59,586 nucleotides of DNA from a virus. Position numbers and translations under genes: made by a program. The stretch lies in IMG/VR virus record IMGVR_UViG_3300028794_000007, positions 1-59,586 of that record. One strand, 5' to 3'. The notes below the pieces were generated by a model, which had not been told where the DNA came from, made no database searches, and saw nothing but the letters and a program-made list of their open reading frames with translations. Below are positions 1 through 59,586 of this stretch, one piece after another. Within the stretch, counting starts at the first letter, position 1. Every line of letters begins with the position of its first letter.

Positions 1-90
1 TGTCACCGTTGATCTTCCTAAAAAGATCACTCATTGATCTTCGGTGATCCACATGTGATCAACTCCCGATCGAATGTGTGGGTCCTCCGC
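1..90. other. Noncoding terminal segment rich in GATC
   Basis: No gene is seen. Six GATC tetramers fall within about 60 bases, several inside short dyads. If the window is a linear virion genome, this is the end distal to the terminase genes and could be part of the cos or packaging region, which is inference. Confidence 0.4.
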
Positions 91-183
91 CTACCCCATG
101 AGCGCCTTCGCGTCGAGGTCATAGGCGTCTTCCTCGACGGCGATGGGCTCGGCGCACAGCCGGCAGATGCGTTCGTCACTCAC
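91..183 (-). CDS. 30-residue CxxC microprotein
   Basis: A GTG start at 183 follows an AAGGAG ribosome site (192-197, 8-nt spacer) and runs 30 codons to TAG at 91. The peptide begins MSDERICRLCAEPIAV, with one CxxC pair and an acidic middle. A single CxxC could bind metal only as a dimer or with a partner. It is the last gene of the leftward early operon. The strong ribosome site is the main support, and function is unknown. Confidence 0.55.
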   Translation of the reverse strand: MSDERICRLCAEPIAVEEDAYDLDAKALMG

Positions 184-201
184 TGCTGGTGCTCCTTGCG
201 G

Positions 202-348
202 CTAGGAGGCGGCGTACACGGCTACGACAGCGACGGTCACGATGGCAGCCACCAGAGCCAGCACAGCAGCAGTGAAGGCGAGGAAGCGGAGCCAGCGTGG
301 CCACTCGATCCAGGCCATGTCGTCGGAGCCCGGCTCGTGGGCGCCCAT
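202..348 (-). CDS. Small single-pass membrane protein
   Basis: 48 residues from ATG 348, beginning three bases after the stop of the upstream gene, with a second possible start at codon 11 (MAWIEW). Residues about 20-47 form one hydrophobic helix rich in Ala and Val, preceded by a Trp/Arg-rich stretch, giving an N-in or tail-anchored topology. No signal cleavage site is evident. Several such one-helix proteins occur in this early operon. Function is unknown. Confidence 0.6.
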   Translation of the reverse strand: MGAHEPGSDDMAWIEWPRWLRFLAFTAAVLALVAAIVTVAVVAVYAAS

Positions 349-350
349 GG

Positions 351-863
351 TCAGACGTACACGATCTGCGGGTTGGGTCGGGCGGCCATCGTCGGCATGA
401 GGTCGCAGGCCACCCGCTCGGTGTACTTCGAGCCCTGGCCCACGACCAGCAGGTCGCAGGAGTAGCCGCGTCCCGAGCCGGACAGGTGGGTGCAGATGAA
501 CTGGATCCGCTTGCCGGTGTCGAGGCGTTCGATTCGCTCTTCGCCGTTGGCTCGCCTGACCTTGACCGTGTCCGCTGCGTCCAGCTGGTTGACGGCGCGC
601 ACCAGCCGCTCGAACGCGTCCCTGAGGAAAGGCCGTCTCGGAGCGGTCCAGAGGACGTTCTCGTCGAGGAGCAGCAGCCCGATCAGGGCCCGTGCGATCA
701 CCGAGGCGTCCGACCTGGGGTCGGTGACGGTCCAGGTGGGCCAACGCCACTTACCCGACTCCGGGTGGAGGTGGAGCATCTCCCGAAGGTCTGCTGCCTG
801 GGCGGCGTCCAGGTCGAGCCCAGCCATGCGGGTGAACTCGTCGAGGTCGATCGTGGAGAGCAT
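351..863 (-). CDS. Degenerate terminase large-subunit ATPase-domain paralogue
   Basis: 170 residues from ATG 863 (GAGGTG six bases upstream; an upstream GTG at 872 is possible). It aligns by eye along its whole length with the ATPase half of the true TerL at the other end of the window. For example ACDLMPTMAARPNPQI here matches MGALMPTLSARPDPQI in TerL, and VLWTA matches IVWTA. The Walker A segment ARQNGKT of TerL is DPRSDAS here, and the Walker B segment VVMDE is LVVGQ here, so ATP hydrolysis is not expected. The nuclease domain is absent. Kinship is seen in sequence; a role in packaging or its control is inference. Confidence 0.65.
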   Translation of the reverse strand: MLSTIDLDEFTRMAGLDLDAAQAADLREMLHLHPESGKWRWPTWTVTDPRSDASVIARALIGLLLLDENVLWTAPRRPFLRDAFERLVRAVNQLDAADTVKVRRANGEERIERLDTGKRIQFICTHLSGSGRGYSCDLLVVGQGSKYTERVACDLMPTMAARPNPQIVYV

Positions 864-873
864 GCGGCTCACC

Positions 874-1086
874 TCAGTCCGAGTCCCGTGCGCGGGTAGC
901 CAACCAGGTCACGCCGTAGAGCACGGCCATTACGCGAGCCGTGAGAGCGAGGACGTTCAGCCATTGCCAGCCAGTCGCGCTCTGCACGTCGTCGAGCACG
1001 TGGGCGGCGATGATGCAGGCGATGGCGTGCCATGCGTTGCGGTCGACCTTGACGTACCGGTCGCGCTTCTTGGTCGGAGCGGTCAC
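874..1086 (-). CDS. Small probable membrane protein
   Basis: 70 residues from GTG 1086, between the HNH gene and the TerL-like gene with gaps of only one to a few bases. A basic N-terminus (KKRDRYVK) precedes two moderately hydrophobic segments (about residues 19-32 and 42-62). No family is recognised. Position suggests co-transcription with the HNH gene. Confidence 0.55.
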   Translation of the reverse strand: MTAPTKKRDRYVKVDRNAWHAIACIIAAHVLDDVQSATGWQWLNVLALTARVMAVLYGVTWLATRARDSD

Positions 1087-1089
1087 GGG

Positions 1090-1467
1090 TCACACCTCAC
1101 TGGGGTCGAGGTCTACGTAGCCTCGGGGTTGGGCCGGCACCAGAAGGTCGCAGGGCAGTCCGAGGGAGCAGGCGCAGTCCTCGCGGGACAGGTTGCGGAG
1201 CCGGTTGGAGCGGGCACTGTTGCAGCCGACGTGCGCGAGCCTGAGGTTGGAACGGGCAGTGCAGCGTGGGTCCGTCTTGTCCATATGGTCGAGCTGGACG
1301 AGGTGATCCGCCGACCGGGACCGTGAAGCGAGTGGGCCTTGAGCGGAGAGGCGTTGGTCTACTGGTTGGCCGCAGAGCCAGCAGTGAGTCTCGGAGTCGA
1401 AGACAGCCTGCTGGGCTTGACGCCAGCGGTGCCCTACGCGTCCGGGCTGGCCGGGCTGTCGGGACAC
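1090..1467 (-). CDS. HNH endonuclease
   Basis: 125 residues. A CWLCGQPVD zinc knuckle (about residues 29-37) precedes the HNH core: ADHLVQLDH, then SNLRLAHVGCNS (about residues 73-84), the usual actinophage arrangement of DH, N and H with paired Cys. The start is a GTG inside the end of the upstream gene. In HK97-like phages an HNH protein often works with terminase at cos. Here it lies near the window end opposite TerS, which fits if the ends join. A homing role is the alternative. Confidence 0.85.
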   Translation of the reverse strand: MSRQPGQPGRVGHRWRQAQQAVFDSETHCWLCGQPVDQRLSAQGPLASRSRSADHLVQLDHMDKTDPRCTARSNLRLAHVGCNSARSNRLRNLSREDCACSLGLPCDLLVPAQPRGYVDLDPSEV

Positions 1468-1772
1468 GTGATCCGCTTGCCGACGACGACACGGCCCTGG
1501 CTCTCGAAGCCCACGATCTCGAAGTGCCAGTCGCCCTCTGCGTCGACGACGATGCGGCCGTCCTGGAGTCGGATGCCTGACCCGGGGATGGCGAAGACCT
1601 CAGTCGAGAAGCCGACGTACTCCGAGTCGCCCTTGAGGGTGATGCGGCCGTCGTCGTGGCGGGTGGCAGTGAGGTCGCCCCACTGGCCAGGCACGTAGCC
1701 GACCGTCGTGCCTGTCGGCAGGACGCCGCCCTCGTCGTAGGTCGGGTGGGCCCAGCTCGCGTAGTCGGTCAT
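1434..1772 (-). CDS. Conserved hypothetical protein under the divergent RHH operator
   Basis: 112 residues from ATG 1772 (MTDYASW), with GAGGGG six bases upstream. The middle (TATRHDDGRITLKGDSEYVG) looks like a small beta-rich domain; no membrane helix or metal motif is seen. It diverges from the gene at 1853, and the paired AGTGTTTRACAC operators sit between them, so the two are probably co-regulated. Function is unknown. Confidence 0.6.
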   Translation of the reverse strand: MTDYASWAHPTYDEGGVLPTGTTVGYVPGQWGDLTATRHDDGRITLKGDSEYVGFSTEVFAIPGSGIRLQDGRIVVDAEGDWHFEIVGFESQGRVVVGKRITCPDSPASPDA

Positions 1773-1787
1773 GGTCATCCCCTCGGA

Positions 1788-1829
1788 AGTGTTTGACACT
1801 ATCATCTGGCAGGCGTAGTGTTTAACACA
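1788..1829. promoter_or_regulatory. Divergent promoter with two RHH-type operators (copy 1)
   Basis: Two dyads, AGTGTTTGACACT at 1788-1800 and AGTGTTTAACACA at 1817-1829, start 29 bp apart. Rightward, the first supplies -35 TTGACA (1793-1798) and the second -10 TAGTGT (1816-1821), with a 17-bp spacer. Leftward, -35 TAAACA (1824-1819) and -10 TAGTGT (1801-1796) can also be read, again with 17 bp between. The same pair occurs at 26550 and 27470. Confidence 0.75.
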
Positions 1830-1852
1830 TCAGCCACCGTCAAGGAGTGACC

Positions 1853-2248
1853 ATGACCAGCCGCACCTTCCACCTCGGCGACCTACTCTCGATCACCCAC
1901 GACTACCTCGTCTCACCCCGCCACATCGACGGCGTCTACGACATCATCAACTTCGTGACCGGCGAATCGCACTTCACCCACCAGCTGCCGCGCGCCTGCG
2001 GAGTGGTCAAGCCGTGGCTGCTCAAGCAGCACCCCTGGCTCACCCAGGTCGAGATCCCGAACAACCTGCGGTCCGAAGACGACGTCCTGACCTACCTCGT
2101 CGGCGCGACCGAGAAGTGGGGCGCCAACCACGAGGTCGAGGCGATGCCGCTCGGCATGTACCTCGGGCGGGAGCCAATCGCTGAACTCCAGGAGATGGCC
2201 CCGAACACGCCGATCATCCCGGTCGAGTTCCCCCGCGAGGACGGCTGA
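1853..2248 (+). CDS. Conserved actinophage protein, possibly DUF7736
   Basis: 131 residues from ATG 1853, chosen for AAGGAG at 1842-1847. It contains FHLGDLLSIT and SPRHIDGVYDIINFVTG, which recall from memory an actinophage family annotated DUF7736. Its stop overlaps the start of the RHH gene by one base (TGATG), so the two form a promoter-operator-driven pair pointing against the surrounding early genes. Biochemical role unknown. Confidence 0.75.
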   Translation: MTSRTFHLGDLLSITHDYLVSPRHIDGVYDIINFVTGESHFTHQLPRACGVVKPWLLKQHPWLTQVEIPNNLRSEDDVLTYLVGATEKWGANHEVEAMPLGMYLGREPIAELQEMAPNTPIIPVEFPREDG

Positions 2249-2412
2249 TGTCGCCTCGCCCGGGGCCCCGCAGGCTGTACGTTGGCGTCCGGTTGAGCCC
2301 GGACGGGCTTGATGTGGTCGAGAAGCTGGCCGAGGCCGAGACGGGCGGGAACCTGTCGGAGATGATCCGGAAGCTTCTCAGCGAGGCCCTGGCAGCGCGC
2401 CAGCGACGCTAG
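2248..2412 (+). CDS. Ribbon-helix-helix DNA-binding protein
   Basis: 54 residues. The basic N-terminus PRPGPRRLYVGVRLS supplies a beta strand, followed by two helices through NLSEMIRKLLSEALAARQ, the RHH pattern. It is a clear paralogue of the protein at 27510, which shares PRPGPRR, GNLS.MIRKLL and EA.AARQ. Both lie downstream of the same type of paired operator, so autoregulation through that operator is the simplest reading. Confidence 0.8.
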   Translation: MSPRPGPRRLYVGVRLSPDGLDVVEKLAEAETGGNLSEMIRKLLSEALAARQRR

Positions 2413-2479
2413 TTGCCCTACCGCGCGCCGCCTGTGGTCGGGCCTGCGCCGAGGGCCTACCCGGCTCTGTCGGGCAGCC

Positions 2480-2678
2480 TCAGGGCGTATCCGACGCCCT
2501 AGAGCCCTGGTAGTCCCGAAGCAGGCGGCACAGCTCGATGAACTGGCGGCGGTTGCCGACGTCCAACGCGCGGTCGATGCGTTCGCGGAGCCGGCGGACG
2601 GAGAGGTCGCGGTTGACCTTGCGGTCTTTCGGCAGTCAGCTCGGCTTCGATGTCTTCGAGTGGTGTCAGTCCGTCCAT
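2480..2678 (-). pseudogene. Small coding unit split by a +1 frameshift
   Basis: From ATG 2678 one frame reads MDGLTPLEDIEAELTA. A second frame, +1 to the first, continues without a start codon as KDRKVNRDLSVRRLRERID and on to TGA at 2480. Together they make one plausible basic helical protein of about 65 residues. The junction lies near GCCGAAAGACC. This may be a mutation, a sequencing error or a programmed shift; sequence alone cannot decide. Confidence 0.5.
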
Positions 2679-2708
2679 GGTGCACCCCGATCGTGCGGAG
2701 GATGCGAA

Positions 2709-2852
2709 ACGCCCCAGCGGCGGTTACCTGCTGGGGCGTAGGCCGCAGGAGAGGATCCTGCGGGAAGTTAATGATGGAGAGGGCCTGACATCCCATTGTG
2801 AACCGTTTCGTCACCGGGAGTCCTGCGTGACGCGCTTTCGCGCCCTCTCCAT
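2709..2852. other. Structured noncoding block with three consecutive inverted repeats
   Basis: First: ACGCCCCAGC at 2709-2718 pairs perfectly with 2730-2739. Second: CCGCAGGA at 2743-2750 pairs with 2756-2763 around a 5-base loop. Third: ATGGAGAGGGC at 2774-2784 pairs with 2842-2852 across a 57-base interior. On the minus strand the first hairpin is followed by TTT and could end transcription. No coding sequence is convincing here. Confidence 0.6.
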
Positions 2853-3325
2853 GGGCAAGTGTACCAGCTGGAATACGAGTCGGTTGCCCCTTTAGGTGCC
2901 CGGCCGACCCACACTGTTCCAGCCGCATGAGGACAGTGGGGTCAGGCCGGGCGGGGTGACGGGAGCCGCGCGCAACCGTCACGATTAGGGGCGAGGGTCG
3001 ACGGCGGGAGGTGACCTAGGACCGTCCCGCCGCCACCGACCTCGCGGTTGCGGCATCTCGTGCTTACCCAGGGGATCACCGCTATTGCGGGAGAGCGTGA
3101 GCAGCCTTCGAGACCTCTAGGGGGCGGTCCTGCCCTGCATATGGCGGACCGCCGGGATGGTTAGTAGTTTGCGCAGTGGGAGCGGCGCGACCCGAAGTGG
3201 CGTCCGGGGCGTGGACGTTAGGCGCCTGTTTCGCCCCAAGGCGACTGACCCGTTCCGACATCTGTGGTCAGTTTGATGTTGTACATCTTGCACGCAGGTC
3301 AGGGCCCTGTCGAGCAGGGGTGCCG
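2853..3325. other. Gene-poor stretch
   Basis: About 470 bases without a supported gene. Open frames across it lack ribosome sites and have compositions typical of shadow frames. It may hold promoters for the flanking early genes, but no clear pair of boxes was found. Confidence 0.4.
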
Positions 3326-3412
3326 TTACGGCGTGTCGGAGCGTGACGGACGGCGCCACGGCCAGCGCCTCCGCGGGCGGGCGGCGCGCTCGATCGCGGG
3401 CATAGGCGGCAT
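3326..3412 (-). CDS. Very small Arg-rich peptide (tentative)
   Basis: 28 codons from ATG 3412 to TAA, with GGGGAGG five bases upstream. The peptide is highly basic (AARPRRRWPWRRPSR). The strong ribosome site, directly after the stop of the preceding mini-gene, is the only support, so it could be spurious. Confidence 0.3.
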   Translation of the reverse strand: MPPMPAIERAARPRRRWPWRRPSRSDTP

Positions 3413-3424
3413 CACGGCCTCCCC

Positions 3425-3496
3425 TCACGGAGTCGCTTGAGTCAGCGCCAGCCCACTGAAGACGTACGTGAGGATGATCATGGCTGTGTCGCTCAC
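3425..3496 (-). CDS. 23-residue hydrophobic peptide (tentative)
   Basis: A GTG start overlaps the stop of the upstream gene (GTGA). Residues 6-18 (MIILTYVFSGLAL) could span a membrane. It shares the coupling seen throughout this operon, but length makes it uncertain. Confidence 0.35.
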   Translation of the reverse strand: MSDTAMIILTYVFSGLALTQATP

Positions 3497-3870
3497 AGCT
3501 TCCACTCCTCACGGAACTCCGGATGGTCCACGTAGCACAGGGCCAGCACCTTGAGCGTCCACTCCCACTCGGTGTACTGGTCTGGGCCTGAGCCCGTCAG
3601 TGGGCCATCGAGGATGCGCCGCTTGGCGGCCACGTCGAGCAGCAGCCGCTGCGCGCAGTCTCCTACGTAGAAGTCGGTCTTGGACTCCTCGGCCCACTGA
3701 CCCTCTGCATCCAAGCACTGACGCAGGAAGGTGATCAGGTCATCCACCGTTGATCTCTCCTCTCGTCGCGCTTTGATCACTGGGACTGGTCCGGGGACCG
3801 TGATGTAGGTGGAGTTGCCTACCTTCCGATGCGGGGACTGGCCGATGATCGGCTCACCCGGGTCAGCCAC
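3493..3870 (-). CDS. DUF6221-like protein
   Basis: The open frame gives 125 residues from GTG 3870, overlapping the upstream gene by 8 bases. The last 84 residues, from VDDLITFLRQCLDAEGQWA to YVDHPEFREEW, match the actinobacterial DUF6221 pattern (an N-terminal DDL..FL, an internal AKRRI and a C-terminal DHP.(F/Y)REEW). An internal GTG at 3747 has a strong AGGAGAG site and may be the true start, in which case the first 41 residues would not be translated. DUF6221 has no known biochemical role. Confidence 0.7.
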   Translation of the reverse strand: MADPGEPIIGQSPHRKVGNSTYITVPGPVPVIKARREERSTVDDLITFLRQCLDAEGQWAEESKTDFYVGDCAQRLLLDVAAKRRILDGPLTGSGPDQYTEWEWTLKVLALCYVDHPEFREEWKL

Positions 3871-4288
3871 GGGACACCACCCGAACCGGGCCGTAGTTGC
3901 CCGCGATCTTCGCCCACGACTCTGGGTCGCTATCGCAGCTGCCTTCCCGGAGCCACCACCCGTCGTCGTCGCGTGTCCACCTGATACCGCAGTCGTCCAT
4001 CACGATCGTGCCCGGAGGCGGCGGGATGTCGCTGCTCGTGAGGGTCTCGTCGATCACGTTGTCGCGGTCGTCCCGGTTGCGGACTGTGTGGAGCCAGACG
4101 CCCTTGCCGCTGCGGTGAGGAGCCGCCTCGCATACGAGGGTGTCGATCTCCCCGGTGTTCAGCTCATGGGGCGGACCGGGCATCCACACGTGGACGTGGC
4201 TGTCCAGGTCCAGCGTGTCGTCTTCGAGCAGCGCCCGGATCAGCTCCCGCACCGTCAGCGGCTTGTCGTCGTACAGGGAGTCATCCAC
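3863..4288 (-). CDS. Conserved hypothetical protein
   Basis: 141 residues from GTG 4288, overlapping the upstream stop. The N-terminus LTVRELIRALLEDDTLDLDSHVHVW resembles a common actinophage module placed before a short beta-rich domain; the C-terminus is acidic and Trp-rich. No catalytic motif is evident. Coupled on both sides. Confidence 0.65.
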   Translation of the reverse strand: MDDSLYDDKPLTVRELIRALLEDDTLDLDSHVHVWMPGPPHELNTGEIDTLVCEAAPHRSGKGVWLHTVRNRDDRDNVIDETLTSSDIPPPPGTIVMDDCGIRWTRDDDGWWLREGSCDSDPESWAKIAGNYGPVRVVSRG

Positions 4289-4622
4289 GAGACACCTCGC
4301 GGAACTGCCCACCACACGGCTTGCCGTCTGGCTGCGTCATGCGGCACTCCTGGTCTACCTCGGTCACAGGTCCGCCGAGCAGCATCTCCAGGCGCTCCCG
4401 CTCGCGGCGCTCCTCGCGGGCCTCGGCGAACATCTTGTCCGTCACGGCATACCCGGCCTGCTTCAGTGCCTCATGGATGCCCTTACCTTCGAGGTCGTCC
4501 GTGAACACCAGCTCGGGCGAGACAGGCAGCTGGTATACGAGGTCAGGCGCGGCTCCGGGCAGGTTTCCAACGGTCACCGTGACCATGATGTTCGGGTTAT
4601 ACCGGTGGGTACTATCGACCAT
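4281..4622 (-). CDS. Hypothetical protein with charged helix
   Basis: 113 residues from ATG 4622, chosen because GAGGAG lies six bases upstream; longer in-frame starts at 4655 and 4703 lie in the hairpin leader. Residues about 66-82 (FAEAREERRERERLEML) form a highly charged helix. The tail has three Cys. It is the first gene after the leader and promoter at 4656-4705. Function unknown. Confidence 0.65.
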   Translation of the reverse strand: MVDSTHRYNPNIMVTVTVGNLPGAAPDLVYQLPVSPELVFTDDLEGKGIHEALKQAGYAVTDKMFAEAREERRERERLEMLLGGPVTEVDQECRMTQPDGKPCGGQFREVSRG

Positions 4623-4655
4623 TGTCGACTCCTCGTCAGTGGGTGGGTCGGCCAT

Positions 4656-4705
4656 GCCCCCGGGACGTTCGCAGCGTTCGCGGGGGTCTTCCCATTGTCT
4701 CACGC
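4656..4705 (-). promoter_or_regulatory. Extended -10 promoter plus hairpin leader (copy A)
   Basis: Read on the minus strand, GCGTGAGACAATGG (4705-4692) is identical to the sequence at 31217-31230 and contains TG-N-GACAAT, an extended -10. It is followed by a hairpin with CCCCCG/CGGGGG outer arms and a GAACG/CGTCC inner stem with one mismatch around a CTG-starting loop. The arrangement matches copies B and C near 31.2 kb. Confidence 0.6.
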
Positions 4706-4722
4706 GGTACCGACAGAACCGC

Positions 4723-4842
4723 CTACTTCGCGATCTGTCCCAAGATCGAGTCGGCCTCGTCTTCGACCCATTCGACAGGCTGCCCCAAGACCAGATAAGG
4801 CGAGCCGCGCTCGAGCTTCGCCCGCAAGCCGTTCGGATGCAT
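4723..4842 (-). CDS. 39-residue acidic peptide
   Basis: ATG 4842 to TAG. The peptide reads naturally (GSPYLVLGQPVEWVEDEADS) and ends LGQIAK. The same frame runs directly on after the stop of the upstream gene. An alternative GTGA-coupled frame (GTG 4861) gives an Arg-rich product that looks less protein-like. The ribosome site is weak. Confidence 0.4.
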   Translation of the reverse strand: MHPNGLRAKLERGSPYLVLGQPVEWVEDEADSILGQIAK

Positions 4843-4857
4843 CTCGTAGTTGATCCG

Positions 4858-5250
4858 TCACTTCATCCCCTGCCCGTTGTCTCGGATGTACTCGTAGGCC
4901 TGCCAACACGACACTCCCTCACAGTCCACCTCATGCCCTACCTGCCCGTAGCCGACCTCCCGATGCCCTGTCACCGTGTGGACCTTCCCGCCGCAGCGGA
5001 AGCGGTAGCCGACCGGGTAGAGCCCGCCTGTGGCCTTCAGGACGTCGGGGACGCGGCAGGCCTGGCACGACACCAACTCCCACTTCAACGACAGACGTGT
5101 GCCGCCTGGGGCGCCGCAGCGGGCCACGGTTCGGCCGGCGCGGTTGTCGAGGTAGTGGGTGAGGCCGTCTTGGGCTTGGACGTGGAGGACTTCGGAGGCC
5201 AACAGCGCGGCGGAGAGCGGCGGGTTGAACGGGTCACGGTCAGGGGGCAT
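4858..5250 (-). CDS. Hypothetical Cys-containing protein
   Basis: 130 residues from ATG 5250, overlapping the upstream gene by 11 bases. Cysteines occur as C..C (SCQAC), RCGG and DCEGVSC, so a structural zinc site is possible but not canonical. The C-terminus is WQAYEYIRDNGQGMK. No family recognised. Confidence 0.6.
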   Translation of the reverse strand: MPPDRDPFNPPLSAALLASEVLHVQAQDGLTHYLDNRAGRTVARCGAPGGTRLSLKWELVSCQACRVPDVLKATGGLYPVGYRFRCGGKVHTVTGHREVGYGQVGHEVDCEGVSCWQAYEYIRDNGQGMK

Positions 5251-5476
5251 CGTCCGATTCCATGGCCTTGCGGAGGATCTGGGCGGCCGCGCGCAGGCCG
5301 GGCGCTTCGGGCTTGTCGGGCCTCAGCTCAGCGCCAGCCTCGAAGACCGCGATGTACCCGCGGAGTTCCTTGTCGAACTCGGCGGCGAGCCTGTCGCATA
5401 GCTCGGTCATAGGCTGCTCCAGCGCCTGCTCTATAGCCGCTTGGAGCTCGCCCGGGGAAGGCTTGGGTTCGGTCAT
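5240..5476 (-). CDS. Hypothetical helical protein
   Basis: 78 residues from ATG 5476. It is predominantly alpha-helical and acidic (ELQAAIEQALEQPMTELCDRL), with no membrane or metal motif. It overlaps the next gene by 11 bases. Function unknown. Confidence 0.6.
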   Translation of the reverse strand: MTEPKPSPGELQAAIEQALEQPMTELCDRLAAEFDKELRGYIAVFEAGAELRPDKPEAPGLRAAAQILRKAMESDDAP

Positions 5477-5492
5477 GTCTTCGTCATCCCCT

Positions 5493-5765
5493 TCACTTCA
5501 CGCCGAGGCGACGCGTGACCTCGTCCGAGAGCCGCTTCTGGAGGTCCGCCAACTGCTGCGGCGTCAGCGCCGCCAGATCACCCGAGGCGGGCTTCCCCGC
5601 ACGCCCCGGGGGCGCCCACGAGATGGCCGTGAAACCCGAGGGTTGGAACAGTTCAGGTGCGGGCGGCGCCGTATGCAACTTGAGTCGCGTCCGCTCTCCC
5701 GGGTCAGCAACCCGGTATTGCTCCAGCATCCGCGCCGCCAATGCGCTACTCATCCCCGTTGCCAT
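5493..5765 (-). CDS. Hypothetical protein
   Basis: 90 residues from ATG 5765, which shares one base with the upstream stop; GTG 5768 is an alternative. A helical N-terminus (SALAARMLEQYRV) and a helical C-terminus (TPQQLADLQKRLSDEVTRRL) flank a Pro/Ala linker. No domain recognised. Confidence 0.6.
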   Translation of the reverse strand: MATGMSSALAARMLEQYRVADPGERTRLKLHTAPPAPELFQPSGFTAISWAPPGRAGKPASGDLAALTPQQLADLQKRLSDEVTRRLGVK

Positions 5766-6589
5766 CACGCTGCTTTCTTTCTGGACATCCAGGTGATCGC
5801 CAAATCGCGGACGTCACCGAACCGGAACAACTCCAACCCCTCCACCGACACCCCCACCAGATGCAGTCTCCCCCGAGACCGCCACGACCCCCACGTCCCA
5901 TCCGGAATCGACCGGTCCATCAGGATCTTCACCCACGCCAACGCCTCCGACTTCGACACGTTCAGCCCCGCCGCCGCATCGATAATCCGCTGCCGCCGCT
6001 CCGCCACCGGATGCGACGCACGGCACACCTGACACCTCACGAACGCGCTATCCGGCCGCGCCCACAAAATCCCCAAACACCCCTCCACCGGACACGCCCC
6101 CGCATAGAGTTTCTCCTCCGGGCGATCCACCACCCGCATGGCCAAACCCCGCAACCCCTCCAGGGCGGCCAGCGCTTCGCCGGCCCGCGGGTTCCCGACG
6201 ATCGTGTACACGTTCCGCTGCAACCACTGCCCAGGATTCGCTGGCGGATAGCTCAGTCGCACCGTTCCGGTGATGCTGGGGAGGTCGATGACGGTGGCCT
6301 GCCCGACCGCTTCAGCGAAGTGCAGTGCCCACCCGTTGACCTCCTCCGCGATCAACCCCAACGCGTCCCCGGCCTTCGGCTTGTGGGGCAGTGAGGTCTC
6401 AGCGGACTTGCGGCCTCCGTCTCCGCCGATGACGTCCTGACGGGAGAACGTCAACTCCACCTCGTGGTACCAGTGAGGCAGCACATCCAAGACGGCTTGG
6501 AGGCGTTGCTCGCAGCCTCCTTCGCCTTGGCACACGTAGAGGTGCTCAGACCGGTGATTCCCGCAACCCGGGGTAGTGCAGGTGCTCAT
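5765..6589 (-). CDS. Zinc-ribbon protein with C-terminal HTH-like segment
   Basis: 274 residues. An N-terminal Cys cluster (CTTPGCGNH, then CQGEGGC, residues 4-27) and a second ribbon (CPVEGC with FVRCQVC, about residues 170-195) suggest two zinc sites. A helix-turn-helix-like segment follows (RQRIIDAAAGLNVSKSEALAWVK). The family recurs in actinophage early regions. DNA binding is inference. ATGA overlap with the upstream gene. Confidence 0.65.
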   Translation of the reverse strand: MSTCTTPGCGNHRSEHLYVCQGEGGCEQRLQAVLDVLPHWYHEVELTFSRQDVIGGDGGRKSAETSLPHKPKAGDALGLIAEEVNGWALHFAEAVGQATVIDLPSITGTVRLSYPPANPGQWLQRNVYTIVGNPRAGEALAALEGLRGLAMRVVDRPEEKLYAGACPVEGCLGILWARPDSAFVRCQVCRASHPVAERRQRIIDAAAGLNVSKSEALAWVKILMDRSIPDGTWGSWRSRGRLHLVGVSVEGLELFRFGDVRDLAITWMSRKKAA

Positions 6590-6705
6590 GGCAGCAGCTC
6601 CTGGATTCGCGCGAGGTGGAAGCGCTCGTCGTAGCCGGTCCCGGGGAAGATGAAGGGCTCGGTACCGTCGCCGAGCAGGCTGAACTCAGGACGTGAGTCG
6701 GTCAT
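6586..6705 (-). CDS. 39-residue conserved-looking microprotein
   Basis: ATG 6705 overlaps the upstream stop (ATGA), and its own stop overlaps the next start. The sequence (FSLLGDGTEPFIFPGTGYDE) is ordinary in composition and not repetitive. Double coupling supports expression; function unknown. Confidence 0.55.
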   Translation of the reverse strand: MTDSRPEFSLLGDGTEPFIFPGTGYDERFHLARIQELLP

Positions 6706-6986
6706 TCGGCCGCCTTCCGGTTCCGGAGCCGCTGCCACCACGAGGCGCGGCGCCACATCAGCCCGCTCGGACGAACGCCGCGCGGCGGCCAGCAGTAGTC
6801 CACGCGCCACAGATCGCCGCACGTGTCACACCGCCAGAGATCGCCAACCGAACCCTCAGGCACCGTCTCGACGTGACTGAACTTTTCCCCGCCAGTGAGG
6901 AACGACGGCAGAGTGTGGATGACCGTCTTCCTCGGCTGCGCACACGCATGCTCGACCACCACGGGCGCCTTCTTGATCCACGTCAC
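6702..6986 (-). CDS. Hypothetical protein with CxxC pair
   Basis: 94 residues from GTG 6986, GTGA-coupled. WRCDTCGDLWRVDYCW (about residues 58-73) is rubredoxin-knuckle-like, and the C-terminus is basic and Trp-rich. It lies just after the proteasome-like gene. Function unknown. Confidence 0.6.
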   Translation of the reverse strand: MTWIKKAPVVVEHACAQPRKTVIHTLPSFLTGGEKFSHVETVPEGSVGDLWRCDTCGDLWRVDYCWPPRGVRPSGLMWRRASWWQRLRNRKAAE

Positions 6987-7522
6987 GATGTCTCCAGGAT
7001 GGTGAACGGGCCGTGGACACCGGCGTTGTGGTGCTCCGCCGCCTCGAGCGCACGCCGGACACGCCGCAGCGGAGCCGAACGACGAGTCACATGGAGCACA
7101 CCGGACGCGACGTCCTGCCCCGACCCGCACGCCTCATAACCGTCGGTAGACCAGCCGACCTGGTAGTCCGACTCCAGCCGGAACAGCCGCCCCGACACCC
7201 CGATCAGGAACACGCCGCCCTCCTCCTGCTCGGAGTCCTTCTTCGCGAACCCGCCGTCCTTGAGGACCTTCCGCACAGCGTCGACGAACTCCGTCGACAT
7301 GAACCGGTCCAAGTCCTCACCGGTCCGGTCGAGGACCTTCGGCAAGTCCGCGTACCGCAGCAACTGCCCCATCCGGAACGACGACGTGAACCCGATCAGG
7401 TAGTCGCCGTTGGCGAAGACCTTCGGGTCCGCGCGGTGCTGCAGCGTGTAGCCAGCGACGCCTCCGCTGTCTCCGCCGATGATCACACCCGTGGGTGTCC
7501 GGACTCCGACAATGCAGGTCAT
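6983..7522 (-). CDS. Proteasome/HslV-like Ntn hydrolase
   Basis: 179 residues beginning MTCIVGVRTPTGVIIGGDSGGV. The start, Thr2 exposed after Met removal, the following beta strand, the GGDSGG turn and the later PKVF match the fold of proteasome beta/HslV proteins. Such stand-alone homologues occur in actinophages. The expected general-base Lys is not certain: DPKVFANGDYLIGFT provides one candidate. Activity and targets are unknown; a role in turning over host or phage proteins is inference. Confidence 0.7.
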   Translation of the reverse strand: MTCIVGVRTPTGVIIGGDSGGVAGYTLQHRADPKVFANGDYLIGFTSSFRMGQLLRYADLPKVLDRTGEDLDRFMSTEFVDAVRKVLKDGGFAKKDSEQEEGGVFLIGVSGRLFRLESDYQVGWSTDGYEACGSGQDVASGVLHVTRRSAPLRRVRRALEAAEHHNAGVHGPFTILETS

Positions 7523-7782
7523 GCTGTCCTCCTGAAGTGTTCGCGGGCATGGACGTCGACGTGGCCGATGTGCCAGTGGTCCGCGTGCTGACAGCGGTAG
7601 GCGGTCAGCTGAGGCTCATCCGGGTGTACGACCTTCGCGGCGCGGCGGGCGTCCTTGCGGGACACGTAGGCCCACTTGTCGGCGGGCGGGCAGTGCCACC
7701 GCTGGTTGCGGGTGATTTCCGTCTTCGGCTGCTTGCCTGTGCGGCGCCACGGCACCCGAGGACGGTGGTAGCCGCCGCTCAT
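7519..7782 (-). CDS. Basic His/Cys-containing protein
   Basis: 87 residues from ATG 7782, ATGA-coupled both sides. YRCQHADHWHIGHVDVH near the C-terminus is a dense His/Cys cluster likely to hold metal. The N-terminus is strongly basic. Similar small proteins occur in actinophage early operons. Function unknown. Confidence 0.6.
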   Translation of the reverse strand: MSGGYHRPRVPWRRTGKQPKTEITRNQRWHCPPADKWAYVSRKDARRAAKVVHPDEPQLTAYRCQHADHWHIGHVDVHAREHFRRTA

Positions 7783-8000
7783 TCGGTCACCTTCTTCCGG
7801 GGTCCGTGAGGGCCAGTGGAGGTCCACGAGAAGTCGGGTGGGAGCAGCCCCAACGCGAGGAGCAGCTGCCGGCGGTCGGCGACAGAGGTGCCGTTGTGGC
7901 AGACGCTGAGGGCGGCTTTGCGGCGTTCCGTCTCGGTGGTGTTGCGGCCTGAGGTGGCGGCGTGGCCACGCTGGTTGTCGTCGGTGATACCCCCGCTCAC
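7779..8000 (-). CDS. Small actinophage early protein
   Basis: 73 residues from GTG 8000. ADRRQLLLALGLLPPDFSW matches, from memory, a common short actinophage motif (helix, then LGLL.P). It follows the adenine methyltransferase by a GTGA overlap. Function unknown. Confidence 0.6.
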   Translation of the reverse strand: MSGGITDDNQRGHAATSGRNTTETERRKAALSVCHNGTSVADRRQLLLALGLLPPDFSWTSTGPHGPRKKVTE

Positions 8001-8746
8001 GAAGCATCTCCGATCATGAACAGGTCAGTCTCCGCCAGCCGCTTGGCTGCGGCCTCGCAGTACGCCTCGTCGGCCTCGATGCCGACCGCACGGCGGCCGA
8101 GGGAGCGTGCGGTGAGCAGCGTCGAGCCGGACCCAGCGAACGGGTCGAGGACCAGCCCGGCGAGGGGCACGGAGTAGCGGATCAGCGGGTCCAGGACGGC
8201 GCCCGGCTTCTCCGTTGGGTGCAGGCCGCCACGCACCGACTTGACCTTGACGACGGATCGGACCATGCGGGTGCCATCGTCGACGTACTGGTGGGCGCCG
8301 ATCTCGCCGGTGTGCGGGGTCCTCGAGGTGCGGGCGCGGGCGTGCTTGTCCGGTCCGTGGTACGCCTCACGGACCGCCTCGTGGTGCACGTCGCGCCAGT
8401 CGCCCCGGTAGAAGTGCAACGCCAGTTCGTGGACGCGCTTGAACCGGTCGGCCGCGAAGCCAGTGCCGTTGTGCTTCTCCCACACCACGTCTTGCGCGAG
8501 CTTCCACCCGGCGAAGTCCGGCAGGTGGTCGAAGAACATCCGCATCGACCCGAAGCACCACAGGGCGTTCGTGGTGTCGTCGAGCGCCTTGACCCAGCCG
8601 TCCGGCCAGCGGTCCCAGACGAGGGACGTCTCCCCGTACGGCGGGTCCGTGATGACCGCGTCAGCTCGTATATCGAGCGCGGGCAGGATCTCCCGCATGT
8701 CGCCGTGGTGCAAGGCGATACGGTCGTCCTCGTAGTAGGGCTTCAC
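7997..8746 (-). CDS. DNA adenine N6-methyltransferase
   Basis: 249 residues. Catalytic motif IV DPPYGE at residues 34-39 precedes the AdoMet motif FAGSG at about residues 203-207, the beta-class order. The C-terminus LGRRAVGIEADEAYCEAAAKRL is the usual AdoMet-site continuation. It transfers methyl to adenine N6 in a specific site. No endonuclease partner is adjacent, so self-protection against host restriction, or regulation, is likelier than a restriction system. Confidence 0.9.
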   Translation of the reverse strand: MKPYYEDDRIALHHGDMREILPALDIRADAVITDPPYGETSLVWDRWPDGWVKALDDTTNALWCFGSMRMFFDHLPDFAGWKLAQDVVWEKHNGTGFAADRFKRVHELALHFYRGDWRDVHHEAVREAYHGPDKHARARTSRTPHTGEIGAHQYVDDGTRMVRSVVKVKSVRGGLHPTEKPGAVLDPLIRYSVPLAGLVLDPFAGSGSTLLTARSLGRRAVGIEADEAYCEAAAKRLAETDLFMIGDAS

Positions 8747-9018
8747 GCTGCCTCCTTCGGGTCTGTCGGGGTCCAGGGGTTCGGGGCCGGCTGGGTGCGC
8801 TCAGCGTCCAGAGACCAGCAGAAGCCGCACGCGAGACGTGTCGACACCCGCCCCGGAGGGCCAACACAGGTCACCAACGACCGGTCCACGGTCATCCGGT
8901 CAGTGCCAGGCAGCTGGAGCGGGGTTCGGTTGCAGCACGGCGTCAAGCCTTCGTCACCTGGTGGGCACTCGTGGATGACCGAGTCGACCGCGACGTGGAG
9001 TGAAGCTTCCTGGGTCAT
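8743..9018 (-). CDS. Hypothetical Cys-rich protein
   Basis: 91 residues from ATG 9018. Cysteines at ECPP, PCCN, TCVG and CGFCW could make a zinc ribbon. Coupled by ATGA to both neighbours. No family recognised. Confidence 0.6.
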   Translation of the reverse strand: MTQEASLHVAVDSVIHECPPGDEGLTPCCNRTPLQLPGTDRMTVDRSLVTCVGPPGRVSTRLACGFCWSLDAERTQPAPNPWTPTDPKEAA

Positions 9019-9221
9019 GGGAGGTCACCTGCCGCGTCGTCGCGCTCCTCGACCAGGGCGTGAGCGGTTGGCTGGTCACCTGCTAGGGCAGCAGCGACCT
9101 CGCGGGTTTCGTCCGGGGCGAGGAAGTGCGGGCCGGTGGCGGTGAAGATCATTCCCGCAAGCCACTCAGGGTCCTGTCGGGTGGTTGGCTCTGCCGGCTC
9201 ACTCGCCATCGGATCGGTCAT
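9015..9221 (-). CDS. Hypothetical acidic protein
   Basis: 68 residues from ATG 9221, ATGA-coupled. Contains PEWLAGMIFTATGPHFLAPDE, then an Ala/Glu-rich helix. No domain seen. Confidence 0.55.
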   Translation of the reverse strand: MTDPMASEPAEPTTRQDPEWLAGMIFTATGPHFLAPDETREVAAALAGDQPTAHALVEERDDAAGDLP

Positions 9222-9931
9222 GCGGCACGCTCCCGGTTCTTCTTCGCCTGCTCAAACTCGCGACCAGCGAGCCTGCAGGCCTCATCGATCGGCTCTCGGT
9301 TCTTTCGATGGCGCCGCAGTGCGGCGTAGGTACCACAGGCCTTGAGCTCGACGTTGTGCACGCGCTTGGAGATGTAGCCGGTGACCTTCCGGGGCGTCTC
9401 GCCCTCGTGCCACAGCGCGAAGTACCGGCGGCGCGCTTCGCTCAAGTACATCGAATACGAGCCGACACGCATCGCCAGCGACTCAGCGGCCGGACTGTTG
9501 CTACCCCGGACAGCGAGAGCGACGAATACGGACCGGTCACGGTCTGGCAGGACGGCCATGATCTGGTCGTTCGCGACCGCCTCGACGACGCGGTCCTCGA
9601 ACGGGCTTTCCGTGGTCGGTGCCCAGTACCGGGCGAACATCGGCGCCGACCCAGCACCTTCGAAGCCATCCCGGTTCTTGAACCCGTAGGTCTGCCGGTG
9701 TCCCTTGACGAGTCGTTGGATTCCGGTCTTTCCTGCGGCGTAGAGGTCACGGGGGCTGGGTGTGTCCTGGGCGTCGAGCAGCAGGTCCACGACCGAGTCC
9801 AGGGCGGCCTCGACGAGGTCGCGCTGGTCGTGCCCGAGGAACCGGTTGGCGACGGCCGAGTTGCGTGCGATCGCCCACAGGTCCTCGAACCGGTAGCCGA
9901 AGCGGAGGTTTTCCCGTGTTGGCGCCGTCAT
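9218..9931 (-). CDS. Sigma-70-like regulatory protein (tentative)
   Basis: 237 residues. An N-terminal helical part (HDQRDLVEAALDSVVDLL) resembles sigma region 2. VLPDRDRSVFVALAVRGSNSPAAESLAMRVGSYSMYLSEARRR (quoted in parts: VLPDRDRSVFVALAVRG, then SYSMYLSEARRR) resembles a region-4 helix-turn-helix. A basic C-terminal tail follows. This would direct RNA polymerase to phage promoters. The match is by general pattern only, and another HTH regulator is possible. Confidence 0.45.
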   Translation of the reverse strand: MTAPTRENLRFGYRFEDLWAIARNSAVANRFLGHDQRDLVEAALDSVVDLLLDAQDTPSPRDLYAAGKTGIQRLVKGHRQTYGFKNRDGFEGAGSAPMFARYWAPTTESPFEDRVVEAVANDQIMAVLPDRDRSVFVALAVRGSNSPAAESLAMRVGSYSMYLSEARRRYFALWHEGETPRKVTGYISKRVHNVELKACGTYAALRRHRKNREPIDEACRLAGREFEQAKKNRERAA

Positions 9932-10272
9932 GCTGCTTCACCGGCGTCGACGGCAGCCTCGTGTGCAGCGCAGGCGTACCGCTTGCCCTCGAAGCCAGGA
10001 AGCCACCCGCAGGTGTCCTGGTCTACCGGGGTGCAGCACTTGGGGTAGGCGCACTCCTTGTAGCGTGACCGCTCCTTCGGGACATGCTCGTAGCTGACTA
10101 GGGTCCAGTCTGGTGCCCAGTGCGGGCGCCAGCCTTCGAGGTACGTCCGGTCCAGCTCGTAGATCAGGAACCCTGGGGCGGTACCCAACTTCCGCTCGCA
10201 GCAGTACTCGTAGCGCTTGCCGTTCTTGACGAGCAAATCCCCGCCAAGGACCTTGCGGTTGTCCTCGGTCAC
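9928..10272 (-). CDS. Hypothetical Cys-rich protein
   Basis: 114 residues from GTG 10272, GTGA-coupled. YEYCCERK, ECAYPKCC and CGWLPGFEGKRYACAAH contribute six or more Cys and one His, a likely zinc site in the C-terminal half. Function unknown. Confidence 0.6.
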   Translation of the reverse strand: MTEDNRKVLGGDLLVKNGKRYEYCCERKLGTAPGFLIYELDRTYLEGWRPHWAPDWTLVSYEHVPKERSRYKECAYPKCCTPVDQDTCGWLPGFEGKRYACAAHEAAVDAGEAA

Positions 10273-11222
10273 GAGGTCGCCTCGATCCACGGGCCAGCCG
10301 CGCGGCGGGAGACGGTCACGTACAGCGTCGGCATCCGAGCGGACACGGCGCGCGCCCACTCCTCGGCTCCGGTCTCTTCGACCTCGCCCTGTCCGACCGG
10401 CCGGATGCCCCACTCGGTCTCGCTGTCGGGCAGCAGCGAGGACCGGTGCAGGTGGCAGTTCACGTAGCCCGGCTCGCGCAGGTTCGGGCACTGCTCGCCG
10501 TCCTCCGGATCAGCCGAGGCCTGGACCGATGCCTCGCAGTACCCGAGCTGGATCGCGGCCTGCTCGTTCGGATCCGCCTGCTCGATGTGCGGGCAGGCTG
10601 CGAACGGCTCGCAGTCGCACACGGGCAGCGGCGGTCGCCAACTCTCCTCGTCGATTAGGAACGCCGCGACCTTCGCCGCCTCCGCCTGCGGGATCGCCGC
10701 CGCCTCCGCGAGCGTCTTCGTCAGCTCGGTCTTCGGGTCGCTCAGCGCCCACTCGGTATCGCCGCTCAGCGCCTCTGTGGCGGTCTCTGCTTCTTCTCCG
10801 GTCTCCTTCCCTCCGGTAGAGGACACAGGGACAGCAGGGACCGACTGAGAGGCAGGAACGGGGTCCTCCTCGTCAAGCTGAGACGGGACTGGCTCCTCGT
10901 CTAGGGCGACGATGCCCATCCCCGGGATCTCGATCTCCTCGCCCCTCGCTAGCGCTTGGCCGACTGCCCAGCGCGTCGCTTCGGCCTGAAGGTCGCGCGG
11001 GGGTTCGGGGGTCTCAGGCAGCACCTCCGACAGCGGGCCGTAGTGCTCCAGCACCTTCGCCCACGGCATCCACTGGCCGTAGTCGTTACCCCACATCCCC
11101 TCACGCTGGATGGGCGTCTCCCATGTGAAGCCAGCTCCGGGAGCGTGATCCCGCAAGACGGGGCGGTCTTCGGGTTCAGCGTCGCCTGCGTTCCATTGTC
11201 TCGGGGTTCGAGGGGAAGTCAC
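10269..11222 (-). CDS. Large hypothetical protein with acidic linker and Cys-rich C-terminus
   Basis: 317 residues from GTG 11222. A globular N-terminal part with many Trp (MWGNDYGQWMPWAKVLEHYG) is followed by an acidic, Ser/Glu-rich linker (about residues 105-165), a Lys/Ala helix, and a Cys/His-rich region (VCDCEPFAACPHIEQ, then CPN and CHLH). A zinc-binding C-terminal domain is plausible. No family recognised. Confidence 0.6.
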   Translation of the reverse strand: MTSPRTPRQWNAGDAEPEDRPVLRDHAPGAGFTWETPIQREGMWGNDYGQWMPWAKVLEHYGPLSEVLPETPEPPRDLQAEATRWAVGQALARGEEIEIPGMGIVALDEEPVPSQLDEEDPVPASQSVPAVPVSSTGGKETGEEAETATEALSGDTEWALSDPKTELTKTLAEAAAIPQAEAAKVAAFLIDEESWRPPLPVCDCEPFAACPHIEQADPNEQAAIQLGYCEASVQASADPEDGEQCPNLREPGYVNCHLHRSSLLPDSETEWGIRPVGQGEVEETGAEEWARAVSARMPTLYVTVSRRAAGPWIEATS

Positions 11223-11554
11223 CGGGACACCTCCGACTTCGGCCACGCCTTCTCGATCTGCTCCCGCGTCATCGCGGGTGCACCCCACAGGCCGCCCTCC
11301 CGCTCCACCAAACCCACCGACACCGGGTCGAGACACGCACCGTGCTCACCCGCATTCGGGTCACGGTGACGGTCGAACGCCGACACGCCAGAGAAGGTCC
11401 GGTGACAGCCCTTCGCCGCGCAGTGCGCCCTACCGAGTCCAGTCCACTCGGACGTACAGCCGGAACACGTCAATGCGACCGGCTGAGAGCTCCGCTCGCT
11501 GACGGAACCCGCGTCTGCGCCTTCCGGTACCGGAGAGGCCTGTTCGTCGCTCAT
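11219..11554 (-). CDS. FDXHR-type putative zinc-binding protein
   Basis: 111 residues. CSGCTSEWTGLGRAHC, then CHRTFSGVSAFDRHR matches the actinobacterial and phage FDXHR family, named for its FDxHR motif (here FDRHR), with conserved Cys pairs. Its role is unknown; nucleic-acid binding is a guess. ATGA-coupled. Confidence 0.8.
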   Translation of the reverse strand: MSDEQASPVPEGADAGSVSERSSQPVALTCSGCTSEWTGLGRAHCAAKGCHRTFSGVSAFDRHRDPNAGEHGACLDPVSVGLVEREGGLWGAPAMTREQIEKAWPKSEVSR

Positions 11555-11793
11555 GCCTCGACCCCTTCGGCTCGCTTCTCCAGCAGCTCGTAGGCCGCCG
11601 TGTAGACCTCGGGGGTACGGTCCACCGCTGCGGCGAGGTGCAACGCCCGGTTCGACACCACGTGCCAGTCGTTCTCACCCAGCTCCGGGTAGTCGTCCCA
11701 CCCGATCCGTCCCCCGGTGATGCCGTCGAACACGGCGTTCCGGACCACGCGGCGTGCGACCGCGTCGATCGCGGCTTCGAGTTCGTTGCTCAT
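11551..11793 (-). CDS. Hypothetical helical protein
   Basis: 80 residues from ATG 11793 with GGGAG upstream. Helical and acidic, no motif. The 52-base gap from the helicase loader contains a CCCTGAAAG direct repeat. Function unknown. Confidence 0.6.
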   Translation of the reverse strand: MSNELEAAIDAVARRVVRNAVFDGITGGRIGWDDYPELGENDWHVVSNRALHLAAAVDRTPEVYTAAYELLEKRAEGVEA

Positions 11794-11845
11794 GGGTTCT
11801 CCCTTTCAGGGCTTTCAGGGTTACCGGCGTCTCGTGCATCCCGGA

Positions 11846-12481
11846 TCACGCGGCGCGCCTTCGATCGGCGCCGGCGAGAACCACGCGGGTCGTCATCTCC
11901 GCCAGCCTCGAAGTGACCCGGTCACCGAGGCCAGGTGCGAGAGTCTTCGGGGTCAGGTTCGACGTGATGATCGTCGGGAGCTCTTCCTGGTACCGGTGGT
12001 TCACCAACCGGTAGTTGATCTCCTCGACCCACTCCGAGTTCTTCGCCGCCCCCAAGTCGTCGATCACCAACAACCGGGCATGCGAATACGAGCGGAACGT
12101 CTTCTCCGAGTCGTGCCCCGACTGCGGCCGCAGCTCCGCATACAGGTCCGCGGCGGTCGTGAACATCCAGTTCACCGCGGCACCCGACGTCGTCAGCTCC
12201 CGCACCGCACCGAACGCCTCGAACGTCTTCCCCGTCCCCACCGGCCCCAAGATCAGCAGCGAATCCCCGCGAGTGAGTACCGGGTTGTTCGCCCGTGCCC
12301 GCTCCGCGCACCCATCCGCCAGCAGCTGCGCCCACGCATGCACCTCCGGGTTGGAGATCTGCGCCTCGAGGTAATGGGCGGGGATGCGCTTCCACGACTC
12401 CCGACCGCGGGTGGCGTTCTCGTCGAGCCAGTGACGGTCGATGTGGCCGTGCTCGGCAGGGTCGATCCAGATCGGGTCCAT
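11846..12481 (-). CDS. DnaC-like replicative helicase loader ATPase
   Basis: 211 residues from ATG 12481, one base overlapping the DnaD-like gene. Walker A GPVGTGKT lies at about residues 77-84 and Walker B LLVIDDLG at about 138-145, followed by the sensor-like IITSNLT. This is the AAA+ layout of DnaC/IstB proteins. Paired with an upstream initiator it should load the host replicative helicase onto the phage origin. No phage helicase was found. Confidence 0.88.
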   Translation of the reverse strand: MDPIWIDPAEHGHIDRHWLDENATRGRESWKRIPAHYLEAQISNPEVHAWAQLLADGCAERARANNPVLTRGDSLLILGPVGTGKTFEAFGAVRELTTSGAAVNWMFTTAADLYAELRPQSGHDSEKTFRSYSHARLLVIDDLGAAKNSEWVEEINYRLVNHRYQEELPTIITSNLTPKTLAPGLGDRVTSRLAEMTTRVVLAGADRRRAA

Positions 12482-13320
12482 CACAGGTCCTCGTAGTAGT
12501 CGGCAGGGTCGGTGGGGTTCTGGAACGGGACGTAGCCGCCGGACACGGCCTGCAGCTTCGGCACCGGCGGTTCGTCGTCCCAGCGTTGGCCGTTGAGCCA
12601 CGTCGCCGGATGGAGGATGAACTTCTTCTCGATGCGGGCATTGGCCCACAGCCCAGCCCAGTAGCCGGCGGCTTTGACGAGGCGTTCGGCGTCGAGCCTC
12701 TTGCAGGCTTTGGGCCACGCCTTCTTGGCGTCGGCCTTGCCGACCTTCTTCGGATAGGCGGACCAGAAGGCTTCGAAGAGGTCCGTGCCGTCAGGCGCGG
12801 GAGTCTCTTCTTGTCTTGTTCCTGTATCTGTCTTGTCTTGTCTTGTCTTGGGGGTCGGATTCCCCTTGGGTTCCGACTGGATTCCGCTCGGATTCCCATC
12901 GGAATCCGAGCTACCTCCGCGACCGGGTCCGTCCGGATCGGGGGGTCGGTTCCCCTTGCGAGCAGCATCTTTCTCCCGAAGAGCGTCGATCTCATCGACC
13001 GACTTGTTCCACCGAAGCCACGCCGTAACCCAGTACCCCTGACGCTCATCGTCACGCGCCCACAGCGTGTCCCCGTCGCTAGTTCGTGTTGAAGCAAGTG
13101 ATTGAGCACGTTTTATGACGTCTTTCATGCCGTGACCGACCATCCGCAGGAGCTGAATGTCCGACACGAACCCGTCGCTGCGCTGGTCCACACAGAACGA
13201 CATGACCCGCGCGTAGAGCACTTCGGCCTTCTCGCCAGCCTCCATGAGGGCACTGTCTGTCCAGTACTTCGCGGACATCGGCGCGAAGTTCCCGAGCCTC
13301 CGCGGCTTGTTCACGGGCAT
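12481..13320 (-). CDS. DnaD-like replication initiation protein
   Basis: 279 residues from ATG 13320, overlapping the WhiB stop (TGATG). A winged-helix-like N-terminus (ALMEAGEKAEVLYARVMSFC) is followed by a low-complexity charged linker encoded by a TGTCT tandem run near 12.83 kb and GGATTCC-type repeats. The C-terminal module (FEAFWSAYPKKVGKADAKKA to LHPATWLNGQRW) is common in phage replication proteins. It probably binds the origin and works with the DnaC-like protein. Confidence 0.78.
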   Translation of the reverse strand: MPVNKPRRLGNFAPMSAKYWTDSALMEAGEKAEVLYARVMSFCVDQRSDGFVSDIQLLRMVGHGMKDVIKRAQSLASTRTSDGDTLWARDDERQGYWVTAWLRWNKSVDEIDALREKDAARKGNRPPDPDGPGRGGSSDSDGNPSGIQSEPKGNPTPKTRQDKTDTGTRQEETPAPDGTDLFEAFWSAYPKKVGKADAKKAWPKACKRLDAERLVKAAGYWAGLWANARIEKKFILHPATWLNGQRWDDEPPVPKLQAVSGGYVPFQNPTDPADYYEDL

Positions 13321-13703
13321 CAGGCGGCTTCTCCGTTCATCAGCAGGTTGCGGAGTCGGTAGATCACGAAAGGCGACACCCCGAACCGGCGGGCAACCGC
13401 AGGACCAGACAGGCCCCTGCGCAGCAACGCAACCACCTCCCCCTCCTGCTCGGCGGTAAGCAGCCGGCTGTGATGTTGATGGCTGGGTTCGCGGAGCTTC
13501 CGCCGCTCCGCCGAGGAGAGCCCGCCCCACACGCCGAACTGCTCGTCGTTGTCGAGCGCGTACTGGAGGCATTCGGCCTTCACGGGGCAGGCCAGGCAGA
13601 CCCGTTTGGCGTCACGGTTGGAGGAGCCCTTCTCGGGGTACCAGACCTCCCCGTCGACCTGTTGGCAGAGCCCGTCTGCCATCCATTCGTCTCGCGAGCT
13701 CAT
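13320..13703 (-). CDS. WhiB-family regulator with extra C-terminal HTH
   Basis: 127 residues from ATG 13703 with AAGGAGG eight bases upstream. Four Cys (residues 13, 36, 39, 45) fit the WhiB Fe-S ligand pattern, followed by FGVWGGLSSAERR. An additional segment (LTAEQEGEVVALLRRGLSGP, then AVARRFGVSPFVIYRLRN) looks like a recombinase- or sigma-type helix-turn-helix. WhiB proteins bind sigma factor and DNA in actinobacteria, and phage copies can interfere with host WhiB networks. Confidence 0.9.
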   Translation of the reverse strand: MSSRDEWMADGLCQQVDGEVWYPEKGSSNRDAKRVCLACPVKAECLQYALDNDEQFGVWGGLSSAERRKLREPSHQHHSRLLTAEQEGEVVALLRRGLSGPAVARRFGVSPFVIYRLRNLLMNGEAA

Positions 13704-13741
13704 GGCGGTCACCTCCTTGAGGGGGAACGGTGGAACAGAGA

Positions 13742-14029
13742 TCAGGCAGTCGCGTACTCGTTGCCGCACTGCACCCAGGTCACGTCGCCCTCGACCGTGG
13801 CCACGTCGGAGTAGTTGTCGTCGTCGTCCTCGGGACACGGCACGATATGGACCTTGTCGGCGCCGGCGATGACCTCGATGCGCCACACCTCCGCACACCG
13901 GACCCGCAGCAGCACGCCGTTCGACGTGGACACGATGTAGTGGTCGAGGCCCAGGGCTTCGAACTCTTCGCGGACGTCGCCTTCGATCTCGATCAGGTCG
14001 TCGCTGTGGCCGGAGATGGTCACGCTCAT
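13742..14029 (-). CDS. Hypothetical acidic protein
   Basis: 95 residues from ATG 14029 with AAGGA upstream. Beta-rich and acidic (PCPEDDDDNYSD), possibly DNA-mimic-like in charge, though this is speculation. Overlaps the preceding mini-gene by ATGA. Confidence 0.6.
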   Translation of the reverse strand: MSVTISGHSDDLIEIEGDVREEFEALGLDHYIVSTSNGVLLRVRCAEVWRIEVIAGADKVHIVPCPEDDDDNYSDVATVEGDVTWVQCGNEYATA

Positions 14030-14136
14030 CTGTTCTGTCCTTCCAGGGTGGTCACGGGAAACGGCACTGACTCCACGTCTTCGATCCAGGCACGGAAGAG
14101 CCGGTCGAGCTCGACAGCAGCAGCTGCGGGGGTCAC
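14026..14136 (-). CDS. 36-residue mini-gene
   Basis: GTG 14136 overlaps the methyltransferase stop (GTGA), and its own stop overlaps the next start (ATGA). The peptide ELDRLFRAWIEDVESVPFP is mostly helical. Double coupling supports translation; function unknown. Confidence 0.5.
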   Translation of the reverse strand: MTPAAAAVELDRLFRAWIEDVESVPFPVTTLEGQNR

Positions 14137-15338
14137 GGGGTCACCGCCTCAAGGAGGTGCTGGAATGCGGCGATGGCCTGCCGCTTGACGACGCCGTTGC
14201 CGGCCAGCCGGAGCTGTTGTGCGCGGGTGAGCCCGGGGACGTCGGTGATCCAGCCTTCGGGGAGGCCCATCATGAACTCGGGAAGGGCGGGGTCCAGGAC
14301 TCGTCCGCCGCGGCCACCGACGGCTGTCGGGTAGGGAGCGGGGCGTCCGAGGATCCGTTCCCATCGTCGGATGGCTGGTCCGTATTGGGCCCAGTCCAGA
14401 ACACGTCCAGCAGTGTCATCCCGCTGTGATGGTTCGAGTCCGCCTTCCGTCCCGAGGTGGCGTTCCTGGTCCCCCAGGAGTCCGCCACGGTCGGCGTTGG
14501 CAGGAGACTGAACGTCGGCGCCAGGCTGTTCAGCGAGGGCCGGACCGCGGCGCCCGGTGATGGGCTCTGATTGTTCCCGTACGGCGAGGCTGTCGGGGTC
14601 GGCAGCAGATGCACCGCGCTGGGCAACATCAGGTCTCCCGACGATCCCCGCTGGTTCGGGCCACCCTTCGTCCCGTCCGTCGCTCGAGGCGTCGGCAAGA
14701 GCGACGGACGGGACGAAGGGTGGCCCCGCAGGTTCTCCACGTCGCTCCGCATCGGACTCGACATGCCATCCGCGCACCTCGGTGTCCCGAGCAAAGGCGA
14801 GGACGAAGAACCGGAACCGGGCATGGCAGGCCCCGACGTCGGAAGCGGGTAGGCCACACCAGACCGCGTCATACCCGAGACTGGCCAGATCTCCGAGTAC
14901 AGCCCCGAATGCCCGCAGAACAGGTTCGTCTCGTTGGTCTCCCACACACCACGGGCAGGGTTCCACGTCGCTATGGGCTTCGGCACTGGCCAGTCCCCTC
15001 ACGTTCTCGATCAGCACGACCTCGGGGCGAACCTTGGAGATGGCGTAGGCCATCTGGTTCCACAGTCCGGATCGGGTGCCCGGTTTGAGGCCGGCCTGCT
15101 TCCCCGCAGAGGACACGTCAGTGCACGGGAATCCACCGGTGAGCATCCACACCTGCTCGACCTGGTCCCAGTCGACAGTGGTGATGTCCCCGAGGTTCGG
15201 GACGTCCGGGTAGTGGTGCGCCAGTAGCGCGCAGGCGCCCGGGTCGATGTCCGAAAACCACGCCGGCTCGACACCGAAGACTTCCGCCGCGGCCATGTCC
15301 AGCGCGGTGGTGCCGGAGAACAGCGACCCGGACTTCAC
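14133..15338 (-). CDS. C5-cytosine DNA methyltransferase
   Basis: 401 residues from GTG 15338. Motif I SLFSGTTALD (residues about 5-14), the catalytic Cys in GGFPCTDVS (about 68-76), ENVRGL (about 112-117), motif VIII CHARFRFFVLA (about 167-177) and motif X AGNGV near the C-terminus are all present. The region between VIII and X is Ala/Gly/Asp-rich and serves as target-recognition domain. Most of that part is also open in a second frame (see the overlapping ORF). With the adenine enzyme it gives the phage two base modifications and no visible restriction partner. Confidence 0.9.
   Translation of the reverse strand: MKSGSLFSGTTALDMAAAEVFGVEPAWFSDIDPGACALLAHHYPDVPNLGDITTVDWDQVEQVWMLTGGFPCTDVSSAGKQAGLKPGTRSGLWNQMAYAISKVRPEVVLIENVRGLASAEAHSDVEPCPWCVGDQRDEPVLRAFGAVLGDLASLGYDAVWCGLPASDVGACHARFRFFVLAFARDTEVRGWHVESDAERRGEPAGPPFVPSVALADASSDGRDEGWPEPAGIVGRPDVAQRGASAADPDSLAVREQSEPITGRRGPALAEQPGADVQSPANADRGGLLGDQERHLGTEGGLEPSQRDDTAGRVLDWAQYGPAIRRWERILGRPAPYPTAVGGRGGRVLDPALPEFMMGLPEGWITDVPGLTRAQQLRLAGNGVVKRQAIAAFQHLLEAVTP
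14270..14986 (-). CDS. Overlapping out-of-frame ORF inside the cytosine methyltransferase
   Basis: 238 residues from GTG 14986, same strand but a different frame. It spans methyltransferase codons about 118-356. The product begins MPKPIATWNPARGVWET and then carries spaced copies of an LLPTP-type motif: PLLGTPRCADG, SLLPTPRATDG, HLLPTPTASPYG and SLLPTPTVADSWG. Periodic motifs and Ser/Pro/Thr composition are unlike a random shadow frame. From memory, similar LLPTP-repeat proteins are annotated in actinobacteria and phages. Expression and function are unproven. Confidence 0.5.
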   Translation of the reverse strand: MPKPIATWNPARGVWETNETNLFCGHSGLYSEIWPVSGMTRSGVAYPLPTSGPAMPGSGSSSSPLLGTPRCADGMSSPMRSDVENLRGHPSSRPSLLPTPRATDGTKGGPNQRGSSGDLMLPSAVHLLPTPTASPYGNNQSPSPGAAVRPSLNSLAPTFSLLPTPTVADSWGTRNATSGRKADSNHHSGMTLLDVFWTGPNTDQPSDDGNGSSDAPLPTRQPSVAAADESWTPPFPSS

Positions 15339-15511
15339 GCCTTCTCCCCGGGTCGGTGTCCGGCTGCCCAGTAGGCGTTGAGAGCGTCCACGACGTATTG
15401 GGAGCGGTTGGTTTCGTCGGTGCCGACGACGACTGCGAGGTGTTCTTCGGTGCCGTAGTAGATGTTGCGGGGGTTGCGGTTGCCGTGACGGAACGGCGCT
15501 GGCTCAGTCAC
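15335..15511 (-). CDS. Small hypothetical protein, RHH-like in size
   Basis: 58 residues from GTG 15511, GTGA-coupled to both neighbours. RNIYYGTEEHLAVVVGTDE, then RSQYVVDALNAYWAAG could be a strand followed by helices, as in short DNA-binding proteins. Evidence for RHH is weak. Confidence 0.55.
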   Translation of the reverse strand: MTEPAPFRHGNRNPRNIYYGTEEHLAVVVGTDETNRSQYVVDALNAYWAAGHRPGEKA

Positions 15512-15612
15512 GACCGCTCCATCCACTCGAAGAGTTTCGTGGCTGCCACGCCAGCGACAGCGAGTGCGACCGGGAGGAAGAGAATGCCTGCGAAGAGGGC
15601 GATGACGATCAC
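15508..15612 (-). CDS. 34-residue membrane peptide
   Basis: GTG 15612, GTGA-coupled. Residues 1-24 form one Ala/Val/Leu helix followed by KLFEWMERS, a classic single-pass layout with a charged tail. Function unknown. Confidence 0.55.
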   Translation of the reverse strand: MIVIALFAGILFLPVALAVAGVAATKLFEWMERS

Positions 15613-15980
15613 GCCGCCACCCCTGCCGTGAAGTAACCGGAATGGATCTCCGCGAGTTTGTTGAGTACGCCCGGGAAGTCCCCGAGGTCGAGGAGTGGGA
15701 GGAGGAGTTCGCGGAAGGCTTGGGCGGAGTGGCCTTCGTAGCAGCGTCCGCCCTGAACGGGGCAGTTGAGGGTGGTGTCGTCGGCCCATCCGTTGATCAG
15801 GGATGGGGAGTGGAGGACGGTGATGCCTGCGCCGGTCACGGTGTGGATGCTGTACTCGACTGCGCCGAGCGGGTTTTGGCAGATCACGTCGACTGTGCCG
15901 TTGCGGGTGCGGGTCCAGAAGTGGAGTCCGGCGATGTAGTGGGTGTTGATGGCTGTCTCGACAGCGCTGCGGGGGTTCAC
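15609..15980 (-). CDS. Hypothetical protein
   Basis: 123 residues from GTG 15980, GTGA-coupled. A mixed alpha/beta sequence (THYIAGLHFWTRTRNGTV) with three Cys. No motif recognised. Confidence 0.6.
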   Translation of the reverse strand: MNPRSAVETAINTHYIAGLHFWTRTRNGTVDVICQNPLGAVEYSIHTVTGAGITVLHSPSLINGWADDTTLNCPVQGGRCYEGHSAQAFRELLLPLLDLGDFPGVLNKLAEIHSGYFTAGVAA

Positions 15981-16438
15981 TGAGACACCTCCGAAGAGGG
16001 CGCGATCGGCAACAGCGGCCAGCCCATGTCGTACTCGTCGTCCAGGTCCGACCACGGCACGGAGCACGAGTCGTCCTGCACCTTGCCGTCGACGGTGAGA
16101 TAGAGCCAGTTCCCGGTAGCGTCCCGGCCGACCAGATTGCCGTCGACGTCGCGGAACCGGTCCATGCCAGCCGGAGGCTCCTCGTCGCCCTTCATCCAGC
16201 GGCGGAGCCAGAACAGGCCCGGCACGGGAGAGAGCTCGGCGGCATCCTCGGCAGCCAGTGCAGCGCTCAGGGCATCCCGGAGCTGGAGGGTGAAGTCGTA
16301 GTCCGCGACCACCTCGTCCAGCTCCAGCACGAACTTCAGCACCTCGTCGTGGTCGTGGATCGCACGGGCGACCGCCTCTGCCAGTTCGCGGTGGCTGGTC
16401 TCCGTCACGAATGTGACCGGGTAGGTCTCGTCGCTCAT
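15977..16438 (-). CDS. Hypothetical acidic protein
   Basis: 153 residues from ATG 16438. An acidic helical N-terminal half and a Trp-rich C-terminal half. ATGA overlap with the small membrane gene. No family recognised. Confidence 0.6.
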   Translation of the reverse strand: MSDETYPVTFVTETSHRELAEAVARAIHDHDEVLKFVLELDEVVADYDFTLQLRDALSAALAAEDAAELSPVPGLFWLRRWMKGDEEPPAGMDRFRDVDGNLVGRDATGNWLYLTVDGKVQDDSCSVPWSDLDDEYDMGWPLLPIAPSSEVSQ

Positions 16439-16596
16439 AGGTTGCCGATCTTGCTCAGTAGTAGGAGGAGGGTGATGAAGCAGAGAGGCGCGAGGACCGC
16501 AGCGATGCCGATGATCGCGGCGGCGGTGATGGCCCAGTCCTTGACGGACTCAGCCACATCACCCCACCGAACCCATTGGGCGTGAGTGATCGCCAT
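16435..16596 (-). CDS. 53-residue single-pass membrane protein
   Basis: ATG 16596 overlaps the upstream stop by one base; TGA overlaps the next ATG. Residues about 21-47 form one long hydrophobic helix. The clean coupling on both sides supports it. Function unknown. Confidence 0.6.
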   Translation of the reverse strand: MAITHAQWVRWGDVAESVKDWAITAAAIIGIAAVLAPLCFITLLLLLSKIGNL

Positions 16597-17030
16597 CAGG
16601 CCGCCTCCCGAAGGTGAAGGGCGCCGTCGTCATCCAGGAACGCGCGGGCCTGATACGAGCCCCACATCCACACCAGCGCCGGTTCCAGCGCGGGGTCGAT
16701 GCCGGTCTCGACGGTCCAGCCGTTCTCGACCGAGATGGTGGGGTGCTGGTGGATGTAGCCGTGGCACCCGTCCGAATTTCCATGGCCGCAGACGGCGAGT
16801 CCGTTGGACGGGACCCACAGGCCACCACGACCGGTCGGGAGGCGGTGCTGGAACTCCCGTGCCCGGCCCTGACACCAACCATCCACGCGGATCTCGCAGA
16901 CCCCGTCAGCGCGGGCAAAGGTGGTGTCGCGGCAGTCCTGCTTGGCGATGGTGCGGCCGCACACGGTGCACTCCACCACCGTCTTGCTCTTCTGCCGCCA
17001 CGCGTGCGGCCGGGTGGCCTCAGCGGTCAT
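16596..17030 (-). CDS. HNH-like endonuclease domain protein
   Basis: 144 residues from ATG 17030, with GGAGT upstream. CTVCGRTI (zinc knuckle), EFQHRLPTGRGG, SNGLAVCGHGNSDGCHGYIH (in parts: SNGLAVCG, CHGYIH) follow the HxR...N...CH..IH pattern of actinophage HNH proteins. It follows the annealing protein, so it could act in recombination rather than homing. Catalytic residues look intact by eye. Confidence 0.7.
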   Translation of the reverse strand: MTAEATRPHAWRQKSKTVVECTVCGRTIAKQDCRDTTFARADGVCEIRVDGWCQGRAREFQHRLPTGRGGLWVPSNGLAVCGHGNSDGCHGYIHQHPTISVENGWTVETGIDPALEPALVWMWGSYQARAFLDDDGALHLREAA

Positions 17031-17724
17031 GGTCGGACTCCTGCATGTTCTGGATGTGCGCGAGGTACTCCGACAGGACCGCCACCGACGCAGTGTTGAT
17101 CTCGTACTTCTTGCCCGACCACTCGTGGAACTCGGCGGCAATGTCGTCGATCGTCTTGTCTTCCTGCTTGCCCCTCTGCGCGATCAGCGCCCGCAGCTGC
17201 CCCGCCCGCTGCGCCGGCGTGAGCGTCGGCTCTTCCGTCCTCGGCTTGGCTGCGGGCTCAGCCGTCGCGTCCGCGCCTTCCTTCTTCCACAGATCCAGCG
17301 CCACCCCGAACCGCATCGCCGCCACCTTGATCGCGTCGCTGATCGCGGCCTTCGTGGCGTCCCCGCCCTTCCGTCCGTCGGCGTCGCCGTACCCAACGCG
17401 GGTCAGGCCGCCGACGGTGAGGCGGATCCAGAGGCCGCCGTACTCGTCGAGCAGCGGCAGGCCGTTGGAGTCAAGCCCCATCGGCTCCCAGTTCCAGTCG
17501 GGGTCGACGTCGAGGAGCCTTTCGGTGATGTGGGCGTGGCCGACGAAGTCGACGTGGAGGTGAGCGGTGCTGACGTAGGCCTTGCAGGTGCGGCACTTCG
17601 CGGGCTTGTGCTCGTCGCACTGGACCTTCGAGTTGGTGCACTTCTTGCAGTAGACCTTCGGGAGCTTCCCGATGTGGGCCTTGCTGAACGGCTCGCGGAG
17701 CCTCTTCGTGACGTCGTCCTTCAC
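17020..17724 (-). CDS. ssDNA-annealing recombinase, Rad52/ERF-like
   Basis: 234 residues from GTG 17724. An N-terminal zinc ribbon (YCKKCTNSKVQCDEH, then CRTCKAYV) precedes the core HAHITERLLDVDPDWNWEP, GLWIRLTVGGLTRVGYGDA and AISDAIKVAAMRFGVALDLW, the pattern of Rad52/22-type single-strand annealing proteins. An Ala/Glu linker and helical tail follow. It would pair complementary ssDNA in recombination-dependent replication or repair. No exonuclease partner was recognised. Confidence 0.7.
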   Translation of the reverse strand: MKDDVTKRLREPFSKAHIGKLPKVYCKKCTNSKVQCDEHKPAKCRTCKAYVSTAHLHVDFVGHAHITERLLDVDPDWNWEPMGLDSNGLPLLDEYGGLWIRLTVGGLTRVGYGDADGRKGGDATKAAISDAIKVAAMRFGVALDLWKKEGADATAEPAAKPRTEEPTLTPAQRAGQLRALIAQRGKQEDKTIDDIAAEFHEWSGKKYEINTASVAVLSEYLAHIQNMQESDHDR

Positions 17725-18278
17725 GCTGCACCTTCCCCAGCGAGGAGCTCCAAGGGCATCCGGCCGGCCCGGATCAGCGCGAGGACAGCGTCGAACGCGT
17801 CCTCGGTGATGCGACAGGACAGCCGACCGTCCGCTGTCTCCACGACGATCCCCGGGACGTCGGTCTCCCCTTCGGGGCCGACCGGTTCGCCGAGCTTCGA
17901 GGACTGGGTGAGCACCTGAGTCACCAGCGCTTGGTTGACCTTCGGGACCCTCCGGATCAGGTGCGGGGCGTGCGCGAAGAGGACGTCCACGACCTGCTTG
18001 GTGGTGCCGGTGATCTCGTACGCGGAAGCGACTTCGTCGGGGTGGTGTTCTCCGACCCACGCGGCGAACACGTCCGGGTTGGAGACGCGCGCGGCGGGCT
18101 TGGGCTTGGACTTGGACACGGAGCCGATCTCGGTGCGGTCGATCGGGGAGAACACGGCGAGCGTGTCGCCCTTCTCCATCGACTTTTCGAGTTCGGTCTT
18201 GGCGTCGTCGAACGCCTGCCCGGCCTGGTCCCGGAGTGCCCGGAGCGCAGCCACGCGGAGCGCGAGTTCGTTGGTCAT
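17721..18278 (-). CDS. Conserved actinophage protein of the recombination module
   Basis: 185 residues. TNELALRVAALRALRDQAGQ, then GSVSKSKPKPAARVSNPDVF resemble a protein often found beside phage annealing proteins. No nuclease motif is evident. Coupled by GTGA to the annealing gene. An accessory in recombination is inference. Confidence 0.55.
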   Translation of the reverse strand: MTNELALRVAALRALRDQAGQAFDDAKTELEKSMEKGDTLAVFSPIDRTEIGSVSKSKPKPAARVSNPDVFAAWVGEHHPDEVASAYEITGTTKQVVDVLFAHAPHLIRRVPKVNQALVTQVLTQSSKLGEPVGPEGETDVPGIVVETADGRLSCRITEDAFDAVLALIRAGRMPLELLAGEGAA

Positions 18279-18646
18279 GCTGCTGCCTTCCAGGAGTTGA
18301 GGACACCCATCCGGTAGGCGATCGCGACAGCCTCAGCCCGGTCCTGCGCACCCAGCTTCCGGAACAGCGGCTTCGAGAACGACTTCGCCGCGGACTCCGA
18401 CTTCCCGAACAGTTCCCCGACCTGTCGGTGGCTCAGGCCGTCTGCGTAGGCGTGGAGGATCGTTACGTCCCGATCGGTGAGGTCGGCGGGCGGTAGGACT
18501 CGGGGTGCGCCGTTGGAGGCGTTGAAGGTGCGGAGCCGGCCGGTTTGGGAGGTGACGGGTCCGAGGGTGATGCCTGCCTTGGCGAGGAGGTGCCCGACTT
18601 CGGGGATGGTGGTGGTGTTGACGGCGAGGGCGATGCAGCGGGTCAT
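18275..18646 (-). CDS. LuxR-type HTH regulator
   Basis: 123 residues. The C-terminal 65 residues (LTDRDVTILHAYADGLSHRQ, VGELFGKSESAAKSFSKPLF) fit the LuxR/GerE helix-turn-helix with the usual LT.R...L....G.S...A pattern. The N-terminal part is too short for a receiver or ligand domain. Probably a phage transcription factor, and one of several regulator types in this genome. Confidence 0.8.
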   Translation of the reverse strand: MTRCIALAVNTTTIPEVGHLLAKAGITLGPVTSQTGRLRTFNASNGAPRVLPPADLTDRDVTILHAYADGLSHRQVGELFGKSESAAKSFSKPLFRKLGAQDRAEAVAIAYRMGVLNSWKAAA

Positions 18647-18984
18647 GCGGCGCCTCCTGTCGGGGCGGTGAGCGGCTTATACTCGTGGTGCTGGGCCATC
18701 GCTGCAGCTGAGGCGGACGCCAGCACCCGCATCACCGGGCTCACGCGGGCCTCGACCGTGCACACCGTGGACTCGTTCCGGACGACCACCTTCAGGCCGT
18801 ACTTGGCGAGGACGCCGGCGATGTAGGTGAGGGCTTCGCGGGGGTCGTCTTCGGCGTTGGCGGTCATTGAGACGTAGCCGATGGTTCCGCGGGCGAGCTC
18901 GCCGAAGCGGGGGTTTTGCTCGACAATGGCGGCAAGGAGGCGGAGGGCTGCGGCTTGCTGGATGTGGAGCGGGGTGTCGGTCAT
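18643..18984 (-). CDS. Hypothetical protein
   Basis: 113 residues from ATG 18984, overlapping the preceding 28-codon gene by ATGA. Helical, with EALTYIAGVLAKYGLKVVVR in the middle. No motif recognised. Confidence 0.55.
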   Translation of the reverse strand: MTDTPLHIQQAAALRLLAAIVEQNPRFGELARGTIGYVSMTANAEDDPREALTYIAGVLAKYGLKVVVRNESTVCTVEARVSPVMRVLASASAAAMAQHHEYKPLTAPTGGAA

Positions 18985-19067
18985 CGTCGGCACCGTCCAA
19001 CCAGGGCTGCCCCCACCGTGAACACCCGAACACCCCGAAACAGCAACCAACCCTGGAAGCGCTTCAC
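18981..19067 (-). CDS. 28-residue basic hydrophobic peptide
   Basis: GTG 19067 overlaps the upstream stop (GTGA), and TGA overlaps the next ATG. FQGWLLFRGVRVFTVGAALVG could associate with membrane, and the ends are basic. Support comes only from the double coupling. Confidence 0.4.
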   Translation of the reverse strand: MKRFQGWLLFRGVRVFTVGAALVGRCRR

Positions 19068-19351
19068 GACTGATCTCCCGACTGTGCGAGGAGTGCCGCG
19101 ACATCCGGCGGGTAGTCGCCGCGCGACACCTGCTCCAGGTAGGTCACGAGGTCACCGAGGACGTAATGCGCGTTGCTGCCGGACATCTCCGACACCTCGA
19201 CCGCGTACCTGGCGCCACCGATGGCGGGCTTGCTGACCGTGAAGGTCACGCAGCTCCCCGCCGGGGTGGACCGGAGAACACGGACTGCCTCGAACACGTC
19301 CAGGCCACGGAACCGCAGCTCCACGTTGAGACTGGCGGGGTCTTTGCTCAT
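19064..19351 (-). CDS. Hypothetical protein
   Basis: 95 residues from ATG 19351 (TGATG junction). An N-terminal beta-rich part and a C-terminal helix (LGDLVTYLEQVSRGDYPPDV). No motif. Confidence 0.6.
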   Translation of the reverse strand: MSKDPASLNVELRFRGLDVFEAVRVLRSTPAGSCVTFTVSKPAIGGARYAVEVSEMSGSNAHYVLGDLVTYLEQVSRGDYPPDVAALLAQSGDQS

Positions 19352-19446
19352 CAGTTCCGCCTGTCCTTCCCGGCCTTGCGCTTGTCGGTGACCTCTTCCT
19401 TCACGATCTGGTCGACCTTCTCCTTGGCCTTCTTGAACACACCCAT
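19351..19446 (-). CDS. 31-residue Lys-rich helix
   Basis: ATG 19446 shares one base with the upstream stop. The peptide is almost entirely a charged amphipathic helix (KKAKEKVDQIVKEEVTDKRK). Coupling on both sides supports translation; function unknown. Confidence 0.5.
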   Translation of the reverse strand: MGVFKKAKEKVDQIVKEEVTDKRKAGKDRRN

Positions 19447-19688
19447 CAGAGTTCCGCCGCCTTCTTCTCGCACCGCTTGCACAGCGGGAGATCCTTGATG
19501 CGCGGACCGACCTTGCCGCTGTACCGCATACGGCGGTGGTCCTTGTACTCCTGAGTCCAGGTCACGTAATTGCCGGTGCACAGCGGGTACACCGACAGGC
19601 CGTACTCCTCGACGCGCACATTGACCGTGTCGGCGAGGTGCCGCTTCGTCATGCCGTGGTTGGTCGTCTCGATCAGTTCCGGAGCCAT
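19446..19688 (-). CDS. Hypothetical protein with C-terminal CxxC
   Basis: 80 residues from ATG 19688 with AAGGAGG four bases upstream. DLPLCKRCEKKAAEL at the end and one earlier Cys (LCTGNY) might hold zinc. No family recognised. Confidence 0.6.
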   Translation of the reverse strand: MAPELIETTNHGMTKRHLADTVNVRVEEYGLSVYPLCTGNYVTWTQEYKDHRRMRYSGKVGPRIKDLPLCKRCEKKAAEL

Positions 19689-19984
19689 CACGCCTCCTTG
19701 GCGGTGTAGTGCGAGGGAAGGCATGGGCAGTCCCAGCCCTCGGTGTTGTGCTCCGGATCCGCGATCGACCCGTGGTGGACAACGAAGGGCCGCTGCCTGC
19801 CGGTGACCTGAGTCCAGTACGCGACCGCCGCCTCTTCACCCGCGTGGTCGTCGGAGTGCAGCGGCGTCCCGCTCGCAGGCGCACCGTTTCGGGGGCAGGG
19901 CGCGTAGTGGGCGTGCACCACACACGCGGGGACGAGTGCGTCCACGTCGGTGTCGTAGATCGCGGAGACCACACAGTGCGCCAT
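19688..19984 (-). CDS. Hypothetical Cys/His-containing protein
   Basis: 98 residues from ATG 19984. CVVHAHYAPCPRNG and WDCPCLPSHYT are Cys/His clusters at either end. Coupled to both neighbours by one-base overlaps. Function unknown. Confidence 0.6.
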   Translation of the reverse strand: MAHCVVSAIYDTDVDALVPACVVHAHYAPCPRNGAPASGTPLHSDDHAGEEAAVAYWTQVTGRQRPFVVHHGSIADPEHNTEGWDCPCLPSHYTAKEA

Positions 19985-20358
19985 CACGCCGCCTCGAACG
20001 TCTGGTGGAACCGAACCCAGCGCCCATCCACCAGACGCTCGATCTCAATGTCGTGGTCGTCGAACCGCTCCCGCTCCAGCCGGCGCACAAAGCCTTCAGT
20101 CCCGCAGGACCAGGCACAGCACGTGCAGCACTCCACGAGGTCAGTGATGACGCCGTGCGGCGGGAACGGACCCGGTCGGGGGTGCAGCCGCCACGTCACC
20201 AGGTGGGCGGATTCGGGGCCGTCGCAGTTCTGTCGGCAAGGCTCGGTGTGCGGCATCGCTGCCGCGTACTCCGCCCGCAGCGACGCAGAGGTTTCGATCT
20301 CCGGTCGGACGTACTCCGGAGTGGTGCGCGGGAAAACGAACCGCTGTCGAGTGGTCAC
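19984..20358 (-). CDS. Hypothetical Cys-rich protein
   Basis: 124 residues from GTG 20358. The central VECCTCCAWSCGTEGF is dense in Cys, and HTEPCRQNCDG adds two more. A metal-binding protein is plausible. GTGA-coupled. Confidence 0.6.
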   Translation of the reverse strand: MTTRQRFVFPRTTPEYVRPEIETSASLRAEYAAAMPHTEPCRQNCDGPESAHLVTWRLHPRPGPFPPHGVITDLVECCTCCAWSCGTEGFVRRLERERFDDHDIEIERLVDGRWVRFHQTFEAA

Positions 20359-20729
20359 GAGGCACCGCCGAGTTCGCAGTGGCACTCACCGGACGCGGTC
20401 GGCGTGTAGCGGTGCTCCCGCATCAGCTTCGAGTGCGCCTTGCCGTACAGCGTTTCGCCACGGCAGTCCTCCGCGTGCCCGGCCTCGCGGTGCCGCCGCT
20501 TCGCGTCCGCGTACACGGCGGTACCACGGCAGTGCTCCGCCTCCCAGTTCCCCCGCCACGACGCCACCTGCGCCGAGTGGTAGATCGCCGACTGCGCCTC
20601 ACGGAAGAACTCGTCGTCGTCCAGAGTGAGCAGTTTCTCCAGCCACTCCGTCAGGCGCTGCTTCTCGTAGTCCGCGGCGCCTTCGAACTCGCGCTCCGCG
20701 ACCGGGCCGAACTTGCTTGCCGGGTTCAC
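20355..20729 (-). CDS. Hypothetical protein
   Basis: 124 residues from GTG 20729. Helical, acidic N-terminal half (WLEKLLTLDDDEFFREAQ), and a His/Cys-containing C-terminal half (HCRGTAV, EDCRGE, GECHCELG). GTGA-coupled. Confidence 0.6.
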   Translation of the reverse strand: MNPASKFGPVAEREFEGAADYEKQRLTEWLEKLLTLDDDEFFREAQSAIYHSAQVASWRGNWEAEHCRGTAVYADAKRRHREAGHAEDCRGETLYGKAHSKLMREHRYTPTASGECHCELGGAS

Positions 20730-21061
20730 TGGATCCACCCCAGTCCGGTCACCAGCAGCACCACAGCCGAAGACCCACCCCACACCACACGCGAGAAAGA
20801 CAGGTTTTCTGCCCACCACTGGCGCGAGAACCGACGCGGCTTCACCGCCATCCCCACCGTGTCCTGATCCACCACGGGCCACTCCGGCTCCAGCACCCGA
20901 GTCAGTTCCTCCACCCGGTACAGGACAGCAGTCGACTCCCGCGCCTCCACGTCAGCCAGGATCAGCTGAGCCGCAGCCCACGCCTGGTCGTACAGCGGGG
21001 TCTTCTCCCGACGCGGCAACGGAGGACGCTCACCGGTCACCCAGTCAGCCGGCGCGGTCAC
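20726..21061 (-). CDS. Tail-anchored membrane protein
   Basis: 111 residues from GTG 21061. The soluble part is helical; one transmembrane helix (VVWGGSSAVVLLVTGLGWI) closes the C-terminus after a basic segment (KPRRFSRQWW). Function unknown. Confidence 0.6.
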   Translation of the reverse strand: MTAPADWVTGERPPLPRREKTPLYDQAWAAAQLILADVEARESTAVLYRVEELTRVLEPEWPVVDQDTVGMAVKPRRFSRQWWAENLSFSRVVWGGSSAVVLLVTGLGWIQ

Positions 21062-21420
21062 AACTGCTCCTCGATCAAGTCAGCCATGCGCAGAAAGTCG
21101 ACGTCCTTGGTCTCGTCGTCGTTCAGGTCGGTGATGGACCCTGGCTTCCCCTCGTACCTGAGGGCCGGGAACGCGTCCCTGAGGCCCGCCCATGCCAGCA
21201 CCTGCCTCGGCGGCAGCGCGGAACTCCCGTCGTACAGCCAGTGGTCCTCGTCGAGGACGGCATCGACGATGCCCTGGTCCGCGGCGAGGGCGCAGAGCAC
21301 GCCGTACGGACACATGCAGCCGCCGAAGCGGTGCAAGGCGCCGGTTCCCCGCTTGTACTGTCCTGATCGGAGTGCGGCCAGCCAGAGGGCCTTCACGTCC
21401 GGGTTCATCCGCGCGGTCAC
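21058..21420 (-). CDS. Actinophage family protein, paralogue of the 27.9-kb gene
   Basis: 120 residues from GTG 21420 (GTGA overlap), or ATG 21408. MNPDVKALWLAALRSGQYKR, CPYGVLC, then SITDLNDDE and FLRMADLIEE match the other copy almost block for block. This family is common in actinophages and has no known activity; the conserved C-P-x-GVLC core may bind metal or be catalytic. Confidence 0.75.
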   Translation of the reverse strand: MTARMNPDVKALWLAALRSGQYKRGTGALHRFGGCMCPYGVLCALAADQGIVDAVLDEDHWLYDGSSALPPRQVLAWAGLRDAFPALRYEGKPGSITDLNDDETKDVDFLRMADLIEEQL

Positions 21421-21740
21421 TTCGCACCACCCTCGCGAAGCGCGTCGAGCTCGTCGCGGAGGCAGTCCCGCTCGTAGTAGGCGTCGTTGAGACGAGACTC
21501 CAGGTCCTTCACGGTCGCTTTCTTCGCGCGTTCGATCCACGCCACCACCGTCGCGATCGTCGACGTGTCCCACCCGGCCAGCCACATCACCATCCGGTCG
21601 TCGAACTCGCCGAGTTCCAGACCGGCCAGGGTGTCGCGGAGGGCAGCGCGCTTGTCGTCCACGCTCGCGTTTTCGTAGTGGTCGTAGGGCGGCAACAGAC
21701 ACGACGGGGCTTCTTCGATCGGCCCGAACTCGGCGTTCAC
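21417..21740 (-). CDS. Hypothetical protein with C-terminal coiled coil
   Basis: 107 residues from GTG 21740. The last 40 residues (KDLESRLNDAYYERDCLRDE) form a charged coiled coil. GTGA-coupled. Function unknown. Confidence 0.6.
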   Translation of the reverse strand: MNAEFGPIEEAPSCLLPPYDHYENASVDDKRAALRDTLAGLELGEFDDRMVMWLAGWDTSTIATVVAWIERAKKATVKDLESRLNDAYYERDCLRDELDALREGGAK

Positions 21741-22267
21741 TGGGCCACCGCCGGGAGGTCCGAGTAGGCGACCTCGGTCATGTCACCGAAGGTCTCCGCG
21801 ATGTCCTTCAGGACCTCAGCCGGCGCCGGGTGCCACACGCCGTGGCAGAGGTCGAAGTGTTCGACCACGCCACCCGGGCGGAGAGCGAACAGGTGGCGGG
21901 CTTCGTCCGGGACGAGCAGGTAACGGGTCGAGGCGTTCACTGGGACCCACCGCTGACGCTGACGGATCACGAACGACCACAGGCGCTCCAGTGTGGCGAA
22001 CTCGTCGGAGTGGTAACCGCCGTGCGGCGCGACGTCGAAGCCGAACCTCGACGGAGCATCGATGTCACTGTTGCCCCAGAACCTGTCGGAGGCCTCGTGA
22101 AAGTCCTGGTACAGCTGCCCGAGGACGCAGTTGCAGGTGTCGTTCATGCGCAGCGTGCCGACGTTGACGTCTTCCCACCAGCGAGGTCGTTCCGCGTCGA
22201 GCAGTGCCACTCCGGCGCGCACACGCGACGCCAGCGAGGTTCGTTCGGTAACCTGTGTCTCGTCCAT
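21737..22267 (-). CDS. Conserved actinophage protein
   Basis: 176 residues from ATG 22267, chosen for AGAGGAG nine bases upstream. ARVRAGVALLDAERPRWWED-type text here reads RAGVALLDAERPRWWEDV, then TCNCVLGQLY, a pattern recalled from actinophage early genes. It is the first gene after the hairpin at 22291. Function unknown. Confidence 0.65.
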   Translation of the reverse strand: MDETQVTERTSLASRVRAGVALLDAERPRWWEDVNVGTLRMNDTCNCVLGQLYQDFHEASDRFWGNSDIDAPSRFGFDVAPHGGYHSDEFATLERLWSFVIRQRQRWVPVNASTRYLLVPDEARHLFALRPGGVVEHFDLCHGVWHPAPAEVLKDIAETFGDMTEVAYSDLPAVAQ

Positions 22268-22290
22268 GAGGGCGATCTCCTCTTGGTCAG

Positions 22291-22317
22291 GCGGCCCCAC
22301 GGTGCGCGTGGGGCCGC
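22291..22317. terminator. Strong hairpin after the antirepressor gene
   Basis: GCGGCCCCACG (22291-22301) pairs perfectly with 22307-22317 around GTGCG. On the plus strand TCTTTTCT follows, giving an intrinsic-terminator shape; on the minus strand it lies just past the antirepressor stop and may separate the immediate-early block from the rest. Confidence 0.75.
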
Positions 22318-22326
22318 TCTTTTCTG

Positions 22327-23064
22327 TTAAGCAGCGAGCAGCAGCGGGCCGCTGCCACCCAAAAGTTCGTGGAGCTTCTGAAGCCCCTTCACCGTGATCC
22401 GCAGCTGCGTCGTCACCTGCTGCTCGCCGACACCGGAGTTGAAGAAGTCCCGCGTCCGCACCACCAACCGACCGGTGTCCACCTGGGCCTGGTAGGGCTG
22501 CCCGGTGCGGTCGGTCCAGCTGATCTGCCTCAGGTACTTCGACAGCCGGTTCTGTCCGGTCGAGATCGCCGGGTCGCGATCCAAGATCTGCGCGGCTTCA
22601 CGCAGCGAGTAGTCCCCCGCCGCTTCGGCGAGCTGAGTCCACGAGTTCGCGGCTGGTGCAAGCGCGGCGACCTGCTCCAGCGCGGCGACGTACTTCCGCG
22701 CCATCTCCAGCTCGGTCATCGGCTTCTCGCGGGTGTCGACAAGGCCGGTCTCCCGGAGTTCGCGGAGGATCGCCTTCACTCGAGCCTTGATGGACTTCGC
22801 CGACGGGAGCGTGGATCGGAAGATCAGCTCCCAGATGCCGTCCTCGTAGATGACGGACACACGCTGGTCGCCGCCAGGGGTACCCACGATCTGGGTACCC
22901 TTCTCCGCCTCGTCGAGCAGCCGCGTCGCCTTCTCCGCGTCGCGATAGCCCATCGCCTTCGCGAAAGGTCCGGCCACGACGTAGGCCACGCCACCGTCGG
23001 TCAGGCCGAAGTGCGACGGGTCGAGGCCGTCCCCTGCGTTCGCGAAGAGATCCAGGTCGGTCAT
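22327..23064 (-). CDS. BRO-N / KilA-C type antirepressor
   Basis: 245 residues from ATG 23064. The N-terminal half (VAGPFAKAMGYRDAEKATRL, then YEDGIWELIFRSTLPSAKSI) is a BRO-N domain. The C-terminal half (SLREAAQILDRD, LSKYLRQISW, QVTTQLRITVKGLQKLHELL) matches the phage antirepressor (Ant/KilA-C) domain. It probably counters the repressor or regulates early transcription. Located third in the leftward operon, as in many temperate phages. Confidence 0.88.
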   Translation of the reverse strand: MTDLDLFANAGDGLDPSHFGLTDGGVAYVVAGPFAKAMGYRDAEKATRLLDEAEKGTQIVGTPGGDQRVSVIYEDGIWELIFRSTLPSAKSIKARVKAILRELRETGLVDTREKPMTELEMARKYVAALEQVAALAPAANSWTQLAEAAGDYSLREAAQILDRDPAISTGQNRLSKYLRQISWTDRTGQPYQAQVDTGRLVVRTRDFFNSGVGEQQVTTQLRITVKGLQKLHELLGGSGPLLLAA

Positions 23065-23318
23065 CACGCCACCGCCCGCAGCAAGCCCCGAGCCGCCACC
23101 GAGATCGCAACCTCAGGCGAGCAGAGTCGGCACTGCAGGGTCGTCTTCTCCGTCGCGTGCAGCGGCGGCAACCGACGGGCATGCCCACACCGGAACCGCA
23201 CTCCGAACTCGCCGACCACCATCGAGCCGGATCCGGTGCCGCACCACGGGCAACGGCCGTGGCCCTGCTTGTTGAGGACCTCGCCGATCTCGTCGGGCGC
23301 CATGCGGTACTGGTCCAT
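23064..23318 (-). CDS. Zinc-ribbon protein
   Basis: 84 residues from ATG 23318 with AAGGAG four bases upstream. CPWCGTGS and RFRCGH, then QCRLC supply Cys pairs for one or two zinc sites. It sits between the excisionase-like and antirepressor genes. Function unknown. Confidence 0.65.
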   Translation of the reverse strand: MDQYRMAPDEIGEVLNKQGHGRCPWCGTGSGSMVVGEFGVRFRCGHARRLPPLHATEKTTLQCRLCSPEVAISVAARGLLRAVA

Positions 23319-23399
23319 CACGCTCCTTCAGCAAATTTCAGTTCAACACCGGTGAGGCGGGCGGAGGTGTCTGGGGAGACGAACCCGCCCCACCGGCTG

Positions 23400-23654
23400 C
23401 TAGGCGGCCTTGGGCTCTTCGAGGAGCCGGTCGACCTCGATCGCGGGGATGACGTACAACTGCCCGATCTGCACCGCACGGAGCCGACCTTCGCGGACCA
23501 AACTGAGCACCGTGTCGTAGCCGAGTCCGGTCATCGCGGCGACTTCGCGGGGCTTGTAGGCCTTCCGCTCGGGGGCCTTCACGGCCTTCTCCAGACGGGC
23601 CACCTGAGCGATCAGGTCCTTGACCAGCTTCACCAGCTCGGCGATGCCGGTCAT
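23400..23654 (-). CDS. Excisionase-like winged-HTH protein
   Basis: 84 residues. A short N-terminal coiled coil (ELVKLVKDLIAQVARLEKAV) is followed by YKPREVAAMTGLGYDTVLSL and LRAVQIGQLYVIPAIEVDRL, the MerR/excisionase-type winged helix. It overlaps the Cro-like gene by ATGA. As a recombination directionality factor it would bend attP DNA and favour excision; a transcription-regulator role is the alternative. Confidence 0.75.
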   Translation of the reverse strand: MTGIAELVKLVKDLIAQVARLEKAVKAPERKAYKPREVAAMTGLGYDTVLSLVREGRLRAVQIGQLYVIPAIEVDRLLEEPKAA

Positions 23655-23965
23655 GCCGCGTCCTCGGCTGCTCGGCGTGGACCGGTGGTGCGCTCGGTGC
23701 CCTGCCGCTTCGGCGGGGCCTTCTGCGGCTTGGGCTGCTTGGGGGGTTCGTCGGGGACACCGTCGTTGGTGCCCATGACGTCTTCGAAGGAGATGGCGAG
23801 GGCTCGGGCGATCCGGTGTCCGACTTCGTTGCGGATGGGGTCGTGGCCGCTCTCGATGTTGCGGAGGTAGCCGGCAGAGATACCGAGGCGTTCGGCGAGC
23901 TGAGCCGGCCTGAGGTCCAGCTCTTCCCGTCGGGCTCGGATTCGGGATCCGTTGGGGAGTGGCAT
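23651..23965 (-). CDS. Cro-like XRE repressor
   Basis: 104 residues. The N-terminal XRE helix-turn-helix (IRARREELDLRPAQLAERLG, ISAGYLRNIESGHDP) is followed by a long Pro/Lys/Arg tail. The ATG lies just downstream of a promoter with -35 TTGACT and -10 AAGACT, and has no ribosome site, so the mRNA is probably leaderless. Divergent from the CI-like gene, as expected for a lytic switch protein. Confidence 0.8.
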   Translation of the reverse strand: MPLPNGSRIRARREELDLRPAQLAERLGISAGYLRNIESGHDPIRNEVGHRIARALAISFEDVMGTNDGVPDEPPKQPKPQKAPPKRQGTERTTGPRRAAEDAA

Positions 23966-24151
23966 GTGCAGAGTCTTGCAGAAGTTTGCAGACTAGTCAA
24001 GGTGGGTGATGCAGGTGTTAGCACGAATGCACGATTGTGCGACAGTGCGTGACTCTGCAACACTCTGCACATGAGATTTAGGGGGAAGTGCGCCCGGACC
24101 ACGCGCACCCGGCAGGCCCTGCGATGCAGCGGTCTGCGTTACTCTGCAAAC
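23966..24151. promoter_or_regulatory. Immunity switch: operator arrays and divergent promoters
   Basis: TCTGCA hexamers recur at exact 10-bp steps. Three lie, in minus orientation, at 23967, 23977 and 23987. Two in plus orientation lie at 24054 and 24064, and two more (TCTGCG, TCTGCA) at 24133 and 24143. Leftward: TTGACT (24000-23995), 17 bp, AAGACT (23977-23972), ATG 23965. Rightward: TTGTGC with AACACT before an ATG at 24071, and TACTCT (24140-24145) before ATG 24152. Hexamers cover all of these. Confidence 0.8.
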
Positions 24152-24562
24152 ATGGATGCTCACCGCCGCGAACTCGGCGAGCACGTGCGCGATACGAGAG
24201 AAGCCCAGGGGATCCGCAGTCAAGCCGCACTGGCCGAAGCTGCAGGCATCAGCGCCCGCAGCGTCGCCAAGGTCGAGCTCGGCGACCCCACCACGGGCAA
24301 GACGGTGCTCCGCGCCCTGGAGCGGTACTTCCAGTGGCCCCGGGATTCCATGTCCGAATACATCGCGCGAGGCGGAGACCTGCCGCAGGAGACTCAGGAC
24401 GACGTGGACGCGTCGGCGACGCCTCAGCGCACCGTCGAGATGAGCAACGAGGACATGGTGACGCTGCTCGCCGAGATGGCCGGTCGGGGGAGAGTGAAAG
24501 AGGCAGGCGATCTGCTGGCCAGTTTCATTGAGATCCAGTCCGAAGCTCGCCAGCGTACGTAG
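24152..24562 (+). CDS. XRE-type immunity repressor
   Basis: 136 residues from ATG 24152. An N-terminal helix-turn-helix (HVRDTREAQGIRSQAALAEA, AGISARSVAKVELGD) is followed by an acidic linker and a C-terminal helical part (EDMVTLLAEMAGRGRVKEAG). No ribosome site precedes 24152, suggesting a leaderless message; an upstream ATG at 24071 would add 27 mostly basic residues. Divergence from the Cro-like gene and the operator arrays mark it as the CI equivalent. Confidence 0.8.
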   Translation: MDAHRRELGEHVRDTREAQGIRSQAALAEAAGISARSVAKVELGDPTTGKTVLRALERYFQWPRDSMSEYIARGGDLPQETQDDVDASATPQRTVEMSNEDMVTLLAEMAGRGRVKEAGDLLASFIEIQSEARQRT

Positions 24563-24717
24563 TTGGTGCCACTAAGCAACCCGTGTGACAGATCTGTGAC
24601 ACGTGTTGCAACGTGCGTGTTGCTTCACCCAAGTGGCGGTAACAACACGTCTGAACAGTGCGAATGGTCAGGTACGAAGGGGCTAAGCGCCCTACGGGGA
24701 GAGCAAGGGAGCCGCGC
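24563..24717. promoter_or_regulatory. Intergenic region with short dyads
   Basis: Contains the palindrome ACAGATCTGT, and CGTGTTGC twice with an inverted ACAACACG downstream. These could be operator or integrase arm-type sites between the repressor and the membrane-protein gene. No gene is seen. Confidence 0.4.
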
Positions 24718-24993
24718 GTGAATGAACGAATCAGATCACTGCCACTGCATCGCTGGCTCCTGGTCGTCGCCGTTGGGTTGAGTGCCCCGGCGGTGCCGAT
24801 CGGCATCCTGACTTGGGTCTACCGGTGGTCGAGCGCCCTGTTCCTCGTGAACGTCCTCGCGATCGCGGTGCTGGTGATCGTGGCGGAGCTGCGGCGGCAG
24901 GACTTCAACCGGGACCGCCGGGATCACCAGCGAGGCAGACGGGTGGACCGGCTGTGTGAGGTTGTGAGCGAGATGGAACGCAGCAGAGGCTGA
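24718..24993 (+). CDS. Small two-helix membrane protein, possible superinfection exclusion
   Basis: 91 residues from GTG 24718 with AAGGGAG six bases upstream. Two hydrophobic helices (about residues 13-34 and 38-56) are followed by a very basic cytoplasmic tail (RRQDFNRDRRDHQRGRR). Its position between repressor and integrase implies expression in the lysogen, where such proteins often block superinfection. That role is inference. Confidence 0.65.
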   Translation: MNERIRSLPLHRWLLVVAVGLSAPAVPIGILTWVYRWSSALFLVNVLAIAVLVIVAELRRQDFNRDRRDHQRGRRVDRLCEVVSEMERSRG

Positions 24994-25041
24994 CCTGCTC
25001 GGCGACCCTGGACCCTGGTCGCCCCGCTCTACACTGGAGGC

Positions 25042-26271
25042 ATGGTGGCGAGGCCACGCACTGACATCGGGACCTTCGGGCGAATCAACGTCCGCGAGGT
25101 GTCCCCCGGCGTGCATGAGGCCCGTGCCCGGTTCCGTCTCCGCAACGGCCGGTTGAAGCCTGTGAAGCGCCGCGCGTCGTCCCGGACTGCTGCTGAGCGC
25201 GCATTGAAGAAGGCCATGGCGAAGCTCGCAGATGAGGTGTCGGGTAAGGCGATCAACGGTGAGACCCGGTTCGGGCACGTGATCGACCTGTGGCTGACAG
25301 ATTTCCAGTCGAAGGTGGAGCGCGGGGAACGCGCCCACAAGAGCCTCTACGACTACCAGGACAGCGCTGAGCAGCTCCGCAAGCACATGGGTGAGCTGAC
25401 GTGTGGCGAGGCGGAGAACGCCGGACTCTGCGACGAAACCCTGAAAGCTGTTCGGGCGGATGCGGCGAAGTCGAACCGTTCGAAGCGGGGCGCCGGCGCG
25501 GCTGCGGCGAAGCGCGCGAAGACGGTGTTGACGGGGATCTGCGGGTACGCGGTGCGGCATGGGGCGATGAAGGTAAACCCGGCGAAGTCTGCGGAAGCGA
25601 TCGAGCAGGGCGTGAAGGAAGACGTCCGAGCTCTGGAGCCGGACGAACGCCGCGACTTCCTCACCAAGCTGCGGGCGTGGTGTGGGGAGAAGGCCGAGTC
25701 GAGCTCGCGTGGGGGTCTGCGGACTCAGGCGTGGCGGGACCTCCCGGACGCCGTAGAGGGAATGCTGGCCACCGGGTCCCGGCCGGGTGAGATCCTGGCT
25801 GCCCTGGGCGCGAGTGTCGACCCGTCGGACCGGACGGTCCTGCTCGATCATCACTTGGTGCGTATCGAGGGTGAAGGGTTGGTGCGGAAGTTCCGCCGTA
25901 AGGGCGGGAAGGCCGGGATCCAACCGATGTACCCGTCGTGGGCGGCACCGATGTTCGCGCGGCGGAAGCTGGCTGCTGGTGAGGGTCCCCTGTTCCCGAC
26001 GTGGAACGGCGAGTGGACCGACCCCAGCAACTTCCAGAAGCGGTTCCGTGAGGCGTGTGACGGGATCGGGTACGAGTGGGTGGCGGCGCGGATGTTGCGG
26101 CACACGGTGGCGACGCACATCGTGGATGCGGGTGGGTCGAACGAGTCTGCTGCTGATCAGTTGGGGAACACGCCGCAGGTGGTGCAGCAGCATTATCGGC
26201 GGAAGCGGTCGACGAACCCGGAGACGGCGGCGGCGTTGGAGTCGCTGTTGGACGGCGACACGGGTTCCTGA
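25042..26271 (+). CDS. int: Tyrosine-family site-specific integrase
   Basis: 409 residues from ATG 25042 with GGAGG upstream. An arm-binding/SAM-like N-terminal region is followed by the catalytic domain: Arg247 in TGSRPGEIL, basic beta-hairpin with RRKGGK (about 286-291), RMLRHT (350-355) and Tyr385 in VVQQHYRRK. The His of the HxxR box is Arg350 and the LGH position is LGN (Asn376), variants that may be tolerated. It should integrate the phage at the tRNA 3' end matching the core near 29.8 kb. Confidence 0.92.
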   Translation: MVARPRTDIGTFGRINVREVSPGVHEARARFRLRNGRLKPVKRRASSRTAAERALKKAMAKLADEVSGKAINGETRFGHVIDLWLTDFQSKVERGERAHKSLYDYQDSAEQLRKHMGELTCGEAENAGLCDETLKAVRADAAKSNRSKRGAGAAAAKRAKTVLTGICGYAVRHGAMKVNPAKSAEAIEQGVKEDVRALEPDERRDFLTKLRAWCGEKAESSSRGGLRTQAWRDLPDAVEGMLATGSRPGEILAALGASVDPSDRTVLLDHHLVRIEGEGLVRKFRRKGGKAGIQPMYPSWAAPMFARRKLAAGEGPLFPTWNGEWTDPSNFQKRFREACDGIGYEWVAARMLRHTVATHIVDAGGSNESAADQLGNTPQVVQQHYRRKRSTNPETAAALESLLDGDTGS

Positions 26272-26326
26272 CCGGACGATCCGCGAGGTGTGACGTCAGA
26301 CAGGGGCAGAGACCCTTGGAGGCGGC

Positions 26327-26533
26327 ATGAGCGCGTGGCACACCTACTACGAGATCGGCGTTCTGGTCGGACACCCGGAGCCGGCGGACTTCGCGAATTT
26401 CATGATCGCGCCGCCGTGTGAGCACAGCGAGAGCTACAGCGATGACGAGCGGTGTCCCGAGCCGTGCGGGCAGGCGCACGACCGGCGCTCTGCCTGTCAT
26501 CGGCCGACTGGGTTGTGCCCGCTCATCGACTGA
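26327..26533 (+). CDS. Small Cys-containing protein
   Basis: 68 residues from ATG 26327 with GGAGG six bases upstream. Cys/His residues occur as PPCEHSESYS, RCPEPCGQAH and CHRPTGLC, suggesting one zinc site. It directly follows the integrase. Function unknown. Confidence 0.65.
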   Translation: MSAWHTYYEIGVLVGHPEPADFANFMIAPPCEHSESYSDDERCPEPCGQAHDRRSACHRPTGLCPLID

Positions 26534-26549
26534 GCTGAGCGGCGAAGTT

Positions 26550-26591
26550 AGTGTTTGACACTTCCTCCGGATGGGCGTAGTGTTTAACACA
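26550..26591 (+). promoter_or_regulatory. Promoter with two RHH-type operators (copy 2)
   Basis: AGTGTTTGACACT at 26550-26562 and AGTGTTTAACACA at 26579-26591, start-to-start 29 bp as in copy 1. -35 TTGACA and -10 TAGTGT are again embedded in the two dyads with 17 bp between. It drives the gene at 26622. Confidence 0.75.
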
Positions 26592-26621
26592 TCAGCCCCA
26601 GTAGTCCACGGAGGACGAAAG

Positions 26622-26990
26622 ATGACCGCCACCGCCCACCAGCTCTACCCGCTCGGCCGGCTCGCCAACATGGACGACGCCGACCTCCGACGTGTCCAGG
26701 CCTTCGCGCTCGCCGACTCCGCGGATACCGCCCACGGCACCGTCTACGCCGGGATGGACCGCGCGAACACCGTCGCCACCGCGCGCCGCACCGTCTCCGA
26801 CGTGGCCGAGCACCTGAACTACCGGGCGGCGATGGCGTTCAGCCGCCAGGACACCCTCGACCTTCTCCACGCCCAGGCGCTCGCCGACAACGCCGGAGAG
26901 CTCAACCGCCGTGCGGTCATCAGCTACGCCGGAGTGCGCAGCGTCGCCGCGACCGCCGCGAACATCCTCCGCGAGCTCCGCGGCGAGTGA
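26622..26990 (+). CDS. Hypothetical helical protein under RHH control
   Basis: 122 residues from ATG 26622 with GGAGGA upstream. Almost wholly alpha-helical and Ala-rich (TVATARRTVSDVAEHLNYRA), possibly a four-helix bundle. Like the next gene it lies in the small operon opened by the paired operators. Function unknown. Confidence 0.65.
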   Translation: MTATAHQLYPLGRLANMDDADLRRVQAFALADSADTAHGTVYAGMDRANTVATARRTVSDVAEHLNYRAAMAFSRQDTLDLLHAQALADNAGELNRRAVISYAGVRSVAATAANILRELRGE

Positions 26991-27057
26991 CCATCCCCGC
27001 CTCCGGCCGAAGCCGGGGGCATCGCAGCTCGACGCTTCCATGACAGGAGCACGCCAA

Positions 27058-27471
27058 ATGACCGACAAGAGCCTCGTCGACGTGATCGGCAACTACCTCC
27101 CGCTCGGCGGACCGCACACCGACGACACCGCCACCGACGCCTCCTCGTCGCTCAGCGAACTCGTCCGCTACCTCAACCACGCCACCATCGGCCGGAACCC
27201 GTGGCCCTGGGCAGCGACGACTCACCGCGTCGTCGGCGGGCTAAGCGCCACTGTGTACGGCATGGAGCAGCTGGTCCGCCAGCTAGCCCAGGTCCTCGCC
27301 GCGCAGGCCGAGAACGCGACGCTGTACGACGACCGCCACGACCGGCCCGGCGCCGACACCGCCATGGCGGCGGCGATGGAGCTGCGCACGCTGCAGTCGC
27401 TGATCGGGCAGCTGGCGTCCGCATTGGACGCGGCCCGCGCGCACACCGTCCACCTCGGCAACAACGACTAG
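27058..27471 (+). CDS. Hypothetical helical protein
   Basis: 137 residues from ATG 27058 with AGGAG upstream. A long helical region (VYGMEQLVRQLAQVLAAQAE) and a C-terminal helix rich in Ala. It resembles the preceding gene in composition and may be a distant relative. Its TAG overlaps the next operator. Confidence 0.6.
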   Translation: MTDKSLVDVIGNYLPLGGPHTDDTATDASSSLSELVRYLNHATIGRNPWPWAATTHRVVGGLSATVYGMEQLVRQLAQVLAAQAENATLYDDRHDRPGADTAMAAAMELRTLQSLIGQLASALDAARAHTVHLGNND

Positions 27472-27510
27472 TGTTTGACGCTACGCCCTAAGGGGGTAGC
27501 GTTTAACGCA
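27470..27510 (+). promoter_or_regulatory. Leaderless promoter with two RHH-type operators (copy 3)
   Basis: AGTGTTTGACGCT at 27470-27482 and AGCGTTTAACGCA at 27498-27510. -35 TTGACG and -10 TAGCGT lie in the dyads, 16 bp apart. The second dyad ends on the A of the ATG of the RHH gene, so the message should be leaderless. The T-to-C change in the second dyad is matched in its other arm, which preserves symmetry. Confidence 0.75.
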
Positions 27511-27713
27511 TGCCTCGCCCCGGACCACGCCGCCCCCTCGTCGGAATCAAGATCTCCGAAGAGGGGCGCCGGCACATCCAAGAGCTCGCCGACGTCGAGA
27601 CGGACGGGAACTTGTCGCGGATGATCCGCAAGCTCCTGGCCGAAGCTGTCGCCGCGCGACAGAAGATCGGCAGTCGGGTTGAGCTGACCCGCATCATCGA
27701 GGAGAAACGATGA
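27510..27713 (+). CDS. Ribbon-helix-helix DNA-binding protein
   Basis: 67 residues. PRPGPRRPLVGIKISEEGRR gives the basic strand, and HIQELADVETDGNLSRMIRK, then LLAEAVAARQ the two helices. Paralogue of the protein at 2248. The ATG lies in the promoter, so it probably represses itself and, with its relative, the other two operator sites. Confidence 0.82.
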   Translation: MPRPGPRRPLVGIKISEEGRRHIQELADVETDGNLSRMIRKLLAEAVAARQKIGSRVELTRIIEEKR

Positions 27714-27877
27714 CCGACTCAGCGTCAGGCAGCATCGTCCACGTCGTCGACCTCGACGGCGTCGGCCCGGTCGGAGCCTTCTCCAGCCGCGCGAAGGCTC
27801 AAGCGTTCATCGGCTCCGGTGAGCACACCTATCCCGTTGACGACCTCTCGGTCACGGCACTCGTGGTGGACGAGTGA
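27710..27877 (+). CDS. 55-residue protein coupled to the RHH gene
   Basis: ATG 27710 overlaps the RHH stop (ATGA). IVHVVDLDGVGPVGAFSSRA, then KAQAFIGSG resembles a small alpha/beta fold. A regulator-partner arrangement like an antitoxin-toxin pair is conceivable, but no toxin motif is seen. Confidence 0.6.
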   Translation: MTDSASGSIVHVVDLDGVGPVGAFSSRAKAQAFIGSGEHTYPVDDLSVTALVVDE

Positions 27878-27915
27878 TGCCCTGCCGAGAAGCGGCCGAC
27901 CACAGAGGAGTCGAC

Positions 27916-28320
27916 ATGACAGAAACCAGCGAGACGAGCAGGCGGATGAACCCTGCGGCGAAGGTGAAGTGGCTCGCGGCCCTCCTCTCCGGGGAGTACA
28001 AGCAGGGAAGGGGAACGCTGCGGGGGATGGATGACACCTACTGCCCCCTTGGCGTTCTGTGTGACGTGTACCGCCAAGAGCAAGGCGGTCGATGGACCAT
28101 GCTCCCCCAAAAGGACGGCAGTGCCTATTTCGGTTTTTGTGACGCGCGGTCGCAATACTCCACGGGCAGCGAACTGACTGCAGCTATTCTTGAATGGGCC
28201 GCATATTGCGCTGGCACATTCGCTCTCGGCACCCCCGGCACTACGAAATCAATCGCGGACCTCAATGACAGTGGCGCTTCCTTTGTGGAGATAGCCGAAC
28301 TCCTGGAGAGGTGCCTATGA
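27916..28320 (+). CDS. Actinophage family protein, paralogue of the 21.1-kb gene
   Basis: 134 residues from ATG 27916 with AGAGGAG upstream. MNPAAKVKWLAALLSGEYKQ, YCPLGVLCDVY, SIADLNDSG and FVEIAELLERC repeat the blocks of the other copy. One copy lies in the early operon and one in the lysogeny region, so they may act at different times. Function unknown. Its 3' half is lower in GC than its neighbours. Confidence 0.75.
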   Translation: MTETSETSRRMNPAAKVKWLAALLSGEYKQGRGTLRGMDDTYCPLGVLCDVYRQEQGGRWTMLPQKDGSAYFGFCDARSQYSTGSELTAAILEWAAYCAGTFALGTPGTTKSIADLNDSGASFVEIAELLERCL

Positions 28321-28359
28321 GAACAGTCGAGCAGAACGTGTCCCACGCGGAGGTGCCCT

Positions 28360-29310
28360 ATGGATGACCGCATCAACCACGCGCTCACCGACGAAGACCG
28401 CGTCCGGATCGGTCAGATCATCCGCGCCCGCCGTGCCGAGCTCAATCTCACGCAGGACGACGTCGTCGAACTCGGCGGACCTTCTCTCGGCACGCAGCGA
28501 AGCATCGAGAACGGCCGGGCGGAGCGCTACCAGCCGAAGACTCTTCGCTCGGTCGACGATGTACTTCGGTGGCGGCCGGGGACAGCCGCCAAGCTCGTCT
28601 CCGGAAACCTGGTCGCCCTGGAAAGCGCGGAAGCGCCGCCTGGCGATCTGGGCATGCTGCTCCGGGATGCTCGGCTGGCGGCAGGACGGTCAATTCGCGC
28701 AGCTGCTCGTGTCGCCAATCTGTCCGAAGCGCGCTGGCGGCAGCTGGAGGCTGGGTACGAACTGCGAGATGGGCATCAGCTTCCCGCTCGTCCCAAGCCT
28801 GCCACCGTCGTTCAGGCCGCCGACGCGGTGGGGGTTGACGCAGATGCCGCCCTGAAAGCAGCGGGGCTCGACGACGTAGATCCGGCCGCCGTGCGGGCAT
28901 CAGGTCGAACCGAGGCTGTCGACGACCGCATCGTGGCCCCGCCGCTCACCGACGAGAACTTCTGGACCATGTTTGGGTGGCGCGTCTCCACGGCTCGGGA
29001 TGACGCTGGGATCTCGCAGGTGGGCCTCGCCCGCGCGTTGGCCGATCAGGGTCTGCCGTACCACCAGGCGACGATCTACAAGATCGAGACTGGCCAACGA
29101 AAAGTACCCGCTAACGAGCTGGTTCCTCTCGCCCAAGCTCTCGGCGTCACCGTTGACATGCTGCTCGGACGCGGGCCCGACGATGACCGCGCCGCTGCCG
29201 CGACGATCGACCGTCTCGTATACCTCGTCCGCAGCGCCAACGTCGCCGAACTACAGCGTCTGCGTGATGTGGTCGACACCGCCCTTGCGATCAGGCTGGA
29301 GGGCGAGTGA
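28360..29310 (+). CDS. Protein with three XRE helix-turn-helix domains
   Basis: 316 residues. The first HTH covers about residues 15-60 (IGQIIRARRAELNLTQDDVV). The second starts near residue 95 (LGMLLRDARLAAGRSIRAAA). The third starts near residue 205 (FGWRVSTARDDAGISQVGLA, then IYKIETGQRKVP). Three XRE domains in one chain suggest binding to spaced or multiple operators. Position implies expression in the lysogen. Targets unknown. Confidence 0.8.
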   Translation: MDDRINHALTDEDRVRIGQIIRARRAELNLTQDDVVELGGPSLGTQRSIENGRAERYQPKTLRSVDDVLRWRPGTAAKLVSGNLVALESAEAPPGDLGMLLRDARLAAGRSIRAAARVANLSEARWRQLEAGYELRDGHQLPARPKPATVVQAADAVGVDADAALKAAGLDDVDPAAVRASGRTEAVDDRIVAPPLTDENFWTMFGWRVSTARDDAGISQVGLARALADQGLPYHQATIYKIETGQRKVPANELVPLAQALGVTVDMLLGRGPDDDRAAAATIDRLVYLVRSANVAELQRLRDVVDTALAIRLEGE

Positions 29311-29588
29311 CCCCATCCAAGATCTACGCCGCCTGTGGCAGCTGCGTGCTGCGTGACCACGAGCGGGCCTACGCAGACGCGCGGCGCATCCGCTCGGAGA
29401 TCGAGCAGGGACGATTCGGCAACACCCTGACGGTCGGGGCCCTCAGCAGCCTGATGAGCGACAACCCCGCCTCCGCGTGGGCGCACGTCAGCCAACTGGA
29501 TCACAAGGACCTAGCGGTGGCCACGGAGGCCGCCACGGTGCTGCTGCTTCTACTGGAGAAGCGCGCGCTTGGGGAGGACAAGGGATGA
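29307..29588 (+). CDS. Hypothetical protein
   Basis: 93 residues from GTG 29307 (GTGA overlap). An early CGSCVLRDHE and a helical remainder (LAVATEAATVLLLLLEKRAL). No family recognised. Confidence 0.6.
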   Translation: MTPSKIYAACGSCVLRDHERAYADARRIRSEIEQGRFGNTLTVGALSSLMSDNPASAWAHVSQLDHKDLAVATEAATVLLLLLEKRALGEDKG

Positions 29589-29659
29589 GTTCCCCCGTCA
29601 TGTGGACCATCGAGGTCCGCTACGAGCCGTTGATCGAAGCGCCAGAGGGCTCGCCATGA
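29585..29659 (+). CDS. 24-residue peptide (tentative)
   Basis: ATG 29585 overlaps the upstream stop (ATGA), with AAGGG just before. VMWTIEVRYEPLIEAPEG is a plausible small strand/helix. Only coupling supports it. Confidence 0.35.
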   Translation: MSSPVMWTIEVRYEPLIEAPEGSP

Positions 29660-29667
29660 TCAGAACG

Positions 29668-29896
29668 ATGGTCCATTTATGGACCACAAACGTTGGGCAT
29701 CGTATCCGTTCGTTTGCCACTCTTTCAGGTACTTTCCCCTGGTCCAGCGGCCGTACGGCACCGTATCGACCACTTTCCTTCGACTCTCTAGGTCGCAGGT
29801 TCGAGTCCTGCCGGGGGCGCCCACACCCAGGTCGACACACATGTCGATCTTCAGTCCGCGAACTCGCGGCACCAGATGGTCCACTTACGGACCACA
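29668..29896. other. Putative attP: tRNA 3'-end core flanked by dyads
   Basis: The core at about 29789-29822 contains a T-arm (GCAGG, TTCGAGT, CCTGC) followed by CGGGGGC, i.e. the 3' end of a tRNA, with no matching 5' half upstream. Two near-identical 21-bp elements flank it: 29668-29688, with inner dyad TGGTCCATTTATGGACCA, and 29876-29896, differing at two bases. These look like arm sites for Int or Xis. The host tRNA could be a Lys or Arg species, from memory. The integrase lies 3.5 kb away. Confidence 0.7.
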
Positions 29897-29930
29897 TTCG
29901 AATCCCATCTCACCAGCCTTGGAGGCTGTC

Positions 29931-30146
29931 ATGAGCGACCCCAGCCAACAGGTCTACCGGACCTTGATCACGTTCTACGGCGGCGAGGAGAGCGCCACCG
30001 CCGACCAGCGCGAGCATGTCGCGAGCATGACTCGGGCCGTGGTCGCAGCAATGTCACCTTCGGTGCATCCCGACTGGCTTGTCGATGACGACGACCACGC
30101 ATCTGAGCGCGCCGCCCACGCCGACAATTGGGAGGTGCCATCGTGA
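29931..30146 (+). CDS. Hypothetical protein
   Basis: 71 residues from ATG 29931 with GGAGG upstream. Acidic and helical (QREHVASMTRAVVAAMSPSV, then DDDDHASER). Directly follows the att region. No motif. Confidence 0.6.
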   Translation: MSDPSQQVYRTLITFYGGEESATADQREHVASMTRAVVAAMSPSVHPDWLVDDDDHASERAAHADNWEVPS

Positions 30147-30370
30147 GCCTGTCGACTGAGCCGGACGCAGTGACCCGTCTGACCGTGAACATCGGCCCGC
30201 GCACGGCGGAGGCCCTGAACTGGCTCGCCGCCGAAGACGGGGTCACGAACACCGAGGCGCTCCGCCGGCTGGTCGCGCTCGGCTACCTCGTGACCCGCAA
30301 GGTCCGGGAGGAGGACGTGGACGTGCTGCTCCGCAAGGGCGACACGACGCAGCAGATCCTCATCCCGTAG
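30143..30370 (+). CDS. RHH/CopG-like DNA-binding protein
   Basis: 75 residues from GTG 30143 with GGGAGG upstream. RLTVNIGPRTAEALNWLAAE, then GVTNTEALRRLVALGYLV fits a strand and two helices of CopG/Arc proteins. A longer polar C-terminus follows. It may regulate att-proximal genes. Confidence 0.7.
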   Translation: MSLSTEPDAVTRLTVNIGPRTAEALNWLAAEDGVTNTEALRRLVALGYLVTRKVREEDVDVLLRKGDTTQQILIP

Positions 30371-30436
30371 TTCCTGATCTCTGGTGTACACGTACTGACC
30401 CGAACTACCACCGAACACTGAGTAGGGAGACATCAG

Positions 30437-30874
30437 ATGATCGAAGGAACTACTCGCACCGACCCGGTCGGAACTGTTCGCCGACGCGGCGATGGCGCCA
30501 CAGTCGTGAAGGTGTCGATGGGCGACGACACGGGCAAAGGCCAGCACGTCTGGTGCTGGATGGGACCAGACCTCGAAGTCCGCTGGCTGCACCACTACGA
30601 AGTCTCCGAGTGGCCGCAGGCCGACCCGGAGAAGAGCGACGCGTTCGCTGAGCTTGAAGGAGCGTTCGCCACGGTGTGCGCCGAGCGGGATGACCGGCAG
30701 GCCCGCCTCGACGCCGCACTCACGACGGGCAGCGAAGACGAGCAGGATGACCTGACGCGCGCGCTGACTGCCGCCGAGTCGTGCGAGGCCTACGGCTGGC
30801 CCATCGTCGCGGACGTCCTCCGCCACGAGATCTTACGAGTCCGTGCCGCGCTGACGACCGACCCACCCGCCTGA
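30437..30874 (+). CDS. Hypothetical protein
   Basis: 145 residues from ATG 30437 with GGGAG upstream. A beta-rich N-terminal half (HVWCWMGPDLEVRWLHHYEV) and a helical C-terminal half. No family recognised. Confidence 0.6.
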   Translation: MIEGTTRTDPVGTVRRRGDGATVVKVSMGDDTGKGQHVWCWMGPDLEVRWLHHYEVSEWPQADPEKSDAFAELEGAFATVCAERDDRQARLDAALTTGSEDEQDDLTRALTAAESCEAYGWPIVADVLRHEILRVRAALTTDPPA

Positions 30875-30915
30875 TCTCGGATACCACTTCACCCCCCAAG
30901 CAGGGAGACAAACAG

Positions 30916-31131
30916 ATGACCTACTTCGAGCCTCGCGAGTTCGCGTTTCCAGACGAGATTCCGGACGACGTCACGCGCGTGCGGGACCGCGAGGGGTTCG
31001 TCGCCGAGCGTGCGCCGCTTCGTGGATGGCGCTGGATGGGCATGGTCTCGTCGGAGAAGGTGCAGCGCGGCTGGGAGTGGGACGAGGACGGCGGGGCGAA
31101 GTTCCCTGTCACGGAGATCCCCGCCCCGTAG
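30916..31131 (+). CDS. Small hypothetical protein
   Basis: 71 residues from ATG 30916 with AGGGAG upstream. Aromatic-rich (LRGWRWMGMVSSEKVQRGWE). No motif. Confidence 0.6.
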   Translation: MTYFEPREFAFPDEIPDDVTRVRDREGFVAERAPLRGWRWMGMVSSEKVQRGWEWDEDGGAKFPVTEIPAP

Positions 31132-31145
31132 CTTGAATGTCAGGG

Positions 31146-31178
31146 TCCCCGGTGGACGCTGTACACGTCCCCGGGGCA
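31146..31178 (+). promoter_or_regulatory. Hairpin leader (copy C)
   Basis: CCCCGG (31147-31152), a T bulge, GGACG, loop CTGTACA, CGTCC, CCGGGG (31171-31176). The architecture equals copy B with compensating changes in the inner stem. Confidence 0.6.
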
Positions 31179-31216
31179 TGGATGATCACGGAGAGTTTCC
31201 AGCGCGGAGACTAGCT

Positions 31217-31270
31217 GCGTGAGACAATGGACAGAGGAGACCCCGGCGACCGCTGTCACGGTCCCGGGGC
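31217..31270 (+). promoter_or_regulatory. Extended -10 promoter plus hairpin leader (copy B)
   Basis: GCGTGAGACAATGG (31217-31230), identical to copy A, precedes CCCCGG (31241-31246), a C bulge, GACCG, loop CTGTCA, CGGTC, CCGGGG (31264-31269). The gene at 31295 follows with its own AAGGAG. Confidence 0.65.
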
Positions 31271-31294
31271 GTGGCCGACTACGAAGGAGCCGAC

Positions 31295-31993
31295 ATGACG
31301 GAGCTTACCGGTACGGGCTCATCAGAGCTGATCGCTGCTGACGATCCAGTGAAGGCGGAGCGTGCGCGGTCGCTGCTGAGGTCTGCCGCGAAGGCGGTGG
31401 ACGAGTTCGAGGAGGCGATCCGCGAACTGGTCGCAATGCGCGCGTGGACAGTGCTGGGCTACGAGAATCTCGCAGCGATGTGGGAGCGGGAGAACGGGTT
31501 CAAATGCCCCAGCTACGCCAAGGTGCTCGCAGTCGAAGCCATGTCCAGTGAAGGGATGAAGGGTTCGGGGAACAGGCGCGGTGATGACCCCCGACACAGC
31601 AATGCCGACGTAGCTGCTTCGGTTGGCTTGTCCGTCAACAGGGATAGCAAGGGGACCCTGGCGGCGCCGACTGTCACCGGAATCCGTCGTCAGCTGCGTG
31701 AGGGGATCCCCCCTGAGGACGTCACGATCACGTCGAACTCCGGCCATGCGATCGAGTTATGGAAGTCGCGAGCTCGATCGCAGCCGCGTCGTATCGGCAA
31801 GGGCCCCGACGAGTTGATCTGGGCTGGGTTCAACGTGCCGAAACGCGTGGAAGACGCTGTCGCTGAGCTGGCGCGTAAGTCGGACGTCACGAAATCCGAG
31901 ATATATCGCCAGGCTGTTGCCGAATACCTCCAGCGACACAACGTCAGCACCCATTACGGGGGCGCCCCAAACGGTGCCACTCCTCGCCCCTGA
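31295..31993 (+). CDS. DNA-binding protein with C-terminal RHH
   Basis: 232 residues from ATG 31295 with AAGGAG upstream. An N-terminal helical part (VDEFEEAIRELVAMRAWTVL, GYENLAAMW) of a type found in actinomycete mobile elements, then a polar middle, and a C-terminal RHH (FNVPKRVEDAVAELARKSDV, TKSEIYRQAVAEYLQRH). Probably binds DNA as a dimer through the C-terminus. The hairpin leader suggests regulated expression. Confidence 0.7.
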   Translation: MTELTGTGSSELIAADDPVKAERARSLLRSAAKAVDEFEEAIRELVAMRAWTVLGYENLAAMWERENGFKCPSYAKVLAVEAMSSEGMKGSGNRRGDDPRHSNADVAASVGLSVNRDSKGTLAAPTVTGIRRQLREGIPPEDVTITSNSGHAIELWKSRARSQPRRIGKGPDELIWAGFNVPKRVEDAVAELARKSDVTKSEIYRQAVAEYLQRHNVSTHYGGAPNGATPRP

Positions 31994-32002
31994 CATGACG
32001 GG

Positions 32003-32070
32003 GCCCCCGGCTCCAAGCCGGGGGCACCAAAGAAACGTCCCCCTCACCGCTTCCGCAGCAAGGGGGACGT
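32003..32070. terminator. Two hairpins between convergent units
   Basis: GCCCCCGGCT (32003-32012) pairs perfectly with 32016-32025 around CCA. ACGTCCCCCT (32035-32044) pairs perfectly with 32061-32070. They lie between the rightward gene ending at 31993 and the leftward DUF397 gene ending at 32124, as expected for terminators. Confidence 0.75.
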
Positions 32071-32123
32071 AAGCCCCGGTGAAGACCCGAAGTCCGCCCG
32101 GGGGTGGATCGCTCTACTGTAGC

Positions 32124-32303
32124 TCAGTCACGGACCGCGGCGAGCAATGCTCGCCACGACTCACCCGGCACGACGATCGCGCCGCCCTCCCGGTCCTTCG
32201 TGTCCCGCACACCAACCGGCTCACCCACGCCGAGACCCACCTCGACACAGTTCTCACTCGGCTGGCTGTATGTCGACTTTCGCCACCTGACAGGTACGCT
32301 CAT
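32124..32303 (-). CDS. DUF397 protein
   Basis: 59 residues from ATG 32303, overlapping the Scr1-type gene by ATGA. RWRKSTYSQPSENCVEVGLG, VGVRDTKDREGGAI, then SWRALLAAVRD is the signature of DUF397, nearly confined to actinomycetes and usually paired with a Scr1/WhiJ-type XRE regulator. In Streptomyces such pairs affect development, and antagonism between partners has been proposed. Carriage by a phage suggests lysogenic conversion or host-network interference. Confidence 0.85.
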   Translation of the reverse strand: MSVPVRWRKSTYSQPSENCVEVGLGVGEPVGVRDTKDREGGAIVVPGESWRALLAAVRD

Positions 32304-33160
32304 CCAGTCCTCATCTCATCGGTGATGGTGGCGATGAGTCGGATTGAGTCGGTCAGGCTCATCGCCACCTGCGCCACCGTATCGACCGCATGCCGATAGG
32401 TGACGACATCTTCGTCCCCCTGCAAGAACAGCCCAGAACGCCTGTTCTCGATGTGCACCACAGCGCCCATCCCCTGATCTTCCCGAGGGTCGATCAACGT
32501 AAACGGGCCCTCTAACCCCGGATGGTGACCGGTGTCGAACGGCACTACCCGGATCTCCACGTTGTCCCGCTCCGCCTCCTGGGCCAGGTGCTGCAGCTGC
32601 TGCACCATCACCGCCCGCGAGCCGATAATCTGCCTGAGAGCCGCCTCACCGACGAACGCCCGCAGCCGGGCCGGGCACTCCCGGCGGGTGATGGCATCCC
32701 TCCGTCCCAGACGGACCGCGACCCGCGTCGAGATCTCATCCGCAGGGAGCTCGCCGGCGGACATGATGGCCCGCACATACCCGCTGTCCTGCAGCAACCC
32801 AGGGATCAACAGCGGGGAGACGGTGACGATCGTGTCGGCGTGCTGCTCCAAGTCGAGGAGCGCGGCGAGGTGCTGCCGCTGCTCCGGCAGGGACACGGCC
32901 AGCCACTGCCCGGCGGAGGCGTTCGAGGTGAGCCCGACGATCTCGTCGTAGCGTTCCCCGGCGATGCCGAGGTGGGTGAGGATCTGCGCGACCACGGTGT
33001 CCTTCGGGATCTGCTTCCCGAGTTCCCACTTGGACAGGCGGGACGGGTCGAGGCTGAGTTGCCCGGCGAGTTCCCGGAGTTTCAGGCCGCGTTCTTCGCG
33101 GGCGTCGCGGAGGGCAGCGCCGAGTGTCCGTGACTTCGTCGTGACCCTGTGGTCCGTCAT
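32300..33160 (-). CDS. Scr1/WhiJ-type XRE regulator
   Basis: 286 residues from ATG 33160. The N-terminal XRE HTH (ALRDAREERGLKLRELAGQL, SLDPSRLSKWELGK) is followed by the long Scr1-type domain (DTIVTVSPLLIPGLLQDSGY, VRAIMSAGE, HHPGLEGPFTLID). A TATGCT -10 (33173-33168) lies seven bases before the ATG with no ribosome site, suggesting a leaderless message. Upstream dyads are likely its operators. Confidence 0.88.
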   Translation of the reverse strand: MTDHRVTTKSRTLGAALRDAREERGLKLRELAGQLSLDPSRLSKWELGKQIPKDTVVAQILTHLGIAGERYDEIVGLTSNASAGQWLAVSLPEQRQHLAALLDLEQHADTIVTVSPLLIPGLLQDSGYVRAIMSAGELPADEISTRVAVRLGRRDAITRRECPARLRAFVGEAALRQIIGSRAVMVQQLQHLAQEAERDNVEIRVVPFDTGHHPGLEGPFTLIDPREDQGMGAVVHIENRRSGLFLQGDEDVVTYRHAVDTVAQVAMSLTDSIRLIATITDEMRTG

Positions 33161-33167
33161 GCCACAC

Positions 33168-33300
33168 AGCATAAGGCACTTGCCGCCGGTTTAGGCGGTC
33201 ACCCGATTAGGCCATTGCGGTTACCTGTGGTCTCCGTGGACACTGTGGTTACCACAGCGACCACAAGCACTCCGGTCGCACCGGAGACTATCGGGTCGGG
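33168..33300. promoter_or_regulatory. Divergent control region of the Scr1-type regulator
   Basis: A perfect 13-bp dyad TGTGGTTACCACA lies at 33244-33256 with further TGTGGT and ACCACA half-sites on both sides. CCGCC..GGCGG forms another small dyad near 33183. The leftward -10 of the Scr1-type gene is included. The dyads may be its binding sites. Confidence 0.6.
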
Positions 33301-33307
33301 GGCGACC

Positions 33308-33544
33308 ATGACAGACGAGGGCTGGCGACAGGTCTGGGCGATACCCACCGTCGACACCAACGGCCAACCAACGAAGGTGTTCGTCGGACAGGTCGACTAC
33401 AAGGGCAAGGTCGAGACCGCAGTCCGGGTCGATAGTGGCCCCATCGCACTCGCCCCGATCGACGAGGTCATCGGCCACCTCCTTGAAGCCCTCCGCACGA
33501 CAGCGGAGAACACCTGGAAGCAGAACGAGCGGGAACAGTCATGA
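33308..33544 (+). CDS. Hypothetical protein divergent from the Scr1-type regulator
   Basis: 78 residues from ATG 33308. A beta-rich N-terminal part (VWAIPTVDTNGQPTKVFVGQ) and a helical C-terminus (EVIGHLLEALRTTAENTWKQ). First gene of a coupled trio. No family recognised. Confidence 0.65.
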   Translation: MTDEGWRQVWAIPTVDTNGQPTKVFVGQVDYKGKVETAVRVDSGPIALAPIDEVIGHLLEALRTTAENTWKQNEREQS

Positions 33545-33669
33545 CCGCGCCCCAGCCCGCCCCGAAGCGAGAGCCACGGTTCCGTCCCGGCTCCCAGATG
33601 AGCGAACGCGAGTGGCAGCGGTGGATCAACGAAGTGAAGGCACGCTGGCCCAAGGGTGGTAGGCGATGA
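33541..33669 (+). CDS. 42-residue basic protein
   Basis: ATG 33541 overlaps the upstream stop, and the TGA overlaps the next ATG (both ATGA). RFRPGSQMSEREWQRWINEV, then KARWPKGG is basic and Trp-rich. Function unknown. Confidence 0.6.
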   Translation: MTAPQPAPKREPRFRPGSQMSEREWQRWINEVKARWPKGGRR

Positions 33670-33896
33670 GTGTCCGCATCGACACCGGCGAGTGGATGAT
33701 CTGCGTCCCCGGCACACCCGGGACACTGGTCCAGCACTTCATCCCACCCAACGCGCAGACTCGGACGTACGCGTTGAGCTACGCCTTCGTCGCACCGTGC
33801 GCCACCCGCGCGCTCTGTGTCCCCGCGTCCGCGAAGTACCGGGACGGGATCCCGCTCTGCCCGCTCTGCGAGCGCCTGCCGTTGACGCGGCTCTAG
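33666..33896 (+). CDS. Small Cys-containing protein
   Basis: 76 residues from ATG 33666. APCATRALCVPAS and LCPLCERLP provide Cys pairs for a zinc site. Last of the coupled trio, before a structured noncoding block. Function unknown. Confidence 0.6.
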   Translation: MSVRIDTGEWMICVPGTPGTLVQHFIPPNAQTRTYALSYAFVAPCATRALCVPASAKYRDGIPLCPLCERLPLTRL

Positions 33897-33899
33897 ACC

Positions 33900-34025
33900 A
33901 CCCGGTCGGTGCGATGTCATTCCCCCTCCACGCACCGACCGGGTCACCACCGTCCGCCCGCCGCGTTGAGGCCACTCCATCCCCCCGTTCCGGAGTGGTC
34001 CTCGCCCCCCGATCGCGGCGGGCGG
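33900..34025. other. Two long perfect hairpins, structured RNA or terminator
   Basis: First: ACCCGGTCGGTGCG (33900-33913) pairs with 33931-33944, 14 of 14. Second: CGCCCGCCGCG (33955-33965) pairs with 34014-34024, enclosing a further GGCCACTCC / GGAGTGGTC stem (33970-33978 with 33992-34000, one G-U). No coding frame is convincing. The nested second structure is more elaborate than a simple terminator. Confidence 0.65.
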
Positions 34026-34056
34026 GCCTACGTCCAGCAACCGACAGGAGACCGAC

Positions 34057-34128
34057 ATGGACCAGCCCATCACCCACTGCCCACTCTGCAAGAAACCCTG
34101 GGCGCAGTGCACCTGCGGCGGACGCTGA
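34057..34128 (+). CDS. 23-residue four-Cys microprotein
   Basis: ATG 34057 with ACAGGAG six bases upstream. The peptide THCPLCKKPWAQCTC contains CxxC...CxC, a complete four-Cys set able to hold one zinc. Too short for most gene callers. Function unknown. Confidence 0.5.
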   Translation: MDQPITHCPLCKKPWAQCTCGGR

Positions 34129-34154
34129 ACACCTAACAGAAAGAGGACAAAACC

Positions 34155-34310
34155 ATGACCGCACCCACCATCGACATCGAGCTCGAGCAGCCGGCGCGCA
34201 TCTACCTGCCGTGCTCCGTCGACAGCGACTGGGAAACCCCCTGCCCCATGACCGGCCGCAACGAATGCCCCACCGACCAGAAGACCATCGACAAGTGCAC
34301 CCAGTGCTGA
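34155..34310 (+). CDS. 51-residue Cys-rich microprotein
   Basis: ATG 34155 with AAAGAGGA upstream. Five Cys: LPCSVDS, TPCPMTG, NECPT and DKCTQC. Could bind zinc or form disulphides. Function unknown. Confidence 0.55.
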   Translation: MTAPTIDIELEQPARIYLPCSVDSDWETPCPMTGRNECPTDQKTIDKCTQC

Positions 34311-34389
34311 GGTAACAGTCCGGCAACGAGGGCAACGCAAGTCTTGATCCAGACGACCTCACGGCGAATACAAACGCGAAGAGGTGGGG

Positions 34390-34899
34390 ATGATGAACAC
34401 CAAGACCAAGGTCGCGATCGCGGGACTGTCAGTGATTGCCCTCGTCGCTGTCGGCCTGGCGATCTTCTTCGGCACACGTGACACGGCCGCCGCGCCGGCA
34501 CCCGCAGCGGCGACGAAGAAGACCTTCACCATCTCCGGCTCTATCAAGATCCCGAACAACTTCGCCGGGTCGATCGCGTACGAAAGAAACCAGTGTCACG
34601 GCGGCGACGGGTACTCCGACCTGACGCCGGGCGCGGCAGTCACGGTTGCCGACTCTGTCGGCGCGGTCGTTGGCACCGGTTCGATCCATGCCGGCACCAG
34701 AGCTGATATGACCACGGTGGCCGCGGTTCCCGAGGTTGGCCTCAAGGGTGGCGAGGTTGTTGCTTCTTGCACGGTGAGCTTCACGGTCACGGATGTGCCC
34801 GATGGTCTTCCGCAGTACGTCGTCTCGGTCACCCATCGGGGCTCGCAGGTGGTTGCCGGTGATGCGGTGCACGGCGAGGTCGAGTTCACCTTGAAGTAG
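34390..34899 (+). CDS. Membrane-anchored exported protein, possible lysogenic-conversion factor
   Basis: 169 residues from ATG 34390 (GAGG upstream). One transmembrane helix (about residues 10-28), then an Ala/Pro linker and a C-terminal beta-rich domain (TFTISGSIKIPNNFAGSIAY, two Cys likely to form a disulphide) exposed outside. It is the last rightward gene, closed by a strong hairpin, a typical site for morons. A change to the lysogen surface is inference. Confidence 0.65.
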   Translation: MMNTKTKVAIAGLSVIALVAVGLAIFFGTRDTAAAPAPAAATKKTFTISGSIKIPNNFAGSIAYERNQCHGGDGYSDLTPGAAVTVADSVGAVVGTGSIHAGTRADMTTVAAVPEVGLKGGEVVASCTVSFTVTDVPDGLPQYVVSVTHRGSQVVAGDAVHGEVEFTLK

Positions 34900-34911
34900 G
34901 CATGACGAAAC

Positions 34912-35017
34912 GGCCCCACACTCCGCAGGGGGAGTGTGGGGCCGCTGACCGTCCAGGGGATGAGGTTGGACGGCCGACTTCGGGGCTGCTCCAAGTCTTG
35001 GAGGAACTTGGAGCAGC
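34912..35017. terminator. Back-to-back hairpins closing the accessory and late units
   Basis: GGCCCCACACTCC (34912-34924) pairs perfectly with 34931-34943. GCTGCTCCAAGT (34985-34996) pairs perfectly with 35006-35017. The first follows the rightward exported-protein gene, the second follows the leftward holin gene. Neither has a clear T-run, common in high-GC hosts. Confidence 0.75.
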
Positions 35018-35023
35018 TGGGAG

Positions 35024-35236
35024 TTACTGCTTGGTGAGGCTCGCGCTGTCCGGGTTCCCGACGCCCTTCGCGACGAGCCCCTTCACGACCGACGCGGCAC
35101 CCGCCACGGCACCGGTGAGCAGCCACGCCTTCCAGTCCGACGGGATGACGCCCGTCCAGTTCGCGACCAGCGCCGCGAGGAACCCCGCGACGAAGGTGGA
35201 GCCCACGCGCTCGGCGAGGTCCTTGAGGTAGGTCAT
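35024..35236 (-). CDS. Holin, r1t-like
   Basis: 70 residues from ATG 35236 with AAGGAG upstream. Two hydrophobic helices (VAGFLAALVANWTGV and AWLLTGAVAGAASVVKGLVA) after a short charged N-terminus, with a KGVGNPDSASLTKQ tail, match the small two-helix holin family. It would permeabilise the membrane and release the endolysin. Last gene of the late operon. Confidence 0.8.
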   Translation of the reverse strand: MTYLKDLAERVGSTFVAGFLAALVANWTGVIPSDWKAWLLTGAVAGAASVVKGLVAKGVGNPDSASLTKQ

Positions 35237-35247
35237 GTCAGGCTCCT

Positions 35248-36237
35248 TCAGCCGTTGACGATGCGGACACCGATGGAGTCCGCGGCGGCGTTCGCGATCG
35301 CGGTGATCTGCTCGGCGGTGAGGTTGACGTCCGGGAGGTTGGTCACGGCGTCGCGGAGGCCCTGCTCGAGCTGCGGCAGCAGCGCCGGCGCGAGGGCCGC
35401 GGCGAGGCTGTCGGCGGTGACGTCGTTCGCGTCCGTTGCGAGCACGGCCGCCAGCAGGTCCGGGAGCGTCTTGGTGACCAGGTTGTACACCGCGGCGTTG
35501 GTGAACCGGCCGAACTCTTCGGCGGTGTAGGCCGCGTTCGAGCCGGGGACCTTGGAGGTCTTCGCGACGGCGATGGAGTCGCGGATCGCGAACAGGGCGG
35601 AGCGTTCATCGTCGAGCATGTCATCCCCTTGGGTGAGGTGGTTGTTGTTGCGGGAGTCATCGAGGTCCACCGCGCCAGCGGAGCCGGGCAGGGAACCGCT
35701 CGAGGAGTACTGGTGGACGTCGTAGCGCCCCAGGTACTGCGCCGAGCCCGGAGCTTCCGGGACAGCCCCGTAGCGGGCGATCACGATGACCAGACCGGGG
35801 ATCCCCCACTGGTCCGGGCGGAGCACCTTCGCGAAGCTCGCTGACATGTACACCGCAGGCCGGAACCCAGCCGCGGCGACCCGGTTGCAGAACCGGATCG
35901 CGAAGTCCTTCGCGGCCGCGTTCGGGGTGAACGGCGTCTCAAGGTCCAGCATCGGCGCGACCCCGGTGGCACCGAGCCGTCGAACCTCGCGGACCAGAAT
36001 GTCGGCTTGGGCTTCCGCTGCGGGGCCGAGTTGGGCGTAGTGGTATCCACCGACCGGCAGCCCCGCGGCCTTCGCGCCGGCGACGTGGGTGTCCGGGACG
36101 TACTTCACGCCCTGCTGGACCGTGGAGTAGGCCGAGCCGCCGTCGGAGACCTTCACCCACACGAAGTGGATGTCCGGGGCGGCTTTCCAGTTCAGGCCAC
36201 GTTGGTAGTACGGATGGACGTCGGTTCCTCTGGCCAT
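35248..36237 (-). CDS. Endolysin, GH25-type muramidase
   Basis: 329 residues. The N-terminal 200 residues match a GH25 lysozyme: GTDVHPYY with the first Asp, VWVKVSDG, GYHYAQ and the APMLDLE Asp-x-Glu pair, ending VDLDDSRNN. The remaining C-terminal third is helical (TADSLAAALAPALLPQLEQG) and is probably a wall-binding or oligomerising part. No signal peptide, so release depends on the holin. Confidence 0.88.
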   Translation of the reverse strand: MARGTDVHPYYQRGLNWKAAPDIHFVWVKVSDGGSAYSTVQQGVKYVPDTHVAGAKAAGLPVGGYHYAQLGPAAEAQADILVREVRRLGATGVAPMLDLETPFTPNAAAKDFAIRFCNRVAAAGFRPAVYMSASFAKVLRPDQWGIPGLVIVIARYGAVPEAPGSAQYLGRYDVHQYSSSGSLPGSAGAVDLDDSRNNNHLTQGDDMLDDERSALFAIRDSIAVAKTSKVPGSNAAYTAEEFGRFTNAAVYNLVTKTLPDLLAAVLATDANDVTADSLAAALAPALLPQLEQGLRDAVTNLPDVNLTAEQITAIANAAADSIGVRIVNG

Positions 36238-36240
36238 GCT

Positions 36241-36630
36241 TCATCCCCTTGTTCCGTGGTCCTGCTGCAGGCGCTGGATCTCGTCGATCGCGGCAGCGTG
36301 GTCCTTGGTGGCCCGAGCGACCTGCGACCGAAGTTCGGAGAGTTCGGCTTGCGCCGTGCGGAGTTCTTGCGTGAGCTGGTCGATCAGCTTGTTCGCCTGC
36401 GTGAGTTTCGTGTCCGTCTCGGTCAGGCGGACGTTGAGTCTGGTGATCTCCTGCCTGGCCGGCTTCAGGATCTCCATCGACTGCTGGGACAGCTTGACCT
36501 CAGCGTCAGCTTCCGAGCTGGAGCTCTGGGCACGCATGATGCGTTTCTGCGCGGGGATGAGGAAGATTCTGGTGACACCGACAGACCCGATCACGCTGAG
36601 GACGCTGGGAATGATCAGGTTCCAGTTCAT
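36241..36630 (-). CDS. Membrane-anchored coiled-coil protein of the lysis region
   Basis: 129 residues. One N-terminal helix (LIIPSVLSVIGSVGVTRIFL) and a long coiled coil (ITRLNVRLTETDTKLTQANK and following). ATGA overlap with the upstream membrane gene. Spanin-like helper or structural tether are both possible; actinophage membrane disruption proteins are often poorly conserved. Confidence 0.6.
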   Translation of the reverse strand: MNWNLIIPSVLSVIGSVGVTRIFLIPAQKRIMRAQSSSSEADAEVKLSQQSMEILKPARQEITRLNVRLTETDTKLTQANKLIDQLTQELRTAQAELSELRSQVARATKDHAAAIDEIQRLQQDHGTRG

Positions 36631-37094
36631 GGCTCCTCCGGTGGGATCTGGAGGAGATCACGCACAGCAGCGTGTTCCCTCGCGTTCTTTTCGCGTAGTA
36701 CTTCCATCTGGTCGATCTCGCGGCCGATCTGACGTATCCGCCAGAGATTCGCGCCGATGATGTAGACCATGAACCCCGCCAGGTTCACACCTCGCAGACC
36801 GGACACGGCGATGATCGCGTAGGTGTACGCGGCCGCGTGGAGGGTAAGGCTGTACAAGCCGATCCGTTCCGCGAGTGCGCCGGCGATGTTGCGCCAGAAC
36901 ACTCCGCCGAGCGTGACCCCAGACCCGAGTACCAGCCCGGCGAACAGGACGTGACCGAACGGGTAGGGCAGAGACTTCACCGGCGCATTGGCGAGCTTCG
37001 AGAAGAACAGCAACCCCACCGATCCGAGAAGGAACATGATGATCAGCAACCCGACTTCGTGGGGGTGTCTTCCGCTGCGGATTTCCCCGAACAT
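36627..37094 (-). CDS. Four-helix membrane protein of the lysis region
   Basis: 156 residues from ATG 37094 with AGGGG upstream. Four hydrophobic segments (about residues 15-32, 43-62, 76-95, 100-115) and a charged cytoplasmic C-terminus (REIDQMEVLREKNAREH). Its position next to the endolysin suggests a second holin or membrane-disrupting partner. Confidence in the role is low. Confidence 0.6.
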   Translation of the reverse strand: MFGEIRSGRHPHEVGLLIIMFLLGSVGLLFFSKLANAPVKSLPYPFGHVLFAGLVLGSGVTLGGVFWRNIAGALAERIGLYSLTLHAAAYTYAIIAVSGLRGVNLAGFMVYIIGANLWRIRQIGREIDQMEVLREKNAREHAAVRDLLQIPPEEP

Positions 37095-37107
37095 TCCGCT
37101 TCCCCTC

Positions 37108-38139
37108 TTAAGCCAACGCCGCCCAGAACACCCGGTCCCGTCGAGTCCACGACCCGTCAGCAAGGTTGATCGCGGTCGGCATGGTCGCCGTCTTGAACGC
37201 TGACGTCCAAATCCCCGTCCCCGGCGGATTCAGGAACGAGCTCGCGTTGCCGGTGAAGGTGACCGCGTTCTGCGCCAACGACGCAGCCGTGGTGGTGCTC
37301 GCCCCCGCAACAGCGATCGCGATGTACTCACCGGCCCGGAACGTGGTCGCCGTGATCGCCGAGACGTGCTCCTGCCCCGCCGTGCCGCCATACAGGAACG
37401 TGGAGGTGGTGGGGTCGATGAAGTTGACCAGGTTGTCGTACCGGAACCCACGGAAGATCCGGACCGTGGTGGTGCCGGCCACCGGCAGAACCGACGGGCA
37501 CAGCTTGATTTTCGTGATCAGCTGGTCGTTCGGGGACTGCATCGCCGCGACGTACAGGTTGCTGTTGACCACCGCCGCGTCGCCGGACACGTTGAACCGC
37601 GGGCAGGTGGAGATCCGGTCACCCCAGAGCCGGAAATCATCGGTGGTGGTGATGACCGGCGGGCCACCCCACTGCCGAACGTCGAACACGTTCCCCGCGG
37701 AGATCGTCACCGCGCCCGTCGCGACAGTCACCAACGCGATCGGGATTTCCCACTTCGACGAGTCCCGCGTCGGGAAAGGCCCCGTCGACACACCGGGAGT
37801 GCCGGCGATGACGTCGAGCTCCACCCGGTTGTTGGTGGTCCAGTCGACCCGGGCGACGACCGTGTCGATCCGGGTCGACCCCGACGCGTTGTTGGCGATC
37901 GGGAGGATGGTGGTGGCGTTCCATTGGCCGTAGTAGCCCTCGATCACCACCCGCCCGTCGGACACCTTCACCTGCATGCCGGTCGAGTCGCCGAACGGCA
38001 ACAGTTCGGAACCGATGGAACGGACGACCCCAGCGATGTTGTTGTAGCGCGTCATCGCGCGCCAACCGTCCTCGGTGACGTTCGAGCCGGGACCGGAGTC
38101 GAACGGCATGTAGACGTCAGCTGTTACGGCCACGGTCAC
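37108..38139 (-). CDS. Minor tail / receptor-binding protein
   Basis: 343 residues from GTG 38139 (GTGA overlap). The N-terminal 170 residues (MPFDSGPGSNVTEDGWRAMT, GMQVKVSDGRVVIEGYYGQW, RIDTVVARVDW) match a familiar actinophage baseplate-tip module. The C-terminal half is a beta-rich domain (TVRIFRGFRYDNLVNFI) that may bind the receptor. Last structural gene before the lysis genes. Confidence 0.75.
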   Translation of the reverse strand: MTVAVTADVYMPFDSGPGSNVTEDGWRAMTRYNNIAGVVRSIGSELLPFGDSTGMQVKVSDGRVVIEGYYGQWNATTILPIANNASGSTRIDTVVARVDWTTNNRVELDVIAGTPGVSTGPFPTRDSSKWEIPIALVTVATGAVTISAGNVFDVRQWGGPPVITTTDDFRLWGDRISTCPRFNVSGDAAVVNSNLYVAAMQSPNDQLITKIKLCPSVLPVAGTTTVRIFRGFRYDNLVNFIDPTTSTFLYGGTAGQEHVSAITATTFRAGEYIAIAVAGASTTTAASLAQNAVTFTGNASSFLNPPGTGIWTSAFKTATMPTAINLADGSWTRRDRVFWAALA

Positions 38140-39293
38140 GCCCTTTCGAGGTTGTTGAGGCGCACATTGGCCTGCTGGAACGCCTTCACCAGGCGGGAAA
38201 CCTGACCCCGAGACGGGGTTCCGAACGAGGGGGTGACGGTCTGGGCTTCTTTCTGCAGGGTTACTGCCACTTGTCGCACCACATCCACCACCAACCCGTT
38301 CGCGCCGTAGGGGGTGGGGAGCGAGCCGACCAGCTGGGCGGAGATCTTGTCGCCGACGTTGTAGTCCGCCAGGTACTGCATGTCCTCGATCTCGATCGGG
38401 GAGAACGACAGCGACACTTCTTCGCTGTTCTGCGCGATCGCGTCCGTCCCAGCCTGGTTGATCACTGTGGTGTCCGACGTGGAGGACGCGTTCACCAGTT
38501 GGCCTTCGATGCGTTCCCATGTCGCCAAGGCAGGAGAGTCGGAGACTTCCTTGATGATCCTCGACGTTCCGGTGCCCGAAGCGCCGATGAAGAAGTAGTT
38601 CCCCTTCGGCCGGCCCCTGGTGAACTCGTAGGATTCGAGGTTCCCCAAATCGACGGCGTACTTCACGGACGCGGACTTGTCACCCGGCCAGTACGTCTGG
38701 AACTGGATCCCCGCACCCACCTGCACGACCCGGAACCCGACCCCGCCCGTGGTTGCGAGAGGCTGGATGAACGCCAGCAGGTCGGAATCCCACCGGGCCT
38801 CGCCCTTCACCGTGAACCCCACGCCGGGGTCCGCGGCTACGGTGAAGGCGTTCTTTCGCCGGGACGGCACAGCGCCCGGACCGAGGTTCACATTCACGTA
38901 CGCCTGGACCACAGTGGACGCCACGCCGGTCCGGACGTCGGATGCCTGGACGGTGTAGGGCGCAGATGACTCCGTCGGGGACGGAGACACGATCCGGCTC
39001 ACCAGCCACACATCGTCGGTGACGCCTTCGAACTCGACGTTCCACTGGTCTGCGGCCCGGACGAACCGGAAGTTCACCCAGATCCCCGAGAACGCCTGCT
39101 GCCCGTCGCGGGTAACGAAGATCCCCCAGTTGGGGTTCGCCAATAGCCCGACGATGGGTGAGCGAGCATCGATGGTGAGCTTCCACGACCCGACGTCGTT
39201 GAACACCGTCGTGAAGGTGAGTTCCTCATAGTCGTCGATCTGGCCTTGCGGGAGGTACGTGTTGTCCCGCAGATAGATCGTCCACTCGGTCAC
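38136..39293 (-). CDS. Gp37-like baseplate protein
   Basis: 385 residues from GTG 39293. EWTIYLRDNTYLPQGQIDDY, FNDVGSWKLTIDARSP and WGIFVTRDGQQAFSGIW fit the siphovirus ReqiPepy6 Gp37-like family. It is the probable hub or tail-associated lysin-position protein between the distal tail protein and the receptor-binding protein. Confidence 0.85.
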   Translation of the reverse strand: MTEWTIYLRDNTYLPQGQIDDYEELTFTTVFNDVGSWKLTIDARSPIVGLLANPNWGIFVTRDGQQAFSGIWVNFRFVRAADQWNVEFEGVTDDVWLVSRIVSPSPTESSAPYTVQASDVRTGVASTVVQAYVNVNLGPGAVPSRRKNAFTVAADPGVGFTVKGEARWDSDLLAFIQPLATTGGVGFRVVQVGAGIQFQTYWPGDKSASVKYAVDLGNLESYEFTRGRPKGNYFFIGASGTGTSRIIKEVSDSPALATWERIEGQLVNASSTSDTTVINQAGTDAIAQNSEEVSLSFSPIEIEDMQYLADYNVGDKISAQLVGSLPTPYGANGLVVDVVRQVAVTLQKEAQTVTPSFGTPSRGQVSRLVKAFQQANVRLNNLERA

Positions 39294-40147
39294 GGCGACA
39301 GGTACTTCTTGCGGAAGCTCAACACCAGCTGCGACGAACCCGCGATCGCGCCGGACATCTCCAGCCGGACCGCGTTGTTGCCTTTCGCCAGCGACCACAG
39401 CGACGACACCGACAGGTCCACATCAGACCACAGGGACGTCCCATCGGACTTCCGGATCGTCTTGTACCCGGGGCGGGTGTCGATGGAAATGGACTCACCC
39501 GCGTTGATCGACGTCGTGGTGAGCTTCAGCAGCCTCCCGGTCGTGACGTTCCGGAGAGTGATGACACTTCCCGGGCCGGTGATGGTCCACACCGGCCACG
39601 CTTCCGTCGATCCGTCGTTGAGGATGCTCGCGTCCACTGCGATCTGACTCGACGTCAACCGGATCGGGGGAAGCGGGAAGAACGTGGGGGTCTGGCCGAC
39701 GTCGAACGACACCGACGTGTCCGACGATGCCTGCCAGTACGGGTCCGCGGCGTAGAAGGTGACGTCGGCCATCTGCATCGTGACGCCGGAAAGCCCTGGA
39801 CTCTCGTCGAGTTCAAGTCCTTCCATATAGCGGCAGGGGATCTCCCGGACGTCCCCCAGCGGGGATTGGACCCGGAAGGTCCCATCCCCTTGGGTGGGAT
39901 CCATCGCGTCGACGAGGTCCCGCTCGGCTTGCCGGAGAAGTGGCTCCGTCGCGGCGGTGATCACCAGCCGGACGGTGAACTTCTTGGGTCCGTGCGTGAC
40001 CTCCCGCAACCGTTCCCCGGATTGGCCGGGGACCTGGGTGGTGACGAACCTGGGGGGTGGCATGAACCGACCCTTGGCGTTCCAGTCCACATCCAACACA
40101 GTCGCCGTGCCGTTCGGGTCGACCCACGTGGAGACCTCAGCCGTCAC
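39290..40147 (-). CDS. Distal tail protein
   Basis: 285 residues. The N-terminal ring-forming half (FVTTQVPGQSGERLREVTHG, TVRLVITAA) and a C-terminal galectin-like half (AWPVWTITGPGSVITLRNVT) match the siphovirus Dit organisation. Follows the tape measure gene with ATGA overlap, the usual order. Confidence 0.82.
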   Translation of the reverse strand: MTAEVSTWVDPNGTATVLDVDWNAKGRFMPPPRFVTTQVPGQSGERLREVTHGPKKFTVRLVITAATEPLLRQAERDLVDAMDPTQGDGTFRVQSPLGDVREIPCRYMEGLELDESPGLSGVTMQMADVTFYAADPYWQASSDTSVSFDVGQTPTFFPLPPIRLTSSQIAVDASILNDGSTEAWPVWTITGPGSVITLRNVTTGRLLKLTTTSINAGESISIDTRPGYKTIRKSDGTSLWSDVDLSVSSLWSLAKGNNAVRLEMSGAIAGSSQLVLSFRKKYLSP

Positions 40148-43100
40148 AGCCTGCCTCCCGAGCTCGCAGTGGTGATCTGGTCGCCCAACCGCTTCAACAT
40201 CCCGATCACCTGGCCGGTGTCGAGCACCGCCTTGCCTTCGATCGGGCGGTCAGCCAATGCCTTCACGGCCGCTGAAAGGACGCGGGTGTTCTCGTGCACC
40301 GCACCAACCAGGGCGTCCTCTTGGGATGAGGTCCGAACGTTCTCCGGCTTGCCCGAAGTGTTCAGGCCGAGCATCCCGTCCTCGAGGACGCCGCCGTTGT
40401 CGAATCGTCCGACCTTGTGTGATCCGTATGCGATCGCTGCGAGGTCGTGCTTCTGGACCGGGCCTCCGGAGGCGTACCAGTTGTGAGCGCGCTTGAAGAT
40501 GTTCGCGTTGATCGGGTCCCCGTAGCGTGCCTTGATGTACCGCCCGCCGGCGACTGACTGCAGGTACGGATCGGAGGTCTTCGGGATCCCGTACCCAGCC
40601 CAAGTGGAGTCCAGGAACTGGAAGATCCCGTACGCGGTGCTCGTCTTGTTCTTGACCGTGTTCTGGTAGCCAGACTCGCCCATGATCAGTGCGTTCGCGG
40701 CGTCCCATTCGGCACCGGTCCAGCCGAACATGGACGCGAACACGCCCTGCACGATCGCCTTGTTCGCTGCCCGATCACCCGAGACGCCGCCGACCGGGCC
40801 GATGGACACCGGTGGCGGCGTCCACTTCGGAAGCTGCGGCGGGTGCTTGATCCCCATCACCTGGAACGCGTTGATGTTCGTCGCATACGCCGCGCCCGCG
40901 CCGGCACCGAACGCGTTCCACTGACCCGGATCGACAGGTCCGCCAGTAGCGAACCTGGGGAGCCGCTTCGTCCGGACCGCTTCCATGAAAGAAGGCCCAT
41001 AGTGGTCCACCGCATCCGCCGGCTGGATCCACTCACCCGGCGACGCCCACAGGTTGACCATGTCGTCACGGGGCCCACCCGGACCGTAGATCGGACCACC
41101 CGTGGCGTACCCGGTTCCGCCGATGGTCTTCTTCACGTTCATCGTGTCGTTGAAGTAGCCGCCCGCGGAAGTGCCCCTGAACACCGCCTGCAGAGAGGCC
41201 GTGTCCACATTGGCCACCGCGGTCATGTCGAACTTGAAGTCCTGCGGAATCAACCCCAGCTGCTTGTCGAGGTCGAACGCGGCCTGCTTGGTGATACCGA
41301 ACTTGTCCGCCGTCTGCTGGATGATCCTGTTGTACGAGTCCGCTGTCGGCCCATACACAGCAGTGATCGCGTCCGACAGGGTCTTCAGCTGCGCGAAGTT
41401 CCGCCTGCCGGCCTCCGTGGACAGATCCAGTGTCCGTGAGGCGTTCTGCTCCGCCGTCGTGAGGGCTTCCTTCGCCTTCGTCAGCTGCTGGGCAGAACGC
41501 TGGGACGCGTACTGCGCATCCGCGACGCCTTGGTGGGCACGCTGCTCCGCGTACGCGGCATCTGACACGGCCTGCTGGGCGCGCTGCAACCCGCGGTTGG
41601 CCTGAGCCAAACCGTAGTTGGCGTCCGCAACCGCCTGCTGGGCCTTCACCACACCACGAGCCGACGACGCCACCTGATCATGCGCCGCCTCGAGCTGGTT
41701 CTGTGCGGAGATGACTCCCTTGGAACCTTCGACGCCGGCCTTTTCGGCAGCAGTGACGTCAGCCCGAATCTTGGTTCCCGAGTTGAGGGCGTTGTTCAAG
41801 GAGTTCTGCGCCGAGATCAGGTCGATCGCGGCCTTGACCTGGTCGATGTTCCCCGAGTCGACGGTCTGAGCAGCGACGCTCTTGGCGTTCTGCGGGGTGA
41901 TCCCCAACGCTGCGGCGCTCTGGGTCTGCTCGAACAGCCGGACCCGCGCCGACTCCTCCGTGACAACCTGATCCTCCAACTGGAGGTGGAGTTCCTTCAG
42001 GTCCTGGATCGCCTGCTGGCGGGCAGTGTGCAGATCGGCTTCGGCCTGCTTCTCCGCCTGCAACGACTTGGCGTAGGACTTGCGGGCCGTGTCGACACCC
42101 TCGACCGCGTCCTGAACCGCACGCTCCGCCGTCATCACGCCGTGCTGAGCGTCAGCGACTCCCTGCTCGGCCTGGGTTACCGCTCTGGCGGCAGCCTCCG
42201 CGGAGTGGCTGGCATCAGCAACAGATCGCTGAGCGGCCGCATACGAATGGGACGCATCCGTGACGGACTGCCGGGCGCTGGCGACAGCCTGGTCAGCCTG
42301 CTTGAAGTGATCAGAGATCGCGGTCTCGGCATTCGCGATCGCGATCTGCCCGTCCCGGAACTTCACCGCCAACTGCTCGATGCTGAGCCCGGCGTTTCCG
42401 GCAGCGGATCCCATGTCGTACAGGCCACGCCCGACGCTTCCCAGCGTTCCCGCGAATGCCTGGGAGATCCCCGCCGCGGCAGCGGTGCCTTGCGCAGACG
42501 ACGCCATGACCAGCGCGGCGTTGCTTTGCGCCTCCGTGTTGGTCCCGGCCGCGGTGGCAGCTCCTGAGGTTTCGTCCTTCAGTGCCCGCAGTTTTCCGGC
42601 GGCGCCACTGGCGCGATCACCGAGGCCCAGGGCGGCGTCGGCTGCAGGGAACAGCTTCCCGGTCAGCCAGCCTGTGGAAAGCCCGAGGTCGTCGGACTTC
42701 GACGATACTTTGTCAAGCTGGGCAAGGAACGCATCCCACGCGGGGCCGCCTTCCTTCACCATCTTGATCAGGTCAGCTTGTGTGAGACCGAACTCTTTCC
42801 CCGCCGCGAGAGCGTCCTTGAACGACTGGGAATTCTTCAGCTGATCCGTCGCGGCCTGGTCCCAGGCACCATGCGACTTCTCCAGCGCCGAAGTCAGCGT
42901 GTCCATGTCAGCTGCTGTCGCGGCGGCCGACGCGCCCGCATCGTCGGAGGTGGAACCGAACAGCGCCATCGCCGCGGTGATCGCGATCAGCACCAGGCCA
43001 ACAGGACCGGCGAGGGATTCTGCGACTGTGCCGAACCCTGTGGCTGCAGTAGCAGCGGCGGCGCCGGCGGACCTGATCGCGACTGCGGAAGCGGAGGCGG

Positions 43101-44166
43101 ACACCGCGACGCCCTGCTGCGCTGCGATCATCGTGGCAGCCTTGGCGGCGCTGGCCTCCATGTTGCCACCGAGGGTGACCACGCTCAGCGCGAGAGCTTT
43201 CACTCCCACCGAGACGAGCTCGGCGAGTTTGAACGCCCCCCACGTCGCCAGAGCTGCACCGCCGACGAACCCGAGGATCGGGGCGAGCGGACCGAGAACG
43301 TCCGTGATGGTCTTCACGGCAGTAGCGGCCGCAGACAACGCAGCCGAGAAGACCGGAAGGACACCGGACGCCAACCCTGTGATGGTGTGGCCGATCCCGG
43401 AGATCGCCCCGTCGATCTTGGGTCCGTTTTCCGACCACGCCTGGGCAATGTCGTTGACGAGGGCCACCACGGTCCCGAGGACCGTGGAGGTGATGTTCCC
43501 CAGCGACGTCACATATCCCGCGTAGGAACTGCTGTTCTGTCCGATCGACGAGGTGGCGTCACCGAACGCCGTTCCCAGGACGCCCATGACGTTCGCGGTC
43601 GCGGAGAACACCGGCTGGCTGTTCTGCATCGCCGACAGCACGCCGGGCATCGCGTTGTCCGCGAACTCCGTCAGGCCACGCGTCAGGGCAGTGATCTGCG
43701 GGCCCGCGGCAGCGAACCCCGCGGCCATCTGCGGACCGAGGCGGGTGATCTCAGCGTCGATCTGGCGGCCGGCGCCGACGATCTGCGGGACCAGCTGGTC
43801 GGTGGCGGCTTTCGTCTGTCCGACGACGTTGGCCCACAGGTTGGTGAACGTCTTCTGAACGTCGGTGTTGGACTTCTGTGCCAACGCGGCAATGCCGATG
43901 AATCCCGCGCCGATCCCGCCGAGGATCGCCGCACCGGCGAGCGGCGAGGCTGCGATGATCCCCGCAGCCATCAGCTGGAATCGGGTGGTGAAGCTGTCGA
44001 GCGCCTTCGTCGACTCATCGGTCTTGACGTTGACGTTGACGTTGGCGTCTTTACCGTCGAGCTTGTCGACCTTCGCGGCGAGCCGGTCCACCTGCTCGGC
44101 GAGCTTCGAGAACGTCGCCGACGCCTTGTCCAAGGCGATGATGTTGAAGCTGAGGTCAGTCACCAT
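40144..44166 (-). CDS. Tape measure protein with transglycosylase-like domain
   Basis: 1340 residues from ATG 44166, overlapping the end of the frameshifted chaperone. An N-terminal coil (FSKLAEQVDRLAAKVDKLDG), Ala/Gly hydrophobic segments (about 60-420), and long coiled regions of repeating VADA and AQQAVADA type units (about 620-940). Near 1145-1235, WDAANALIMGESGYQ with AYGIFQFLDSTWAGYG is an SLT/lysozyme-like domain for wall entry. At about 0.15 nm per residue the tail would be near 200 nm. Confidence 0.93.
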   Translation of the reverse strand: MVTDLSFNIIALDKASATFSKLAEQVDRLAAKVDKLDGKDANVNVNVKTDESTKALDSFTTRFQLMAAGIIAASPLAGAAILGGIGAGFIGIAALAQKSNTDVQKTFTNLWANVVGQTKAATDQLVPQIVGAGRQIDAEITRLGPQMAAGFAAAGPQITALTRGLTEFADNAMPGVLSAMQNSQPVFSATANVMGVLGTAFGDATSSIGQNSSSYAGYVTSLGNITSTVLGTVVALVNDIAQAWSENGPKIDGAISGIGHTITGLASGVLPVFSAALSAAATAVKTITDVLGPLAPILGFVGGAALATWGAFKLAELVSVGVKALALSVVTLGGNMEASAAKAATMIAAQQGVAVSASASAVAIRSAGAAAATAATGFGTVAESLAGPVGLVLIAITAAMALFGSTSDDAGASAAATAADMDTLTSALEKSHGAWDQAATDQLKNSQSFKDALAAGKEFGLTQADLIKMVKEGGPAWDAFLAQLDKVSSKSDDLGLSTGWLTGKLFPAADAALGLGDRASGAAGKLRALKDETSGAATAAGTNTEAQSNAALVMASSAQGTAAAAGISQAFAGTLGSVGRGLYDMGSAAGNAGLSIEQLAVKFRDGQIAIANAETAISDHFKQADQAVASARQSVTDASHSYAAAQRSVADASHSAEAAARAVTQAEQGVADAQHGVMTAERAVQDAVEGVDTARKSYAKSLQAEKQAEADLHTARQQAIQDLKELHLQLEDQVVTEESARVRLFEQTQSAAALGITPQNAKSVAAQTVDSGNIDQVKAAIDLISAQNSLNNALNSGTKIRADVTAAEKAGVEGSKGVISAQNQLEAAHDQVASSARGVVKAQQAVADANYGLAQANRGLQRAQQAVSDAAYAEQRAHQGVADAQYASQRSAQQLTKAKEALTTAEQNASRTLDLSTEAGRRNFAQLKTLSDAITAVYGPTADSYNRIIQQTADKFGITKQAAFDLDKQLGLIPQDFKFDMTAVANVDTASLQAVFRGTSAGGYFNDTMNVKKTIGGTGYATGGPIYGPGGPRDDMVNLWASPGEWIQPADAVDHYGPSFMEAVRTKRLPRFATGGPVDPGQWNAFGAGAGAAYATNINAFQVMGIKHPPQLPKWTPPPVSIGPVGGVSGDRAANKAIVQGVFASMFGWTGAEWDAANALIMGESGYQNTVKNKTSTAYGIFQFLDSTWAGYGIPKTSDPYLQSVAGGRYIKARYGDPINANIFKRAHNWYASGGPVQKHDLAAIAYGSHKVGRFDNGGVLEDGMLGLNTSGKPENVRTSSQEDALVGAVHENTRVLSAAVKALADRPIEGKAVLDTGQVIGMLKRLGDQITTASSGGRL

Positions 44167-44625
44167 CGCCCCCTCTTCGCTTGTTCAAGGCGTCAACCAT
44201 TGCCGCATGCTCGTCGAATTCCCATAGTGTCAACTCTTTGACGATCGCCGGGTACCACTTGAAGTGGTACGAAAACCAAGCTACGTAGCTTTCGTAACGG
44301 CCTTTCGGGTTTTCCCACCGGTCGCCTGCGGAGGGTCCGCGGCTTCATTCGTCGAGTCCGCCTCCGGTTCGTCCTCGTCCGTTCCGAGCGTCTTGAACGA
44401 CAGCAAGTTCAGTTCGAGCACGTCGTCCCACTTGACGGCCTCGCCGCCACGCTTCTTCACGATGAACACGAACGCGGCGACAGCTGACGGGTCCTGCCTG
44501 TCCAGTGCGGGCCACAGGTCACGCGGAGAGACGTGCGCCTTCTCCTGGACGAACATGGCCTCGCGGATCGTCATCTCCCAGTCGAAGACGTATTCCCGTT
44601 CTTCGATCTCGAACTTGAGCTTCAC
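44156..44625 (-). CDS. Tail assembly chaperone, frameshifted long form
   Basis: About 156 residues if the ribosome slips -1 before the short-form stop. The downstream frame, open to TGA at 44156, encodes RYESYVAWFSYHFKWYPAIV, then KELTLWEFDEHAAMVDAL, typical of the gpT-like part. Candidate slip regions are near 44310-44316 (GGGAAAA) and 44302-44308 (CCGAAAG), neither in ideal phase. The end overlaps the tape measure start by 11 bases. The long form should assist tail assembly. Confidence 0.75.
44281..44625 (-). CDS. Tail assembly chaperone, short form
   Basis: 114 residues from GTG 44625. MKLKFEIEEREYVFDWEMTI, then EAVKWDDVLELNLLSFKTL fits gpG-like chaperones, and the C-terminus is acidic then Lys/Thr-rich. 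Lies between the tail tube region and tape measure, as in most siphoviruses. Confidence 0.85.
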   Translation of the reverse strand: MKLKFEIEEREYVFDWEMTIREAMFVQEKAHVSPRDLWPALDRQDPSAVAAFVFIVKKRGGEAVKWDDVLELNLLSFKTLGTDEDEPEADSTNEAADPPQATGGKTRKAVTKAT

Positions 44626-44646
44626 TACGCATCCCCTTTGGTGGTG

Positions 44647-45279
44647 CTACGAATTCAGATCGCGGCGGACTTCGTCCATGGCATTCTCGATCGCCCTGCG
44701 AAACTCGGGGGCCTTCTTCTTGATGGTTGACCCGAAGTAGGGTCCACCCTTCTGGTCGACCCAGTCCTCACGATTCCCGAACAGTGGGTGCCTCCAGCCC
44801 TTCTCCGAGTCCAGGAGACGAGGAAGGTTCCGTTGACTCTCGGGCATCTTCGAGCTGTCCACATAGAACCTGACGCCCTTTGCGGTGACTTGCAACTTCG
44901 TCGCGCGAGCGATTGACTGTCGCAGTCCGAGACCCTTCCTGCTGGCGGCACGTTTGATCGCCGCCCGGACGTTCCTCTTGGACTTCCGGGCCCGGCGGCC
45001 GGCCTGCATCGCCAGCGTCGTCTGCCGTCGCGAGGTGCCGCCGCCATGAGAGCCCTCGGCCGCAGACACCCACACCCGCTTTTCCTTGGAACTCTTGTGG
45101 GAAGTGACCGTCTGAACTTTCAGCACAGCTTCCTGCACCTCGCCGACGATCGGCTTGCCCGCGGCGGTGATCTGGTCCCGGAGCTTCTTCCGGAACTCCT
45201 TCTTCTTGCGGAGCTTGTTCGCCAAGGCCCGCCACTCGTCGACACCCTGCGCCGAGAGACTGACGCGGACCGGTGGCAT
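44647..45279 (-). CDS. Tail completion protein, HK97 gp10-like (tentative)
   Basis: 210 residues. DEWRALANKLRKKKEFRKKL, a basic middle (GRRARKSKRNVRAAIKRAA) and a C-terminal RRAIENAMDEVRRDL resemble gp10-like minor proteins. Its place after the tail tube gene is unusual, so it could be another tail component. The very high basic charge suggests contact with DNA or an acidic partner. Confidence 0.55.
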   Translation of the reverse strand: MPPVRVSLSAQGVDEWRALANKLRKKKEFRKKLRDQITAAGKPIVGEVQEAVLKVQTVTSHKSSKEKRVWVSAAEGSHGGGTSRRQTTLAMQAGRRARKSKRNVRAAIKRAASRKGLGLRQSIARATKLQVTAKGVRFYVDSSKMPESQRNLPRLLDSEKGWRHPLFGNREDWVDQKGGPYFGSTIKKKAPEFRRAIENAMDEVRRDLNS

Positions 45280-46307
45280 CAGACCGCCGTGGCCTCAGTG
45301 CTGATGATCTTCACCTGGATGACCGGGTCCACCTCGTTCGAGTACGCCTCGAAATCCGTGGACATCTGCACCAGGTCCGGGCCGGACACGTTCGGGGACG
45401 CCGCCTTGAACTTCACCGCCGGGATGATGATGGAGAACAGGTACGTCGTCGCACCCAGCACCGCACCCACCAGATCCAACTGGATCGTGGTGCCCGTGCC
45501 GGCCTTGTACACGTCGTAGAACTCGGTCTTCGCGAACTCCGCCGACAGCTTCCCCGTGATCGTGGGGATGCCGTTCTCGAGCTGCTCCGCCTTCTGGCCA
45601 CCGTTGCCGAGCCCGTAGCGGTCGGTAGCCATCGGGACCTTGCCGCCGACCGAGATGTCCTTCACGATCGCCGCGACCGCGGTACCGCCGGCGATGGTGG
45701 TTTCACCCGACGCGGTGGTCGGGGTGCCGCCGAGCTTCAGCACAGCCTGGGAGAAGTTGTACGTCGTCGACCCGGTCAAGTAGGACGCGGTCGCCAGGGC
45801 CGTGGCCGTGGCCTCGGCCTGGCCGTCGAACGACAGTTTCAGGCTGGGGGTGTCGTTGTCCTTCAGGGAGAACTCCCACGCGGACACCTTCAGTCCCTCG
45901 TAGGTGAACGGCTGTACCGTCCCCGTCGCGGGCTCCGGTCGCCCCACCTGGCAGGTGAGGCCGAGGCTCTTGAAGTCGCCCGGGGTGTGGATCTGCTTGT
46001 ACGCCGTGCCCGAGATGAGGGTCGTGGTGGCGGTGGCGGAGCCGAGCATGTTCCGCACGAGCATGCCCATGCCGAGGGTGTTGACGTCGAAGTTCACGTC
46101 GCCCGCGACCGAGGAACGGGACACCGTCGCCCGGGAGAGGCGCTTGTACTTCAGTCCCTTGTGGAGCGCGTTGGGCTCCAGCCAGGTGGGGTCGAACTTC
46201 AGGGTCTCCGAGTTGTACTCGATGAACCGGGTCACCGTGACCGGTGTACCCCACACGCTCTCTTGCGCGAAGCCGATCTGGCTGTCGATACCGCTTCCGG
46301 TAGGCAC
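45279..46307 (-). CDS. Major tail (tube) protein
   Basis: 342 residues from GTG 46307 with AAGGAG upstream. MPTGSGIDSQIGFAQESVWG, then SVAGDVNFDVNTLGMGMLVR and IVKDISVGGKV match actinophage tail tube proteins, which polymerise as hexameric rings around the tape measure. Position upstream of the chaperone supports this. Confidence 0.88.
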   Translation of the reverse strand: MPTGSGIDSQIGFAQESVWGTPVTVTRFIEYNSETLKFDPTWLEPNALHKGLKYKRLSRATVSRSSVAGDVNFDVNTLGMGMLVRNMLGSATATTTLISGTAYKQIHTPGDFKSLGLTCQVGRPEPATGTVQPFTYEGLKVSAWEFSLKDNDTPSLKLSFDGQAEATATALATASYLTGSTTYNFSQAVLKLGGTPTTASGETTIAGGTAVAAIVKDISVGGKVPMATDRYGLGNGGQKAEQLENGIPTITGKLSAEFAKTEFYDVYKAGTGTTIQLDLVGAVLGATTYLFSIIIPAVKFKAASPNVSGPDLVQMSTDFEAYSNEVDPVIQVKIISTEATAV

Positions 46308-46308
46308 G

Positions 46309-46590
46309 TTACTTCTCCTTCACGGCCGAAGCCGCCGGGGCGGCAGGCTTGTCCAGTTCCCACACGGCCTTCGGCCACGCACGTTCCACGCCACCGTCCA
46401 GCACGATGAACGCGTCATCCGGGAGAGGCGGCAACGGCGCATCGCCTTCCTTCAGCTTCGGCCGAGACGTGACCAGCTCACCCGGGACGTCGACGAGGCC
46501 GCCCGGTTCGACCTGGAACGACTCGAAACTCCTGGACGGTTCGAACAGGTCCACCGGTGCGTGATCTGCACGCAGACGGAACTTGGGCAT
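46309..46590 (-). CDS. Small virion-region protein
   Basis: 93 residues from ATG 46590 with AGGAG upstream. A beta-rich N-terminal part (FQVEPGGLVDVPGELV) and an Ala/Lys tail. Between tail terminator and tail tube. Possibly a minor tail or assembly factor. Confidence 0.55.
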   Translation of the reverse strand: MPKFRLRADHAPVDLFEPSRSFESFQVEPGGLVDVPGELVTSRPKLKEGDAPLPPLPDDAFIVLDGGVERAWPKAVWELDKPAAPAASAVKEK

Positions 46591-46601
46591 GGCGGGCTCC
46601 T

Positions 46602-47123
46602 CTAGATGCGAGTTTTCACGGAGACGGTGAACGTGGACCGGAACCAGAACCCCGATTCCGAGTAGGGCTCCTGGAATGTGTCGCCAGGCTTGAACTCGGC
46701 GACGATGACTTGCCGCACCCCGTTCACCCCAAGGTTGAGATCGGGGGTGTTGCGGAGCTTCGTCTCCAGGTCGGCTTGGACCAGGAGGGCTTTGTCGCGG
46801 ACAGGTTTCCACCGGTCAGCGTCTCCGTAGTGGACGACCAGCGCGCAGACGACGTCGACGGTTTCGTCGCGTCGTTTCGTGCCGACCGCGCTGGACCAGG
46901 TCTGCTGGATAGAGGCCGACTGGTAGTCGCCCTCAGCATCAGCGTCCCAGCCGACGAACACTGCGTTTTCGGGGAAGTCCTCCGTGACCGGAAGCCCGTC
47001 GAACACGGTGTAGTCCAAACCGGACAGGTGCACGACTCCTGACGTGGTGCCGTCGTTGGGGACTCCACTGAACAGCGCCCAGATGGCATCGACGAGTTCG
47101 AAATACTCGGAGTTGACCATCAC
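46602..47123 (-). CDS. Tail terminator-like protein
   Basis: 173 residues from GTG 47123 (GTGA overlap), or ATG 47120. FELVDAIWALFSGV, HYGDADRWKPVRDKALLVQA and FWFRSTFTVSVKTRI fit the alpha/beta tail-terminator fold. Located between connector and tube genes, as expected. Confidence 0.65.
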   Translation of the reverse strand: MMVNSEYFELVDAIWALFSGVPNDGTTSGVVHLSGLDYTVFDGLPVTEDFPENAVFVGWDADAEGDYQSASIQQTWSSAVGTKRRDETVDVVCALVVHYGDADRWKPVRDKALLVQADLETKLRNTPDLNLGVNGVRQVIVAEFKPGDTFQEPYSESGFWFRSTFTVSVKTRI

Positions 47124-47929
47124 GCGATCCCGGGAAGCCCGGCGCCGAGGAGTTCCTTAGCGCGGTTGGGGACCAGGTATCCCATCCCGGAAACGCCGAC
47201 CGAGTCGGCGAGAGCCGAGTTCCTGCTGCCGGCGCCGCGTTCGGGGCGTTGGGTCTGCCAGAGGTGTTGCACGATGATCCGCGCCGCGAGGCAGTACTCC
47301 TCGGGGATGATGGCCATTCCCGCGAGATAGGTGACGGTGACATGTCCGTACGGGGCTACGCCCAGCGGCGAGGTAACGACTCCCGCTGAGGAGACATGGA
47401 GGCTGGCGACGTTCCACGTATACGTGCCGTTCACCAGGGCCATGGAGGTGAGTGACACGACCGGAGTCCAGTTCAATACCAGGCCGCCGTTGATGACGTG
47501 CTCCTCTGTGCGGAGCCTGCGGACCACGGCTTGCCCGAGTTCCCTCTCAATCACACCGGTTGTGGCTTCAACGTAGGTGCGGAGCTCTTCGTCGTTTACC
47601 GTCGTCGTGGCGTTCAGCTGCGCTTTGGCGTCGGCCAAGCTGATGATGTACGGCACCGACGTGGGCCGGACGTCGAACACCTCGACGTGCGCACCAGGGT
47701 TCGCCCCGGTGCCGACCCAGCGGGCGATGTGCCGTCCAGCTTGGACGGTCTGGTAGTCGTACTGGTACACCCCCGTTCCGGTGGGGGTGACCGGGGTGAT
47801 GACCGTGGTGGTGTCGTCGGGCAGGGTGATCGTCAACGTCACCGTGCCCGCGCTCACCGGGCCACCGGCCGCCCCGGGGGATACGTTCGTCCAGGAGCAG
47901 CGATAGAGATCGCCTGTGTCGATGGCCAT
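47120..47929 (-). CDS. Head-tail connector, gp6-like
   Basis: 269 residues. The N-terminal 90 residues form an Ig-like beta domain (TVTLTITLPDDTTTVITPV). The remainder (SLADAKAQLNATTTVNDEEL, YVEATTGVIERELGQAVVRR, AARIIVQHLWQTQR) is the helical gp6-type adaptor that rings the portal. Fusion of an Ig-like module to the adaptor is notable. Confidence 0.8.
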   Translation of the reverse strand: MAIDTGDLYRCSWTNVSPGAAGGPVSAGTVTLTITLPDDTTTVITPVTPTGTGVYQYDYQTVQAGRHIARWVGTGANPGAHVEVFDVRPTSVPYIISLADAKAQLNATTTVNDEELRTYVEATTGVIERELGQAVVRRLRTEEHVINGGLVLNWTPVVSLTSMALVNGTYTWNVASLHVSSAGVVTSPLGVAPYGHVTVTYLAGMAIIPEEYCLAARIIVQHLWQTQRPERGAGSRNSALADSVGVSGMGYLVPNRAKELLGAGLPGIA

Positions 47930-48276
47930 CAGAGGTCAACCACCGTGACGGTGCCGTAGATCGCGGTCTTCCGCAGCCCACCGGAGAGGACGTCGACCCG
48001 CCACCACCCCATGGTGGTGAGCACGCTCGCCGCGGGGATCGACACTGTGCACTTCCCGTTCGGGGCGTCGGTGATCGTTACCCCGGTGGTGGCGGTGGAG
48101 CCCTTCCACACCGCGCCATCCGCGTCGTCGGTGGCCTTCGACGGCTTGAGGAACGCCTCGATCGTCTTCCCGGTGATGTCCAGGATGGTGCCGTCGGTGG
48201 GGACGTTGGTGGTGATCGTGACCTTGACGTTCTCGTCGTTCTTCTCGTTCAGGGAGATCGCCTGGTTGGTAGCCAT
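47929..48276 (-). CDS. Ig-like virion protein, BppU-N-like
   Basis: 115 residues from ATG 48276 with GGGAGG upstream. EKNDENVKVTITTNVPTDGT, ITGKTIEAFLKPSKATDD, TITDAPNGKCTVSIPAA is the sort of beta sandwich seen in BppU N-terminal and related decoration modules. Its neighbours suggest a head-neck decoration or fibre anchor. Confidence 0.6.
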   Translation of the reverse strand: MATNQAISLNEKNDENVKVTITTNVPTDGTILDITGKTIEAFLKPSKATDDADGAVWKGSTATTGVTITDAPNGKCTVSIPAASVLTTMGWWRVDVLSGGLRKTAIYGTVTVVDL

Positions 48277-48277
48277 G

Positions 48278-49837
48278 TCACCTCCCGCAGTTCGTTGCCG
48301 AGCCTGTGTAGGCGTCGACCGTGAAGGACCCCGCATAGGCGTCCACAGTCCGAGTTCCGGAGTAGGCGTCGACAGTCGCGACACCGGAGTAGGCGTCCAC
48401 CACAGCCGTGGTGGTGAAGTCCTGACACACGAACCCTGTGGTCGCGCCGAAGATGAGCGAGTCTGTCTTGGACCCCGCGCGCGCACCGCCCGAGACATCG
48501 GCGAGGACCACCGCATACGACAGGGCCCCTATTGGCACACCGAGACGGACCCCGCTCGCGGTGTCGGCCAGTGCCACGCCGATGGTGAACGTCCCCGACG
48601 GTGACCCTGCACGAGCTCCGCCCGCCGCAGGGTCTGCCAGCGACAGCGCCGCCGTTGCGGTCTCGCCGAGCGGGTCACCCGCGCGTACGCCGCCGACAGT
48701 GTCCGTGAGAACGAACCCGATCGCGAGCGTGTCACTGGGACTGCTGGCGCGAACTCCCGACAGCACATCGAGGAGCACGATGCCGTTCGCGAGAGTCTCA
48801 GTCGGTGCCCCACCGCGGACGCCGCCCATGGTGTCGGCGAGGACAACCCCGACCGCGAGGCTGTCCGCGCCCCCGCCGGTTCGGGCCCCTCCGGCACCAG
48901 GGTCGGTGAGGACGATGCTGTTGACGGCCTGCTCGCCGCCCGGAACACCAGCCCGTGCCCCGCCGAGCGAGTCGACCAGGACCACGCCGACAGCAGCCGA
49001 ATCAACCGGGACGCCGGCGCGCACACCGGAAGCGGTGTCAGCGAGAGCAACACCGATCGCTGCAGTGTCGGCAGGGACACCTGCCGTGGCGCCTGTAGCG
49101 GTGTCGGACAGCGTCAGGGCTGTGGTGGTGACGTCTGTGGATCGCGGGGTTTGGTAGAAGCGGGCCTGGGTGGGCCCCTTGCCTGGGTGCAGGGCAGTGC
49201 TGGTGCCACCTTGGGTGGTGCTGCCGGCGCCTTCCTTGACTTCGAACGCGACGATCGCGGGGATCGTCGCCGAGGTGACCCCGATGGTCACGACCGTGCC
49301 TGAGGCGGGGGTGGTCGCAGTCCTCTTGAGGACACCGCCGCCGATACCACCGAAGCTGGTCTCGGCGTCGTTGAAGGAACATCCAGTGGCGGCGGTGTCC
49401 GCGCCGCCGTTCTCCTCGATGTGCCCCGCCCACACCCACGAGTTGTTGCCCGTGGTGGTGACGTTCACGGTCGTCGCGAAAGCCGCTGCCTTCGCCCCGG
49501 TGAACGAGGTCTCCGCGCCGGTGAAGACGAGGACCTTGAGGGCGTTCGCGGTGAACGACCCCGTGCGGGCGGAAGAGACCGTGATGCTTCCGGGAGCGGC
49601 CGCGGCGTAGGCCCAGTAGATCTGGATGGAACCTTCGCCGGATTGGTTCGTCGACGCTCCGATGGAGGTCCACGTCAATGCGGTACCGGTGTTCGAGATG
49701 GAGAAGGTGTTGAGCTCGTCCGCTTCGCAGATCGCGAAGAGCAGACTCCCAGCCGGTGGGGAGAACGCTGCGGTGGTCGCGGGGGTGGTGGTCCCCTTGA
49801 CCATCGAAGGTGTGGATGCGTCAAGGGCGAGCGCCAC
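48278..49837 (-). CDS. Repeat-rich virion protein
   Basis: 519 residues. The N-terminal 220 residues form a beta domain (WTSIGASTNQSGEGSIQIYW). About ten imperfect repeats of roughly 24-28 residues follow, of the kind IGVALADTASGVRAGVP, VGVVLVDSLGGARAGVP, IGFVLTDTVGGVRAGDP. The end carries four nine-residue units such as TVDAYSG. A beta-solenoid or fibre is likely. Repeat number may vary between relatives. Confidence 0.65.
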   Translation of the reverse strand: MALALDASTPSMVKGTTTPATTAAFSPPAGSLLFAICEADELNTFSISNTGTALTWTSIGASTNQSGEGSIQIYWAYAAAAPGSITVSSARTGSFTANALKVLVFTGAETSFTGAKAAAFATTVNVTTTGNNSWVWAGHIEENGGADTAATGCSFNDAETSFGGIGGGVLKRTATTPASGTVVTIGVTSATIPAIVAFEVKEGAGSTTQGGTSTALHPGKGPTQARFYQTPRSTDVTTTALTLSDTATGATAGVPADTAAIGVALADTASGVRAGVPVDSAAVGVVLVDSLGGARAGVPGGEQAVNSIVLTDPGAGGARTGGGADSLAVGVVLADTMGGVRGGAPTETLANGIVLLDVLSGVRASSPSDTLAIGFVLTDTVGGVRAGDPLGETATAALSLADPAAGGARAGSPSGTFTIGVALADTASGVRLGVPIGALSYAVVLADVSGGARAGSKTDSLIFGATTGFVCQDFTTTAVVDAYSGVATVDAYSGTRTVDAYAGSFTVDAYTGSATNCGR

Positions 49838-49849
49838 CGCGCACCTCCA

Positions 49850-50227
49850 CTAGCCGGCCGTGACGGACCCGATGTCAGTGAAAGTGGTCAGGCCCCGCGA
49901 GTTGAGGCCGTTCTTCCCGATCGTCCCCGTCCTGCCCTGGTCGGGGATCCGCTGGGTGATGACGGTCCCGTCGGGCTTGGTGACAATCAGGTTCCGCCAC
50001 GGACAGTTCGGGTCGATGTCGTAGTCGACACCCAGCAGCGTCAGGGTCCCTGTGCCGCCGAGCGCTACCGGGGGGTCGAACCGGACGGACAGGATGATCG
50101 CGTACTCATGTCCTGCGGGGTCCCACCACGAGTCCTGCCACACCCACGGGGATGCGGGTGGCCATGCCCCACCGCCACGTGCGACCAACGTCCTCACCCG
50201 TTCCAGATCGACCGTCTTGGCACGCAC
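49850..50227 (-). CDS. Hypothetical virion protein
   Basis: 125 residues from GTG 50227. Trp-rich beta sequence (GAWPPASPWVWQDSWWDPAG, YAIILSVRFDPPVALG). In the cluster between capsid and connector genes. Possibly a head decoration or minor structural protein. Confidence 0.55.
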   Translation of the reverse strand: MRAKTVDLERVRTLVARGGGAWPPASPWVWQDSWWDPAGHEYAIILSVRFDPPVALGGTGTLTLLGVDYDIDPNCPWRNLIVTKPDGTVITQRIPDQGRTGTIGKNGLNSRGLTTFTDIGSVTAG

Positions 50228-50254
50228 GCGTTCCCCGATCAGTTGGTGGAGCCT

Positions 50255-50809
50255 TCAGTTCATGGCCTCGAGCGAGTACTGGTGCAGCTGGATCGAGTTC
50301 GCCGCGTTCGCGATCGAGAACGTCGCGAACAGATCCACCGTCTGCGACGCAGTCGAGTCGAACCCGGTACCCACCGCCGGAGCAGACGCGGGCATGAGGA
50401 TGTCGTTCGCGACACCCGAGGCGGAGCCGGTCGCGGACTCCGAGCACCAGTCGCCCTGTCCGAGCAGCGTCGCCGACGTGCCCGACCCGATCGAGCGGCA
50501 GGTGAGCATGATGATCGCCCGCCACGCCACGTTGGTCTTCGCGGTGGTGTTCAGGGCCATCGCTCCGCCGGTGAACACCACCGTGGAACCGAACCGCATG
50601 TCCAGGGTGAGGTTTCCGGGGGTGGTGACGACGTTCGAGATCCGACCCCACGCGTTCAGCCGCAGCACACGCCCGATCGCGAAGTAGTTCGCGGGGATCG
50701 TGAACTTCGCCGCGGCCGGCAGGATGCTGGTGGCAGTGGTGGAGTTGGTGAGAGCTGTTCCGTCGCTCTGCGCCGAGACTAGGGTTTCCCCCCACGTCTG
50801 CATACTCAT
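50255..50809 (-). CDS. Beta-rich virion protein, possible head decoration
   Basis: 184 residues from ATG 50809 with GGAGG upstream. LPAAAKFTIPANYFAIGRVL, GNLTLDMRFGSTVVFTGGAM suggests a jelly-roll. Similar proteins occur in actinophage structural cassettes. Decoration role inferred from place. Confidence 0.55.
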   Translation of the reverse strand: MSMQTWGETLVSAQSDGTALTNSTTATSILPAAAKFTIPANYFAIGRVLRLNAWGRISNVVTTPGNLTLDMRFGSTVVFTGGAMALNTTAKTNVAWRAIIMLTCRSIGSGTSATLLGQGDWCSESATGSASGVANDILMPASAPAVGTGFDSTASQTVDLFATFSIANAANSIQLHQYSLEAMN

Positions 50810-50819
50810 CAGGCCTCCA

Positions 50820-51446
50820 TCACGGGATGTACAGGTGCAGGGCGCCCTGCGAGTTGAAGTTGACGTTCAGCGCGCCGCCACCGCCGGTCTGGTTCGACCC
50901 GAAGTCGATCAGCCCGATCAGGGGCTGGGTCGCCGCGGTGCCGGGAGTGCGGTCCGAGATCACCGCATACCGGAACGGACCCGCGGTGAACGGGGAGCTC
51001 CAGGTCGCGTTCGCCGCGGTCAGCTGGATGATCCCCGACCCGACACACTCGAACACCGCCGTGCCGTCCGTGGTTTCCCGGCCCAGCACCGTCCCCAGCG
51101 TCGTCACCGTGCCCGCGGAGGTACCCGCGACCGCACAGCGGTACAGGAACCCGTTGCCCGTGGCGGGCCGGATCACGTCACCGAGCGCGTAGGCGGTGGA
51201 GTTCGCCCGAGATGTGCCCCACGAGTTCGCCGCGGTGTACGTCATCGCGCACGACGTGAGCGTCACCCCACCCACCGTGTAGCCGCTGGCGGTGGAGAGC
51301 TCGTTGGTGAGGTCCGAGACGTAGGCGTGCGTGTCCAGGTTGGGGGTGTAGGTCGCGTTGTGCAGCGTCAGCACGTTCGTGTCGGAGTTCCAGTCGGCTT
51401 CCTTGTTCAGGAACTTGACCAGAGCGTTCCGGTACCACTGGGCCAT
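50820..51446 (-). CDS. Hypothetical virion protein
   Basis: 208 residues from ATG 51446 with AGGAGA upstream. Contains WYRNALVKFLNKEADWNSD, then STAYALGDVIRPATGNGFLY and YAVISDRTPGTAATQPLIGL. A beta-rich protein with a carbohydrate-binding-like segment at YALGD. Resembles actinophage structural proteins. Confidence 0.6.
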   Translation of the reverse strand: MAQWYRNALVKFLNKEADWNSDTNVLTLHNATYTPNLDTHAYVSDLTNELSTASGYTVGGVTLTSCAMTYTAANSWGTSRANSTAYALGDVIRPATGNGFLYRCAVAGTSAGTVTTLGTVLGRETTDGTAVFECVGSGIIQLTAANATWSSPFTAGPFRYAVISDRTPGTAATQPLIGLIDFGSNQTGGGGALNVNFNSQGALHLYIP

Positions 51447-51455
51447 CAGGTTCTC

Positions 51456-52343
51456 CTACAGCGCTTTCGCGATCACGGGCCACACTTCAGCGACCAGGGT
51501 TCGGATGGTGTCGTCGTCGACGGTGGGATCCACCGACAGGTCAGTCCCGATCGCCCACGCGAACTGGGCAGCACACGTCGTCGGATCCGACAGGCACTTC
51601 TGCGCGAACAGGTACTCGTCCTTGCGGTCCTGAGCGTTCGACGCGCGGATCTCTTTCGCCAACGCCACACAGTGCTGGTCCATCGCCGCGGTCACCCGCG
51701 CCAAGAACCCCGCATTCACCGACAGTGCAGCCGCCGAAGCGAGATCACTCGACGCCACCGCCGTCATCGACGCCACCACCGACGACAACCCCAGTGGGAC
51801 GTCGTAGATCCGCAGGTCGTCGTACGACCCCGACCCGGAGAAGTCCCCGAACAGCTTCGGCGCATCCGACGTGCGAAGCGGGCCGACCAGCGAATGCTGG
51901 TCCGCCAACACCCCATCCACGTACAGGCTCACCGAACCGCCACCGAACACCCCGGCGAGGTGGTGCCAGTTGGTGGTGTCCGGCCACGCCGCGGTCGCAT
52001 CCGTGAACGCATCCGAAGTGTTCCGGGCCCGGATCACCGGATCACCGGACAGGAACCGGATCCCCCACACCCCACCACCCGCACCAGCATTGGCGGTCGG
52101 GTCGTACCACTGGACCAACCAACCGTCCGGGATGGAACCCTTCACCCACATGCAGACCGTGCGGTCAGTGGTCTGACCCACATCCGGCAACGGAACCGCC
52201 GTCGTGGTGGCCGGACGGATCCCGTTCCCGGTTTTCCCGGTGACCCTCGTGAGATCCGTGGTCAACGCGAACCCGTGCCCGTTGCCGGACATGTCCAGCA
52301 CGGTGTCGCCGGACTCGTCGAACGAATACGCCGCGATCTGCAT
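51456..52343 (-). CDS. LamG/concanavalin-like virion protein
   Basis: 295 residues from ATG 52343. Residues 1-190 form a LamG-type sandwich: MQIAAYSFDESGDTVLDMSG, WHHLAGVFGGGSVSLYVDGV, SGSGSYDDLRIYDVPL. The C-terminal 100 residues are helical (DLASAAALSVNAGFLARVTA, CVALAKEIRASNAQDRKDEY) and of unknown family. The sandwich may bind sugars on the cell surface. Confidence 0.75.
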   Translation of the reverse strand: MQIAAYSFDESGDTVLDMSGNGHGFALTTDLTRVTGKTGNGIRPATTTAVPLPDVGQTTDRTVCMWVKGSIPDGWLVQWYDPTANAGAGGGVWGIRFLSGDPVIRARNTSDAFTDATAAWPDTTNWHHLAGVFGGGSVSLYVDGVLADQHSLVGPLRTSDAPKLFGDFSGSGSYDDLRIYDVPLGLSSVVASMTAVASSDLASAAALSVNAGFLARVTAAMDQHCVALAKEIRASNAQDRKDEYLFAQKCLSDPTTCAAQFAWAIGTDLSVDPTVDDDTIRTLVAEVWPVIAKAL

Positions 52344-52363
52344 GACTCCCCCGAATCAGTGCT

Positions 52364-52594
52364 TCAGTCCTTGGTGGTCTGCTGCTGCGGCTTGTTCGAA
52401 CGGCCCTGCGGGGCCTGCCGCTTCGGGTCCTCCGGCAGCTTCGGCGCTTCCTCGACGCTCTTCGGCGCCTCGTAGCCGCGGACCTCGAGTTGGGCGTCGA
52501 CCTGGGCGACACGATCGTCCTTGCCACGGCCGACGAGGGTGGCGCGTTCGCGCAGCAGCGCGGCGATGGTCTTGGCGTTGGCGTCATCCGACAC
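52364..52594 (-). CDS. Short Gln/Pro-tailed protein
   Basis: 76 residues from GTG 52594 with GGAG upstream. A helical first half (TIAALLRERATLVGRGKDDR) and a low-complexity Lys/Pro/Gln tail (RQAPQGRSNKPQQQTTKD). Possibly a minor virion or scaffold-like element. Confidence 0.5.
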   Translation of the reverse strand: MSDDANAKTIAALLRERATLVGRGKDDRVAQVDAQLEVRGYEAPKSVEEAPKLPEDPKRQAPQGRSNKPQQQTTKD

Positions 52595-52657
52595 GAGACA
52601 CTCCAGGATGGTTGAGATGCACGGGCCGAACAGCCCACGCGATCGGGGACTTCCTTC

Positions 52658-53038
52658 TCAGTACGCCCACACGGACACGGTGTTGGTGACGTTCGTGTTG
52701 GCGCTGAATGTGACCCGCAGGTACCGCCACGGCTGCCCCGCGACCATGATCTTCCGTGTCGTGGTGGCCGTGGTGACCGCGAACGTCGTGACCGCCGTGG
52801 TTGTGGGAGTGGCAGCGTCCGCGTAGGCGCCGGCGAACCAGTCAGCTCCATCCGCGGACACCTCGAGGGCGTAGGTACAGGTGGGGGTGGCGCCGACCGT
52901 GGTCACGATCGTCACCAGGGCAGGACCGGTCGAACCTCCGCGGTCCACGATGTTCGTGGACTGCCCGTTCCCAGTCTGCGCCGAGGACAGGGATGCGGAG
53001 TTCGGGAAGGATCCCCCGTTGGTGACGATCGTGCCCAT
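52658..53038 (-). CDS. Ser/Thr-rich beta protein, possible head decoration
   Basis: 126 residues from ATG 53038. ALVTIVTTVGATPTCTYALE, ADWFAGAYADAATPTTTAVT, WRYLRVTFSANTNVTNTVSV form a compact beta sandwich typical of decoration and coat-surface proteins. Its ribosome site lies within the end of the mobile nuclease gene. Confidence 0.55.
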   Translation of the reverse strand: MGTIVTNGGSFPNSASLSSAQTGNGQSTNIVDRGGSTGPALVTIVTTVGATPTCTYALEVSADGADWFAGAYADAATPTTTAVTTFAVTTATTTRKIMVAGQPWRYLRVTFSANTNVTNTVSVWAY

Positions 53039-53040
53039 GG

Positions 53041-53700
53041 TCAGCTCCGTTCTACGTACTCCGCCGCTCGACGGAGCACCTTCGGGTCATCTCGGAACTT
53101 CCCGAGCGCGAGATTGCAGGAGTCACAGAGAATGCCGCGGACTTTGCCGGTCTTGTGGCAGTGGTCGACATGCAGCATGCCGAATCTGCCTTCCTTGCCG
53201 TCGCCGCCGCAGATCGCGCAGACCCCGCCCTGCTCGGCAAGCATGCGTTCGTAGTCTTCCTGCGAGATCCCGTACTCCATGCGGAGCCGAATGTTCCTTC
53301 TGTACGCAGACGTGATGCGACCTGACTGAACTCGATCGCGGCCCGCGCAGAGGCGTGAGCAGTACCGCGCGTCGCTCCGGAGATGTGACAGGTCTGCGGA
53401 GCAGGCGGCGCAAGCACGCGCCTCTCGTGGGTTCTCTCGCTGGTATCGCGCCTTCATCTTGCATGCTGGCGAGCAGAACCGTTGATGATTGGTTCTGGTT
53501 TTCGGCTGGTACAGGTTCCCGCACGTCTCGCAGGATCTTGGGTCGTCGTTCCCGCCATCCTTTGGCGTGTACCTGTCTCGGTGCCACTGGCGGTAACAAC
53601 CCTTGCACCAGCGGTTGAGTCCGTCCTTCGAGGACTTCTGCTTGGGGAAATCCTCGAAGGACTTGACTTCGCCGCACCTACTGCACGTCTTCTCACTCAT
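53041..53700 (-). CDS. Endonuclease VII-type mobile nuclease
   Basis: 219 residues from ATG 53700. Three Cys-pair zinc ribbons in the N-terminal half ([24 protein letters not shown]) lead to the EndoVII-like core [33 protein letters not shown]. Moderately lower GC and an AT-richer upstream gap mark an insertion between the capsid gene and its usual neighbours. A homing role is likely. Confidence 0.85.
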
Positions 53701-53736
53701 CACCTGAGTTTACTAGAACATGCGGTAGATTAGAAC

Positions 53737-55149
53737 TCAGAAGGCTGGCGTGACCAGGCCCGTCCCCGTGATGCTTTGCATCCCATTGCTGTACCGCCTC
53801 AAACTGTAAGCGAAGTACCCGTACAGGACGAGCAGCACGCCGAGGCTGGCGGCCTTGGCCTGCTCCGCCCGGATGAACACCGGGGCCTGCGGGTCCTCCC
53901 ACAGGTGGCATTCGTCCTGTGGGACCACGAAGATCGCGTCCTCGTTGGTGCCGGCACCGCCGGCGGTGCCGATGTTGTTGTCCACCACGGCCGACATGCC
54001 GTTCGGCAGGACACCCCGCGAGCCGGAGCCGTACCGGACCGCGTTGTTGACGCCCGCGGCCTGGGGGTCGATGCCCGGCTGCTGGATGGTGGGCCAGTTC
54101 GGGCCGACCTGGGACTGCATCCAGTACCACCGGCGGGAGTGCATGATCACGTGCGACGGGACGGCCTGGCCCAGCAGGGCCGCTTCCACGCCGGCCGCGG
54201 CGCCCAGGAGCTTCGGGTACAGCTCGGGGACCGTCGGGGTTGCGTCGGTGTAGGTCGTGGTCGTCGCGACCGCGGCCAGACCGGTGGTGGCCTGGTTGAT
54301 CAGCGTGTTGTCCAGCGTGGTCGCGTACCGCTTGAACAGGTCACCGAGGGCGACCTCCTCGATGCCGGTGCCGCGCTCGAGGGCCTGCCGGGACAGGGTC
54401 TGCTGACCCGACGCGGTCTGGACGTTCTCCGTGAGGAGCGTGTCGTCCATGTCGGTCTCGGAGACGTTCGTGTTCTCCGTCGCCTGCAGCGCCACCGACG
54501 AAGCGGTGGTGATGCGGGAGATGTTGACCGTCATGCCCTCGGTGGGCAGGTCGTGGTGGTTGCAGATGTCCGCGAACGGACGGAGGTTCGCCACCGCGGG
54601 GGCGTACATGTCCGTCAGGTACTGCGGAACCACCAGGCCCGAGAACGCGCCGGTGCCGGCCGCACGCGTGAGGTACTGGGCGCGTTCGACGCGCTCCTCC
54701 TGCATGTGCCGGACGAGACGCTGCTCGGCCTCGAGGTCGCGGAACAGGAACTGCTTCGCGACGTCCCGGACGAACTGGGAGCCCTTGCGGTCGCTGCCCT
54801 TGTGGTAGGTGCGCTCCTCGGTCCCGACGCGGGCGACCTGGTCGTACTTGCGGGTCTGGACGCCGGTGGAGTGGCGTTCCTCGCTCGCGGTGGTGACCTC
54901 GAGCTCCGCGGTCTTGGCGCGCTTGGCGTTCTCGAGCTTGGAGGCGATGCCGACCAGGTCGGTGGCCTTGCGCTCCTTGATCTCGAAGAGCTCCTTGACG
55001 CGCGCGTCCTCGTCCTGGGTGAGGGTGGAGCGGCCTTCCTGGGTGGCGGACGCCACGATGGCCTGGACTTCGGCGATGGCCTTGTCGCGGGCCTTCGTCG
55101 CCATGTCCTGCTCCACCTCGATCTTGGTGATGATTTCGTCGATGACCAT
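53737..55149 (-). CDS. Major capsid protein, HK97 fold
   Basis: 470 residues from ATG 55149 with GGGAGG upstream. An N-terminal delta-like coiled region (about residues 1-110, KELFEIKERKATDLVGIASK) removed by the protease is likely, followed by FSGLVVPQYLTDMYAPAVAN, SEERH-linked linker and the HK97 core (WYWMQSQVGPNWPTIQQPG, DPQAAGVNNAVRYGSGSRG, GYFAYSLRRYSNG). Follows the S78-type protease, as in HK97. Confidence 0.93.
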   Translation of the reverse strand: MVIDEIITKIEVEQDMATKARDKAIAEVQAIVASATQEGRSTLTQDEDARVKELFEIKERKATDLVGIASKLENAKRAKTAELEVTTASEERHSTGVQTRKYDQVARVGTEERTYHKGSDRKGSQFVRDVAKQFLFRDLEAEQRLVRHMQEERVERAQYLTRAAGTGAFSGLVVPQYLTDMYAPAVANLRPFADICNHHDLPTEGMTVNISRITTASSVALQATENTNVSETDMDDTLLTENVQTASGQQTLSRQALERGTGIEEVALGDLFKRYATTLDNTLINQATTGLAAVATTTTYTDATPTVPELYPKLLGAAAGVEAALLGQAVPSHVIMHSRRWYWMQSQVGPNWPTIQQPGIDPQAAGVNNAVRYGSGSRGVLPNGMSAVVDNNIGTAGGAGTNEDAIFVVPQDECHLWEDPQAPVFIRAEQAKAASLGVLLVLYGYFAYSLRRYSNGMQSITGTGLVTPAF

Positions 55150-55191
55150 GACGAAACCTCCCTTTCGAGTTGCAGAAGTTGACAGTGGGCT

Positions 55192-55295
55192 CGCGATCCC
55201 GGTCTGAGTGCCGTCCATGCGAGGGCAGCTACCGATCTGAGTGTCGGCATGCTGGTGGAACCGATCCGCGCGCTTACCGGTCTGAGTGCCGGCTG
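55192..55295. repeat. Three direct repeats upstream of the capsid gene
   Basis: CCGGTCTGAGTGCC at 55199-55212 and 55277-55290, and a close variant CCGATCTGAGTGTC at 55232-55245. Spacing is 33 and 45 bp. They lie in the noncoding leader between protease and capsid genes. They may bind a protein or mark an internal promoter or RNA site. Confidence 0.6.
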
Positions 55296-55309
55296 AGCGC
55301 GGGAAGTCT

Positions 55310-56083
55310 TCAGAGCTCGAGCAGAGCCTGGATCAGCTGGATCGACCGGCCCTGCGGCTGCGCCGGAACCTCCGGGACGGAGACCTCGGCACGCTCGGCG
55401 GGCACCTCCGGCTCGACGGGCGCCGGCCGTGCGTGGGTTTCCTGCAGCATCTCCACCGCGGCGCGCTGCGCACCCGACGGGAGCCGCTGCAGGTCGTTGA
55501 GGATCTCCGTCTGCCGCGCCGCGACGCTCGTGTACGGGTTGGCGCCGTAGTTCACCGCGGAAACGTCACCCCGGTCGAGGTCGACCTCGAGGATCCGGAA
55601 CTCGGAGTAGTCCTCGTTCCACTGACCATCGATGATCCGGAACGCGAACGACATTTCCGTGACGTCACGGTCGTCGATGGCGAGGAGGAGGTCGTTCACG
55701 TCGACCCGCTTCGGGTTGACGTACGCCTCCGTCTGCAGCCCCTGCGAGTCCGCGGCCAGCAGCAGCGAACCCGAGGTGGTGCGGGCCATGGTGACACCGG
55801 AGTGGTTCACCAGGTACGCCACGTCCGGCTTCCGCGAGAGGGTCTTCGCGAACGCCCCCTGGTCGACGATCTCGTCGTACTCGCCGAACATGTCGTACAT
55901 CCGGTACGCCTTCTCCACGACGGAGGCGTTTCCGGTGAGCTTGACCTTCTCCGCGCCGTTCCAGATCACCGGCTCGGCGCGCATCTGCGCCGAGAACGGC
56001 TGGCGGTGCCACGCCCCGTTCGGGATCTCGCCCGGGTTCTCGGTTACCGCGGCCGCGCGGCGCTGGAGCACATTCGGATCCAC
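55310..56083 (-). CDS. Prohead protease, S78-type
   Basis: 257 residues from GTG 56083, preferred because AAGGAG lies seven bases before it; an upstream ATG or GTG at 56101-56104 is possible. Motifs PDVAYLVNHSGVTMART with the catalytic His, and DRDVTEMSFAFRI with the catalytic Ser, are the S78 family signature. It cleaves the capsid delta region in the prohead. The C-terminus is Pro-rich. Confidence 0.88.
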   Translation of the reverse strand: MDPNVLQRRAAAVTENPGEIPNGAWHRQPFSAQMRAEPVIWNGAEKVKLTGNASVVEKAYRMYDMFGEYDEIVDQGAFAKTLSRKPDVAYLVNHSGVTMARTTSGSLLLAADSQGLQTEAYVNPKRVDVNDLLLAIDDRDVTEMSFAFRIIDGQWNEDYSEFRILEVDLDRGDVSAVNYGANPYTSVAARQTEILNDLQRLPSGAQRAAVEMLQETHARPAPVEPEVPAERAEVSVPEVPAQPQGRSIQLIQALLEL

Positions 56084-56100
56084 CTGACTACTCCTTCGCA

Positions 56101-57294
56101 TCACGGCGCGCTCGCCGCCGGCTTGACAGCTTCAAGTCCCGCGCCAGGCTCGACCGTCGAACCTCGAGGCGGCCAGAACGTCAAGAACTGGTCGATCTGG
56201 TCCTGCGTCAACGCAGGGAGGTTGTCGAGCTCCCGCGCCTCGTCGGGAGTCATCGTGCGGGAATCGATCTTCACCTTGATCAGGTCGGCAGCCGTTTTCG
56301 GGTCCAGCCGCAGCAGGGCGCCGGTGTTGAACTTCACGTAACGAGGCTTCGACAGCAGACGTCCGAGGGCGTTCTCTCGGCGGATCACGGCAGGCCCCAG
56401 ATGCATGATCAGGAACTGCAAGTTCCGTTGCGTGATCGACGCGTACGTGATGCTGCCCGACTGCACCGCAGCGTCGATCAGATCCCCTGGGCAGTCGAAG
56501 AACCGCGCGATGTCCCCGATGGAGAACTGTTTCGCCTCGAGCCACGCCGATCCAGCCTGCTCGGCCTGGATCATGTCGTATTCCCAGTCGTTGCCCGTGA
56601 CGAGGATCTCGCCGGCTCGGATCGACGCGTTGTAGCGTTCCTTGATGGTGCTGGCCTGCTCGGACGTCAGCGCCTTCGCGGTGTTCTTCATGTGCGCGAG
56701 CGGGACCCCGCCGTTGCCGAACCAGTCCAACGCGAAGTCCTGAATCGACAAGTACTCGCTGATGGACCACGCCGCATAGGCGACAGGCGACAACCCAACC
56801 GGAAGCCCGGACACGGTGTACTGACGCTCGTGCCACACGTCCTTCGGGTCATACAGCTTCCCTGCGATCCGGTACTGCTCCTTGCCGTCCCGGATCACGA
56901 ACGCGCACTCACCCAACGGCTGCAGGTCTATCCGGCGAGGAAGACCCCCGCCGTCCCGCTCCGTGATCAAGCCGAAGGCGTTCCCGCCCCGGTCAAGATC
57001 AACCTGAGACGAGTACAGCCACTCCTGCAGGTCCACTCGCTCCCCGCCCGGGTTCACCAGGACAGGGGGCTTCGGAACCTCGATCTGCTCGCCATTCACC
57101 CGGCGGAACACATCCACCGGCATCGTCGAAACCAGATTCCCCCGCAACCGCAGGCACGCCCACACCGCCGAGTGCCGCATCGCCGTGTCATTCGTGACCA
57201 CAGGCATACCCGGCTTGCCCAATGCGCGACGGGAGTTGACCATCTCTTCAGGCGTGGGGCCGAAGATGTTGCTCGTCCGGCGGAACAGCGACAT
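56101..57294 (-). CDS. Portal protein
   Basis: 397 residues from ATG 57294 with GAGG upstream. MSLFRRTSNIFGPTPEE, then AVWACLRLRGNLVSTMPVDV, LYDPKDVWHERQY and IARFFDCPGDLI match the HK97-family portal, the dodecameric DNA channel at the head vertex. Follows TerL and the small membrane gene, standard order. Confidence 0.92.
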   Translation of the reverse strand: MSLFRRTSNIFGPTPEEMVNSRRALGKPGMPVVTNDTAMRHSAVWACLRLRGNLVSTMPVDVFRRVNGEQIEVPKPPVLVNPGGERVDLQEWLYSSQVDLDRGGNAFGLITERDGGGLPRRIDLQPLGECAFVIRDGKEQYRIAGKLYDPKDVWHERQYTVSGLPVGLSPVAYAAWSISEYLSIQDFALDWFGNGGVPLAHMKNTAKALTSEQASTIKERYNASIRAGEILVTGNDWEYDMIQAEQAGSAWLEAKQFSIGDIARFFDCPGDLIDAAVQSGSITYASITQRNLQFLIMHLGPAVIRRENALGRLLSKPRYVKFNTGALLRLDPKTAADLIKVKIDSRTMTPDEARELDNLPALTQDQIDQFLTFWPPRGSTVEPGAGLEAVKPAASAP

Positions 57295-57306
57295 GCCTCA
57301 CCGCCT

Positions 57307-57483
57307 TCACTCAGGGTCCCTACGCTTCGGCGGACGCCCAAGCCACCACGCGGCCACACCAACAACGATCCCCGCGCCGGCGAAACCCAACGCGGGATGG
57401 ACTTGCCACAGCGCCCGGGCTGCGGCCACCGCGAACAGCATCAGCGTGAGCAGCTCGAGCGCGGTAACGATGTGCGTCCTCAA
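57307..57483 (-). CDS. 58-residue two-helix membrane protein between TerL and portal
   Basis: TTG 57483 with GGGGAG eight bases upstream, stop at 57307. Two hydrophobic helices (about residues 6-24 and 31-46) with a basic C-terminal tail (RPPKRRDPE). Too short for most callers and started by TTG. It may be a virion-assembly membrane protein; evidence for function is absent. Confidence 0.5.
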   Translation of the reverse strand: MRTHIVTALELLTLMLFAVAAARALWQVHPALGFAGAGIVVGVAAWWLGRPPKRRDPE

Positions 57484-57503
57484 TGCACCGACTCCCCAAG
57501 GGT

Positions 57504-59000
57504 CTAGTAGACGGATTCGAGGACGTCGTAGTTCGCGTCCTGCACCAGGTGGGCGCGGGACTCGTACACCCAGCGGGCGAACGTCAAAGCAACCAGCGGC
57601 GATGTGTCGGACTCGAGGTCCTTGCGGGTCCAGATCTCCGCGAACTCCGTGACCTTCGTCTTCGCCCCGGCAACCGACGCGTCCAACTCCCGCTGCCCGG
57701 TGTGCTTGAACGTGCCCTGCTTCACTGCGTCCAGGAACTGACTGGTCGCCGCGGTCATGTCTGTCGAGTTCAGGACCACCAGGTCCCCGGAGAGAGGGTC
57801 GTCCGACTTCAACGGGACCCGTATGTCGGTGGCGTCGAACTCCTCACCCTCGAGCGAAGCTGCGACCTGCCGTCCGGCACCGATCCCCACCGGGTTCAGT
57901 GCGTCCCGCCACCGCACGAGCTCGGGAATCACCCAGTCCGTGCCTGGCTTGTACGCCACGATCTGGCCGTGACCCAGCCCGTCCTCGCGCCGGCCCCACA
58001 GCGCGATCGCCGCGTAGTCCCGGGTCGGGGAGATGTCCACCGCGATCGCGACGTCACCCTCACGCTGAGACTCCCCGTCGAGCAGATTCGCCCACTGGCC
58101 GAGGTCGATCGCCGCACCGGCAGCCGCGGGGGGCTGGTGCCAGCCGAGTCGTTCCCGGCCGAACTCGAGAGCGGGGAGCGCCAGCCGCTCCGCGCGGACG
58201 TACTCGATCGTGATGCGCTTCCCTAGGGTGTGGTTCGCCTGCTGCCACAGCGCCTCGTCGTCCAGCGCGCACCCTGGGGTACCGGGCATGTGCGGGCACC
58301 GCTTCCCTCGCTCGCACGGCGGGTCCTCCCACGAACCTGCAGCGCAGAACTCCACCCAGATCAGCGACGGATCCTTCCCTGACCGCCCCCGATCCTTCAA
58401 CCGGTGGAGGTGATCGGAGGTATCCAGCGCCCCGGACGACCCGTAATTGATCTGCGGGTCAGGCCGGGCCGACAGGGTAGGCATGAGAGCGCCCATCGCG
58501 GCGCCGGCGAGGAACAGTGCCTCGTCCATCACGACCCGCTTACCACCCAAACCACGGCCGCCGCCCTTGGACCGGGCGAGGAACTCGAGCGTCGCACCGT
58601 TGTGAAGCTCGATCGCTTCCTCACCGTGGCCGTGGCAGATGCTCTTCACCCGCCGCGACAGGTCCGGCGACGTTGCGATGCACGTCTCGAAGTCCTCGAA
58701 CGCTCCCCGTGAGGTCTTGAACAGGTGCGCGGTCCAGACGATCCGGTCCGGCGGCATCAGGAACAGGTCGAACAACGTCACCGGCAGCAGCACGCCACCC
58801 GTCTTCCCGTTCTGCCTCGCCTCGACGACCGCGGACTCGAGTGCCGCCCACCGACCGCCCGGCCCGTAGGACAGCAACGCGTCGACTCCGAGACACTGCT
58901 CCTCGTCCAATACTCGGCCGGCCCGCTCCGCGAGGTCGACCGCCTCATCCCCGTACGACCCCACACGTGTCGGGATCGACAAGAACGCCGGGTGGATCAC
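57504..59000 (-). CDS. terL: Terminase large subunit
   Basis: 498 residues. Walker A ARQNGKT at residues 61-67, Walker B RVVMDE at 155-160, and a nuclease Asp at residue 322 in VAIAVDISPTRD give both ATPase and RNase-H-like nuclease halves. It drives DNA packaging and cuts at cos. A degenerate ATPase-domain copy lies at the other window end. Confidence 0.95.
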   Translation of the reverse strand: MIHPAFLSIPTRVGSYGDEAVDLAERAGRVLDEEQCLGVDALLSYGPGGRWAALESAVVEARQNGKTGGVLLPVTLFDLFLMPPDRIVWTAHLFKTSRGAFEDFETCIATSPDLSRRVKSICHGHGEEAIELHNGATLEFLARSKGGGRGLGGKRVVMDEALFLAGAAMGALMPTLSARPDPQINYGSSGALDTSDHLHRLKDRGRSGKDPSLIWVEFCAAGSWEDPPCERGKRCPHMPGTPGCALDDEALWQQANHTLGKRITIEYVRAERLALPALEFGRERLGWHQPPAAAGAAIDLGQWANLLDGESQREGDVAIAVDISPTRDYAAIALWGRREDGLGHGQIVAYKPGTDWVIPELVRWRDALNPVGIGAGRQVAASLEGEEFDATDIRVPLKSDDPLSGDLVVLNSTDMTAATSQFLDAVKQGTFKHTGQRELDASVAGAKTKVTEFAEIWTRKDLESDTSPLVALTFARWVYESRAHLVQDANYDVLESVY

Positions 59001-59416
59001 GCCGACTCGGCCTTTGCCCGCCGGCGCGCCAGCAGCTCGTCGACCGCGTCGCCCTGCTTCGGCGCACCGCGGAGAGCGACCTCCATCGCCGCGCGCAACT
59101 CCCGCGACAGCGACGCCGCCCCCGCAGCTGTGTGCTCCCCCGCGGCGAACAGCTCCGCCAGGTGCATCACCAGCGCGCCCTCAGGAGACTCGAGCCGCTC
59201 CGCCGTCTCCAGCTGCTTGCTGTACGCCTCGACCAGCGACGCCCGCGGCCGACCAGGAGCCGGGTTTTTCTCACCACGGTCTGGCAGTTCGATGACCCGC
59301 GGGTTCTTCCGATCCCTCGGAGGTCTGCAGGTCATGCAATACTTCCTGGGCCGAGCCGACCCCTGCTGGGGTGGGATGACCTCGCCGCAACCAGGGGTTT
59401 CGCAGACCTTTTTCAC
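58997..59416 (-). CDS. terS: Terminase small subunit
   Basis: 139 residues with ATGA overlap to TerL. An N-terminal zinc knuckle (CETPGCGEVIPPQQGSARPR, then KYCMTCRPP) and a helical C-terminus (MHLAELFAAGEHTAAGAASL). It recognises the packaging site and presents it to TerL. The Cys knuckle is a distinctive actinophage feature. Confidence 0.85.
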   Translation of the reverse strand: MKKVCETPGCGEVIPPQQGSARPRKYCMTCRPPRDRKNPRVIELPDRGEKNPAPGRPRASLVEAYSKQLETAERLESPEGALVMHLAELFAAGEHTAAGAASLSRELRAAMEVALRGAPKQGDAVDELLARRRAKAESA

Positions 59417-59586
59417 GGTAAGCCACCCCCTGGGTTTAGTGCTCGAGGCCCCTCTCGGCGCGGACGGTTTTCTGCGGCCTCACCAGCGGATTTCTGCTAC
59501 ATCATGATCACGCGACGATCTTGGAGTCGGCATCGTCGCAGGTCAGGGGCTTAAACCGCCGTGTTAGAGAGAAATGCACGGAGCCT
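59417..59586. other. Terminal noncoding region, probable cos side
   Basis: No gene. GCGACGAT (59512-59519) pairs with ATCGTCGC (59532-59539). Adjacent to TerS at the window end, it fits a packaging or cos region. Overhang bases cannot be read from one window. Confidence 0.45.

Follow-up and report, generated by a model that had tools for sequence, protein, structure and literature searches.

The window analysed here, a whole virus record of 59,586 bp from a soil actinophage, carries near one end a stand-alone homologue of the ATPase half of the large terminase subunit (TerL) and at the other end a full-length TerL which is itself a chimera of two TerL types. Judged from its sequence, the stand-alone protein (mini-TerL) is catalytically dead, since it no longer has the residues needed to bind and hydrolyse ATP, and it is unlikely to have arisen as a copy of the resident TerL. 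With somewhat less than even confidence, we propose that mini-TerL is a displaced, old-type ATPase half kept as a stand-alone pseudo-ATPase, which would serve as a non-hydrolysing partner of the terminase at cos. The gene and a retained part of it are located as follows.

351..863, minus strand: mini-TerL gene, a stand-alone TerL ATPase-half homologue of 170 aa that stops at the strand preceding motif C
465..548, minus strand: residues 106-133 of mini-TerL, the kept NGEE..ERLDTG hairpin and the SGRG loop preceding the former Walker B, with TerL-invariant columns retained

The mini-TerL open reading frame starts with ATG and is free of internal stops; an alternative GTG at 872 would give a protein of 173 aa. 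Its GC3 is 0.895 and its GC3 minus GC2 is 0.435, compared with a median of 0.38 in the called genes and within the range of the window genes. Promoter and terminator scans of the genome ends found nothing. BLASTP aligns mini-TerL with the window TerL (57504-59000, minus strand) at 28% identity over 169 aa (E=6e-8), and the segments that the sequence-only reading had matched by eye do align with each other in it. The terminase homology claimed there is also recovered by profile search, in which mini-TerL matches phrog_6910 (E=2.6e-9, residues 49-171), phrog_3167 (E=3e-5) and the TerL family phrog_9 (E=1.7e-4); Pfam gave no match for mini-TerL and likewise none for the window TerL. The AlphaFold model of mini-TerL (mean pLDDT 84.4, pTM 0.85) finds its best PDB fold matches in the TerL of P74-26, HK97, T4 and Sf6, and in a viral fold library the hits comprised full-length TerLs as well as short proteins from Octobien14, DirkDirk, NancyRae, Yeezy and others. 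Profiles and predicted fold together confirm mini-TerL as a homologue of the TerL ATPase half.

Mini-TerL was aligned to 14 actinomycete TerLs, and the columns that 13 or more of these conserve were counted. Among these 78 near-invariant columns 39 are retained and the other half is replaced, retention being higher for the C-terminal columns (25 of 41) than for the N-terminal ones (14 of 37). Walker A has changed from ARQNGK to PRSDAS, where solely the arginine of RQNGK is left, and the acidic pair DE of Walker B is replaced by GQ. The chain stops at PQIVYV, and motif C and the nuclease domain are absent. Replacement of both Walker motifs and loss of the nuclease half, as first read by eye, are thus borne out by the alignment. 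Retained are the NGEE..E.L.T stretch, SGRG and LMPT..AR.N.QI.Y, and at the DNA level positions 499-550 match the TerL gene of the related contig L163 over 52 nt at 85%. A pair of arginines before NG was considered as a derived mark of stand-alone proteins and was dropped, since some TerLs carry RR too. The arginine of SGRG was considered as a possible trans-acting finger and is kept as a lead only. In P74-26 TerL, R139 sits between alpha2 and beta3 (PMC5727402), and HK97 TerL shows no trans-acting finger of this kind (PMC9410871).

On the minus strand HNH is followed by a 70-aa gene, then by mini-TerL, by the genes of a small hydrophobic protein and of a CxxC peptide, and finally by the contig end; TerS and TerL occupy the other end of the window.

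1..60, strand not applicable: genome terminus on the cos side, AT-rich and GATC-rich, resembling the ends of related contigs L091 and L133
91..183, minus strand: CxxC peptide gene, 30 aa, a gene call, the last before the contig end
202..348, minus strand: probable small membrane protein, 48 aa, a gene call with a hydrophobic stretch by eye, downstream of mini-TerL
874..1086, minus strand: 70-aa gene, a gene call between HNH and mini-TerL, with no convincing family match
1090..1467, minus strand: HNH endonuclease gene, 125 aa (phrog_338, E=8e-13)
58997..59416, minus strand: TerS-like gene with a zinc-ribbon N terminus (phrog_6975)
59420..59586, strand not applicable: opposite genome terminus, ending AGAGAGAAATGCACGGAGCCT, likewise similar to the L091 and L133 ends

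The HNH protein is 53-57% identical to those that relatives encode upstream of TerS-TerL. The earlier statement that it adjoins mini-TerL holds in so far as an HNH gene is nearby, but the 70-aa gene intervenes. The ends of L091 and L133 are similar to those of the window on both sides, and the two ends of L091 itself overlap by 16 bases. Because these contig ends coincide, the two ends of the window very probably meet at a physical cos, which agrees with the proposal that the mini-TerL end would join the terminase end in a circle. In such a circle or concatemer, the mini-TerL gene would be upstream of TerS-TerL, with HNH on one side of it and cos on the other. In HK97, the HNH protein gp74 promotes cos cleavage (PMC9410871). 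In L111, a second HNH-like gene (5004-5597) is seen directly upstream of TerS. Elsewhere in the window, all on the minus strand, are a protein starting MTCIVGVRTPTGVIIGGDSGG that by eye is like a proteasome-type Ntn hydrolase (6983-7522), a protein with a DPPYGETS motif that looks like a DNA methyltransferase (7997-8746), and near the capsid gene a small protein with CxxC and DHCH that is HNH- or endonuclease VII-like (53041-53280).

The resident TerL falls into two parts of different affinity.

58101..59000, minus strand: TerL residues 1-300, the ATPase half with Walker motifs intact, of imported type, 63-93% per 30-aa window to L111/L091
57504..58100, minus strand: TerL residues 301-498, the nuclease half, of the native L163/L164 type, 64% at the amino acid level to both

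Related contigs were gathered via capsid and portal, and the closest are L163 (capsid 96%, portal 89%) and L164 (capsid 93%, portal 78%). Their DNA is 80-85% identical to the window over 53737-58112, a stretch that spans the TerL nuclease half. The ATPase half of the window TerL is only 35-36% identical to theirs and 72-77% identical to that of L111, L091, L093, L086 and L155, whose nuclease halves in turn reach 26-45%. TerS tracks the imported ATPase half, being 62% identical to L111 TerS and without a match in L163 or L164. The comparison of the halves shows that the resident TerL is a chimera, with the switch in similarity, and hence the breakpoint, near residue 300. Independent assortment of the two TerL halves can be seen across the window (57504-59000), L086, L091, L093, L111, L133, L155, L163 and L164, which points to repeated recombination at the boundary between the domains in these soil actinophages. 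L163 and L164 carry HNH (53-56% to the window HNH) followed by an intact TerL whose ATPase half is of the mini-TerL type, and no mini-TerL was found in either record. A stand-alone copy was found in none of the 38 related records, several of which are fragments.

The sequence-only reading had called mini-TerL a paralogue of the resident TerL. That it is a degenerated duplicate of the resident gene is consistent with the same fold and the 28% identity, and AU tests do not reject the pairing of the two as a clade (p=0.076 and 0.127). However, mini-TerL matches actinomycete prophage TerLs better (40%, E=1e-27) than the resident TerL (28%, E=2e-6), the resident protein is a chimera, and it lacks the ERLDTG element which is common to mini-TerL and the L163/L164 type of TerL. 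A tree of TerLs places mini-TerL as sister to the actinomycete prophage TerLs with support of 94/84. In a joint tree, mini-TerL falls among TerLs and the other stand-alone proteins fall outside the TerL group, 22 of them together, while a single clade of all stand-alone proteins including mini-TerL is not rejected (AU, p=0.32). A true paralogue is quite improbable. The simplest account would be displacement, in which a foreign TerS and TerL ATPase half took the place of the previous ones, an old ATPase half being left behind. We infer the direction of this swap, and with mini-TerL only 38-44% identical to the TerL of the relatives, as measured against the ATPase half of L164, the match is too limited to pinpoint the exact donor.

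A set of 24 stand-alone proteins was compared. GK[ST] is kept in the P-loop of 10, one has GRT and 13 have none, while RG before Walker B is retained in 20 of the 24. The gene precedes TerS-TerL in Brylie, BetterKatz, Bauer, Amelia, Orcanus, Brynnie, Coral and Marchesin, lies beside a terminal HNH gene in Adora, Denise, Ohgeesy, Yeezy, PantheRoc and Whack, lies a few genes from it in Bipper, Typha and Cracklewink, and is elsewhere in Syleon, Octobien14, Rabbitrun, SanaSana and DirkDirk. Mini-TerL of the window, near the terminal HNH at the genome end, follows this pattern. Pairwise dN/dS among the relatives' proteins ranges from 0.07 to 0.64, except for one pair with three changes, and is well under 1 in several relatives without a P-loop. 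Loss of the P-loop recurs in these sequences, and constraint at the protein level remains. In one Gordonia group (L069, L014, L082, L015), in which TerL is about 95% alike, the gene is whole in Ohgeesy, has an in-frame deletion of 111 nt that removes the P-loop in Yeezy, carries a 2-nt frameshift at the P-loop in PantheRoc and is absent from BaxterFox. Since BaxterFox lacks the gene at such TerL likeness, packaging there is independent of it and the gene is accessory in these phages; an essential packaging role in this group was rejected. Decay by frameshift, which had been named as a refuting sign, is thus seen in this one group, but in most relatives the gene is intact and pairwise dN/dS stays below 1.

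A recent relic, that is a displaced ATPase half which is still an open frame and has no function, is the most serious alternative and yet an unlikely one. Displacement alone accounts for the position, the truncation and the dead motifs, the gene is private to the window among the 38 related records, and decay by deletion or frameshift is seen in PantheRoc, Yeezy and BaxterFox. The dN between mini-TerL and L164 TerL is 0.62 (dS about 1, near saturation), about twice the 0.325 between the ATPase halves of L163 and L164, which indicates relaxed constraint; divergence older than the displacement could explain part of this excess. Against a relic, half of the near-invariant columns are replaced and yet the frame and the contrast between codon positions are kept. 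When neutral drift was simulated from the L164 sequence under several assumed GC equilibria, this contrast fell far below that observed in mini-TerL at any equilibrium (P<0.001), and the chance of a stop-free frame was 0.02-0.34, depending on GC equilibrium and distance. The better retention of C-terminal TerL columns and the low dN/dS in several P-loop-less relatives also speak against it. The coding signature argues against neutral decay, and mini-TerL is likely to be a selected protein despite its relaxed constraint. When viral contigs and genome contigs were searched by pattern, mini-TerL as query gave no close copy, nor did the window TerL, HNH, Adora gp76 or SanaSana gp31, so that dN/dS of this gene among near relatives is impossible to obtain.

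Two further explanations were weighed. As a decoy against immunity, a dead and truncated TerL fold might occupy an Avs-type STAND sensor, or shield TerL, without triggering it. The large terminase is, with the portal or another phage protein, among the targets recognised by Avs1-4 (PMC12931631), the predicted fold of mini-TerL matches the terminase bound by Avs3 (8dgc) at rank 43, and these genes are accessory, fast-evolving, catalytically dead and gained or lost among close relatives. However, a position beside HNH and cos is superfluous for a decoy and PADLOC gave no hit, and we consider this improbable. It is less probable still that mini-TerL forms mixed motors with, or blocks, an older-type terminase of a co-infecting phage or satellite. 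Mini-TerL is closer to the TerL type of sister phages than to the resident one, so that the phage's own motor could be spared, but the other stand-alone proteins are about equally distant from every compared TerL as from their own. We rank accessory tuning at cos above a not yet decayed relic, followed by an immunity decoy and lastly a weapon against competitors.

The displaced terminase partner that we prefer would have arisen when recombination brought in a foreign TerS and TerL ATPase half, the latter becoming fused to the native nuclease half. The old-type ATPase half would then have persisted between HNH and cos as a separate protein, losing the residues that bind and hydrolyse ATP and keeping the fold core, the NGEE hairpin, the SGRG loop and the LMPT..ARPNPQIVY strand. 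It may be expressed together with the terminase genes and might dock, without hydrolysis, on TerL, TerS or HNH at cos, where it could tune cos cleavage or the start of the motor. Consistent with such a partner, the relatives have HNH and then an old-type TerL without the stand-alone gene, TerS tracks the imported half, and by analogy the stand-alone genes of other actinophages adjoin TerS-TerL or a terminal HNH. The relaxed dN, the lack of a copy among the related records and the Gordonia losses count against it. A broader generalization, which we regard as doubtful, is that terminase domain swaps at cos repeatedly strand the old ATPase domain and that phages make of it a dedicated class of pseudo-ATPases acting on the packaging complex or on the immunity that senses it; the window would then hold swap and leftover together.

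These findings link the packaging motor with a class of actinophage genes annotated as hypothetical, helicase or AAA-ATPase, and provide for one of them a candidate origin in a TerL ATPase half displaced at the domain boundary. If functional, such proteins would be packaging pseudo-ATPases and a handle on whether terminase motors accept non-catalytic subunits. Should they act as decoys, phages would have in them an answer to TerL-sensing immunity. Both the packaging and the decoy readings can be put to the test in cultured Gordonia and Arthrobacter phages, some of which carry the gene while others lack it.

Among known systems, the short stand-alone phage proteins of phrog_6910 and phrog_3167 (Adora gp76, Bauer gp2, Amelia gp2, SanaSana gp31), whose function is unannotated and whose members are called hypothetical, DNA helicase or AAA-ATPase, share with mini-TerL the homology to the TerL ATPase half and often the loss of the P-loop. 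Most are 100-155 aa long and end near the strand before motif C, and many adjoin TerS-TerL or a terminal HNH; in contrast to them, mini-TerL is closer to full-length TerLs, and some members keep intact Walker motifs. A search with phrog_6910 across 395 actinomycete genomes returned full-length TerLs only, and a profile of the stand-alone proteins against the PDB gave mostly P-loop noise (RecA, ABC proteins). In the viral fold library, two entries annotated as HNHc domain containing and about 590 aa long (A0A6J5QUV0, A0A6J5RK67) match the mini-TerL ATPase fold, which suggests that they may be fused HNH-terminase proteins. The Pseudonocardia plasmid record CP052773.1 (L006) carries genes for terminase, portal and prohead protease and probably represents the genome of a phage. 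Arthrobacter phage Amelia also encodes a full-length TerL, and its gp2 is annotated 'terminase, large subunit (ATPase-domain)', which shows that an annotator had seen a terminase ATPase domain in one protein of this kind; our literature search found no study of Amelia gp2 and no description of stand-alone mini-TerL proteins. The HK97-type TerL (6Z6D) is by sequence the nearest solved structure to the TerL type of mini-TerL and is its second-best fold match; it is HNH-assisted too, but differs in being a full-length protein with active ATPase and nuclease. A gene order much like that of the window is seen in Rhodococcus phage Whack, where HNH (gp76) and then a TerL-like protein (gp77) are the last genes before the right end, although that protein is 206 aa long, has a GRT variant of the P-loop and DD in Walker B, and keeps the linker region.

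Follow-up and report, generated by a model that had tools for sequence, protein, structure and literature searches.

The intergenic region at positions 23966 to 24151 of a 59,586-base virus record (IMGVR_UViG_3300028794_000007, analyzed at full length and here called the window) carries three arrays of hexamers set one helical turn apart, on which lambda-repressor-fold proteins probably line up in head-to-tail order, with one subunit per turn, so as to cover three promoters, the repressor itself probably being made in two isoforms. The array, its phasing and conservation, the promoter geometry, the conservation of the reading frame, and the co-variation with the HTH domains were computed; that the repressor binds cooperatively along a single DNA face appears to be the best reading of these sequence comparisons.

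The window contains recognizable genes of a tailed phage (terminase, major head protein, tape measure, replication initiator, and annealing protein), and it is best explained as a temperate actinophage with the region 23966 to 24151 as its immunity switch. This region is flanked by divergently transcribed HTH_3 and HTH_31 genes, a lambda-type arrangement that is kept in the loci used. On the minus strand lie the genes for a Cro-like lambda-repressor-fold HTH protein of 104 residues with a conserved Pro/Lys-rich tail (23651 to 23965), directly after it in the leftward operon an HTH_17 excisionase-like protein of 84 residues (23400 to 23654), and an antirepressor with Bro-N and KilAC domains (22327 to 23067). 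The plus strand encodes the repressor (24152 to 24562), whose 136 residues comprise an HTH domain, a flexible linker, and a C-terminal helical module, and a tyrosine integrase of 409 residues (25042 to 26271). All five assignments come from family matches, complemented by predicted folds for the Cro-like protein and the repressor and by a similarity search for the integrase, which matched proteins of Arthrobacter and Gordonia phages at about 30 to 33% identity. According to structure models built from two-sequence alignments and used solely for the fold class, the Cro-like protein and the repressor are predicted to adopt the XRE (lambda-repressor) fold and not the winged fold. The tail of the Cro-like family (23654 to 23780 in the window; PDEPPKQPK...PPKRQD...GPRR) is conserved in Pro, Lys, and Arg and does not track the operator sequence. 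A 90-residue protein with hydrophobic stretches and no family match is encoded between repressor and integrase (24721 to 24993), and downstream of the integrase there is a 316-residue protein with at least two XRE domains (28360 to 29310).

The Cro-side array consists of three exact TCTGCA boxes on the minus strand, at 23967 to 23972 (closest to the Cro start), 23977 to 23982, and 23987 to 23992. The other two arrays are on the plus strand: the middle array combines a degenerate box, AGTGCG (24044 to 24049), with exact boxes at 24054 to 24059 and 24064 to 24069, and the repressor-side array combines the degenerate boxes GATGCA (24123 to 24128) and TCTGCG (24133 to 24138) with an exact box that overlaps the -10 element (24143 to 24148). 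The degenerate boxes were assigned with a box matrix, and when the window was scanned with this matrix, the top three triplets on either strand fell in the switch region only. The sequence-only reading had described seven copies, one of them degenerate, always exactly 10 bp apart within clusters of three, two, and two. The seven copies are present (six exact ones plus TCTGCG at 24133), as are the three clusters, but with AGTGCG at 24044 and GATGCA at 24123 an arrangement of three, three, and three fits better than the two pairs. The spacing is exact as well: TCTGCA is not enriched in the window (26 found, 24.7 expected), whereas same-strand pairs at exactly 10 bp occur three times in the 59.6-kb record, all in the switch region. 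Over 300 first-order Markov simulations, such pairs averaged 0.010 and never numbered more than 1. Nor did any hexamer form three of them in 5000 simulated stretches of 186 bp. One other stretch of the window, approximately 12,700 to 12,990, contains three pairs, the source being a TCTTG tandem repeat. Within it, eight TCTTG and about five 11-bp TCGGATTCCCA units (12809 to 12907) lie inside a replication-initiator-like gene (12481 to 13572, minus strand) and resemble an origin with iterons inside the initiator gene.

A scan with Cro led to a related locus, L003, in a prophage of Amycolatopsis jejuensis; weaker loci from the viral-contig scans (L002, L004, and L005) were not used, and an integrase scan of viral contigs gave no locus. 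With an alignment of 16 Cro sequences, matches at an E value of 1e-12 or better were obtained in 22 of 390 genomes of the A. jejuensis family, and a class-wide search matched 2 of 394 genomes, one of which (G001) is the same Amycolatopsis. The resulting switch set has 24 members, i.e., the window, L003, and 22 loci from 20 other genomes of the family of L003 (23 relatives). Dropped before counting were the lone Cro-like genes of genome G228 except L025 (L019, L026 to L031, L055, and L057 to L060), a match at a contig end (L050), a second copy in G173 with the same Cro (L024/L053), and L009 and L061. For the G228 genes L019, L026, L055, and L057 to L060, the upstream DNA was judged by eye to be without arrays; this genome has at least eight Cro-like genes, most of them without arrays where inspected and apparently domesticated regulator copies. 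No Cro start was assigned in L048, and Cro-side counts are therefore out of 23. In a phage collection, tblastn with the window Cro gave just three weak Klebsiella matches (E values of 6e-3 to 8e-3), and with the window repressor, the L054 Cro, and the L013 Cro no convincing relative; the L054 Cro likewise found none among plasmids, and a DNA search with positions 22300 to 26300 returned nothing beyond short antirepressor matches. Of the 21 regions compared, 10 have a relative of the integrase close to the switch (L003 itself and 9 of the 20 stretches fetched), so these look like mosaic mobile elements. In the open-license full-text literature, no description of such an actinophage switch or of the Cro-like family was found.

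Among the relatives the register is kept while the word changes. In 19 of the 24 loci, leaving out the window, L045, L049, and L051 as self or near-duplicates and L048 for its missing Cro start, identity at a lag of 10 was 0.49, 0.50, and 0.44 in the three clusters versus an expected 0.25 to 0.27 (z = 11.4, 12.7, and 8.4), with secondary peaks at lag 20; none of 500 dinucleotide shuffles was as high, and three coding controls gave z values of 1.7, -0.6, and 0.5 at lag 10. The register is not invariant: the best pooled lag per locus was 10 in 18 of 24 loci, 20 in three, 9 in two, and 19 in one, and by eye the Cro-side spacing is 9 bp in L016, L021, L045, and L048. Overall, the 10-bp phasing seen in the window is thus preserved in relatives, and the hexamer varies between phages; the sequence-only reading therefore withstood the comparison with homologues on which it had staked its refutation. 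The window shares the word TCTGCA with L054 and L056; the others listed are TCTGTA or TCTGGn in L010 and L011, TCTGCG in L014, TCTGCGG in L023, CATGCGG in L017, L049, and L052, and GGTACG in L022. A second group of loci has its Cro-side boxes in the opposite orientation. Clusters within one locus resemble each other more than clusters across loci do (z = 6.1, 7.8, and 6.4; 0 of 5000 permutations), which is expected if each phage has one reader of the word.

The box sequence varies together with the HTH domain of the Cro-like protein and with that of the repressor, which fits binding by the repressor. Specifically, box distance correlated with the HTH distance of Cro (r = 0.49) and of the repressor (r = 0.51) in Mantel tests, which leave shared ancestry in, but not with the Cro tail (r = 0.06) or with the C-terminus of the repressor (r = -0.02), the latter control being a partly saturated alignment. 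A single XRE protein, for example the Cro-like one in the manner of Apl, might instead read the arrays, with the other acting elsewhere or by protein contact. There is precedent in phage 186 Apl, a single protein on one-turn direct repeats, and the HTH distances of Cro and repressor are themselves correlated (r = 0.62), so that one protein could carry the signal of the other. For each HTH domain, however, the correlation with box distance remains significant once the other is partialled out (partial r = 0.26 for Cro and 0.30 for the repressor; P < 0.001), and we regard a single reader as unlikely, at perhaps a one-in-four level of belief. In helix 3, as judged by eye, Cro proteins with R before the conserved N mostly go with TCTGC, and the four with E or D (L010, L011, L012, and L015) mostly with TCTG or CCTG plus a G or T; an exception is L013, which has R. 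The C-terminal modules of the repressor (24410 to 24562 in the window; also L003, L011, L014, L020, L047, L048, and L052) are swapped independently of the HTH part. The pairs L048/L052 and L020/L052 are each 82% identical in the aligned C-terminal part and only 40% and 32% identical, respectively, in the aligned N-terminal part, and their words differ. The swapped modules may match different antirepressors.

The sequence-only reading had set the hexamers apart from the usual dyad operators, and the comparison bears this out. The core TGCA is self-complementary and generates an inverted repeat, TGCA-N6-TGCA, whose 10-bp center spacing would suit an ordinary dyad operator for a normal HTH dimer. 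In relatives, however, the register persists with words such as CATGCGG and TCTGG that lack self-complementarity, and on this ground the dyad reading of TGCA-N6-TGCA was rejected; in the 18 loci of this kind, palindrome z values were 0.6 to 1.7 versus 8.5 to 13.6 for direct repeats. Whether or not the core is self-complementary, the signal lies in the direct repeats (z = 6 to 14) and the palindrome score stays near background (z = 0.6 to 1.7), so that the dyad symmetry of lambda-type operators is absent. Ordinary dyad operators are accordingly improbable.

Another candidate for filling the arrays is the winged-HTH (HTH_17) excisionase- or BldC-like protein of the leftward operon. Its gene directly follows cro in the window, and BldC and recombination directionality factors (RDFs) are described as binding head to tail on one-turn direct repeats. 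By eye, however, arrays are also present where the next gene is of another kind (L010, L016, L020, and L052) or where none was found (L013), i.e., the protein is not encoded adjacently in at least five array-bearing loci, and on this ground it was rejected as the binder. No comparable array was found elsewhere in the window, in which the place of the att site was not located; the window thus has no att-site array, which further argues against the HTH_17 protein, and we give this explanation very little credence. A dual RDF and switch repressor of the Apl type was rejected for the same want of a second array in the window.

The arrays coincide with three predicted promoters. The Cro promoter (23972 to 24000, minus strand) is predicted from the sequence to consist of TTGACT (24000 to 23995), a 17-bp spacer, and AAGACT (23977 to 23972), 6 nt from the Cro ATG. 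For the long repressor, P2 (24035 to 24064, plus strand) would combine TTGTGC, 18 bp, and AACACT, 6 nt from the ATG at 24071; this -10 element is poor and weaker than in relatives. P3, for the short repressor, is predicted from conserved geometry as the -10 element TACTCT (24140 to 24145, plus strand), 6 nt from the ATG at 24152 and lacking a -35-like TTG. In the relatives and the window, TTGA[CT] stands at -34 to -37 of the Cro start in 19 of 23 loci, and [TC]ANNNT exactly 6 nt before the short repressor start in 21 of 24 (background of 0.011 per position). TANNNT precedes the middle start by 6 to 8 nt in 20 of 24 loci, the window not among them (background of 0.001 per position). TTG at -34 to -38 was found at the middle start in 20 of 23 listed loci versus 4 of 24 at the short start. 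This start-adjacent geometry makes all three promoters look leaderless, that of the short repressor without a -35 element. The sequence-only reading, which had the hexamers cover both divergent promoters and the probable leaderless starts, counted two start sites; there are three, since ATG 24071 stands directly after the middle cluster and in the repressor frame, a start that had been missed together with its promoter. In nearly every locus, the -10 element overlaps the last box of the rightward arrays, and part of the conservation of that box is therefore promoter constraint; that the repeats are nothing but -10 and spacer elements of leaderless genes plus chance is nonetheless scarcely credible, since they extend about 20 bp further upstream and change sequence in concert, one group's Cro-side repeats point against the promoter, and simulation never gave three 10-bp pairs.

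The middle start opens an in-frame N-terminal extension of the repressor, assigned by frame conservation, which in the window is a basic stretch of 27 residues (MRFRGKCARTTRTRQALRCSGLRYSAN; 24071 to 24151, plus strand). Across the loci, this second start lies 78 to 108 nt upstream of the first, giving basic extensions of 26 to 36 residues. It is in the repressor frame in 24 of 24 loci, with eight different distances, each divisible by three, the in-frame ATGs having been chosen by eye; when the frame condition was dropped (pattern TANNNT-N6..8-RTG), 20 of 21 promoter-preceded starts were in frame and one was out, and the pattern had no match in the window, L013, L049, or L051. In L013, by eye, the middle array is not beside an ATG, and the start of the extension lies further downstream and follows an AGGAGG-like site. 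The extension has no in-frame stops, whereas the other two frames have stops in 16 and 11 loci, and Lys plus Arg make up 27% of its residues versus 10 to 11% in the other frames. In three close pairs, amino acid changes were below expectation (4 versus 9.0, 11 versus 19.8, and 15 versus 23.8; simulated P of 0.002, 0 of 2000, and 0 of 2000); between the window and L003, the constraint was not significant (P = 0.08). GC at third positions is not raised, and the codon usage is hence not typical. Taken together, these comparisons indicate protein-level selection, and the extension is most likely translated; that it serves as a basic arm altering DNA affinity is a guess.

In the mechanism that we favor, the hexamers are putative operators, each bound by one lambda-repressor-fold HTH domain. 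With neighboring boxes one turn apart on the same strand, the subunits would line up head to tail along a single DNA face and hence fill the arrays cooperatively. The three arrays would occupy the -10 and spacer regions of three leaderless promoters, one of them driving Cro and the lytic operon leftward and the other two driving the long and the short repressor rightward. The Cro-like protein and the repressor would read common boxes, so that whichever protein fills them shuts the opposing promoter or promoters. P2, with its -35 element, may act as a strong establishment promoter, and P3, lacking one, as a weaker maintenance promoter. The 9-bp Cro-side spacings, the reversed Cro-side boxes of the second group of loci, and the poor P2 -10 element of the window tell against this mechanism.

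By analogy, the switch would work like 186 Apl or lambda CII while standing outside both families. Apl binds as cooperative monomers to seven hexamer operators at the switch, direct repeats 10 to 11 bp apart, represses both switch promoters, and also acts as excisionase on five sites at att (PMC7498355). One-turn direct repeats covering the switch promoters are thus common to both systems, but the 186 promoters run face to face and not divergently, and the spacing here is essentially 10 with three promoters and a second XRE protein that co-varies with the common boxes. The CII site, TTGC-N6-TTGC, likewise has a one-turn period. The subunits of CII are oriented alike on a direct repeat (PMC9986795), which is the likeness to the present arrays; CII, however, is an activator bound as a dimer of dimers to one pair of repeats, whereas the three-box arrays over -10 regions look repressive. 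BldC and the winged-HTH RDFs RdfS and Pukovnik Xis form head-to-tail oligomers with about one subunit per 9 to 10 bp (PMC5859096, PMC11963761); they have the winged-HTH fold, in contrast to the XRE fold predicted for the co-varying proteins here. Phage phiC31 is reported to produce three in-frame repressor isoforms that differ N-terminally and have dispersed sites, the BPs repressor uses palindromic half-sites of 12 bp separated by 5 or 8 bp, and the L5 repressor binds as a monomer to asymmetric dispersed sites (PMC4557955). The switch described here would share N-terminally different in-frame repressors from one locus with phiC31, differing in that two isoforms are predicted, each from a leaderless promoter of its own and the longer one bearing a short basic arm, and it would join BPs and L5 as actinophage immunity systems with unusual operators.

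It is conceivable, though we hold it with somewhat less than even confidence, that these loci form a distinct class of switch, in which a repressor and a Cro protein of XRE fold form competing head-to-tail filaments along hexamer arrays of one-turn spacing that span three leaderless promoters, a fast-changing hexamer sets the immunity type, and nested promoters yield a short repressor and a long one with a basic arm. Textbook repressor-fold switches use dyad operators. Few phage genetic tools exist for the antibiotic-producing hosts, Amycolatopsis and its relatives. The combination of fixed spacing and changing word provides a natural set of operator and recognition-helix pairs for studying the evolution of specificity, and the switch family links operator design to immunity groups. 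Nested in-frame starts would offer a simple route to two repressor proteins per gene without a CII-like activator; if the long form indeed differs in DNA affinity, the establishment and maintenance repressors would be chemically different proteins.
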